Assembly (NCBI GenBank): GCA_937919225.1
Contig: CALFRH010000150.1
Span: forward strand, 1 to 35,602
Source: an uncultured Parvularcula sp.
GTDB lineage: Bacteria > Pseudomonadota > Alphaproteobacteria > Caulobacterales > Parvularculaceae
Direction: 5' to 3'
Length of the DNA stretch: 35,602 nucleotides
Made by a program: the position numbers and the translations under genes. Every line of letters begins with the position of its first letter. Within the stretch, counting starts at the first letter, position 1. The notes under the pieces were generated by a model. The model saw nothing but the letters and a program-made list of their open reading frames with translations. It ran no database searches and was not told the origin of the DNA. Positions 1 through 35,602 of the stretch are shown here, one piece after another.

Positions 1-142
1 CGATGCGAAAACAAAAGACTATAGCGACAACGTGAGTACAAACGAACGTCTGTCGGTATAGAGGTTAGGATGCTATTCCTAAAACCCCTGGACAATCCTG
101 CTTAATGTTGCCGCGTCGAGAGCAAGTCCGAGGCAACACAAA
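1..142. other. Gene-free sequence downstream of rho
   Basis: No coding region is supported here. Two inverted repeats are visible. TTAGGA (65-70) pairs with TCCTAA (77-82). GTTGCC (107-112) pairs with GGCAAC (132-137). The second lies just past the rho stop and could help end the rho transcript. Neither has a U-tract on the minus strand, so neither is a convincing intrinsic terminator. Confidence 0.4.
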
Positions 143-1420
143 CTACGTATTCATCGAGTCAAAGAAATCTTTGTTCGTCTTCACCTGACGGAGTTTATCC
201 AGCAAGAACTCGATGGAATCCATTGCATTCATCGGCGACAGAATTCGACGAAGCACAAAGATCTTCGCCAGCTCGTCCTTCGGAATAAGAAGGTCCTCTT
301 TCCGTGTGCCGGACTTGGCAATATCGATAGCAGGGAAGGTCCGCTTATCCGCCACTTTCCGGTCAAGGACGATTTCTGAGTTACCCGTGCCTTTGAATTC
401 TTCGAACACCACCTCATCCATGCGGGACCCGGTGTCGATAAGAGCTGTCGCGATGATGGTGAGGGAACCACCCTCTTCAATATTCCGCGCCGCGCCGAAG
501 AAGCGCTTTGGCCGTTGAAGGGCGTTCGCGTCCACACCGCCGGTGAGCACCTTGCCAGAGCTTGGCACCACTGTGTTGTAAGCGCGGCCTAGGCGGGTGA
601 TGGAATCAAGCAGAATCACCACGTCGCGACCATGTTCGACCAAGCGCTTGGCTTTCTCAATGACCATCTCGGACACCTGCACGTGGCGGGCAGCAGGTTC
701 GTCAAAGGTGGAGGAGACGACCTCTCCGTTCACCGACCGCTGCATGTCCGTCACCTCTTCGGGCCGTTCGTCAATAAGCAGCACGATGAGATAACATTCA
801 GGGTGATTAGACGTAATGGCGTGAGCAATATTCTGCAACAGGACGGTTTTACCCGTCCGCGGCGGTGCCACGATAAGCGCCCGCTGTCCTTTCCCTAAGG
901 GGGCCACAATATCAATCACCCGGGAGGAAAGGTCCTTCTCCTTCGCCTCCTTGGTTTCCACCTCCATCCGAAGGCGCTCTTCAGGATAGAGGGGCGTCAA
1001 ATTATCGAAGTGAACCTTGTGCCGTGCCTTTTCCGGCGGCTCAAAGTTGACCGAGTTCACTTTTGTAAGGGCGAAGTACCGCTCGCCATCCTTCGGGCTG
1101 CGGATCTCGCCGCTCACCGTGTCGCCGGTTTTCAACGTGAATTTCCGGATTTGTTGGGGCGAACAATAAATATCGTCAGGACCCGCAAGATAGTTCGCAT
1201 CCGCTGAGCGCAAGAAGCCAAACCCGTCAGGTAGGATTTCGAGGACCCCACTGCCGATAATTTCGACCTCTTCTTCCGCCAACTCTTTCAAAATAGCGAA
1301 AAGGAGGTCCTGTTTGCGAAGGGCGGAGGCATTCTCAACACCCACCTCTTCGGCAAAGGTCACTAGGTCTTGGGGGGATTTTTCCTTGATCTCATCAAGG
1401 GTGATGGTTTTGGGCAGCAT
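143..1420 (-). CDS. rho: Transcription termination factor Rho
   Basis: This is the hexameric RNA-dependent ATPase that terminates transcription. The 425-residue product has the whole family layout. An N-terminal Rho domain is followed by a cold-shock RNA-binding fold with the RNP-like GFGFLR at residues 66-71. The P-loop APPRTGKT sits at 185-192 and the Walker [11 protein letters not shown] near 265. Conserved Q- and R-loop regions follow ([19 protein letters not shown]). The open frame runs 17 codons further upstream. I chose the ATG at 1420 because Rho proteins normally start close to a TITLDEIK-like segment and a weak CAGGA precedes it. It lies downstream of hemJ on the same strand, as is common in alphaproteobacteria. 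The 153-bp leader carries two competing hairpins, which may relate to rho autoregulation. Confidence 0.97.
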
Positions 1421-1498
1421 GACAATCCTGAAGGAGGGTGCATCCATCGAAAATGATGGGCAAAACGACAAATTGTAGGTCGAATAAGGGAAGGTAGG

Positions 1499-1554
1499 CC
1501 CGAGAACTCGGGATGCCTCACTTAGGCTCAGCCCTCAAAAACGTCAATCCCGAG
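1499..1554 (-). promoter_or_regulatory. Alternative hairpins in the rho leader
   Basis: In the hemJ–rho gap, CTCGGGAT (507-514 of the second kilobase, i.e. 1507-1514) is the exact reverse complement of ATCCCGAG (1547-1554). The same 1507-1512 segment can instead fold locally with CCCGAG at 1499-1504, giving a 5-bp stem with a GAAC loop. The two folds exclude each other in the minus-strand RNA. No U-tract follows, so this is not a plain intrinsic terminator. A regulatory role for rho is inference. Confidence 0.35.
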
Positions 1555-1573
1555 GGATCGGCCCTCAATGATC

Positions 1574-2014
1574 TCACCCAAACGGCTTCACGATCACCAT
1601 GATCACAATCACAATGAGCGCGAGGAACGGCACTTCATTCATAATGCGCCAAAATTTCTCTGTCCGCGGCCGCTCTCCAGCGGCGAATTTTTTTGTGGCC
1701 GCCGCGTAGAAACCGTGGATCCCTGAAATCCCTAAAACAGCCACGAACTTCACCAAAAACCAAGCTTGGCTCATCCAAACAGGATTAGCGACGAGCAGCA
1801 AAACCCCGAGCCCCCAGGTAGCAATCATGGACGGGTTGATAATGAACTTCAGCAGGCGATATTCCATCGCGACGAAGAAACGCTCGGCCTGCCCGCCCTT
1901 TTCCGCCTGATGGTGATTCACAAACAGCCGCGGCAGATACATCATTCCCGCCATCCAAGCGATGACGGCCAGCAAGTGTAGGGACTTTATCCATGGGTAA
2001 AGGGTCTGAAGCAT
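1574..2014 (-). CDS. hemJ: Protoporphyrinogen IX oxidase HemJ
   Basis: HemJ oxidises protoporphyrinogen IX to protoporphyrin IX, the penultimate step of haem synthesis, in the inner membrane. The 146-residue product has the usual family length and about four hydrophobic helices. Its N-terminal segment WIKSLHLLAVIAWMAGMMY carries the conserved His and the 'WxAG' pattern of the family. The open frame extends 25 codons upstream, but HemJ proteins begin close to this helix, so I start at the ATG at 2014. No strong ribosome binding site is visible. It sits between hemE and rho. The neighbourhood often also contains hemH, which is missing here. Confidence 0.93.
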   Translation of the reverse strand: MLQTLYPWIKSLHLLAVIAWMAGMMYLPRLFVNHHQAEKGGQAERFFVAMEYRLLKFIINPSMIATWGLGVLLLVANPVWMSQAWFLVKFVAVLGISGIHGFYAAATKKFAAGERPRTEKFWRIMNEVPFLALIVIVIMVIVKPFG

Positions 2015-2053
2015 TGTTAGGGTCTTTTGAGATAATATTAGCAGGTATGTTTG

Positions 2054-2133
2054 CCACGGCTTGTCCGTTGCATCCACTGAGTTAAGCAACGTCGCTCAGC
2101 GCTCAGGGACACCACGGACAAGCCGTGGTGAAC
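2054..2133. repeat. Dispersed palindromic repeat (CCACGGCTTGTCCGTGG type), copy 1
   Basis: The 27-bp segment 2107-2133 is a hairpin with arms CACCACGG (2110-2117) and CCGTGGTG (2123-2130). It is repeated exactly, in reverse complement, at 31175-31201. A second, inverted partial copy, CCACGGCTTGTCCGT, lies at 2054-2068. The pair sits between hemE and the hemJ start. It could fold in the hemE–hemJ transcript. It resembles REP-like elements seen in alphaproteobacterial intergenic regions. Confidence 0.75.
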
Positions 2134-2152
2134 GAGAACTCAAAGGCTTGGT

Positions 2153-3184
2153 TTAAGGGCGACCCCGCCTCACAAAATCAACCAGCTCACCGACATGCTC
2201 CGGCGGGGTTTCAGGCACAAAGCCGTGGCCAATATTGAAGATATAAGGCTTGCCGTTGAAGGTCTTCAGCAGTTGATCGGCTGCTTTCAGCATCGGATCG
2301 CCCCCTTTCACGATCAGCAACTGATCAAGGCCGCCTTGCACCGTTGCGTGGGGCGACAGCTCTCTCGCCGCAAAACCCCAAGGCAGCCCTGTGTCTATCG
2401 ACACACCGGCAATATGCGGGTCTTCAGCAAGCAAATTGTAGAGCGGTCCAGCGCCGCGCGGAAAAGCAATGATGGGCACATCCACCGCCGCCCTCACCCG
2501 TTTAGCGATCTCTATAACTGGCTTGGCGCAGTAGTTTTCGAAAAAGGACTTCGGTAGTCCCGCGGCCCAGCTGTCGAACAGTTGTAGGACCTGGGCACCT
2601 GCTTTCGCCTGAGCAATCAGATAGTCTGCCGTGCTGTCCACCAACAATTCTATTAAGCCATCAAAGGCGTCTGGGTGTTTGTAGGCAAAAAGGCGCAACG
2701 CTGAGGGGTCTTTCGACCCACGTCCGGCCAACATATAGGTCGCCACCGTCCAGGGCGCGCCGGCAAAGCCAATAAGTGCTTTATCAGCTGGTAGGGCTGC
2801 CCGAACCGTCGACACAGTCTCGCAGATTGGGCCCAGCGCGTCGTGCAGCCCATCTGTCGAAAGACTTTTGAGGAGATCGCTGGTAAACGGGGGATCGAGC
2901 CTTGGTCCCTCTCCTGTTTCGAACCAAACTTTCTGCCCCATAGCGAGAGGGATGAGGAGAATATCCGCAAATAGGATGGCTGCATCTAGGTCATACCGCT
3001 CAATCGGTTGTAAGGTGACACGCGATGCCTTCTCCTGATCAAAACATAAGTCTAAGAAAGATCCGGCCTCTTCTCGCACGGCCCTATATTCTGGAAGGTA
3101 GCGCCCTGCTTGCCGCATAAACCAGATGGGTGTCGTGGAGAGGGTTTCCCCTTCAAGGGCACGAAGCATTGCCGGGATGGCCAT
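2153..3184 (-). CDS. hemE: Uroporphyrinogen decarboxylase HemE
   Basis: HemE removes four carboxyl groups from uroporphyrinogen III to give coproporphyrinogen III in the cytoplasm. The 343-residue product matches the family length. It has the N-terminal signature PIWFMRQAGRYLPEYR, the segment ILFADILLIPLAMG that carries the catalytic Asp, and GFAGAPWTVATYML. The C-terminal NIGHGFVPETPPEHV is typical. The ATG at 3184 has an AAGG about eight bases upstream. The gene reads away from the adjacent gap. hemE next to ppsR marks the chromosomal origin in Caulobacter and Rickettsia. Confidence 0.97.
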   Translation of the reverse strand: MAIPAMLRALEGETLSTTPIWFMRQAGRYLPEYRAVREEAGSFLDLCFDQEKASRVTLQPIERYDLDAAILFADILLIPLAMGQKVWFETGEGPRLDPPFTSDLLKSLSTDGLHDALGPICETVSTVRAALPADKALIGFAGAPWTVATYMLAGRGSKDPSALRLFAYKHPDAFDGLIELLVDSTADYLIAQAKAGAQVLQLFDSWAAGLPKSFFENYCAKPVIEIAKRVRAAVDVPIIAFPRGAGPLYNLLAEDPHIAGVSIDTGLPWGFAARELSPHATVQGGLDQLLIVKGGDPMLKAADQLLKTFNGKPYIFNIGHGFVPETPPEHVGELVDFVRRGRP

Positions 3185-3503
3185 GGCATTACCTTACTTA
3201 AAATATGAGTTCGGAGTCATAAGACGGTTGAGGTTGGGGAAAAGCGGTATGGCTGGAATATTTCCCCATTGTCCACAGTTTCCCCGAAAATGTTTTGTCA
3301 CCCGAACGGGTATGGCGGGCCCTACTTTGGGTGTACTCTTTGCGCACTTTTAAGAGAGCTTTCCCCTTTCTTAACAGTTTCTTTGCACAGGACCGGTTTT
3401 CCAGAACCGCCTTGGGATGGCTGTGGTAGTTCCTTTAAAAAAGCCGTAGGTCGAAATCGATGAGACTCTTTTCCCCAAAACCAGGTCGGGGCCTTGACCG
3501 ACG
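3185..3503. other. oriC: Putative chromosomal origin of replication (hemE–ppsR gap)
   Basis: This 319-bp gap lies between divergent hemE and ppsR, the position of the Caulobacter crescentus origin. What is visible: one 8-of-9 match to the DnaA box, TTGTCCACA at 3269-3277; three exact TCCCCA motifs (3235-3240 on the minus strand, 3263-3268 and 3472-3477 on the plus), the W-box described for Caulobacter DnaA; further TCCCC at 3281 and 3362; and two GANTC methylation sites, GAGTC at 3214-3218 and GACTC at 3464-3468. No full CtrA site (TTAA-N7-TTAA) is present, only isolated TTAA half-sites. Flanking genes read outward, as expected at an origin. The identification rests on synteny plus motifs. 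Confidence 0.6.
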
Positions 3504-4367
3504 ATGAGTGTGACCCCCTCTGCCATCAGTAGAAGTAATACCTGGTTCCATGTGCACCTTGTGTCGGACTCAACCGGCGAAACCCTCAGCACCCTGCTCA
3601 AGGCAACGGCGGCGCGTTTTGAGAGAGCGCAGCCGTTGGAACATGTTGCTTCCCTGGTTCGGAGTCACGTGCAATTGGATAAGGTCCTCGCCCGGATTGA
3701 AAACTCTCCGGGCTTGGTGATGTACACAATCGTTGATCCTGGCATGCGACGGCGGTTGGAGGTCAAATGTGCAGAACTGCAGATCCCAGCCATTTCAGTG
3801 CTTGATCCGCTTCTTAACGCTTTCGCGGAGTATCTGGGCCTTGAACAAACCCTGCGCGCGGGTCGGCAATATGAGTTGGATGAGGAATATTTCCAACGGA
3901 TCTCAGCCATCGACTACACCCTCGCCCATGATGATGGGCAACTGACCTGGGACTTAGAAACGGCAGATGTCGTCCTTGTGGGGGTAAGCCGAACGTCAAA
4001 AACGCCCACTTGCATGTATTTGGCCCACCGGGGGGTGAAGGCGGCGAACGTTCCCCTCGTCCCCACGACACCGCCGCCGGAGGAGTTGGAAAAATTGCGC
4101 CAGCCCCTTGTGGTGGGACTGACAGCCAGCCCCCAGCGCTTATCCCAAATTCGGCGCACGCGCTTAACCAATCTGGCGGCTGACCAAGATGCGTCCACCT
4201 ATTCCGATGAAGATGAAGTGCGTAGCGAGATTACTGCCGCAAAAAGGTATTTTGTGAAGAACGGTTGGCCCGTCATTGATGTCACCCGCCGGTCGGTGGA
4301 AGAAACCGCCGCAAAAATTCTCACCCTCATGTCGGCCCGTCGGGCCGGAGACATATCAAAAGCATGA
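3504..4367 (+). CDS. ppsR: Pyruvate,phosphate dikinase regulatory protein family (DUF299)
   Basis: This family comprises bifunctional kinase/pyrophosphorylases that switch phosphoenolpyruvate synthase or pyruvate,phosphate dikinase by reversible phosphorylation of a threonine. The 287-residue product shows the N-terminal HLVSDSTGETL signature and the P-loop GVSRTSKT at residues 160-167, followed by PT. Its length matches the family. Whether the target is PpsA or PpdK cannot be told from this window. The gene is the RP001 homologue that flanks the alphaproteobacterial origin. It leads a run ppsR–maf–aroE–coaE and overlaps maf by four bases (ATGA). No strong ribosome binding site precedes its ATG. 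Confidence 0.93.
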   Translation: MSVTPSAISRSNTWFHVHLVSDSTGETLSTLLKATAARFERAQPLEHVASLVRSHVQLDKVLARIENSPGLVMYTIVDPGMRRRLEVKCAELQIPAISVLDPLLNAFAEYLGLEQTLRAGRQYELDEEYFQRISAIDYTLAHDDGQLTWDLETADVVLVGVSRTSKTPTCMYLAHRGVKAANVPLVPTTPPPEELEKLRQPLVVGLTASPQRLSQIRRTRLTNLAADQDASTYSDEDEVRSEITAAKRYFVKNGWPVIDVTRRSVEETAAKILTLMSARRAGDISKA

Positions 4368-4957
4368 CCCGGATTATTCTCGCCTCAAAAAGTGCGTCGC
4401 GCCGGGCGCTTCTCGACGGGGCTGGTGTCCCCTTTGAGGCAGTCGGCAGCGGCGTCGACGAAGACATTATAAAGGGGCAAGAAAAGGCAAAGGGCGCATC
4501 CCCCGCCGCGATTGCTCTTGCCCTCGCTCGCGCGAAGGCCCTCGCCGTTCAGGCGGATGCGGAAGATTTGGTGATTGGTGGCGACCAAGTCCTCGATTTC
4601 AAAAACACCCTCTACGACAAACCCAAGTCTATGGGGGAGGCCGCCGAGCGTCTGACCGCTATGGCGGGACAAACCCACTATCTCCGGGGGGCTCTTTGTC
4701 TGGCCCAAGGGGGCGACGTCATATGGTCCCATGAGGAAACGTCGGCACTCACCATGCGCGCGGCGTCTCGGGAAGAGGTTGAAGCCTACCTAAATTCCGT
4801 GGGCGACCGAGTGCTCCGCACCGTCGGCGCCTATGAATTAGAGGGGCCCGGCGTGCGTCTTTTTGAGAAAATCGAAGGCGACTATTTCTCCATCCTCGGC
4901 CTCCCCCTTTTGCCTTTGCTTGATGCGTTGAGGACGCGCGGTGTCCTCCTATGGTAG
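4364..4957 (+). CDS. maf: Maf-family nucleotide pyrophosphatase
   Basis: Maf proteins hydrolyse non-canonical or modified nucleoside triphosphates to monophosphates. The 197-residue product has the hallmark start IILASKSASRRALLDGAG with the S-x-R-R pattern. It also has GGDQVLDF at about residue 72 with the conserved acidic residue, and DYFSILGLPLLPLLDALR at the C-terminus. The substrate-specific subgroup (YhdE-like or YceF-like) is not assigned. The start overlaps the ppsR stop by four bases and its stop lies within the first codons of aroE, so translation is probably coupled. Confidence 0.92.
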   Translation: MTRIILASKSASRRALLDGAGVPFEAVGSGVDEDIIKGQEKAKGASPAAIALALARAKALAVQADAEDLVIGGDQVLDFKNTLYDKPKSMGEAAERLTAMAGQTHYLRGALCLAQGGDVIWSHEETSALTMRAASREEVEAYLNSVGDRVLRTVGAYELEGPGVRLFEKIEGDYFSILGLPLLPLLDALRTRGVLLW

Positions 4958-5793
4958 CCGGCGCAATCTCTCAAATGGGGGTGATCGGTCACCCCATTGG
5001 CCAAACCTTATCCCCTCCTCTTCATGGCCGGTGGATCAAGGCTCACGGGCTGACGGCTGACTACCACGCGGTGGACGGCGAAAGCTTGGAGCGGTTTCCC
5101 GATATTGTGCGGGACTGCGCGGCGAAGGGCTGGTTTGGGCTCAATGTCACTATTCCCTTTAAGGGAGCTGCCGTTGCCCTCGCTGACGAGGCCAGTCCCG
5201 TCGCAGAGGCCATTGGCGCGGCTAATCTCTTGAAATTCGAGGGAAATCGCATTCTGGCCGACAATACGGATATGATCGGCTTTGCTGAGGCAGTGCGCCA
5301 GAGCGGTTGGGACCTACAGAAGGAGACTGTCCTCCTCGTGGGGGCTGGCGGGGCCGCGCCGGCGGTGGTCTATGCCCTTCAGGATTTGGGCTTCTCTGAG
5401 ATCCTAATCACCAATCGCACGATGGAAAAAGCCTATGAAATCAAGGACCGTTTTCAGTCCGTAACGATTGTTCCATGGGAGAAGCGCGAGGATGTGCTGC
5501 CCCAGCTTAATTTGCTTATCAACGCGACGAGCCTGGGGATGCGGGGCCAACCCCCCCTGCCCTTGTCACTCTCATCCCTTCCCGCTTCAGCGGCGATTGT
5601 GGATATTGTGACCACGCCAGCTGTCACGCCGTTGATGCGGGAGGGCATCGATAAAGGCTGCCGCGCGATGAATGGGGTGCCTATGCTGGTGCACCAGGCG
5701 ATTCCCACTTTTGCGGCGTGGCATGGGATAACCCCCGATGATCCTGTGGCGGCCGGGGCGTTCCTCCAAGATGTGTTGGCGGCGAAGTTATGA
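4951..5793 (+). CDS. aroE: Shikimate dehydrogenase (NADP+)
   Basis: AroE reduces 3-dehydroshikimate to shikimate in aromatic amino-acid synthesis. The 280-residue product has GVIGHPIGQTLSPPLH at the N-terminus, where the usual first Ser of the S-x-S shikimate motif is Thr. It also has NVTIPFKG with the catalytic Lys, DNTDMIGF with the catalytic Asp, and the nucleotide-binding glycine loop VGAGGAAPAV. The ATG at 4951 overlaps the maf stop codon. A second ATG at 4975 (MGVIGHP) is an alternative start that would remove eight residues. It overlaps coaE by four bases. Confidence 0.95.
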   Translation: MVAGAISQMGVIGHPIGQTLSPPLHGRWIKAHGLTADYHAVDGESLERFPDIVRDCAAKGWFGLNVTIPFKGAAVALADEASPVAEAIGAANLLKFEGNRILADNTDMIGFAEAVRQSGWDLQKETVLLVGAGGAAPAVVYALQDLGFSEILITNRTMEKAYEIKDRFQSVTIVPWEKREDVLPQLNLLINATSLGMRGQPPLPLSLSSLPASAAIVDIVTTPAVTPLMREGIDKGCRAMNGVPMLVHQAIPTFAAWHGITPDDPVAAGAFLQDVLAAKL

Positions 5794-6398
5794 TTGTGAT
5801 TGGCCTCACCGGCGGGATTGGGATGGGCAAATCCACCACTGCTCAGTTCTTTGCCGATGCGGGCGTGCCTGTTTGGGATGCTGACGGCGCGGTCCACCGG
5901 CTCTATGCGCCAAAGGGCGCGGCGGTTGAACTGGTCACAGCCCGCTTTGGTGATGTGAAGGATGAGACCGGCGGGATTGATCGCCCTGCCCTCGCCCAGG
6001 CCTTGATGAAGGATGAAGCCGGGTTCGCTGATCTCGAAGCCATCGTTCACCCCCTCGTTTTTTCAGACCGACAGGCGTTCCTTGAAATTCATAAGGCGTC
6101 GGGGGCGCCGATGGTGGTGTGCGATATCCCTCTCCTATTCGAGGGCGGCGGTGATGCGATTGTGGATGTCATTGTGGTGGTGACCGCCCCTGAAGATGTG
6201 CGGCGTGCCCGGGTCTTGGCGCGCCCCGGCATGACGCCACAAAAATATGAGGCCATCGTCGCGCGGCAGGTGTCCGATGCCGACAAGCGGGCCCGCGCGG
6301 ATTATATCATTCACACCGATAAGGGGCTTGAGGTGGCGCGGGAGGCGGTTTTTGCCACCTTAGACGATATCGGGAAAACCAGGCCTTCAGTGTCTTAG
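5790..6398 (+). CDS. coaE: Dephospho-CoA kinase
   Basis: CoaE phosphorylates dephospho-CoA on the ribose 3'-OH, the last step of coenzyme A synthesis. The 202-residue product has the P-loop GLTGGIGMGKST at residues 5-16 and the conserved VWDAD. It also has HPLVF and DIPLLFEGG, characteristic of the CoA domain, and RVLARPGMTPQKYEAIVARQ in the lid region. It overlaps aroE by four bases (ATGA) and closes the ppsR–maf–aroE–coaE run. aroE–coaE–dnaQ is a conserved alphaproteobacterial order. Confidence 0.95.
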   Translation: MIVIGLTGGIGMGKSTTAQFFADAGVPVWDADGAVHRLYAPKGAAVELVTARFGDVKDETGGIDRPALAQALMKDEAGFADLEAIVHPLVFSDRQAFLEIHKASGAPMVVCDIPLLFEGGGDAIVDVIVVVTAPEDVRRARVLARPGMTPQKYEAIVARQVSDADKRARADYIIHTDKGLEVAREAVFATLDDIGKTRPSVS

Positions 6399-6442
6399 AC
6401 GAGTCGGCTTATTCTAAATCGGTAGAGAGGTTCGTCGTCCTT

Positions 6443-6522
6443 CCTCGTCCTTCGCGACGGCCTCATCCTGAGGAGCCGCCGCATGGCGGCGTCTCGAAGG
6501 ACGAGGCCTCCTCAGGATGAGG
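6443..6522. repeat. Palindromic intergenic repeat (CCTCATCCTGAGGAG type)
   Basis: Three stems are seen in the coaE–dnaQ gap. CCTCGTCCTTCG (6443-6454) pairs with CGAAGGACGAGG (6495-6506). CCTCATCCTGAGGAG (6461-6475) pairs with its exact reverse complement at 6508-6522. GCCGCC/GGCGGC surrounds a GCAT loop at 6475-6490. The first two pairings cross, so only one can form at a time. No gene is encoded. This resembles REP/BIME-like elements common in alphaproteobacterial intergenic DNA. Confidence 0.75.
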
Positions 6523-6551
6523 AAGTCAGTTCTTAGCTGACGAAGCCTTTT

Positions 6552-7250
6552 ATGCGTGAAATTATTTTCGATACCGAAACAACTGGATTAAGCCCGAAAG
6601 ACGGTCATCGTCTTGTGGAAATCGGGGCCGTTGAGATGGTCAATGGCGCGCTCACGGGCAAGAAATTTCACGTTTACATCAACCCTGAGCGGGACATGCC
6701 GCTTGAGGCCTATAAGGTCCATAAAATCTCCGAAGAATTTCTCCAGGATAAACCTTTGTTTGCCGACCCTGATGTCGGACCAGCCTTTGTTGAGTTCGTC
6801 GGCGATGCAACGCTTGTGGCGCACAATGCCTCCTTCGATATGGGTTTTGTGCAATATGAGTTGGAGAAGGCGAGCCTTCCGGCCTTAAACGGTGATGTTG
6901 TCGACACAGTGAAAATTGCCCGTAAGCGGTTTCCAGGGTCGCCCGCTTCCCTTGATGCGCTGTGTTCGCGCTTCGAGATCGACACCACCCAGCGGGAGCG
7001 GGACGGCCACGGCGCGTTACTCGACGCGCGCCTTCTGGCCGAGGTATATATTGAGCTTACCGGCGGGGCGCAGGCGGGCCTGGCCCTCGGTGGGCGAGGG
7101 GGCTTCGCCGGCGCCAATGGCGAGGCGCAACCCCGGCCGATCCGCGGGGCGCCGCGGCCCGTCCTTTTATCGGACGATGAAAAAGCGGCCCATCAGGCAT
7201 TTATTTCGGAGATGGACAGTCCCGTCTGGGCGAAGGTGGCCCGGGGGTAG
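6552..7250 (+). CDS. dnaQ: DNA polymerase III epsilon subunit (3'-5' exonuclease)
   Basis: DnaQ is the proofreading subunit of the replicative polymerase. The 232-residue product has the DEDDh exonuclease motifs in order. ExoI is [10 protein letters not shown] (residues 4-13). ExoII is [12 protein letters not shown] (near 90). ExoIII is [14 protein letters not shown], with the general-base His near 155. The C-terminal tail is shorter and Gly/Ala/Pro-rich ([16 protein letters not shown]), as expected for the flexible linker to the polymerase subunit. The coaE–dnaQ order is typical. Its stop codon ends one base before the stop of the convergent glycosyltransferase gene, leaving no room for a separate terminator. 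Confidence 0.95.
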
Positions 7251-8438
7251 TCATTCTTTGTCCCGTGCAGTGCGAACCCACCCATCGGCTTCACCGGCTT
7301 TGGCAACGTTCAGTTTGAGGGTGAGGAACGCCTTGATCTCGTGAAAGGAAAAGGGCTGATGCGCGAGTTGATTGTAGGTGCCCATAGCGAGGAGCAGCGC
7401 TGCCCCAAGAATAGTTCCGGCGAGGAAGAGTAAGAAGAACGGCCCACTCACACCAAAAAATATTCCGATAAAGGATAAACCACCCGCGCCGATAAGAAAA
7501 GCGAGTATCTTCATTACCGGCGGCACCCATAAATCAAGCAGAGTATAGAAAAGGGCGGTATTGCCGTTGAGCCCTCCTCGAAGAAGGGCAGGGACAAACC
7601 GCCGTTGGGCATCTCGGCTCCCCTTTTCCCAGCGTTGACGCTGGATCACTTCCTGGCGCGCCGCCGGCGGAAGGCTCGAGGTAACAAGTGCTTCGGGTAC
7701 AAATTCGGTCGGGGTACCGTTCACCGCAAAAGATAATCCCATTTCCAAGTCTTCGGCGAGGTTCCCATGATCAAGATGAAGTTTTTCCACGGCGGCCCAA
7801 GGGATGAGCATGCCCGTCCCGGTGATGCGTGCTGGGGCGTTAAGAGCCTTAAGACCCCGCTGCCGTAGGCTGTTCATAACAAAGAAAGCAAAGGCGCTTA
7901 GCCCTTGACCTACAACACCATCCGTATGGGGCACCATACGATAGTCAGCCTGAACGGGATGGCCACTGGCTCGAGACGCCGCCATGAGGACGGCGATGGT
8001 GTTTGGCTCTACGCGACAGTCGGCGTCGAGAAATAAAATGTGCTCGGGCGGTGTACCCCCTGCACCTAACACCTGCCGCCCATGGGCAAGGGCGTAGGCT
8101 TTACCTCGTTTCTCCGTATCGATACGGATGGTGACTGCTGCCCCAGTGCTACTTGCAAGGAGGGCCGTATCATCATCGCAATTGTCTGCCACCACTAAGA
8201 CTTGCGAGAGGGGGATTTGATCAGTGAGATCGTCTAACAAATCTAGAATTTGCCCGCCCTCATTATGGGCGGGGATAAGAATACGTAGGCCTTTAAGGTC
8301 AACACTATCCGCGGCGGAGCTGTGACCGTCTTGCTTAAATGTATGAAGGCCCAAGACTATCTCTAAGCTGAGGAAAAGGGCAGGGACTGTGAGGAGAAGA
8401 GCTAGTGCCCAAAGGCCAAGCGAAAAAAAACTAATCAT
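7251..8438 (-). CDS. Family 2 glycosyltransferase, membrane-bound, exopolysaccharide cluster
   Basis: This 395-residue protein has a hydrophobic N-terminal helix (about residues 3-30). A cytosolic GT-A domain follows and two hydrophobic helices lie near the C-terminus (about 305-360). GT2 motifs are visible: LIPAHNEGG (54-62), FLDADCRV with DAD at 138-140, the acidic pair in LAED near 230, and QRQRW at 266-270. The Q-x-x-R-W motif is typical of processive, membrane-bound glycosyltransferases of the cellulose-synthase/hyaluronan-synthase type. Its sugar substrate cannot be told. It is the last gene of the cluster. Its start overlaps the stop of the GT4 gene by four bases, so the two are probably co-translated. 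Confidence 0.88.
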   Translation of the reverse strand: MISFFSLGLWALALLLTVPALFLSLEIVLGLHTFKQDGHSSAADSVDLKGLRILIPAHNEGGQILDLLDDLTDQIPLSQVLVVADNCDDDTALLASSTGAAVTIRIDTEKRGKAYALAHGRQVLGAGGTPPEHILFLDADCRVEPNTIAVLMAASRASGHPVQADYRMVPHTDGVVGQGLSAFAFFVMNSLRQRGLKALNAPARITGTGMLIPWAAVEKLHLDHGNLAEDLEMGLSFAVNGTPTEFVPEALVTSSLPPAARQEVIQRQRWEKGSRDAQRRFVPALLRGGLNGNTALFYTLLDLWVPPVMKILAFLIGAGGLSFIGIFFGVSGPFFLLFLAGTILGAALLLAMGTYNQLAHQPFSFHEIKAFLTLKLNVAKAGEADGWVRTARDKE

Positions 8439-9640
8439 CGGATCAGCCCTTCTTCAATGATTGCGGTGAATTTCTCCATCTCAATGACAATATTGTGTCT
8501 TTGTCTAACCGTTTGTCGCCCAGCCCGCCCCATCGTCTCAAGAGTCTGGGCATCTGTGTCGAGAACTCTTTCCATCGCATCCGCAAGGTTGTCGACATCG
8601 CCTGCGACGATGAGATGTCCGTTCGTGCCATCTTTCACGAGCTCAGGAATACCATTAATTGCTGTGCTGATGACGGGCCGCCCAGCGGCCATCGCTTCCA
8701 TGATCACGACGGGTAGACCCTCGGCAAAACTCGGAACGACAAGGGCGCGACCCCCAGCGAGAGTTTTTTGGACGTCAGCGGAGGACAGGTAGCCCAGGAA
8801 AGTCACGTCGTCCGCCAACCCTGATTCTGTGACCTTTGCCTTTACAACATCCATAAGCTCGCCCCCACCAACCATGGTGAGGGGGATAGCACCACGTCGG
8901 GTTTTCACACGTTTAGCTGCCTCGATGAGGAGAGGCACACCTTTTTGTTCGCTAAACCGACCTACAAAAATGAGGGGACCGGTCGCTGGTAGGGGTGTAG
9001 GGTCGGGGATTGTGCCAAAGTCGAGGCCGCATTGAACCACTTTAATTTTATCCCATTCGTTGACGGGGACCCAACGCATCAGCTGGCTTCGTCCAAAGGA
9101 TGAAATAGCCACCACAAAGGCGGCTCGGTGGATCTTCTCTTGGAGGCTGAGACCCACAGGATCGTCAAACTCTTCGGGGCCGTGGACGGTAAAGCTGAAA
9201 GGAATGTTCGCCAATTTCGCCGCCATACCGGCAATAAAGGCGGCGTTCGTCCCAAAATGCGCATGCAGATGATCCGGTGGGTCTTCTCGTAACCAGCGGG
9301 TAAGAACCACAGCTTCGGCTAAGTATAAGAGGTGTTTCAGCACCCCCTGCTTAGACCGGCGACCTGCGCTAAAGACGTGAGGCATAAGCTGGAGGAGGGA
9401 GACCAGCTGTCGTGGCGCCTCCGCGAGAAGCGCTTTGGCAAGAGTGCCCTTTGACTGGGCGAGGATGGTTTTTGTCTTCTCCGCCTCCCTTTGATCAATA
9501 GGGTCAGGCAGTGCCGATGGACTTCCCCTCAACGCATAACGAGAGACCTTGTGGCCTTGGCGCTCCAGTTCCAGGACTTCTCGCCGGATAAAGGTATGGC
9601 TAACAGCGGGGTACTGATTGATGAGATAGGCGATGTGCAT
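8435..9640 (-). CDS. Family 4 glycosyltransferase (WcaL/EPS type)
   Basis: A retaining GT-B glycosyltransferase of 401 residues. The N-terminal half starts MHIAYLINQYPAVSHTFIRREV, a pattern common in colanic-acid WcaL-like and XrtA-locus glycosyltransferases. The C-terminal half has IFVGRFSEQKGVPLLIEA and the E-x7-E nucleotide-sugar motif in FAEGLPVVIMEAMAAGRP. HAHFGTNAAFIAGMAAKL is the usual acceptor-side segment. It probably adds a sugar to the growing exopolysaccharide repeat unit at the inner membrane. The substrate is unknown. It overlaps the GT2 gene downstream by four bases and follows the ATPase gene by 44 bases. Confidence 0.9.
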   Translation of the reverse strand: MHIAYLINQYPAVSHTFIRREVLELERQGHKVSRYALRGSPSALPDPIDQREAEKTKTILAQSKGTLAKALLAEAPRQLVSLLQLMPHVFSAGRRSKQGVLKHLLYLAEAVVLTRWLREDPPDHLHAHFGTNAAFIAGMAAKLANIPFSFTVHGPEEFDDPVGLSLQEKIHRAAFVVAISSFGRSQLMRWVPVNEWDKIKVVQCGLDFGTIPDPTPLPATGPLIFVGRFSEQKGVPLLIEAAKRVKTRRGAIPLTMVGGGELMDVVKAKVTESGLADDVTFLGYLSSADVQKTLAGGRALVVPSFAEGLPVVIMEAMAAGRPVISTAINGIPELVKDGTNGHLIVAGDVDNLADAMERVLDTDAQTLETMGRAGRQTVRQRHNIVIEMEKFTAIIEEGLIR

Positions 9641-9684
9641 GGCGTCTTGGTCCCCATTCCATCTAGCATTGTATCAGGACCGTA

Positions 9685-10506
9685 TTACCCAATTTCTAAA
9701 AGCCCATGTTGGCTGCGGTCATCCACCACTTTGTCTAATGTGTCCCGGGTGATGCGGGTTTCTCCATGGGCAAACGCATAAACGAAGGCTGTATCACATA
9801 AAATGTTGATCCGCCGGGGAATGCCGTCAGTCCTCGCATGAAGGCTGCGTAGGGCATCCTTGGTGAAGAGGTCGGTTTGACCGCCCGCCTGGGCGATACG
9901 ACTTTCCACGTATGAGATGGTTTCGTCAGAGGAAAGCGCTTTTAAGTGATAGTGAGAAACGATCCGTTGCCGGAATTGCATCAGAATTGGCTGGTTGAGA
10001 ATACGCGCCAGTTCCGGCTGCCCCAGTAAAACCAATTGTAGGACCGGTTGTCCGCCCATTTGCATATCTGATAGGAGCCGCAGCTCTTCCATCACGCCTT
10101 CGGAGAGAAGTTGTGCCTCGTCGATAAACAGGACGGCCTTTCGGCGCTTGGTATGAAGCTCGGACAAAAAAGACTGAAGTCTGCTTAGGTTCCGGGTCGG
10201 GGAGGCCTCGCCGGGGTCCATCCCCATACCGTAAAGCACCCAGGCGCAAACATCCTCTCCAAGTCCCACAGCGCCATTGAGGCGGCCAAGCACGTGCCCG
10301 CTCGTGTCCTGGCTCAGGATATGGTTAAGCAGGGTGGTTTTCCCGCTGCCAATCTCACCGGTGATGACCACGATCCCGCTGGTCGCTGTAAGGCCGTAAA
10401 TCAGCATGGTCCGAGCCATCTTATGGCCCTCGGCCCAGTACATCATTTCCGGTTCTGGATGGCTTGCGAACGGTTTGCGCCCGAGGTGGAAGTGGGCTTC
10501 GTACAT
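9685..10506 (-). CDS. ExeA/GspA-like AAA ATPase, XrtA-locus associated type
   Basis: A 273-residue ATPase. It begins MYEAHFHLGRKPFASHPEPE, the typical start of ExeA/GspA-like AAA proteins found beside exosortase A genes. The Walker A GEIGSGKT is at residues 50-57 and the Walker B VLFIDEAQ at 125-132. An arginine-rich sensor region follows (GIPRRINILCDTAFVYAFA). The peptidoglycan-binding tail of full-length ExeA is absent, so this is the short form. It probably powers or regulates a step of polysaccharide export or assembly; the exact role is unknown for the family. The ATG has AAGGA upstream. An intrinsic terminator separates it from the TPR gene before it. Confidence 0.85.
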   Translation of the reverse strand: MYEAHFHLGRKPFASHPEPEMMYWAEGHKMARTMLIYGLTATSGIVVITGEIGSGKTTLLNHILSQDTSGHVLGRLNGAVGLGEDVCAWVLYGMGMDPGEASPTRNLSRLQSFLSELHTKRRKAVLFIDEAQLLSEGVMEELRLLSDMQMGGQPVLQLVLLGQPELARILNQPILMQFRQRIVSHYHLKALSSDETISYVESRIAQAGGQTDLFTKDALRSLHARTDGIPRRINILCDTAFVYAFAHGETRITRDTLDKVVDDRSQHGLLEIG

Positions 10507-10570
10507 GAATGGTCCTTTAACCCCGAGCGTGTTGACCCCGTTAGTATTTTTGCCGTTGGTGGGTCCCTAA

Positions 10571-10607
10571 AGAAAAGGCAGCCCCTTGAAAAGCGGGGGG
10601 CCGCCTT
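10571..10607 (-). terminator. Intrinsic terminator after the TPR lipoprotein gene
   Basis: On the minus strand AAGGCGGCCCC (10607-10597) pairs with GGGGCTGCCTT through 11 base pairs with one G·U. It closes an 11-base loop and is followed by TTCTTT. It lies between the TPR lipoprotein stop (10624) and the ATPase start (10506). It probably reduces expression of the ATPase, GT4 and GT2 genes relative to those upstream, or marks a transcription-unit boundary. Confidence 0.7.
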
Positions 10608-10623
10608 CAATTGGGCCGAGCCC

Positions 10624-13029
10624 TTATTCTTCTGACGGCAGATCCGCTATGGCATCGTCAATGGTTGCTACGGGTGTTTGGCTTGACGGGTTATGAAGTT
10701 CTTTAGCCTTTAAGAACCGCTCCCGCGCGATGGCGATGCGGCCCTGAGCAGCGTCAATCGAAGCGGCATGGTAAAGGACATCGGGATTATCCTCTAATCC
10801 GTTCAAGGCAATGCGGATATAGCGCATCGCTTGCTCGACGTTGCCGGCCTTAAAATATGCCCAACCAAGTGTATCGGCGAAGTAGGGGTTTTGGGTCCCC
10901 TCAAAGTTTGTCGCAATCTCAAGCGCTTTGTCATATTCCTGACGCTCAAGGAGCAATGATGCCAAATTGTTGGCGGTGAGGTTGGTCAGAAGACCGTCTT
11001 CCTCCAATGACTGGAGAGCCTCCATCGCGGACTCGAAATCTCCCGCGCGGATATATTCGTTTGAAAGATATCCCCGGATGCGCGCTGTCTCGGTCGCCTT
11101 GCTGCGCCCCTCCAAAAGGGCGGCGATGGCTGCGTCTCTATTCCCCATGTCGGTTTCCGCCAGATAGCTAAGGATATAAAGGCTCTCCGCGTCGGGGAAG
11201 ACTTCAAGACCCCGACGCGCATAATTAAGCGCCTCGGGTGCGTTATCATTGCGACGCGCCATATCACCCAGCATGGCATAATCATCGTCAATCACGGTGT
11301 CGGACTGAAGCCGGTCGGTGAGGCTCGCTCTAGCTTCCGCATCGCGTCCCAACCGCTCGAGCAAATCGATGCGAAGGGCTAGCATTTGACGGTTATTCGG
11401 AGAGCGAGCGAGGAAAGAGTCCGCAATGGGAAGGGCTTCCTCATATTTTTGCTGACCACGGAGGGCTCTGACCAGCATTGCTTCGGCCCTGTCCTCATAC
11501 TCAGGGATTAGAAGAAGGCGGCGTGCGGCCTCCTCAGCATCGTCATATCGGTTCTCGAAGATAGAGGCTTCAGCATCTTGGAAGACGGCATCGGGGTCAT
11601 TTGGATTGCTGCGGCGATAGCGCTGTAGCAATTCGACGGCCCGTTCTTGTTCATTGTTCCGAACAAGGAATGGCCGGTACTGGTTGATAATCTCTTTAGT
11701 GTAGCCAGCTTGGTCGATGGCGCGTGCAAACTGGGCATCGGCAAATTTGACCTGCCCGCTCTGCTCATAGGCGAGGGCGAGGTACACCATGCCTTCTGTA
11801 TTGTCGGGGTCGACATTGAGGGCTTCCCGGAAGAACTGGATCGCTTCTTCCGCATTTTCCTCGGTGAGGGACAACTGACCTTTGGTGATAAGGGCGTCGG
11901 GGTCCCGCGCATCGAATTCCAGAACTTTGTCAGCGGCCACGCGGGCGGCGTCAAAGTCCCGTTCGGCCATGGAAACATCAGCCACGCCGTTGAGGGCGCG
12001 TACTCGGTCTTCTTCGCTCAGTCCCTCAAGTTCGGACAGGCGGCTGAACTCATTGCGGCACCGATCAAACTCCTCGCGATCACAATAAAGGGCGGGCAAG
12101 GCGAAGCGCAGTTCAGAATCGTCTGGGTTCGCGGTAATGTATTGTTGCAGCGTATCTTCTGCTTGCTGTTCGCCTTTGAGGCGCCGGTCAATCGCAACAA
12201 TCCGGGTCAGGACTTCCGTTTTCTCTTCGAGGAAAGGCAGCGCTTCTGCATAGACGTTTCGCGCGGTTTCCAGATCACCGTCTTTTAGAAGATAATATTC
12301 CGCAAGGCGGCGACGATAGATCCCATTCTCGGGGGACAGACGAATAAGTTCGTTAAACGTCTCAATCACGACCTCCCGACCGCGGAATCGCTCAGCGAGC
12401 ACAAGTTTGACGATGAGCAGCGTTTCTGGATTGTCGGCGGCCTCGATGCCTTCTTCAATCGTAGCGATGGCTTCTTCAAAATCTTGGGATCGGATGCTGC
12501 CGGCAGCCAAAAGGTTGAAGATCTCAGGATTATCCGGGTCTTTCGCCAAGGCGCGCTGTAGAATATCCGTCGCCTCGTCGAGGTCGTTCTCAAGGACGAG
12601 GGCCGCGCCAACGGTGGTGAGGGCGGTGACATTTTCTGGCTCTTGTTCTAGTACCCGTTCGGCATGCTCTTTGGCCTTCTCCCCTTGGCCGCCAAGAAGG
12701 GACACCCGCGCGAAGGCGTTATTGGCATCGATATCGTTGGGGACCTGGTCGAGAATCCGCACCAGCATCCGAGCATGGCGAACATAATTCTGCTGCCGCT
12801 CAGCGATAAAAGCGGCCCCACGCAGGGCTTGAAGGTTCGTACCGTCTTGGAAAAGGGCGTTGTTGAACTGCAGCGTGGCACGCTCAAAATCGCCTTCATC
12901 CATATAGGCCTGTCCGCTTTCGGCAAACTTGATGGCCTTTTCTTCTTTGCTTTGGCACCCAGCCAAAACCATGGCGACTGCAAGCAGGGATGCGGTCAGC
13001 AGGCGGCGTTTCTGTGATGGTTTAAACAT
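10624..13029 (-). CDS. Large TPR-repeat lipoprotein (PrsT-like), exopolysaccharide cluster
   Basis: An 801-residue protein. It has a lipoprotein signal peptide (basic MFKPSQKRRLL, hydrophobic core, lipobox LAGC with Cys about 24), so it is probably anchored in the outer membrane facing the periplasm. The rest is almost entirely tetratricopeptide repeats, for instance ALAKDPDNPEIFNLLAAGSI and ALNVDPDNTEGMVYLALAYE. The whole resembles the TPR lipoprotein PrsT of XrtA/PEP-CTERM loci. TPR scaffolds of this kind (AlgK, BcsC, PelB) help assemble polysaccharide export complexes. A TTG codon lies eight codons upstream. I chose the ATG at 13029, which has AGAGAG eight bases upstream. It follows the GT26 gene by 26 bases and is closed by an intrinsic terminator. 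Confidence 0.87.
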   Translation of the reverse strand: MFKPSQKRRLLTASLLAVAMVLAGCQSKEEKAIKFAESGQAYMDEGDFERATLQFNNALFQDGTNLQALRGAAFIAERQQNYVRHARMLVRILDQVPNDIDANNAFARVSLLGGQGEKAKEHAERVLEQEPENVTALTTVGAALVLENDLDEATDILQRALAKDPDNPEIFNLLAAGSIRSQDFEEAIATIEEGIEAADNPETLLIVKLVLAERFRGREVVIETFNELIRLSPENGIYRRRLAEYYLLKDGDLETARNVYAEALPFLEEKTEVLTRIVAIDRRLKGEQQAEDTLQQYITANPDDSELRFALPALYCDREEFDRCRNEFSRLSELEGLSEEDRVRALNGVADVSMAERDFDAARVAADKVLEFDARDPDALITKGQLSLTEENAEEAIQFFREALNVDPDNTEGMVYLALAYEQSGQVKFADAQFARAIDQAGYTKEIINQYRPFLVRNNEQERAVELLQRYRRSNPNDPDAVFQDAEASIFENRYDDAEEAARRLLLIPEYEDRAEAMLVRALRGQQKYEEALPIADSFLARSPNNRQMLALRIDLLERLGRDAEARASLTDRLQSDTVIDDDYAMLGDMARRNDNAPEALNYARRGLEVFPDAESLYILSYLAETDMGNRDAAIAALLEGRSKATETARIRGYLSNEYIRAGDFESAMEALQSLEEDGLLTNLTANNLASLLLERQEYDKALEIATNFEGTQNPYFADTLGWAYFKAGNVEQAMRYIRIALNGLEDNPDVLYHAASIDAAQGRIAIARERFLKAKELHNPSSQTPVATIDDAIADLPSEE

Positions 13030-13055
13030 GGAAACGGTCTCTCTTTTGCCCAAAA

Positions 13056-14204
13056 CTATGCGGGAATGGATTGGCTTGGATGGTGGCTTCGTTGCGCCTT
13101 ATGGATGGCCATGCGGCGAGACGATAGCGGCAAGTGGTTAAGGTGTAAAAGTGTTCTGGCGGACGCTGTCCCGCCTGTCATATCAAAGGGTAGGGAGCGG
13201 TCCATCCATCGTTGATGGGCGAGGAGGAAGATACCCACGCACTGCAAGTCAATAAGCGCCGTATCTGTAAGGCTGACGGTAAGCGGGTGCCCTTTTGTTT
13301 GCGCCGTAAAGAGGGCCTCTGCCAGCGATTGGGCGGCGTCCTTGCCGCGCAGGTCGCCTGACAGGGTTAATGTGTCGCCCAAGAGAGATATTTCGCCCGG
13401 AACTTTTAGGTCCGCTTCGTTCTGTGTTTTCAAGGCGCGTCGGACGGTAAGGGCATCCGACACCAATCTGGGGAGGAAGAGGGCATCTTTGGCATAGCGT
13501 TTCCAAAGGGCGGGGTCTTGGCCAATACGCCACGCCCATTCGAGATGGGCGGACTGCATGGCTTTAGGCGCCCTTGCGATTGAGCCGGCCGCGAAATCCA
13601 CTACGGCCCCAAGAGCGGCGATCACGGGGACATTCAGGCGATCGCGGTTCTTGTTGAGCCATTGCTGTGCCCGCGCTGCGCCGAGGGCTACAATAAGGAG
13701 GTCCGGCTCAGCAGCATTAATATCGCTGATGAGGTCATCACGGCTTAAGGCGTCAAGATCGCCATAGCCGGGGTTCACACCGCCGACCCCCAGAACGCCA
13801 CTTTTCCCTTGCGGAAAAGCACGGCTGGCGTCTTCTGCGGAGGTATCGCGGCCCCCAAAAAAGTAGACTCTCAATGGCTGAGCTGGATCGCCTTTATCCT
13901 CAAAGCTCCCAAAAAGGTCTGATCCTGTGACCCGCTCCGGCAAAGGGACCCCCATAAGGTCAGCGAGCTTAACAAGAGGGGCGCCGTCCGCCGTTACCAA
14001 GTCCGACCGAAGCACGGTTGCACGAAAACTAGGATCTTCTCGCGCCATCACGACCCAGTCGAGATTGACAGTACTGAGCCAGTGACGCCGATCTGTACCA
14101 GCGGCGTCCGTCGCCCATTGGCGCGTCGTCTCCAGGTCAATAAGATCAATGGGAAGGCCAAGAAGGCCGATCACATCGCGACAGTAAGGATTTTGGGACT
14201 GCAT
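13056..14204 (-). CDS. WecG/TagA/CpsF glycosyltransferase fused to a C-terminal STAS-like domain
   Basis: Residues 1-260 are a GT26 glycosyltransferase of the WecG/TagA/CpsF type. Motifs include VTADGAPLVKL, RVTGSDLF, VALGAARAQQWL and the C-terminal LEWAWRI. Such enzymes add a sugar to a lipid-linked acceptor. After a linker, residues about 272-358 (DNA 13131-13391) have the pattern of a STAS domain: TLTLSGDLRGKDA, VSLTDTALIDLQCVGIFLL and FDMTGGTASARTLLHLNHL. At the usual phosphorylation site the D-S pair is D-L, so classical serine phosphorylation is unlikely. The frame is open to 14252, with other ATGs there and at 14213. I chose 14204 because GGTGG precedes it and the GT26 fold begins just after. 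It is the first gene of the cluster. Confidence 0.82.
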   Translation of the reverse strand: MQSQNPYCRDVIGLLGLPIDLIDLETTRQWATDAAGTDRRHWLSTVNLDWVVMAREDPSFRATVLRSDLVTADGAPLVKLADLMGVPLPERVTGSDLFGSFEDKGDPAQPLRVYFFGGRDTSAEDASRAFPQGKSGVLGVGGVNPGYGDLDALSRDDLISDINAAEPDLLIVALGAARAQQWLNKNRDRLNVPVIAALGAVVDFAAGSIARAPKAMQSAHLEWAWRIGQDPALWKRYAKDALFLPRLVSDALTVRRALKTQNEADLKVPGEISLLGDTLTLSGDLRGKDAAQSLAEALFTAQTKGHPLTVSLTDTALIDLQCVGIFLLAHQRWMDRSLPFDMTGGTASARTLLHLNHLPLSSRRMAIHKAQRSHHPSQSIPA

Positions 14205-14334
14205 CGCCACCATACGGGTTGTTTCAAACACCAATGCACCAGCAAAGAGCATGCCGGTCTTACAAGGTCAAAGGTCGCTGAGGGCTATTTGCCTCTATCG
14301 GCGCTGGTCGGCCAGCCCTAATGGTGGGGGATCC

Positions 14335-14604
14335 TTAACTGAAGTCGACCGCGCGACCGTCCTTTTCCCAATCGCCAAACCGAGTGGGATCGGTGTCCCG
14401 AGCGGCGCCCCCGACTTCTTTAGGCGCCTGGGCGGCTGCCTCTTGCTCGCGGCGGTCCCGCGCCTCCCGTAGGGCGGCAATCTGCGTTTCGTCCAACCAC
14501 TGCCCGTTCACCTTGAGGGGGATGCCGTCCTCGGTCGTCGGGACGGGGTCCTGTGCATCGGCGCCGTCTTCTTCAGGGGAGGGGGAGTCTTGCAAATTCG
14601 TCAT
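14335..14604 (-). CDS. DUF1674 protein (SdhAF4-like succinate dehydrogenase assembly factor family)
   Basis: An 89-residue protein. Its C-terminus GGAARDTDPTRFGDWEKDGRAVDF is the conserved block of DUF1674, the family of mitochondrial Sdh8/SDHAF4 that helps assemble flavinylated succinate dehydrogenase. The N-terminal half is acidic and low complexity and is likely disordered. No sdh genes lie nearby, so the role rests on the family alone. No clear ribosome binding site precedes the ATG. It is divergent from htpX, with an inverted repeat between them, and reads toward the exopolysaccharide cluster, 130 bases upstream of the GT26 gene start. Confidence 0.85.
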   Translation of the reverse strand: MTNLQDSPSPEEDGADAQDPVPTTEDGIPLKVNGQWLDETQIAALREARDRREQEAAAQAPKEVGGAARDTDPTRFGDWEKDGRAVDFS

Positions 14605-14635
14605 GGTGACAGTCCGTCTTGCGGGGCCTTCATCC

Positions 14636-14669
14636 TATAGAAGTCCGAACCGATATGCTTACTTCTATA
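14636..14669. promoter_or_regulatory. Inverted repeat between DUF1674 and htpX, operator candidate
   Basis: TATAGAAGT (14636-14644) and ACTTCTATA (14661-14669) are exact reverse complements separated by 16 bases. They sit in the 102-bp divergent gap, 32 bases from the DUF1674 start and 37 bases from the htpX start. This is the usual place for a regulator binding both promoters. It does not match the CIRCE element of HrcA. The regulator is unknown. Confidence 0.45.
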
Positions 14670-14706
14670 AAATAGGCACTTTAAGCAAAAGGACGATGAG
14701 ACAGAA

Positions 14707-15621
14707 ATGACCGCTATGATGCGAACGGGGGCCTTAATTGCGGGCATGACCGCCCTTTTTGGGGTGGTGGGCCTGCTTCTTGGTGGTCAGGCGGGGATGC
14801 TCATCGCCCTTGGTTTCGCCGGCATTATGAATGTTTTCAGCTATTGGAACGCCGATAAAATCGTCTTGCGGATGTATAAGGCGACGGAGGTGGACCCCAA
14901 TAGCGCAGACCCAAGGGTGCGCCGCTACGCGGAGGGCGTGATCGGCCTGGCGGCCCGGGCGGACATGCCAGTGCCGAAGATTTACATCATCGACAATCCG
15001 CAACCCAACGCTTTCGCCACGGGCCGAAACCCTGACAACGCAGCGGTAGCGGCCACGACGGGTCTTCTATCGATGTTAAGCGAGGAAGAGGTGCTTGGGG
15101 TGATGGCCCATGAGCTGGCCCATGTGCGCAATCGGGACACATTGACGATGACGGTAACAGCCACGCTTGCGGGGGCGATTACGGCTCTCGCTAACTTCGC
15201 CATGTTCTTCGGGGGGAACCGAAATAATGGCGCGATGGGTCTTGTCCAGACGCTGGCCATCATGATTCTCGCGCCGCTTGCGGCGAGCCTTGTGCAAATG
15301 GCGATCAGCCGAACCCGGGAGTATGAGGCGGACCGCATCGGGGCAGAAATTTGTGGTCAGCCCCTATGGCTGGCATCCGCATTGGCAAAGATTGCCAACG
15401 GCGCTGCGCGCATTGAAAATCCGACAGCGGAACGTCATCCAGCCACGGGTCAGATGATGATCATCAATCCCTTATCGGGCCGGGGGGCGGATAACCTCTT
15501 CTCCACCCATCCCGGTACCCAGAACCGTATTGACCGCCTTGTTCAGCTTGCAGATGAATGGGGCCAGTCAGTGTCCCGAGAAGCCGTGGCTGATACGGGA
15601 CGCAAGGGTCCATGGGGGTAG
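14707..15621 (+). CDS. htpX: Membrane zinc metalloprotease HtpX
   Basis: HtpX is an inner-membrane M48 protease that degrades misfolded membrane proteins. The 304-residue product has two N-terminal hydrophobic helices (about 7-45). The zinc motif HELAH is at 135-139, followed by VRNRDTL. Two further hydrophobic segments precede [14 protein letters not shown], which holds the third zinc ligand. The length and the C-terminal [14 protein letters not shown] fit the family. AGGAC lies ahead of the ATG. It is divergent from DUF1674. An inverted repeat, GATCATGCC/GGCATGATC (15622-15658), follows the stop and lies ahead of the convergent receptor gene. Confidence 0.95.
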
Positions 15622-15658
15622 GATCATGCCGCAATGCCATCAACGGTGAGGCATGATC
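15622..15658. repeat. Inverted repeat between convergent htpX and TonB receptor genes
   Basis: GATCATGCC (15622-15630) and GGCATGATC (15650-15658) form a 9-bp stem. The overlapping GCCATCA/TGATGGC pairing gives a competing fold. No T-run follows on either strand, so an intrinsic terminator is doubtful. It may still act as a barrier between the two convergent transcripts. Confidence 0.45.
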
Positions 15659-15669
15659 GTGATGGCGGT

Positions 15670-17928
15670 CTAAAACTCCACCGCGAAAGACGCGATGACT
15701 TTACGTGGGGCGGCGGTGCCCACGCGGATGGCGGCAGCTGGATCGCTTGTGGTGCCTGCTTGAGCTTGGCGGTACTGTTCATCGAATAGGTTCGATATGT
15801 TCAGCTGTAGCTTCCAATTCTCGCGCTTGTAATAACTTGCCAGGTCGACTTGCGCCCATTCCTGGTAGGTGCCCTCGTTCGCCGTCGATATGAATACTTC
15901 ATCTTGGTAGAACAGGCCCCCGCCGATCCCCAGATCGCCGTCGGCCACGGGTACCTCGTAAAAGGTGAACACATTAAAGCTATTCTCAGCAATACCGGGG
16001 AGCGTATTGCCTGGTGTGAACGTCGTATCGCTTGGGTCCACCGCCCCCTTAGTGATTTCATTGTCCTGGTAAGAATAGCCGCCCTGCACCCGCCAATCAT
16101 CCGTTAGCTGCCCGACAATCTCGATCTCAAACCCACTGGTTTCAATTTCACCGATATTATCAAAACGAAGCTCTGTACTTGGTGTTAAGTTTCCTTCCTC
16201 ATCAAACGGGTTGACGATGAATGGAGTTCCTTCTTCGGTGACACTGAAAATGGCGGTGGTGATCAAAAGCCGCTCGTCACGCAGAGCGAGTTTTGCTCCG
16301 GCCTCGTAGGAGACAGAAGTTTCTGGATCGACCTGCTCGTCGTTTAGATCCAAGAAGCCGCCTGAAGGGCTATAGCCCTCAGAGTATGATGCGTAGAAGG
16401 ACAGATTTTCAAGCGGTGTGTAAACGACCCCACCCCGTAAGCTGAAGTTATCGTCTTCGAAATCATCAAAGCCGTTCTCAAACTCAGAATATCGCCCGCC
16501 GATCAACACCGCCCATTGGTCGTTCAGGGTGATATAATCAAGGACGTTAAAACCCTGCTCTTCAAAGTCTTGACGTAGATCAGAACCCCGATCTTGGAGA
16601 ATGAAGCCGATCGTAGATGTTGGCTGCACAAATGTGGGATCCGTTGTGTCGATAGCCGACAGATTGGTTGAATACTCGCCGGTGGCAATATTATACTCAA
16701 CATTCTGACGACCTCTGAAAATCGTTGATTCCGTTTTGAATTCTTCGAACGTATAGGAGGCCAGAATTTCATGATCGAAGCCAAGACCGTCTGTGAAGTT
16801 GAGAAAATTCCGAACCGTAACCTGGCTGGTCTCGCCGGTTCCAATGGATTTACGTGGTTGGATTGCAACAATGTTCTCATCTCCCGGATCGCCCCCAATG
16901 GGACCGATCACTGTTCCATCTGCGAAGTTCAGAAAGGTTTGTGAGCTATCGAAATTGGTTTTATCATTCTCTGTTTGCGAATAGATAGCTTCAACGCGCC
17001 AAAAATCTGTGACTTGGGCATTCGCGATAGCATAAAAGCGGGTAGATTCAGTCGTGCTGTTCTCGTTCCAGCCTGGGATGCCAAAGAACTGTTCCTCATC
17101 TTGACGGTTGGAATATCTGTATCCGTCAATTGCATTGCCATCGAGGACTTGGCCGCGGTCTTGGGTATAATTGTCATCAATATATTCGTATCCGAGCAGC
17201 AAATTGAAACGCTCATTGGGTGACCAGGCTAGGGTGGGGTTTACCAATAGCCGTTCCCGGGCGACTTCGTTGCGGAAGCTCTCTGAATCTTCATAGGCAA
17301 CGACAAGACGGTAGGCCAATTGTTCATTCGTCCCTGGAACGGCGCCAGTGGTATCGCCTTCGAATTTATAAAAATCAAAGCTACCGCCTATAAATTCAAG
17401 GGAGGTGGATCGTGCTAGCTCGGGTTTCTTGGTGATGTAGTTGATAATGCCGCCAGGTTGCCCCTGTCCGTATAGAAGGGCCGATGGGCCTTTGAGCACC
17501 TCAATGCGTTCTAAGTTCGCTGTTTCTGTAGACGGAATATTTGAGGCATTGTTTGCGTTGTTAATGCGGGCCCCGTCCTTGTAGATGGATTGGGAGGCAT
17601 CAAAGCCGCGAATGGAGAACTTCTCTTCTCCGCCATTGCCGGTTTTGAATTTGGTGACCCCCGCCACATTTCGCAGCGCATCATCTACATTATTGACTTG
17701 CTGGTCTTTGAGCAAATCCTGGGAAATGACGCTGATCGCCGCGGGTGTTTCAAGCTGGGTGAGATCCAATCCGACAGCGGATGTTTGCCCCTTATTGGCA
17801 AGATAATCGCGGCCAAAGCTGGTGACGACGATGGTTTCGGTTTCTTCGTTGGATACTGGCGTTTCCTGCGCCAAAGCCCCTGTTGCAAAAAGGCTTATGG
17901 CGGATGTGGTGATCGCAAGACATTTCAT
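15670..17928 (-). CDS. TonB-dependent siderophore receptor (FhuA/FpvA type)
   Basis: An outer-membrane receptor of 752 residues that imports a ferric chelate using TonB energy. It has a signal peptide (MKCLAITTSAISLFATGALAQ), then a TonB-box-like ETIVVTSF. The plug domain (about 55-165) contains PAAISVISQDLL, the FSIRGF segment and RIEVLKGPSALLYGQGQPGG, the marks of the siderophore-receptor subfamily. A long beta-barrel ends in the terminal aromatic Phe of IASFAVEF. The exact siderophore cannot be told. No transport or biosynthesis genes adjoin it, so this is a solitary receptor. A palindromic operator candidate lies about 40 bases upstream of the ATG, suggesting iron control. Confidence 0.94.
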   Translation of the reverse strand: MKCLAITTSAISLFATGALAQETPVSNEETETIVVTSFGRDYLANKGQTSAVGLDLTQLETPAAISVISQDLLKDQQVNNVDDALRNVAGVTKFKTGNGGEEKFSIRGFDASQSIYKDGARINNANNASNIPSTETANLERIEVLKGPSALLYGQGQPGGIINYITKKPELARSTSLEFIGGSFDFYKFEGDTTGAVPGTNEQLAYRLVVAYEDSESFRNEVARERLLVNPTLAWSPNERFNLLLGYEYIDDNYTQDRGQVLDGNAIDGYRYSNRQDEEQFFGIPGWNENSTTESTRFYAIANAQVTDFWRVEAIYSQTENDKTNFDSSQTFLNFADGTVIGPIGGDPGDENIVAIQPRKSIGTGETSQVTVRNFLNFTDGLGFDHEILASYTFEEFKTESTIFRGRQNVEYNIATGEYSTNLSAIDTTDPTFVQPTSTIGFILQDRGSDLRQDFEEQGFNVLDYITLNDQWAVLIGGRYSEFENGFDDFEDDNFSLRGGVVYTPLENLSFYASYSEGYSPSGGFLDLNDEQVDPETSVSYEAGAKLALRDERLLITTAIFSVTEEGTPFIVNPFDEEGNLTPSTELRFDNIGEIETSGFEIEIVGQLTDDWRVQGGYSYQDNEITKGAVDPSDTTFTPGNTLPGIAENSFNVFTFYEVPVADGDLGIGGGLFYQDEVFISTANEGTYQEWAQVDLASYYKRENWKLQLNISNLFDEQYRQAQAGTTSDPAAAIRVGTAAPRKVIASFAVEF

Positions 17929-17966
17929 TTGAGTGCCCCGTTATTCTGCTACGTTAGATCATTGTG

Positions 17967-17991
17967 GCATACTATTATGAGAATAGCATGC
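17967..17991 (-). promoter_or_regulatory. Palindromic operator candidate upstream of the TonB receptor gene
   Basis: GCATACTATT and AATAGCATGC flank ATGAG and match as an inverted repeat in nine of ten positions. It is 39 bases upstream of the receptor ATG, near the likely promoter. The ATGAGAAT core resembles part of some Fur boxes, but the classical 19-mer is not matched, so Fur is only one candidate. Confidence 0.5.
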
Positions 17992-18231
17992 CCAAAGGGT
18001 GCGAATGAAAATGGATAGTGATGTTTTCATGCTCAAAACCTCATTCTTGCGGCCTGTGAGGAGAAAAAGTCACAGGATCGAGATGCCCTCGCGGGGCGAG
18101 GGTCAGGGGTTGAGCGAGGTTTGGTGGGGTTGGCGCTTTGGCTGCCTAACCGAAATCATCTGAGGCTATTGGGCATCGGCGTTTCGCGTCGGCTCATTAT
18201 TGATTGGAACGATTTGGCCCGTAGCCGGCGC
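17992..18231. other. Gap between DUF454 and the TonB receptor gene with two hairpins
   Basis: Together with the operator, this gap makes about 300 bases without a gene. Two short stem-loops are visible: CCTGTGA/TCACAGG (18053-18059 with 18070-18076) and CCCTCGC/GCGAGGG around a GGG loop (18086-18102). Neither has a T-tract. I see no supported open frame or RNA gene. Confidence 0.4.
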
Positions 18232-18687
18232 TCACTGACCGCCGACATTTTGGGCAGTGTGAGCGGGAAGACGGGCGACCACATCTTCGGGGTTGGGGCG
18301 GGTGACGAGCCACGCGCTGACGATCGCAAGCGACACACCGATGACCGTTAGGAGGGAAGCCGACAGGCTGGCAAAAAGAACAATGGCCACGAAGGAGGCA
18401 ATCATCCCCCCCACAGCGAATAGCTTTCCCGTTCGGCAGATAGCGCCATGGTCAAACCAGTCCCGGAGGCTGGGCCCAAATTTCGGATGATCGAGCAGAG
18501 CCTGGGCCAATGGGTCATCACTTTTTGCCAGGCACCATACCGCTAGGATCCAAAATCCCGTGGTGGGCAGGAGCGGCAGGACCGTGCCAATCGCACCGAC
18601 GCCAAAGAAGCCATATCCTAAAAAGCGAAAGAACGCCTGATTTCTGACCCGATTTCGAAGGCCCTCAATGAAACGACCCATACTCAT
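18232..18687 (-). CDS. DUF454 (YbaN-family) inner-membrane protein
   Basis: A small membrane protein of about 151 residues. The N-terminal block RFLGYGFFGVGAIGTVLPLLPTTGFWILAVWCLAKS is the signature of DUF454/YbaN. A second hydrophobic region (about 85-130) forms two more helices. The function of the family is unknown. Several in-frame starts lie close together (18711 as GTG, then 18693, 18687 and 18681 as ATG). I chose 18687 because GGGA sits six bases upstream. It reads in the same direction as the downstream receptor gene but is about 300 bases away from it. Confidence 0.8.
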   Translation of the reverse strand: MSMGRFIEGLRNRVRNQAFFRFLGYGFFGVGAIGTVLPLLPTTGFWILAVWCLAKSDDPLAQALLDHPKFGPSLRDWFDHGAICRTGKLFAVGGMIASFVAIVLFASLSASLLTVIGVSLAIVSAWLVTRPNPEDVVARLPAHTAQNVGGQ

Positions 18688-18828
18688 CACCATTCCCAAG
18701 GTACGCCACACGTAAGAAATGAAGGCCCCTAGCCCTGACAGTCTTTACATAGCGTCCTATTGACGCATGAGAGGATGGATATACCCTTAAAGGTCGCCAG
18801 GAAGCCGCAATGGGGCGTCTAGCGAACC

Positions 18829-19401
18829 CTACATCGGCGCTCGCTTGGCAAGGATCCGTTGAAGAGTGCGCCTGTGCATGCCCAGCCGTCGAGCGGTTTC
18901 AGAGACATTGTGATTGCACAGCTCATAGACCCGCTGGATATGCTCCCACCGCACGCGGTCAGCGGACATCGGGTTCTCAGGCGGTTCGGGTAGCGCGCCC
19001 GGGGAGGCGAGGAGCGCCTTTTCCACATCATCCGCGTCAGCGGGCTTGGCGAGATAGTCGATGGCGCCGGCCTTCACAGCGGCAACGGCGGTGGTGATAT
19101 TCCCATAGCCGGTCAGGATGACGGCCCTTGCGTCCGGACGTCGTTCATGAAGACGGTTCACCACTTCAATGCCATCGCCGTCCTCTAGGCGTAAATCGAC
19201 CACGGCAAAGGCAGGCGGTTGGGAGCCAATAATTTGGGTGGCTTCGCTCACGCTTTCCGCGAGGAGGGGGGTAAACCCGCGCTTTTCCATTGCTCGGCCC
19301 AGGCGGGTGCGAAAGGGCATGTCGTCATCCAAGATGAGGCAAGTGGTATCGTCGGGCAAATTGCGGTTGGTGATATCGGTATCGGCTGCGGCTTGGTTCA
19401 T
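18829..19401 (-). CDS. regA: Redox response regulator RegA/ActR/PrrA
   Basis: This is the DNA-binding partner of the RegB kinase, controlling respiration, carbon and nitrogen fixation and, in phototrophs, photosynthesis genes. The 190-residue product has a receiver domain with the acidic pocket at DDD (25-27), the phospho-acceptor Asp69 in AVVDLRLEDGDG, and the conserved Thr and Lys in ILTGYG and YLAKPADADDV. The linker LPEPPENPMSADRVRWEHIQ and the Fis-type helix-turn-helix NVSETARRLGMHRRTLQRIL are nearly invariant in RegA. It starts three bases after the regB stop, so the pair is one operon. Confidence 0.95.
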   Translation of the reverse strand: MNQAAADTDITNRNLPDDTTCLILDDDMPFRTRLGRAMEKRGFTPLLAESVSEATQIIGSQPPAFAVVDLRLEDGDGIEVVNRLHERRPDARAVILTGYGNITTAVAAVKAGAIDYLAKPADADDVEKALLASPGALPEPPENPMSADRVRWEHIQRVYELCNHNVSETARRLGMHRRTLQRILAKRAPM

Positions 19402-19404
19402 AGG

Positions 19405-20766
19405 TCAAACAATCGTTGCTTCGGCGGGCTTCGCATCCGCCTCCTGTCTTATAGATATAGGTGTTGCGCGGAGATTGGCGACTGGCCAGCTGAGTTCTAC
19501 CCATGCGCCAGATAGTCGCCGCCCATTGCCGAAGGAGATGGTGGCACCCGTTCGCTGAAGCAGTGTCTTGGCGATGAAGAAGCCCAGCCCGAGTCCGGGC
19601 TTGCGAGAGGATTTCTTCATCATCTCGCTACGGGGGAAGGGTTCGCCAAGACGGCTCAGCACTTCTGCGGGGAAGCCTTCGCCATCGTCCTCCACCATGA
19701 TGGCCACCGACCGCTCATCCCATTTCGCTGAAAGTCTGACGGTGGTGGCGGCATATTTGACGCCATTTTCGATAAGGGTGCGCAGGGAATAGATGACCTC
19801 CGGCATGCGCTGTAGATGGTCCGGCGTGGGGCCCTCACTATCGGGGTCAAAGACGAATTCCACCCGCGGCGTGCCTTGCTCCAGAAAGGGTTTGGCCGCC
19901 TCCCGCATAATATCATCAAGCGACATGACGCTGTGCTGGGCGTCGGGATTGTCGCCGGAGTTGGACAACCGGCGGAGGATCGATTGGCATCGTTGCGTTT
20001 GCGAAATAAGCAGTTGAGCGTCTTCCTTTAAGGGCCCCTCGGGAAGTTCCCGTTCCATCTCCCGCGCTGTCACCTGGATGGTCCCTAATGGGGTGCCCAG
20101 CTCGTGGGCGGCGGCGGCGGCAAGCCCACCAAGGGCGGTGAGCCGCTCCTCCCGCGCCAGGACCTTTTGAGTGGTCTGGAGGGCGGTGCTGAGCTTAGAT
20201 TGCTCAGCCGCCACCTGGTAGGCGTAAAGGGCGGTGAACCCAACGCACAGCATTAGGGCCAGCCAGGTACCAAGGTCGTAAATGGCAGGACGATCATAGC
20301 CCTCCGCCTCTTGCCACGGGAGGGGCTGATGGAAGAGTGAAATAGCCGTTATCGCCGAAACGACGACAGCAACCACCATCAGCGCCTTTCGCGGCGGTAG
20401 GGAGGCCGCGGCCAGCATCGCTGGTAAGACGAGCCACACGGAAAACGGGTTCTGAATCCCGCCAGTTAGACAAAGGATCGTGGCAATCTGAAGCGTATCG
20501 AAACAAAGGTGCCGCACCAGCTCATAGGGTCTTAAAGGCCGGGTGAGGTTCGACTTAAAGAGGGTGTAAACATTGGCCCACATCGCCACGGCCACCACGG
20601 CGAGGATGGGCCCAATCGGCAGTTCGTAGCCGAGCCCCAACCGCACACCGAAGGTGACGATCAACTGACCGGCAATGGCGAACCATCTCAAATGCACAAG
20701 GGTGCGCACCCGAATGACGCGCTTCTGCGATGCCTGATCCATCAAATAGGGGTTTACAGTGTCCAT
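19405..20766 (-). CDS. regB: Redox sensor histidine kinase RegB/ActS/PrrB
   Basis: An inner-membrane redox sensor of 453 residues. Six hydrophobic helices span about residues 28-190. The ubiquinone-binding loop GGIQNPF is at 102-108. The H-box AAAAHELGTPLGTIQ carries the phosphorylated His221. The redox-active Cys260 lies in the 'redox box' QRCQSILRRL. The ATPase domain has the N-box LIENGVKYA and glycine motifs EDDGEGFP and GLGLGFF. The ATG at 20766 has GGGAG just upstream. It lies directly upstream of regA and is divergent from senC with a 65-bp gap. Confidence 0.96.
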   Translation of the reverse strand: MDTVNPYLMDQASQKRVIRVRTLVHLRWFAIAGQLIVTFGVRLGLGYELPIGPILAVVAVAMWANVYTLFKSNLTRPLRPYELVRHLCFDTLQIATILCLTGGIQNPFSVWLVLPAMLAAASLPPRKALMVVAVVVSAITAISLFHQPLPWQEAEGYDRPAIYDLGTWLALMLCVGFTALYAYQVAAEQSKLSTALQTTQKVLAREERLTALGGLAAAAAHELGTPLGTIQVTAREMERELPEGPLKEDAQLLISQTQRCQSILRRLSNSGDNPDAQHSVMSLDDIMREAAKPFLEQGTPRVEFVFDPDSEGPTPDHLQRMPEVIYSLRTLIENGVKYAATTVRLSAKWDERSVAIMVEDDGEGFPAEVLSRLGEPFPRSEMMKKSSRKPGLGLGFFIAKTLLQRTGATISFGNGRRLSGAWVELSWPVANLRATPISIRQEADAKPAEATIV

Positions 20767-20831
20767 GGTGGCTCCCTTATACCCAAAATGGCCGCAACAT
20801 TGTGCGGCAAATGGCAGTGAGGAGCAGCATC

Positions 20832-21422
20832 ATGCGATCATGGTTAACGGCGCTTTGTCTTTCGCTCGTTGGTCTGGGCCTTGGGGCCTGTGAGCAGGGC
20901 GCGGCGGATCGGCCAGCCGCGGGGGAAATGGCGCTTAACAGCCTTTTCGACGCTGATTTCGATCTCATTGATCACCATGGGGAGGCCGCCACTGATGAAC
21001 GTTTCGAGGGCAAACCGATGCTTATTTATTTTGGGTTTACCAGCTGCCCAGATGTTTGTCCGGCGGCTTTGGGCACGATGACCGCCAGTCTTGATCGATT
21101 GGATAAGGATGCCGAGAAGGTTCAGCCCCTCTTCATCACAGTGGATCCCAAGCGGGATGACCCTCAACGCCTATCTGATCATCTGGCCTATGATTCACGC
21201 ATTTTGGGGCTGACGGGCAGTGAGGAGGCGCTGGCGGCGGCACGGGACGCGATGAATATCTTCGCCCAGGAAATGCCCCTGCCGGACAGTGCCATGGGGT
21301 ACACAATGGACCATCAGTCGATGTTTTTTCTTACCGATGCAGGGGGCACCCCTATAGTGGCATTAAAGGATAATTTGCCTCCAGAGGATGTGGCAGCCAT
21401 CATCAAACGGCGGGTTTTTTGA
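20832..21422 (+). CDS. senC: SCO1/SenC copper chaperone lipoprotein
   Basis: SenC/SCO proteins deliver copper to the CuA or CuB centre of cytochrome c oxidase in the periplasm. The mature form starts at lipobox Cys20 (GLGLGAC). The thioredoxin-like fold carries the metal motif TSCPDVCP (Cys72, Cys76) and the third ligand His161 in MDHQS. The frame is open for 34 further codons, but the ATG at 20832 has GAGGAG upstream and gives a proper signal peptide. The mature length of 196 residues fits the family. It is divergent from regB, as in other alphaproteobacteria, but regA lies downstream of regB instead of after senC. Confidence 0.94.
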   Translation: MRSWLTALCLSLVGLGLGACEQGAADRPAAGEMALNSLFDADFDLIDHHGEAATDERFEGKPMLIYFGFTSCPDVCPAALGTMTASLDRLDKDAEKVQPLFITVDPKRDDPQRLSDHLAYDSRILGLTGSEEALAAARDAMNIFAQEMPLPDSAMGYTMDHQSMFFLTDAGGTPIVALKDNLPPEDVAAIIKRRVF

Positions 21423-21566
21423 TCTCTTTTGAGATTTTCCCTCATTGTCTGCCTTTACCTTGGGCACAACGTACTATTTCATAAAGAAGAAAGTCACGTT
21501 TGCAGTGCACAATAGATGCATGGGGCGGGGTATCGTGCCGCCATCATAAGCAAGAGGATCTGCCCG

Positions 21567-22862
21567 ATGTTGTATACGGCCTATGAGCTAAGCCATCTGG
21601 CGGCTGCCCCTTTCCGCGCCGCGGCGAAGGCGGCGGCGGATTATTACGATTCACCCCTTAATCCGGCTAAGGACAGCTGGGTATCGCGTGCGAATAATGC
21701 CTCTATGCGGGTGTATGAGGCGGTGACGCGGCGGTATGGGAAGCCTGAATGGCAATTGCCCTCAACGGAAATCAATGGAACATCGGTGCCCGTTACGGTT
21801 GAAACCGTGCTGGAAAAGCCTTTTGGGAGCCTTATCCGTTTTAACCGTGACGAAGCGGCGTTAAAGGCGGCACGGGGCAAGGATCCCGACCCCCGTGTGC
21901 TGATTGTTGCGCCAATGTCGGGGCATTACGCCACCCTTTTACGCGGCACCGTCCAGGCTATGTTGCCGGACCATGATGTCTATATCACTGACTGGGCTGA
22001 TGCGCGGAATGTGCCCGTTCTTTTTGGGCGGTTCGACCTGAACGATTATATCGACTATCTCATTGAATTCATTGAGTTCATTGGACCAAGCGCCCACACG
22101 GTCGCAGTGTGCCAGCCGGGCCCTGCTTTGCTGGCTGCGGTGGCGGTGATGGCCGCTGCTGATCATCCGTCCACACCTCATTCCATGACATTTATGGGTA
22201 GCCCCATTGATGCGCGGAAAAGCCCTACGGTAACCAATCTTCTTGCCGAGCAACGGGCGTTTGAGTGGTTTGAAAGGAATATGATTCAAACCGTCCCGGC
22301 GCCCTATGCCGGGGTCACGCGGCGGGTCTATCCTGGCTTCCTCCAGCTCTATAGCTTCATGTCGATGAATGCTGAGCGTCATGTCAACGCGCATTGGGAT
22401 TATTTCGAAAATCTCATTCGTGGGGATACGGATTCAGCATCTAAGCATGAACGGTTTTATGACGAATATCTTTCCGTCTGCGATATGACATCGGAGTTTT
22501 ATCTCCAAACCATTCATGATGTGTTTCAGGAATATCTGCTACCGCGCGGGCTCTTCACCCATAGGGGGGCCATCGTTGATCCGTCGGTGATCAAAAAAAC
22601 GGGACTCCTAACGGTTGAGGGAGAGCTTGATGATATTTCCGGTATCGGACAAACCCAAGCTGCCCACGATATTTGCACCGGCATTCCGGATAAGGATCAA
22701 GAGGATTATATCCAAGAGGGTGCTGGCCACTATGGTGTCTTTAATGGCTCTCGGTGGCGGAATATCATTCAGCCCAAGCTCGCGGGCTTTATTCGCGACC
22801 GTTTCAGTGTGAAAGCAGAAAAGGCCTTTCTTGCCAGCGGGAAGGCGCAGCGGGCGGCCTAG
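21567..22862 (+). CDS. phaZ: Intracellular polyhydroxyalkanoate depolymerase
   Basis: PhaZ hydrolyses stored poly-3-hydroxybutyrate granules. The 431-residue product matches the intracellular PhaZ1 family. The N-terminus MLYTAYELSHLAAAPFRAAA is typical. The nucleophile motif is VAVCQPGPAL, where Cys182 replaces the Ser of ordinary lipases. The Asp and His of the triad are plausibly in LLTVEGELDDISG and the C-terminal GAGHYGVFNGSRW. The frame is open for 17 codons upstream, but AAGAGGATC precedes the ATG at 21567. No PHB synthase genes are nearby. Confidence 0.93.
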   Translation: MLYTAYELSHLAAAPFRAAAKAAADYYDSPLNPAKDSWVSRANNASMRVYEAVTRRYGKPEWQLPSTEINGTSVPVTVETVLEKPFGSLIRFNRDEAALKAARGKDPDPRVLIVAPMSGHYATLLRGTVQAMLPDHDVYITDWADARNVPVLFGRFDLNDYIDYLIEFIEFIGPSAHTVAVCQPGPALLAAVAVMAAADHPSTPHSMTFMGSPIDARKSPTVTNLLAEQRAFEWFERNMIQTVPAPYAGVTRRVYPGFLQLYSFMSMNAERHVNAHWDYFENLIRGDTDSASKHERFYDEYLSVCDMTSEFYLQTIHDVFQEYLLPRGLFTHRGAIVDPSVIKKTGLLTVEGELDDISGIGQTQAAHDICTGIPDKDQEDYIQEGAGHYGVFNGSRWRNIIQPKLAGFIRDRFSVKAEKAFLASGKAQRAA

Positions 22863-22907
22863 GCAACCCCATGGCGTTCTAGGTCCGGTTGGGTGTATGA
22901 GGCGCTC

Positions 22908-25703
22908 ATGCCTCAGAACACCCCCCTTGGCGCCGATAGCCGCCTCTACCTCGTTGATGGATCTGCCTATATTTTCAGGGCTTATCACGCTCTGCCGGCG
23001 CTAACCCGTAAGTCCGATGGCGCGCCTGTGGGTGCCATCTCTGGTTTCTGCAACATGCTGTGGAAGCTTTTGACGGACGCCCAGGATGCGGCCCAGACCG
23101 AGATTGGTGTCCCCACCCATTTTGCCGTGGTGTTCGATCACAAGGGCGATACGTTCCGTAATGAGATCTACTCTGAGTATAAGGCGAACCGCGGTGCGCC
23201 GCCGGAGGATCTTGTTCCTCAGTTTCCCATTATTCGTGACGCGACCCGGGCGTTTGGGTTGCCGTGCCTTGAACAAGTGGGGTTCGAGGCTGACGACATT
23301 ATGGCGACCCACGCCCGCCTTGCCGAAGAGGCGGGGGCGGAGACCGTCATTGTCTCGTCTGATAAGGATCTTACCCAATTGGTGACGGACAAGGTGGTGA
23401 TGTTCGATCCCATGAAGAATAAGATCATCGACACCGACGCGGTGATCGAGAAGTTTGGGGTGACCCCTGACAAGATGATCGACCTGCAGGCGTTGATGGG
23501 GGATAGCACCGATAATATTCCCGGCGCGCCAGGAATCGGGCCGAAAACGGCACAACAATTACTGGAAACCTTCGGGACCCTTGATGCGTTGCTGGAGCGT
23601 ACGGATGAGATCAAGCAAAAGAAGCGGCGCGAAACCTTAGAAACGTGTCAGGACGATATATTCATGTCTCGGCAGTTGGTGACGCTCGACCAACATGTCC
23701 CCGTTCCTGACGATCCGGCCAGCTTTGGGGTAACCCCTTTTGATCATAGCCAGCTGGTGGCGTTTTTAGAGGAGATGGAGTTCACCACGCTCACCCGCCG
23801 GGTGCGGGAGGCGGGGGGCCTTGATGACAAGGGTTCAGCGAAGCCAAAGGCCTCCGTTACCGCGGAGGAGGTGCGGGAGATCGTCTATGACCCCGCTCGC
23901 CTTGAAGAGATTTTGGACGAAGCCCAGGATGGGGGCATTCTCGCTATTGATACGGAGACCAACAGCCTGAACGCGATGCGCGCACGGCTGGTGGGCGTTT
24001 GCCTTGCCACCAAGGCGGGCTACGGTGCTTATGTCCCGCTAACTCACGGGGCTGATGGCTTGGACCTGGATGATGAGGATGTGTCCCGCCAGATGGATCT
24101 TCAGACAGCGGTAGATCTCCTCCGCCCCGTGTTGGCCGACCCTTCGGTTCTCAAGATCGGGCAGAACCTCAAATATGACGCCCTCATCCTATCGGCCCAC
24201 GATTTAGAAATTGTCAGCTATGACGACACCATGCTGATGTCCTATGCCGCCGACGCGGGTAGCCATAATCATGGTATGGATGAGCTGTCCGAGCGGCATC
24301 TCGGCCATACGCCTATCGCCTTTAAAGAGATCGCGGGGACGGGAAAAAAAGCCAAGACTTTCGATCAGATCCCCATCAAGGACGCCGCACCCTATGCGGC
24401 TGAGGATGCGGATATCACCCTTCGCCTGTACGAGGTGCTGAAGCCTCGCCTACGGGCGCAGCAGGTGGCCACCGTATATGAAACCCTCGATCGGCCAATC
24501 GTGTCTGTGATTAAAGACATGGAAGAGGCGGGGGTGAAGGTGGATCGCACCCGCCTGTCCCAGCTGTCGGCAGAATTTGCCCAGCGCATGGCGGGGCACG
24601 AGGCGGCGGCCCATGAGGCGGCAGGGGAGAGTTTCAACCTTGGGTCCCCCAAACAAATTGGCGAGATCCTGTTTGGCAAGCTTGGCCTTGAAGGCGGTAA
24701 AAAGACAAAAACCGGTGCCTGGTCGACGGATGCTGATGTGCTGGAGGGGTTGGCGGCAGAGGGTGTCCCCGTCGCTCAGGAAATCCTCGGCTATCGCTCC
24801 ATGCAAAAGCTGAAAAGCACCTACACGGATGCTTTAATTGAGGCCATTCATCCCGATACAGGCCGGGTGCATACGTCCTTTTCCTTGGCGGCCACAACGA
24901 CAGGGCGATTATCGTCGAATGACCCGAACCTCCAAAACATCCCCATTCGGACGGAAGATGGACGAAAGATTCGGACGGCGTTCATTCCGGAGAAGGGGAA
25001 TGTCCTTATTTCCGCGGACTATAGTCAGATTGAGCTACGATTGTTGGCGCATATTGCCCGAATTGAGCCCCTTCGAGCTGCCTTCCGGGAGGGTCAAGAT
25101 ATTCACGCCATGACCGCTTCGGAAGTGTTCGGTGTACCGATGGAGGGGATGGATCCCATGGTCCGCCGGAATGCGAAGGCGATCAACTTAGGCATCATTT
25201 ACGGCATCTCCGCCTATGGTCAGGCCCGACAGCAGGGGATTCCGCGGGGGGAAGCCAGCCAATATATCAAAGACTATTTCAAAAAGTTCCCTGGCATTAA
25301 GGCGTATATGGATGAAACAGTCGCCCAAGCAAAAGAGCAGGGTTATGTAACGACATTGTTTGGGCGGCGATCCCACACCCCCAATATCAATGCGAAAAAC
25401 CATGCCCAGCGAGGCTTTGCCGAACGCCAAGCCATCAATGCGCCCATTCAAGGGTCAGCGGCCGATGTGGTCAAGCGGGCGATGATCCGTGTGCCCCAAG
25501 CCCTGAAAGATGAAGGCCTTAAAGCGAAAATGCTCCTCCAAGTGCATGATGAATTGGTGCTTGAATGCCCCAAGGTAGAAGCGAAGGCGACCTGTGCTCT
25601 TCTGAAAGAGGTGATGGAAAAAGCCGCCCTGCCGGCGGTCGATCTGTCTATCCCCCTGGTGGTGGAAGCGGGTGTGGGGGCCAACTGGGACGAAGCGCAT
25701 TAG
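22908..25703 (+). CDS. polA: DNA polymerase I
   Basis: A 931-residue repair and Okazaki-fragment polymerase. The 5' nuclease domain (about 1-290) starts RLYLVDGSAYIFRAYHALPA. The 3'-5' exonuclease has ILAIDTETNSL, LKIGQNLKYDA and the third motif YAAEDADITLRLYE, so proofreading looks intact. The polymerase domain has motif A, DYSQIELRLLAH (from 704). The O-helix reads RRNAKAINLGIIYG, with Leu761 where E. coli has Phe762. Motif C is QVHDELVLE (about 878). An in-frame ATG lies 15 bases upstream, but GAGG sits at the right distance before the ATG at 22908. It is followed directly by a repeat-rich gap. Confidence 0.96.
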   Translation: MPQNTPLGADSRLYLVDGSAYIFRAYHALPALTRKSDGAPVGAISGFCNMLWKLLTDAQDAAQTEIGVPTHFAVVFDHKGDTFRNEIYSEYKANRGAPPEDLVPQFPIIRDATRAFGLPCLEQVGFEADDIMATHARLAEEAGAETVIVSSDKDLTQLVTDKVVMFDPMKNKIIDTDAVIEKFGVTPDKMIDLQALMGDSTDNIPGAPGIGPKTAQQLLETFGTLDALLERTDEIKQKKRRETLETCQDDIFMSRQLVTLDQHVPVPDDPASFGVTPFDHSQLVAFLEEMEFTTLTRRVREAGGLDDKGSAKPKASVTAEEVREIVYDPARLEEILDEAQDGGILAIDTETNSLNAMRARLVGVCLATKAGYGAYVPLTHGADGLDLDDEDVSRQMDLQTAVDLLRPVLADPSVLKIGQNLKYDALILSAHDLEIVSYDDTMLMSYAADAGSHNHGMDELSERHLGHTPIAFKEIAGTGKKAKTFDQIPIKDAAPYAAEDADITLRLYEVLKPRLRAQQVATVYETLDRPIVSVIKDMEEAGVKVDRTRLSQLSAEFAQRMAGHEAAAHEAAGESFNLGSPKQIGEILFGKLGLEGGKKTKTGAWSTDADVLEGLAAEGVPVAQEILGYRSMQKLKSTYTDALIEAIHPDTGRVHTSFSLAATTTGRLSSNDPNLQNIPIRTEDGRKIRTAFIPEKGNVLISADYSQIELRLLAHIARIEPLRAAFREGQDIHAMTASEVFGVPMEGMDPMVRRNAKAINLGIIYGISAYGQARQQGIPRGEASQYIKDYFKKFPGIKAYMDETVAQAKEQGYVTTLFGRRSHTPNINAKNHAQRGFAERQAINAPIQGSAADVVKRAMIRVPQALKDEGLKAKMLLQVHDELVLECPKVEAKATCALLKEVMEKAALPAVDLSIPLVVEAGVGANWDEAH

Positions 25704-25704
25704 A

Positions 25705-25829
25705 GCGTCGCGCCAGAAGCATGCCCTCCGCGCCGGCGGAGGGCGAGAATCGGTTTTGGCATTTCGCGACGCGACAAACAAAGAATCTAGAGCAAACTTG
25801 TGACGCAAAGTTAAGGCAGTTTGCTCTAG
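25705..25829. repeat. Composite palindromic repeat after polA
   Basis: Three stems are nested or in tandem. GCGTCGCG (25705-25712) pairs with CGCGACGC (25765-25772). Inside it, GCCCTCCGC/GCGGAGGGC forms a 9-bp stem with a GCCG loop (25723-25744). After a short link, CTAGAGCAAACT (25787-25798) pairs with AGTTTGCTCTAG (25818-25829) over 12 bp. The ACAAAGAATCTAGAGC segment recalls rhizobial RIME-like repeats. It begins two bases after the polA stop. Confidence 0.75.
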
Positions 25830-26065
25830 GCGTTTCATTCAAATCGCTGCCTCTCTGCTCATTCTCGCGCTGGCGGGGATCAGGGGGAAGTACGGGACCC
25901 AATGCTCGCGATCTGATAAGCCGAAGGGGACGGGAATCATTTCTTCGTGCTGAGCAGGTTTCGTAAAATCTCTCTGATGCGGATGGCCCTTCTTGGGAAA
26001 ACAAAGATCATAAAAATCCAAGCGCCCATGATCAAGTTGTGGGCGGATAGGTCGATGAGCTGAGT
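25830..26065. other. Gene-free sequence upstream of the XRE regulator
   Basis: With the preceding repeat, about 400 bases after polA lack a convincing gene. Short frames here have no family resemblance or usable start. The segment around 25860-25885 may be a degenerate REP-like palindrome. I see no RNA gene. Confidence 0.4.
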
Positions 26066-26094
26066 ATATATATTCACAATATGTGAATATATAT
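26066..26094 (+). promoter_or_regulatory. Palindromic operator candidate of the XRE gene
   Basis: ATATATATTCAC (26066-26077) and GTGAATATATAT (26083-26094) are exact reverse complements around AATAT. A further GTGAAT half-site lies at 26106-26111, overlapping the first possible start codon. The site is AT-rich and sits at the promoter position, as expected for an autoregulated repressor. Whether the adjacent protein binds it is inference. Confidence 0.6.
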
Positions 26095-26109
26095 GATGCT
26101 TAATTGTGA

Positions 26110-26469
26110 ATGGCTAGTCCCATCGGTGCGTCGCAGTTTGCGGGAATGGAGACATTGCCAGACCGATTACGGAAACGAGCGAGTGACTTGAGTCTTTCGA
26201 ATGCTGAGGTCGCTCGTCGAGCAGGCCTAGGCGAAACACGATATGCGAACTACACGTCTGGTCGGAGTGAACCCGACTTGGCTACCCTCGGTCGGCTTGC
26301 TGAAGTGCTTCAAACCACACCGAATATCTTACTTGGCGTGGAAGAGGGCGAGAAAACTGATATTGCGCAGGACCGCCTCTTGGCAGCTTTTGCGGTTCTT
26401 GATCCCACTGACCGCGAGGTCCTGGTCGCCTGCGCAAACGCCATGGTGAAAGTCCGCCAGCGGACGTAA
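26110..26469 (+). CDS. XRE/Cro-type helix-turn-helix regulator
   Basis: A 119-residue protein. The HTH_3 domain (about 15-75) includes the recognition-helix pattern SNAEVARRAGLGETRYANYTSG and DLATLGRLAEVLQTTPNILLG. A short C-terminal tail (AQDRLLAAFAVLDPTDREVLVACANAM) is probably a dimerisation helix. No peptidase or S24 domain is present. No ribosome binding site precedes the ATG at 26110. A start at 26146 (METLPDRL) would give 107 residues with the whole HTH domain and may be the true one; leaderless translation from 26110 is another possibility. The upstream palindrome suggests autoregulation. Its targets are unknown. Confidence 0.75.
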   Translation: MASPIGASQFAGMETLPDRLRKRASDLSLSNAEVARRAGLGETRYANYTSGRSEPDLATLGRLAEVLQTTPNILLGVEEGEKTDIAQDRLLAAFAVLDPTDREVLVACANAMVKVRQRT

Positions 26470-26530
26470 AACTTCTTATAGGTTGGTTTTGATAAGGCGT
26501 CGTAAAAGATCTTCTAAACGTCCTTACCAT

Positions 26531-26604
26531 CCGCTCATCCCCACGAAAGTGGGGATCTGTTATTCTCGCATCTGCAGATTCCCGCCTCACGCCGGGATGA
26601 GCGG
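26531..26604. repeat. Composite palindromic repeat (CCGCTCATCCC type)
   Basis: CCGCTCATCCC (26531-26541) pairs with GGGATGAGCGG (26594-26604). Inside, ATCCCCAC/GTGGGGAT forms an 8-bp stem with a GAAA loop (26537-26556), which competes with the outer stem. A second small GC stem lies near 26581-26596. It is a BIME-like unit between the XRE and DUF4282 genes. Confidence 0.7.
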
Positions 26605-26695
26605 CGGCCCTTTCTGTTCCTGGCGGGACTGCTCTTGATCTTCCCTGCCAGACCGCCAAAAGACGGTATAGCTTGGCGTGCAAGAGGAGAGCCCC

Positions 26696-27178
26696 ATGAC
26701 GGAGTTAATCGGCCGGTTTTTGAGTTTCGAAGAGCATCTGGGCCGGGGGCTGGTCAAGTTCGCCTATTATGTCGCGCTTTTCTATTTAGTGGTGCTCAGC
26801 CTCTATGACATGGTTGGTTTTTTGTTTGGCGGGTTTCGGCTTGGACAATTCCTCCTGGTACCCTTTAAATTCTTGATTTCAATATTGGTGCTACGGGTGG
26901 TGGCTGAACTGGTGATGGCCATCCTGTCCATTGATGACCATCTTCAACAGGGAGCGCGGGCCACCGATGATGGGTTCGAGGCGGGGCTGACACCGTCTAC
27001 GCCTGCGCCGTCCACAACCATCCACGATGCGGCAACGCCTGCTCCGCCGACGGCGCCGGTTGAGGAGGCGTCCGAGGAGACCACCGGCGAAGCAGAAGAG
27101 GCTGCGCGGAAGGCCGAGAAAAAGGCGGCTAAGAAAGCCAAGAAGGCAAAGGAAGACGCTGACGATAAAGGGGCGTAG
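26696..27178 (+). CDS. DUF4282-like membrane protein with Lys/Ala-rich tail
   Basis: About 160 residues. Residues 1-95 contain two long hydrophobic helices (KFAYYVALFYLVVLSLYDMV and FLLVPFKFLISILVLRVVAE) followed by LVMAILSIDDHLQ, the pattern of DUF4282. The remaining part is Pro/Ala/Thr-rich, then Glu-rich, then a Lys/Ala helix (EEAARKAEKKAAKKAKKAK), likely disordered or coiled in the cytoplasm. The ATG at 26696 has GAGGAG upstream. The function is unknown. It stands alone between repeats, upstream of a plus-strand terminator-like hairpin. Confidence 0.75.
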   Translation: MTELIGRFLSFEEHLGRGLVKFAYYVALFYLVVLSLYDMVGFLFGGFRLGQFLLVPFKFLISILVLRVVAELVMAILSIDDHLQQGARATDDGFEAGLTPSTPAPSTTIHDAATPAPPTAPVEEASEETTGEAEEAARKAEKKAAKKAKKAKEDADDKGA

Positions 27179-27185
27179 AGAGCAT

Positions 27186-27239
27186 TGCGGATAAAGCTTG
27201 CTCCGGACCCCGCTCCGGGGGTGGTTCCGGTTATCCGCA
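27186..27239. repeat. Long palindrome after the DUF4282 gene
   Basis: TGCGGATAA (27186-27194) pairs with TTATCCGCA (27231-27239). Inside, CCGGA/TCCGG (27203-27207 with 27226-27230) and CCCCG/CGGGG around CTC extend the stem. It starts eight bases after the DUF4282 stop. It has no U-tract. Confidence 0.65.
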
Positions 27240-27393
27240 TAAGCTGCGCGACAAAACAAAGATGGTGTGGTTTGAGGAAGTTGCCTTGAGCACTGATCAA
27301 ACACCCGACTGGGCGTCGGGCGGTCAGCCCGCCCCATCGGAGGCGCCACACGCCGCGAGGCAAGAGAAGCCTCTGCCGGGGCATTCTTCAGCT

Positions 27394-27422
27394 TTGAAAG
27401 GCCCCCCGGACCTTTCAATTTT
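27394..27422 (+). terminator. Terminator-like hairpin on the plus strand
   Basis: TTGAAAGG (27394-27401) pairs with CCTTTCAA (27411-27418) around a nine-base C-rich loop and is followed by TTTT. It could end the DUF4282 transcript before the convergent tRNA-Thr gene. The rest of the 27240-27513 stretch holds only short GC palindromes and no supported gene. Confidence 0.45.
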
Positions 27423-27513
27423 GCTGCGCAAAACCGGTTACGAATGGTGCGAGTTGACGAAGTTAACTTGAACCCATCGGCCTCAAGTAGCGAAGCGGTA
27501 GGCCAAACAAAAA

Positions 27514-27589
<76 letters not shown>

Positions 27590-27599
27590 AATGAGAGGC

Positions 27600-27628
27600 C
27601 TCATACCCAACTTGGGAATAGGGCGCAA
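27600..27628 (-). promoter_or_regulatory. Possible promoter of tRNA-Thr
   Basis: On the minus strand TTGCGC and TATGAG are spaced by 17 bases. The second ends 11 bases before the mature tRNA 5' end. This fits a sigma-70-like promoter only moderately; infB read-through is the alternative. Confidence 0.3.
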
Positions 27629-27718
27629 TTCTTGTTCAAAAGAGAAAGGACCACCCGTCTGAGGCGCATCATTTTGTGCCGCTAAGGGCCCGCGGTGATG
27701 ATGACGAGAAGAGCGTTG

Positions 27719-30337
27719 CTAAGCCACGCTCTCCAACGTCCGTTCGATCTTTTCAACGTCAAAGCATTCGATGACATCGCCAACTTTGAGGTCGTCATAA
27801 TTGGCAAAGCTCATGCCGCACTCCTGGCCCGCCGGGACGTCATTGACGTCATCCTTAAAGCGTTTGAGTTGGCTAAGCTCGCCCTCGTGGATCACGACAT
27901 TATCGCGCAGGAGGCGGACTTTCGAGCCGCGCTTGACCTGACCTTCGGTGACGCGACACCCCGCCACTTTGCCCAATTTGGAGATGTTGAAGACTTCCAA
28001 AATCTCAGCATTGCCAAGGAAGGTCTCCCGCAATTCGGGATCCAGCATCCCCGTGAGAGTGCCTTTGATGTCGTCAATAAGGTCGTAGATCACGGAGTAA
28101 TAGCGAACTTCAACGCCAGACTTCTCGGACTGATCCCGAGCCTGCTTATTGGCGCGGACATTAAATCCGACAACTGGCGCGTTCGACGCCTCGGCGAGGA
28201 TCACATCGCTTTCGGAGATCGCCCCGACACCGGTATGAAGGACGCGGACACGTACCTCTTTGTTGGACATCTTTGTCAGGGCCCCAACAATCGCTTCCAC
28301 TGAGCCCTGCACGTCAGCCTTGATGACAAGCGGTAGATCTTTGATCTCAGCATCTTGAAGCTGGGCCATCATCTGTTCGAGCGATGTACCAGAGGTGGCG
28401 GCGTTCGCCTTCTCCCGCTTGGTGCGCTGACGATATTCAGCGACCTCGCGAGCGCGCGCTTCTGAGTCCACCACAGCGAATTGCTCGCCGGGATCGGGCA
28501 CACCGTTAAGACCCAAAAGCTCCACCGGTTGTGCGGGCACGGCCTCTTTTACTTGTTTGCCCTGGTCGTTGATCAGTGCCCGTACCTTACCCCATTCTGA
28601 GCCAGCGACGATCACATCGCCGCGTTTGAGTGTTCCGCCTTGAACGAGGAAAGTGGCCACGGGCCCCCGACCTTTGTCGAGTTGAGCCTCAACAACCGTG
28701 CCAAAGGGCTGACGGTTTTTGTCGGCTTTGAGTTCCAGCAGCTCCGATTGCAACTGAATGGCTTCGAGGAGGCCTTCAATATTGATTTTCTTAAGGGCCG
28801 AAACCTCAACATCTTGCACCTCACCGCCCATGCTCTCCACCTGGAGTTCATGTTGGAGAAGGTCGGTCTTCACCCGGGTTGGATCAACGCCGGGCTTGTC
28901 AATTTTGTTGATCGCTACAATGATCGGCACACCTGCCGCCTTGGCGTGGTTAATGCTCTCAATGGTTTGAGGCATGACGCCATCGTCGGCTGCCACCACA
29001 ATGATGACAATGTCCGTCACCGTCGCGCCGCGGGCGCGCATAGCGGTAAAGGCCGCGTGGCCTGGCGTGTCGAGGAAGCTGATCAGGCTGCCGTCGGGTG
29101 CTTTGACTTGGTATGCGCCGATATGCTGGGTGATCCCGCCCGCTTCCCCCGACACCACATTCGCCGAACGGATGGCATCCAGGAGGGAGGTCTTTCCGTG
29201 GTCCACATGACCCATAATCGTGACCACGGGTGGCCGCGCGGTAAGGTCTGCGTCCGACGCATCTTCGGCAATCAGCCCCTCTTCCACATCCGCATCGGAA
29301 ACCCGTTTGACGGTGTGACCGAGATCTTCGGCAATAAGCTGCGCGGTATCCGCATCAAGGGAGGCGTTGGCCTGGACCATCTGGCCCTGCTTCATCAGTT
29401 CCCGGATGAGTTCAGTGGATCGCATGCCCATCCGTTTTGCGAGTTCCTGGACGGTGATGATCTCGGGGATCACCACTTCGCGGACTTGCTTGGCGTCGGC
29501 TGAGCCGCGTTTGGCCCGGGCCTGCTTTTCTCTTTCGCGGGCACGGCGCACCGAAGCGAGGGAGCGCTGGCGCTCATCATCTTCGAGGGCTTTGGCAATG
29601 GTCAGGCGGCCTGTCCGGCGCTTGGGCGCCTCTTTGCCTTTGCTTTCATTGTTCGCGCCAAAGTTCCGCTTTTGCTTGATGCGGCCTCCAAGGGCGGACA
29701 ACGGGTTGTCTTCGTCGCTGGCAAACGCTGCTTTTTCTTTGTCGCTGTCCTTCGTGCCGCTGGCGGAGGACAATCCTTTTGCTTTGGCTTCTTGGCGACG
29801 CTTGCGCTCTGCCTCTTCGGCTTCGAGAGCCTTTTGCGCCTCTTCCTCAGCTTTCTTGCGGGCCTCGGCCTCCTTGGCGCGCTTTTCTTCTTCTTCCTGC
29901 TGGGCTTTCCGCGCGGCCTCTAGGCGTGCTTTTTCCTCGGCTTCCCGGCGCTCACGGTCGGCCCGTTCCGCGGCCTCGCGCTTGGCTTTTTCCTCGGCCG
30001 CCTTTTTGGCAATGGCGAGGGCCTGAGCGCGTTTTTTCTGCTCAGCGTCTGATAGCTGACGCAGGACTTTAGGCCGGCCCTTGGGCTTGGCTTCCGCCGT
30101 GCCTGACGCGGCTGGAGCCACTTTCTTGGTGGCTGCCTTCTTCGTCACTACTTTTGGAGACGCAGAGGCGCCCGCCGCTGGGCCTTCACCCGGCGCGCGA
30201 ACACGGCGCTTCTTCTCCACGACCACCGTTTTGGTTTTGCCGTGGGGAAAGCTCTGCTTTACCGCGCCCGTCTCCGTTTTCTTCAGAGTCAGGGGGCGCC
30301 GCGCGCCTTGAGATTTTTCCTGCGTTTCGTCGCTCAT
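27719..30337 (-). CDS. infB: Translation initiation factor IF-2
   Basis: IF-2 is the GTPase that places initiator tRNA on the ribosome. The 872-residue product has a charged N-terminal part with the IF2-associated segments ([14 protein letters not shown]) and a long Ala/Glu/Lys/Arg coiled region (about 105-180). The G domain follows: [16 protein letters not shown] and NKIDKP. Beta-barrel domains follow, ending in the fMet-tRNA-binding C-terminal domain with [23 protein letters not shown]. The ATG at 30337 has GGAGA four bases upstream. It is the last gene of the rimP–nusA–ylxR–infB operon. rbfA and truB, which often follow infB, are not here. Confidence 0.97.
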
Positions 30338-30383
30338 AGGTCTCCAAATGGGCTCCGAATAAGCCCCAAAAAGGGTTGCCCCT

Positions 30384-30418
30384 TCCGAAAGGTCGCGTTC
30401 ATTCGCGGCTTTCGGAAA
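30384..30418 (-). promoter_or_regulatory. Hairpin in the infB leader
   Basis: TTCCGAAAG (30384-30392) and CTTTCGGAA (30410-30418) are exact reverse complements around 17 bases. They lie in the 178-bp ylxR–infB gap, 47 bases ahead of the infB ATG. It may be an RNA-processing or regulatory stem. There is no T-tract on the minus strand directly after it. Confidence 0.4.
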
Positions 30419-30515
30419 CCCCTAGTTTATCACATCCGTACGGGGGCGAGGACGCGTCCATACAGCGCCGATGCCCCTGGGTCCACACTTGGGGCCCGTG
30501 AGTAAAGAGAAATAG

Positions 30516-31139
30516 TCACTTTTCTATAGGTGCTGCACCTGGATCGCCGGTGAAGGCTTGCCATCGGCGAAGGTCATAAAGGGCCCTTTCAGCGGCTTTC
30601 CCGGGCAAAAGACCCAAATGCACAACACCCACATCCCCAACAGCATGACTGAGCGTCCCACTGTCGACGGAAAGAGGGATATGGGGGACAGGCCCATGAT
30701 GCTCAAGCGCTTGGCTGATTTTTCTCACCCCGTCAGGGGCCGCATCATTGGGGCAGATGTAAGCTAAAAGGGATGCAGCTTTTGATCTGACGCTGTCAAA
30801 GCCCGCCACCAATTGGCCCGCCCGCCGTGCCAGGCCCAACTGGTTAAGGGCCTTGTCCTCTAAAAGGCGGCTGAGGGTATCGGCGAAGGCATCGGGCGTC
30901 GCCCCATCTGGCAGGGGGGTTGCGGCGCGAAAGCTTTTCGCAAAGGCGTTTTTCTTAAGCGCTGCGAGGAGGGTGCTTCTCTCAGCTGTTAGCCAGGCGC
31001 CACGTCCGGGAAGTTTTTCGCCGAGGTCCGGCACGAGGGTTTCGTCGGGACCCTGCACAAATCGAATAGCGAGGGCGCCGGGGGTAAGGCCCTCTCCCGT
31101 GGCGACGCAACGACGGTCATTATGGCGGGTTTTGGGCAT
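30516..31139 (-). CDS. ylxR: YlxR (DUF448)–L7Ae-like RNA-binding protein
   Basis: A two-domain protein of 207 residues. The N-terminal DUF448 domain has RRCVATGEGL, near the family signature R-x-C-(I/V)-x-(T/S), and LPGRGAWLT. The C-terminal L7Ae/L30e-like fold is marked by LGLARRAGQLVAGFDSVRSKAA. YlxR in Bacillus modulates RNase P (RnpM); the role of the fused alphaproteobacterial form is less clear but probably involves RNA binding in ribosome or RNase P function. The frame is open 93 codons further upstream through a palindromic repeat. I chose the ATG at 31139 because the domain begins there. nusA–ylxR–infB is the standard order. Confidence 0.88.
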   Translation of the reverse strand: MPKTRHNDRRCVATGEGLTPGALAIRFVQGPDETLVPDLGEKLPGRGAWLTAERSTLLAALKKNAFAKSFRAATPLPDGATPDAFADTLSRLLEDKALNQLGLARRAGQLVAGFDSVRSKAASLLAYICPNDAAPDGVRKISQALEHHGPVPHIPLSVDSGTLSHAVGDVGVVHLGLLPGKAAERALYDLRRWQAFTGDPGAAPIEK

Positions 31140-31360
31140 GGGGTGTTCGCTTTTCTGATCGTGCCGCTTTAGGCGTTCACCACGGCTTGTCCGTGGTGTC
31201 CAAAGCATCCAGTGCCAAATCTTAGGGTAGTGGGGCCCACGGACGCTGACGCGCCGTGGGGAACAATAATTGGCGGACAAAGGCGTGAGCCCATAGCTCC
31301 TTTCCGCCCAAAGATGGATCCCGGACATTGGCTTTACCAACGCCGAGGTGGCGGCACTTT
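31140..31360. repeat. nusA–ylxR gap with dispersed palindromic repeat, copy 2
   Basis: 31175-31201 is the exact reverse complement of 2107-2133 and forms the same CACCACGG/CCGTGGTG hairpin. It is followed about 40 bases later by CCCACGG/CCGTGGG (around 31235-31260), like the paired inverted copy at the first site. The pair interrupts an otherwise compact operon. No gene is seen; the leftward extension of the ylxR frame through it is judged untranslated. Confidence 0.75.
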
Positions 31361-32950
31361 TCAGCCCTCCACCGTTTCGGCGGCCTCCTCGCCTTCTTCC
31401 TCTTCGTCTGTGTCCCAACCGACTCGGCGGCGCGCTTCGGCAATCATGGTTTCGGCAAGATCAGGCTTCATACGGAACTTCTCAAGCATGCCTTCATAGT
31501 GCTTTTTCTCGCCGTCCACCCGCTCGGTCCAGCCGGTAAGGTCGTCCGCCACGCAGCCCGCGAAGTCCTCCAAGGTTTTCACCCCTTCTTCGGCGAGGGC
31601 GATCACCATTTTAAGGTTGAGGCCTTCCACCGTCAGAAGATCGTCAGCCACACCCATCTCCATGCGCTTGGCGTCGAGCTCTGCCCGTTCTTTTTCAAGC
31701 CATTCAAGGGCCCGGGCCTGAAGCTCTTCGGCGGTTTCCTCGTCAAAGCCTTCGATCTCGGCGATTTCTTCGATCTCGACATAGGCGATTTCTTCGATGC
31801 GGGTGAAGCCTTCCGCCACCAGAAGGTTCGCAATCATATCATCAACGTCGAGGACTTTCATGAAGAGGGCAGAGCGTTCGGCATATTCTTTCTGCCGTTT
31901 TGCGCCCTCTTCCTCTTCGGTCATGATGTCGATTTCATAACCCGTTAGCTGACTGGCGAGGCGAACATTCTGACCACGCCGACCAATGGCGAGGGAGAGC
32001 TGTTCGTCGGGAACCACGACTTCGATGCGTTCTAGTTCTTCGTCGAGGACCACTTTGGCCACTTCCGCCGGGGCGAGGGCGTTGACGACAAAGGTGGCTG
32101 TATCCTCCGACCAGGGAACAATATCGATTTTCTCGCCGCCCAGTTCGCCGACCACGGCCTGCACCCGGCTCCCCCGCATCCCGACGCAGGCGCCAACGGG
32201 ATCGATCGAGCTATCGTTGGAGTAGACGCCAATTTTTGCGCGGCTGCCCGGATCACGCGCCACGGCTTTGATTTCAATCACGCCATCATAAACTTCAGGC
32301 ACCTCTTGCTCGAACAGGCGGGCCATAAATTGCGGGTGAGAGCGGGAGAGGAAAATCTGCGGGCCTCGCGGCTCACGGCGCACATCGGCGATATAGGCGC
32401 GGACGCGGTCCCCTTGGCGCAAGGGTTCCCGCGGGATTTGCTGATCCCGGCGAATAATGGCTTCGCCTTTGCCAAGATCAACAATCACATGGCCATATTC
32501 AATGCGTTTAATGAGACCGGAGATCACCTCACCGATACGGTCTTTATAATCCTCATATTGATTATCCCGCTCGGCATCCCGGACCTTTTGGGTGATGACC
32601 TGCTTTGCGGCGAGGGCGGCCACTCTGCCAAAGTCCACCGGGGGCAGAGGGTCGGAGAGGAAGGCGCCGACTTCCGCCTCGGGGTTTTGTTTGAGGGCGT
32701 CTTTAAGGGCGATTTCCGCCGCTTCATTCTCGACCTCTTCTACCACTTCCATCAGGCGCCAGAGGCGGGTTTCCCCGGTTTGAGGATCAATCTCAGCTCG
32801 GACATTGGTTTCCTGCCCATAGCGAGAACGGGCAGCTCGGGAGAGGGCGTCCTCCATCGCTTCGATGACGATGGTTTTGTCGATCGATTTCTCTCTCGCG
32901 ACCGCGTCGGCGATTTGCATCAGTTCGATCTTATTGGCTGTGACGGCCAT
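31361..32950 (-). CDS. nusA: Transcription elongation/termination factor NusA
   Basis: NusA binds RNA polymerase and RNA, modulating pausing, termination and antitermination. The 529-residue product has the N-terminal polymerase-binding domain (KIELMQIADAVAREKSID), the S1 domain (about 135-205, including GEVISGLIKRIEYGHVIVDL), and KH1 with GACVGMRGSRVQAVVGEL. KH2 carries SLAIGRRGQNVRLASQLT. Two helix-hairpin-helix-like repeats then lead to an acidic tail ending EEEEGEEAAETVEG. AAGGAG precedes the ATG. It follows rimP by 12 bases. Confidence 0.96.
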   Translation of the reverse strand: MAVTANKIELMQIADAVAREKSIDKTIVIEAMEDALSRAARSRYGQETNVRAEIDPQTGETRLWRLMEVVEEVENEAAEIALKDALKQNPEAEVGAFLSDPLPPVDFGRVAALAAKQVITQKVRDAERDNQYEDYKDRIGEVISGLIKRIEYGHVIVDLGKGEAIIRRDQQIPREPLRQGDRVRAYIADVRREPRGPQIFLSRSHPQFMARLFEQEVPEVYDGVIEIKAVARDPGSRAKIGVYSNDSSIDPVGACVGMRGSRVQAVVGELGGEKIDIVPWSEDTATFVVNALAPAEVAKVVLDEELERIEVVVPDEQLSLAIGRRGQNVRLASQLTGYEIDIMTEEEEGAKRQKEYAERSALFMKVLDVDDMIANLLVAEGFTRIEEIAYVEIEEIAEIEGFDEETAEELQARALEWLEKERAELDAKRMEMGVADDLLTVEGLNLKMVIALAEEGVKTLEDFAGCVADDLTGWTERVDGEKKHYEGMLEKFRMKPDLAETMIAEARRRVGWDTDEEEEGEEAAETVEG

Positions 32951-32962
32951 GGGCGGTCTCCT

Positions 32963-33505
32963 TTAGTTCGTCTCGGAATGATTATCGTCGGTTGCACGTG
33001 CCTTCTCGGCGGCTTTGGACCGCCTAAGGCTTTCGGTGATGAGGTCGTCTGTCATCATGAGCTTCGCGCTTTGAATAAGAGCGAAGGGGATGAGGGCGGT
33101 GTCCTCCTCCCCTTGAAGGTCGATGCAAATATTGTCGTCTTCGGTGCCGGCGAGGGTGCCGCGGAACCGCTTTTGCCCCTCCACCAATTGGGTGAGTTCC
33201 AGCTTGGCTTCGAACCCTTCCCAGCGATCATAGTCTTTAAGCCGGGTGAGGGGCCGGTCGATACCGGGGGAAGACACTTCCAGCATATATTGATCCGGTA
33301 GCGGATCGGCATCCTCCATCACCACGGAAATGGCACGGGAGAGCTTGGCGCAATCCTCTGCCGTCATGGTGCCGTCGGGCCGCTCGGCCATAATCTGAAG
33401 GGTCTTGGTATTCGACCCCGACAGCCTGAGGCGCACAAGCTCGAACCCCTCCGCATCGATGATGGGGGTGAGCAGCTCCACAAGTCTGTCTTCTAACGGG
33501 GTCAA
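32963..33505 (-). CDS. rimP: Ribosome maturation factor RimP
   Basis: RimP is needed for maturation of the 30S subunit. The 180-residue product starts at TPLEDRLVELLTPIIDAEGFELVRLRL, the usual RimP opening. It has LYxLEVSSPGIDRPL-like sequence (YMLEVSSPGIDRPLTRLKDY). The C-terminal SH3-like domain follows (GTLAGTEDDNICIDL). I chose the TTG at 33505 because GAGG lies seven bases upstream and the domain starts there. The upstream in-frame extension runs through a terminator hairpin and is not credible as protein. It leads the rimP–nusA–ylxR–infB operon. Confidence 0.92.
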   Translation of the reverse strand: MTPLEDRLVELLTPIIDAEGFELVRLRLSGSNTKTLQIMAERPDGTMTAEDCAKLSRAISVVMEDADPLPDQYMLEVSSPGIDRPLTRLKDYDRWEGFEAKLELTQLVEGQKRFRGTLAGTEDDNICIDLQGEEDTALIPFALIQSAKLMMTDDLITESLRRSKAAEKARATDDNHSETN

Positions 33506-33537
33506 AATGGCCTCATTTTCATATGGTCTCAGGCCAC

Positions 33538-33580
33538 AAAAAAAGCGGCCTCGGAAGAGACCGCTTTTTGTTTTCCGAGG
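33538..33580 (-). terminator. Intrinsic terminator with competing antiterminator in the rimP leader (attenuator)
   Basis: On the minus strand GCGGTCTC (33564-33557) pairs with GAGGCCGC (33552-33545) around TTCC, with one G·U pair. It is flanked by five A and followed by seven T (33544-33538): a textbook intrinsic terminator 33 bases ahead of the rimP TTG. Just upstream, CCTCGGAA (33580-33573) is the exact reverse complement of TTCCGAGG (33556-33549), which spans the loop and half of the terminator stem. The two folds exclude each other. Confidence 0.72.
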
Positions 33581-33703
33581 TGTGCCCTCCAATTAGGCGC
33601 AAAGTGCGGCCTTGTCACCCCTTTTGCGCAAAAAGCGGGCGTTAAGGTCGCGCTGGCCTCGCCGTTGCATGGAAGCATGACGCCTTGTAACCGCAACCTT
33701 ACT

Positions 33704-34645
33704 ATGAGCATCGCCCTCATCATCGTGAATTACGGGACCGGCGCATTGGTTCTCTCCCATCTGCCGCAGATAAGGGCGGAGATGGCGGCGTTCCCAGGGT
33801 CTCGGCTGTTCATTGTCGATAATGCGTCACCGAATGGGGACGGGGCCCTTGTGGAAAAAGAGACCGCGGCGTTTGACGATGTCACGGTCATTGCGGCACC
33901 GCGCAATGGCGGCTTTTCCTACGGCAATAATCTAGGCTTTCGTGAGGCGCTGAACGGCGAGTTCAGCCATGTCTATCTCTTAAACCCGGACGCCTATCCC
34001 CTGCAGGGATGTCTGAAGACCCTGATAACGTTTCTCGATGTACGTTCTAAAGTGGGGGCGGTGGGCAGTCGGTTGGAAGGGGAGGACGGCACGGTGCAAA
34101 CATCCGCCTTTCGGTTCAGCACGATCGCGAGTGAGTTCGAAGGCACCACCTGGACCGGGGTCTTCCGTAAGCTGCTTAACCGCTATGTGGTGGCGCCGCC
34201 CCCCCGGGGTGAAGCTCACACCACGGACTGGTTGTGCGGGGCGTCGATCCTTTTCCGGCGAGATGTGATTGAACGCTTAGGTCCCATGGATGAGCATTAC
34301 TTCCTCTATTATGAAGAGGTGGACTACCAGCGGGCGGTCTGGGACGCAGGGTTTGAGATTTGGTATGAACCTGCCGCCCGGGCTGTGCATTTGGTGGGTC
34401 AGTCAACGGATATGAAAGACGGCAAGCAACGGGCAGGCCTTATTCCGTCCTATTGGTACGACTCCCGGCTTTATTACTTCACCAAGAACCATGGGCGCCT
34501 TTATGCCCTGGGGGCGGATATGGCATGGATTGGCGGTAAGGCGGTGCGCGCAGTGCGCTGGCTGGTGACAGGCAAGGGGCTGGGCCCCACTTTGGCGGAA
34601 GTACGAGGCATTTTCTCCGCCCGCAGAAGGCGGCGCGTGACATGA
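33704..34645 (+). CDS. Family 2 glycosyltransferase (rhamnosyltransferase-like)
   Basis: A cytosolic GT-A glycosyltransferase of about 313 residues. It starts SIALIIVNYGTGALV. Motifs include FIVDNASPNGDGALV, NGGFSYGNNLGFREAL, and VYLLNPDAYPL with the D-x-D-like N-P-D. WLCGASILFRRDVIERLGPMDEHYFLYYEEVDYQRAVWDAGFEIWY is the conserved C-terminal block of WbbL-like rhamnosyltransferases. It probably transfers a sugar to a lipid-linked polysaccharide. Starts at 33665 and 33677 are also open; 33704 fits the domain but lacks a clear ribosome binding site. It overlaps the acetyltransferase gene by four bases. Confidence 0.88.
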   Translation: MSIALIIVNYGTGALVLSHLPQIRAEMAAFPGSRLFIVDNASPNGDGALVEKETAAFDDVTVIAAPRNGGFSYGNNLGFREALNGEFSHVYLLNPDAYPLQGCLKTLITFLDVRSKVGAVGSRLEGEDGTVQTSAFRFSTIASEFEGTTWTGVFRKLLNRYVVAPPPRGEAHTTDWLCGASILFRRDVIERLGPMDEHYFLYYEEVDYQRAVWDAGFEIWYEPAARAVHLVGQSTDMKDGKQRAGLIPSYWYDSRLYYFTKNHGRLYALGADMAWIGGKAVRAVRWLVTGKGLGPTLAEVRGIFSARRRRRVT

Positions 34646-35190
34646 CCACTCCTTTCGCGGCCAGTAGCGGCAATCAGAACCCGTCCGGCATCGGCTTTTG
34701 GTCTTTGGTGGCTGAAGATCGCCGGACCCAGGAACATGGGATGGGTAGCCAGGGGTTCTGGGCGCTTTATGCTCACCGTTTTGGTAATTGGCGGATGGGC
34801 TTGCCGAAACTTCTCCGTATACCGGCAACCCTTTCTTATCGGGTCATGGCGAAATTCGTTCAACTGCTATGTGGCATCGATCTTCCCTTCACGGTGCAGG
34901 TGGGGCGTCGGGTCCGGCTTGAACATTTTGGGGGCATGATCCTTATCGCACACTCTATTGGCGATGACGTGACTATTCGGCAGAATAAGACGTTTGGTAT
35001 AAAGAAGATTATGGGGGAGCGCGCTTGGCCCCGCATTGGTAACGGTGTCGACATTGGCGTGGGGGCAGTCATCATTGGTGATGTCAGTGTGGGCGAGGGG
35101 GCGATGATTGGTGCCAATGCGGTAGTGCTAGAGGATGTGCCCCCGGGTGCAGTAGCGGTGGGGGTGCCGGCGCGGGTGATTGAGCGGTAG
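34642..35190 (+). CDS. Left-handed beta-helix (hexapeptide) acetyltransferase, CysE-like
   Basis: A 182-residue acetyltransferase. The N-terminal helical segment (GFWALYAHRFGNWRMG) is typical of serine-acetyltransferase-like enzymes of polysaccharide clusters. From about residue 85 hexapeptide repeats form the beta-helix: VRLEHFGGMILIAHSIGDDV, then IGNGVDIGVGAVIIGDVSVG and AMIGANAVVLEDVPPGAVAV. It probably O-acetylates a sugar on a cell-surface polysaccharide, given the adjacent glycosyltransferase. A role in cysteine synthesis is the less likely alternative. It overlaps the glycosyltransferase gene by four bases (ATGA). Confidence 0.85.
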   Translation: MTTPFAASSGNQNPSGIGFWSLVAEDRRTQEHGMGSQGFWALYAHRFGNWRMGLPKLLRIPATLSYRVMAKFVQLLCGIDLPFTVQVGRRVRLEHFGGMILIAHSIGDDVTIRQNKTFGIKKIMGERAWPRIGNGVDIGVGAVIIGDVSVGEGAMIGANAVVLEDVPPGAVAVGVPARVIER

Positions 35191-35218
35191 GGTTAAAAGG
35201 TGACGCTACAATTTCCTC

Positions 35219-35265
35219 ATCCCGTGCGCGGTGCGTCACGAAGTGACGCTCTGCAGGCACGGGAT
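35219..35265. repeat. Palindromic repeat between the acetyltransferase gene and trmB
   Basis: ATCCCGTGC (35219-35227) pairs with GCACGGGAT (35257-35265), and inside GCGTCAC/GTGACGC (35233-35239 with 35243-35249) forms a stem with a GAA loop. The gap 35191-35368 holds no gene. It may separate the convergent acetyltransferase and trmB transcripts, but no T-tract follows. Confidence 0.65.
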
Positions 35266-35368
35266 CTCGTTGGTTGTCTGAAGCCCCCGCGGGTCTACGC
35301 AGCGTCATTGCATACTGCAGCATGCCCGGGTTGACGATAGTGGGGCGCTTATCTTTGTAGGATGCGCC

Positions 35369-35602
35369 TTAACCAACCCGCAAAAACCTCAAATAGGTAT
35401 CTGGCCGACCCTCCCGCACGCCTTTTGCGTCATAGCGGGTTTGGGGCCAATCGGCTGGTCGGTCTCGCCAGTCGGCGGCGGTTCTCGCCTGCCAATCAAA
35501 GTCATGAGACTGACGATTATGCAGCACGATATGCAAAAGCGTCCATCGCACATAGTCGGGGATATCAGAACTCACCCGCAACTCACCCCCGGGGCGCAAT
35601 AG
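35369..35602 (-). CDS. trmB: tRNA (guanine-N7-)-methyltransferase TrmB, C-terminal part
   Basis: Only the last ~77 residues lie in the window; the 5' end runs off the right edge. The visible part has LLRPGGELRVSSDIPDYVRW, matching the end of the SAM-binding fold, and WPQTRYDAKGVREGRPDTYLRF, close to the conserved TrmB C-terminus (W-x-x-T-R-Y/F-x-x-K). The enzyme makes m7G46 in tRNA. In many alphaproteobacteria trmB directly precedes rimP; here two polysaccharide genes intervene. Confidence 0.85.
   Translation of the reverse strand, partial: LLRPGGELRVSSDIPDYVRWTLLHIVLHNRQSHDFDWQARTAADWRDRPADWPQTRYDAKGVREGRPDTYLRFLRVG

Follow-up and report, generated by a model that had tools for sequence, protein, structure and literature searches.

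Several reports describe premature termination ahead of rimP and nusA in bacteria. Naville and Gautheret (2010; PMC2965389) named the rimP-leader, an intrinsic terminator in the leader of rimP-nusA-infB that lies 4-130 nt from the gene; its passages on this leader see no visible antiterminator in the general form, propose NusA as the factor involved, report a tandem upstream terminator only in several Gammaproteobacteria, and mention no larger conserved element. In the case of Bacillus subtilis, the leader of the nusA operon is described in PMC12288461 as an autoregulatory attenuator that works by NusA-stimulated intrinsic termination. In Escherichia coli, according to the account in PMC6511841, the metY-rimP-nusA-infB leader contains the terminators t1 and t2 before rimP, together with a tRNA gene, several promoters and RNase III sites, and NusA has a role in regulating its own expression. 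By title and abstract, a literature search turned up no paper devoted to the rimP leader of Alphaproteobacteria; cases from this class may figure in the species lists that supplement PMC2965389.

In this study, we have analysed the leader of the same operon in an uncultured Parvularcula sp., within a stretch of DNA of 35,602 nucleotides that is referred to as the window. Judged by its sequence, the window resembles the rimP-leader of PMC2965389 in having an intrinsic terminator in the rimP-nusA-infB leader, at a distance (39 nt) that falls inside the published range. The class-wide alphaproteobacterial form carries the GGGc/gCCC stem motif, whereas in the window and its genus GCGGYC/GGCCGC takes its place. 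Since GGGc/gCCC was found in none of nine genus leaders, but in 16 of 26 other leaders of the family and in 38 of 52 class-wide ones, the window element is best described as a positional orthologue with a diverged stem, that is, a rimP-leader attenuator by position and operon and a diverged genus-level variant by stem motif. A further difference is that many relatives of the window add a second hairpin, P1. Compared with E. coli, the window has a single promoter-like pair and a single terminator; in the E. coli leader sequence we found two hairpins with T runs, the rimP-proximal one (TGGGCTTTAGGCCC followed by T7) being close to the class-wide form. With the B. subtilis attenuator of PMC12288461 the window shares a terminator in the nusA operon leader, on which NusA would act by analogy, and differs in that its terminator is as strong as ordinary ones.

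The Rfam family RF01770 (rimP) represents a leader of the same operon, yet the window scores below its gathering cut-off. No match above the cut-off was found in 61 genomes, nor in the window, and among 14 control genomes only E. coli gave one; the four sub-threshold matches all came from one genome (G043), where they lie tens of kb from rimP or on a contig without it. The window element is not RF01770. Known riboswitch and leader families gave no match at gathering scores in the window and the loci of 11 relatives; the window contains one tRNA, and its weak Rfam matches all lie below the cut-offs.

The leader hairpin and the promoter-like pair

The Pfam domains of RimP, NusA, YlxR and IF-2 follow each other in that order on the minus strand, which bears out the operon rimP–nusA–ylxR–infB named in the original prediction:

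32963-33505, minus strand: rimP, first gene of the operon, TTG start (Pfam RimP_N, DUF150_C; start aligned with congeners)
31361-32950, minus strand: nusA (Pfam NusA_N, S1, KH_5)
30516-31418, minus strand: open reading frame containing ylxR, with ORF bounds and predicted start (Pfam YlxR)
27719-30337, minus strand: infB, encoding IF-2 (Pfam IF-2, GTP_EFTU)

The leader lies between rimP and a divergent glycosyltransferase gene that runs on the plus strand from about 33704. The window RimP shares 74% identity with its counterpart in Parvularcula lutaonensis, which places the window in Parvularcula or a close relative; no species nearer than this by RimP identity was found. Its assembly, made up of 695 contigs, has a size of 5.4 Mb, where about 3 Mb is usual for the genus, and a contamination of 5.69%; it may be mixed, although it has only one RimP copy.

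The following elements make up the hairpin:

33557-33569, minus strand: 5' arm of the terminator, AAAAAGCGGTCTC (folding and sequence inspection)
33553-33556, minus strand: terminator loop, TTCC (sequence inspection)
33540-33552, minus strand: 3' arm of the terminator, GAGGCCGCTTTTT (folding; a terminator-like hairpin is found here in 130 of 135 leaders)
33538-33544, minus strand: T7 tract of the terminator, overlapping the 3' arm and beginning 39 nt before the rimP start

The A-flanked 8-bp stem described originally, GCGGTCTC/GAGGCCGC, is correct and includes one G-U pair; once the A-T pairs are added to these eight G+C-rich pairs, the hairpin 39 nt ahead of rimP comprises 13 bp, with its TTCC loop and T7. 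The 88-nt stretch around it folds at -37.5 kcal/mol, compared with -22.0 (sd 3.2) for dinucleotide shuffles (z -4.9). Two other placements of the hairpin were ruled out. As rimP and the glycosyltransferase gene are divergent (minus and plus strand, respectively), it is not a 3' terminator shared by converging genes. Nor does it lie within the RimP coding frame, which as an ORF can open upstream to 33592, because the congener RimP aligns from the TTG at 33505 and the distance from hairpin to start varies. Through its A5 tract, the hairpin (33538-33569) is a possible terminator on the plus strand too, where TTTTTGTTTT follows it; in the congeners, the A residues adjoining the stem number only one to three. 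Between terminator and rimP, at 33502-33522 on the minus strand, there is also a six-codon frame (ATG AAA ATG AGG CCA TTT TGA) whose stop overlaps the TTG start of rimP, making translational coupling possible.

Upstream of the hairpin, a promoter-like pair can be recognized:

33613-33618, minus strand: GTGACA, -35-like hexamer of the promoter predicted for the operon ([GAC]TGACA occupies this position in all nine genus leaders)
33591-33596, minus strand: -10-like hexamer CTAATT, after a 16-nt spacer, a poor match (assigned by its position relative to the T-tract in the genus)
33583-33588, minus strand: region of the predicted transcription start (deduced from where the -10 lies)

The genus leaders considered are the nine with a detected terminator, the window among them. 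All nine have their best -10-like hexamer ending 45-49 nt ahead of the T-tract, and their promoter-like pairs reach a mean best match of 8.0 out of 12 consensus letters versus 5.6 in shuffles. The pairs are poor, none of the nine reaching 10 of 12; that of the window has 7 of 12, with CCTAAT, one base upstream of CTAATT, as an alternative -10. A stricter pattern, TGACA-N16-19-TAnnT, occurs in 8/9 genus leaders, 16/26 other leaders of the family and 8/21 of the Caulobacteraceae group (shuffles, 0.25%), and in 1/13, 0/6, 0/34 and 0/12 leaders of the remaining groups. The predicted geometry in the window places the start near 33585 and the T-tract near +42, for a released RNA of about 45-51 nt. 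A transcription start between hairpin and rimP, named originally as an outcome that would refute the prediction, is unlikely: in the tightest congener (L003) the T-tract starts only 18 nt before the RimP start, and a promoter between the two was rejected for lack of room. A promoter overlapping the hairpin is still formally allowed.

Conservation of the terminator and its likely regulation

Of 61 related genomes, 58 yielded a RimP, and named loci from public genomes were added to these. From the resulting 142 loci, four without a RimP match (L059-L062) and three with less than 80 nt upstream were dropped, leaving 135 leaders to be scanned. A hairpin followed by a T-tract, on the rimP strand and at most 160 nt from the start, is present in 130 of them with no energy cut-off applied, the weakest having -6.4 kcal/mol (L123); these 130 are not independent cases, as some species occur twice (L003 and L063, for example) and at least one call is misplaced (L086). 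The combination is missing from five leaders (L015, L120, L126, L127 and L142), three of which (L015, L120 and L142) keep a G+C-rich hairpin without a clean T run. L015 belongs to a congener (G008), where the rimP hairpin is followed by TTCTTCG in place of the T run; this terminator may have decayed.

The conservation extends far beyond the genus. In a class-wide sample of one genome per family, RimP was found in 101 of 114 genomes, of which 60 (the most similar ones, leaving out G000 and G038) were used. Across these 60 alphaproteobacterial families, a terminator that reaches -7 kcal/mol is present in 52 of the 60 leaders, as against 15.7% of shuffles, and 43 have one at -10 kcal/mol or better, against 7.3%. 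On the reverse strand, where the scanned stretch was longer, 13 of 60 pass at -7 kcal/mol. As a background, in 400 kb of the congener G004 a terminator-like site lies at most 150 nt upstream of 38 of 349 ORFs, or of 30 once the sites just after a same-strand stop are removed. Hairpin strength in the genus (median -14.7 kcal/mol) is close to that of 55 ordinary 3' terminators of G004 (-15.5), with a similar T run, and among the five groups with a computed median the Rhodobacterales group alone has weaker hairpins (-10.3). An interruption after five to seven T residues is seen in the genus leaders, yet it is also common among the control terminators.

Genome-wide searches with two models gave further information on the locus. 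Model R1 (E<=0.1) found a match in 28 of 60 genomes, and its best match was the rimP leader in 12 of 13 Parvularculaceae genomes, the window's own included, and the second-best in the remaining one (G011); as all 13 were in its training alignment, R1 shows locus specificity only. Model R2 (E<=0.001) matched in 10 of 115 genomes. Its best match by far lies directly ahead of rimP (G105); another does so as well (G142), a third lies about 320 nt before rimP (G168), four are away from it (G117, G120, G122 and G125) and three are unplaced (G102, G119 and G181).

The letters of the stem, and not pairing alone, are conserved. GCGGYC/GGCCGC is found in 9/9 genus leaders and in 2 of 222 terminator-like sites in the 400 kb of G004, and GGGC/GCCC arms in 38/52 class-wide terminators and in 11 of the same 222, many of which are surely not real terminators. 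The commonest class-wide form is GUGGGCC...GGCCCAC followed by T6GTT. Within the family, one stem pair alternates between C-G (18 sequences) and G-C (16), an alternation that links the genus and class-wide forms of the stem.

The attenuator that had been proposed in the rimP–nusA–ylxR–infB leader is supported by this conservation of the terminator and by the promoter-like pair upstream. What can be read in the sequences is the hairpin, its persistence among relatives, the pair ahead of it and the absence of promoter room in the tightest congener. A point on the other side is that a terminator of this strength, placed behind the one promoter in sight, seems to call for some means of relief. We consider it reasonably likely that the hairpin is an intrinsic terminator acting as the rimP-leader attenuator of this operon, in a form that has diverged in this alphaproteobacterial genus, with NusA as the likeliest regulator through negative feedback. 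RNA polymerase would start at 33583-33588, make about 45-51 nt and fold the hairpin about 40 nt past the start. The hairpin would release part of the transcripts, the read-through fraction setting the output of rimP-nusA-ylxR-infB, and NusA, the product of the second gene, would when abundant raise termination. From the comparison with known systems, protein-dependent attenuation is probably the mechanism, with NusA feedback. We infer termination in vivo, a regulated read-through and NusA as its agent; the choice of NusA as effector follows E. coli and B. subtilis. In B. subtilis, terminators that require NusA and NusG tend to have weaker hairpins, as stated in PMC8060035, and a distal interruption of the U-tract is a further trait of NusA/NusG-dependent terminators. 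NusA dependence through a weak hairpin is unsupported in the genus: its hairpins, not clearly weaker than the ordinary terminators of G004 (medians above), speak against a simple model of stimulation by NusA.

The same terminator might instead answer to a factor other than NusA, such as RimP, NusG, a ribosomal protein or the speed of the polymerase. The retention of letters in both stem arms across families would suit a protein that reads sequence, and RimP is also named as a hypothesis in PMC2965389; the support from other bacteria, as given in PMC12288461 and PMC6511841, points to NusA, and we regard another factor as unlikely. Alternatively, the hairpin could be a constitutive damper or insulator, a fixed leak lowering the operon, or a block to transcripts arriving from upstream, without any regulation. 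The strength of the hairpin agrees with this, and with the A5 tract of the window it looks bidirectional and could also stop plus-strand transcripts. Nevertheless, the promoter-like pair lies upstream of the hairpin, so that the operon itself would be attenuated, and the specific stem motif exceeds the needs of a generic terminator; we find such a role quite unlikely, and retain attenuation with NusA as the likeliest regulator.

The proposed antiterminator

The original prediction combined the terminator with an upstream strand able to disrupt it:

33573-33580, minus strand: CCTCGGAA, 5' strand of the proposed antiterminator (exact complement of 33549-33556; not conserved in 8 congeners)

This segment, which falls within about +4 to +16 of the predicted transcript depending on the start, is indeed the exact reverse complement of TTCCGAGG (33556-33549), comprising the loop and GAGG; both folds need TTCCGAGG, and thus terminator and antiterminator exclude each other, as had been claimed. 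In a switch of this kind, CCTCGGAA would pair with TTCCGAGG, the polymerase would read through, and some signal would pick the fold. An exact 8-nt complement of the loop plus 3' arm within the upstream 25-60 nt appears in 0.2-0.8% of 2000 dinucleotide shuffles, a figure uncorrected for the earlier search across the whole window; by duplex energy the same pairing is unremarkable (2.9-17% of shuffles).

The complementarity should have persisted in close relatives, and it did not: it is kept in none of the eight congeners, whose longest complements measure 2-5 nt, with all shuffle fractions at 0.37 or above. Over the 130 leaders, six, including the window, have a complement at p<=0.05 (200 shuffles each), which is the chance rate. 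The other leaders with an 8-nt complement are L084 and L111, both of the Rhodobacterales group, the hairpin call of L111 being over-extended. The antiterminator was consequently rejected as a conserved element.

Folding of the growing transcript shows what the pairing could do in the window itself. With the 3' end at 33549 or 33547, the predicted best fold is the 8-bp helix whichever of the three starts is taken, and at 33546 this holds for two of them; the helix could thus arise before the terminator and hold it back for a time. At the first T of the tract, the terminator base pair already has a probability of at least 0.96 and the antiterminator one below 0.04; from 33541 on, the values are at least 0.998 and at most 0.0004. 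In these calculations, the pairing of CCTCGGAA could briefly slow the terminator and should not hold it open alone. For several Gammaproteobacteria, PMC2965389 reports a further terminator in tandem upstream, along with a potential antiterminator, which lends the switch some precedent; still, the finished terminator wins overwhelmingly, no ATG, GTG or TTG for a leader peptide exists between 33588 and the T-tract, and no Rfam family other than a tRNA reaches its cut-off in the window. With the pairing absent from all eight congeners, we hold a terminator/antiterminator switch to be very unlikely. The complementarity is probably an accident of sequence, or else a transient fold particular to this lineage, rather than a conserved switch.

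A second hairpin in the leaders of relatives

Many relatives have a second hairpin, P1, directly upstream of the terminator and without a T-tract. Its form in Parvularculaceae is UUUCGA...UCGRAA or close to this, with 3' A residues that overlap the A-U base of the terminator. When single sequences are folded, P1 ends at the terminator in seven of eight congeners, the exception being L004, and it is individually significant against shuffles in only 1/9 genus leaders. In the alignments, changes on both sides affect 5/8 P1 pairs in the Caulobacteraceae group (21 leaders), 6/11 in the Rhodobacterales group (33 leaders) and 3/3 core pairs in Parvularculaceae (35 leaders), the last being weak with one sequence each. 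In each of the three alignments, the covariation scores and the cells with changes on both sides lie above every one of 500 shuffles, whereas the number of pairs changed on both sides is unremarkable in the Rhodobacterales (8 vs 6.7 in shuffles). For the whole structures, sliding the partners lowers the paired cells from 87-94% to 31-59%. Each structure came from the very alignment on which it was scored, which biases these values in its favour; a second set of alignments was made without L086 and L027, whose hairpin calls are misplaced or over-extended.

Class-wide, structure in excess of shuffles is found in the 36 nt preceding the terminator (mean z -0.87, SE 0.20, n=52) and in the 48 nt preceding it (-0.58, SE 0.18); no excess is found in the nearest 24 nt (-0.19, SE 0.14) or in the far stretches at 52-100 nt (0.11, SE 0.12) and 102-150 nt (-0.24, SE 0.20). 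In the near set, which is not made of independent cases, the 24 nt before the terminator reach -1.23 (SE 0.12, n=130), with -0.27 (SE 0.10) and -0.14 (SE 0.11) in the far stretches. The six leaders of family f2 have no P1 (mean z 0.09).

Two groups show a recognizable element at this place. In the Rhodobacterales group (L079-L138; for instance L103:2390-2469), the rimP leaders have in common a 5' element with strong structure, which reads CAACAGCGGCG-[covarying stem]-CUCCACCGGRAA and precedes a GGGCC/GGCCC-like terminator; it gave no Rfam match at the two loci scanned (L093 and L103). In most leaders of the Caulobacteraceae group (L036, L041, L045, L076-L117), a conserved ACAUCG and a GCGCUGGAUAGCGC-like hairpin adjoin the rimP terminator.

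The window leader appears to be without P1, its 5' segment sitting in the place of P1 without forming it. A P1 made of GAGG...CCTC (33589-33577) folds on paper and is probably not transcribed whole, since the predicted starts lie within or after GAGG. A joint reading would be that many alphaproteobacterial rimP leaders are two-hairpin devices. In such a device P1, variable in sequence, conserved in structure, near the 5' end and often abutting or overlapping the base of the sequence-conserved terminator, would fold first, either protecting the terminator against misfolding or serving as a pause hairpin stimulated by NusA. In the window lineage P1 would have been lost, and the 5' segment there would pair with the loop and 3' arm of the terminator, as a transient kinetic antiterminator that makes a strong terminator leaky. 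This reading is speculative and, in our estimation, distinctly improbable. No description of P1 was found among the titles and abstracts of the literature, nor one for Alphaproteobacteria in the passages of PMC2965389 on the rimP-leader. P1 seems of more interest than the proposed switch.

All together, comparison of the leaders indicates that the terminator first described in the window stands and that its antiterminator does not: a neat alternative fold of one genome can be missing in the congeners examined, and a conserved second hairpin is visible only through comparison. The unusually conserved sequence of the stem invites a direct test for a protein that reads it. A core operon, serving ribosome maturation and encoding NusA and IF-2, would be tied to premature termination over much of a bacterial class.
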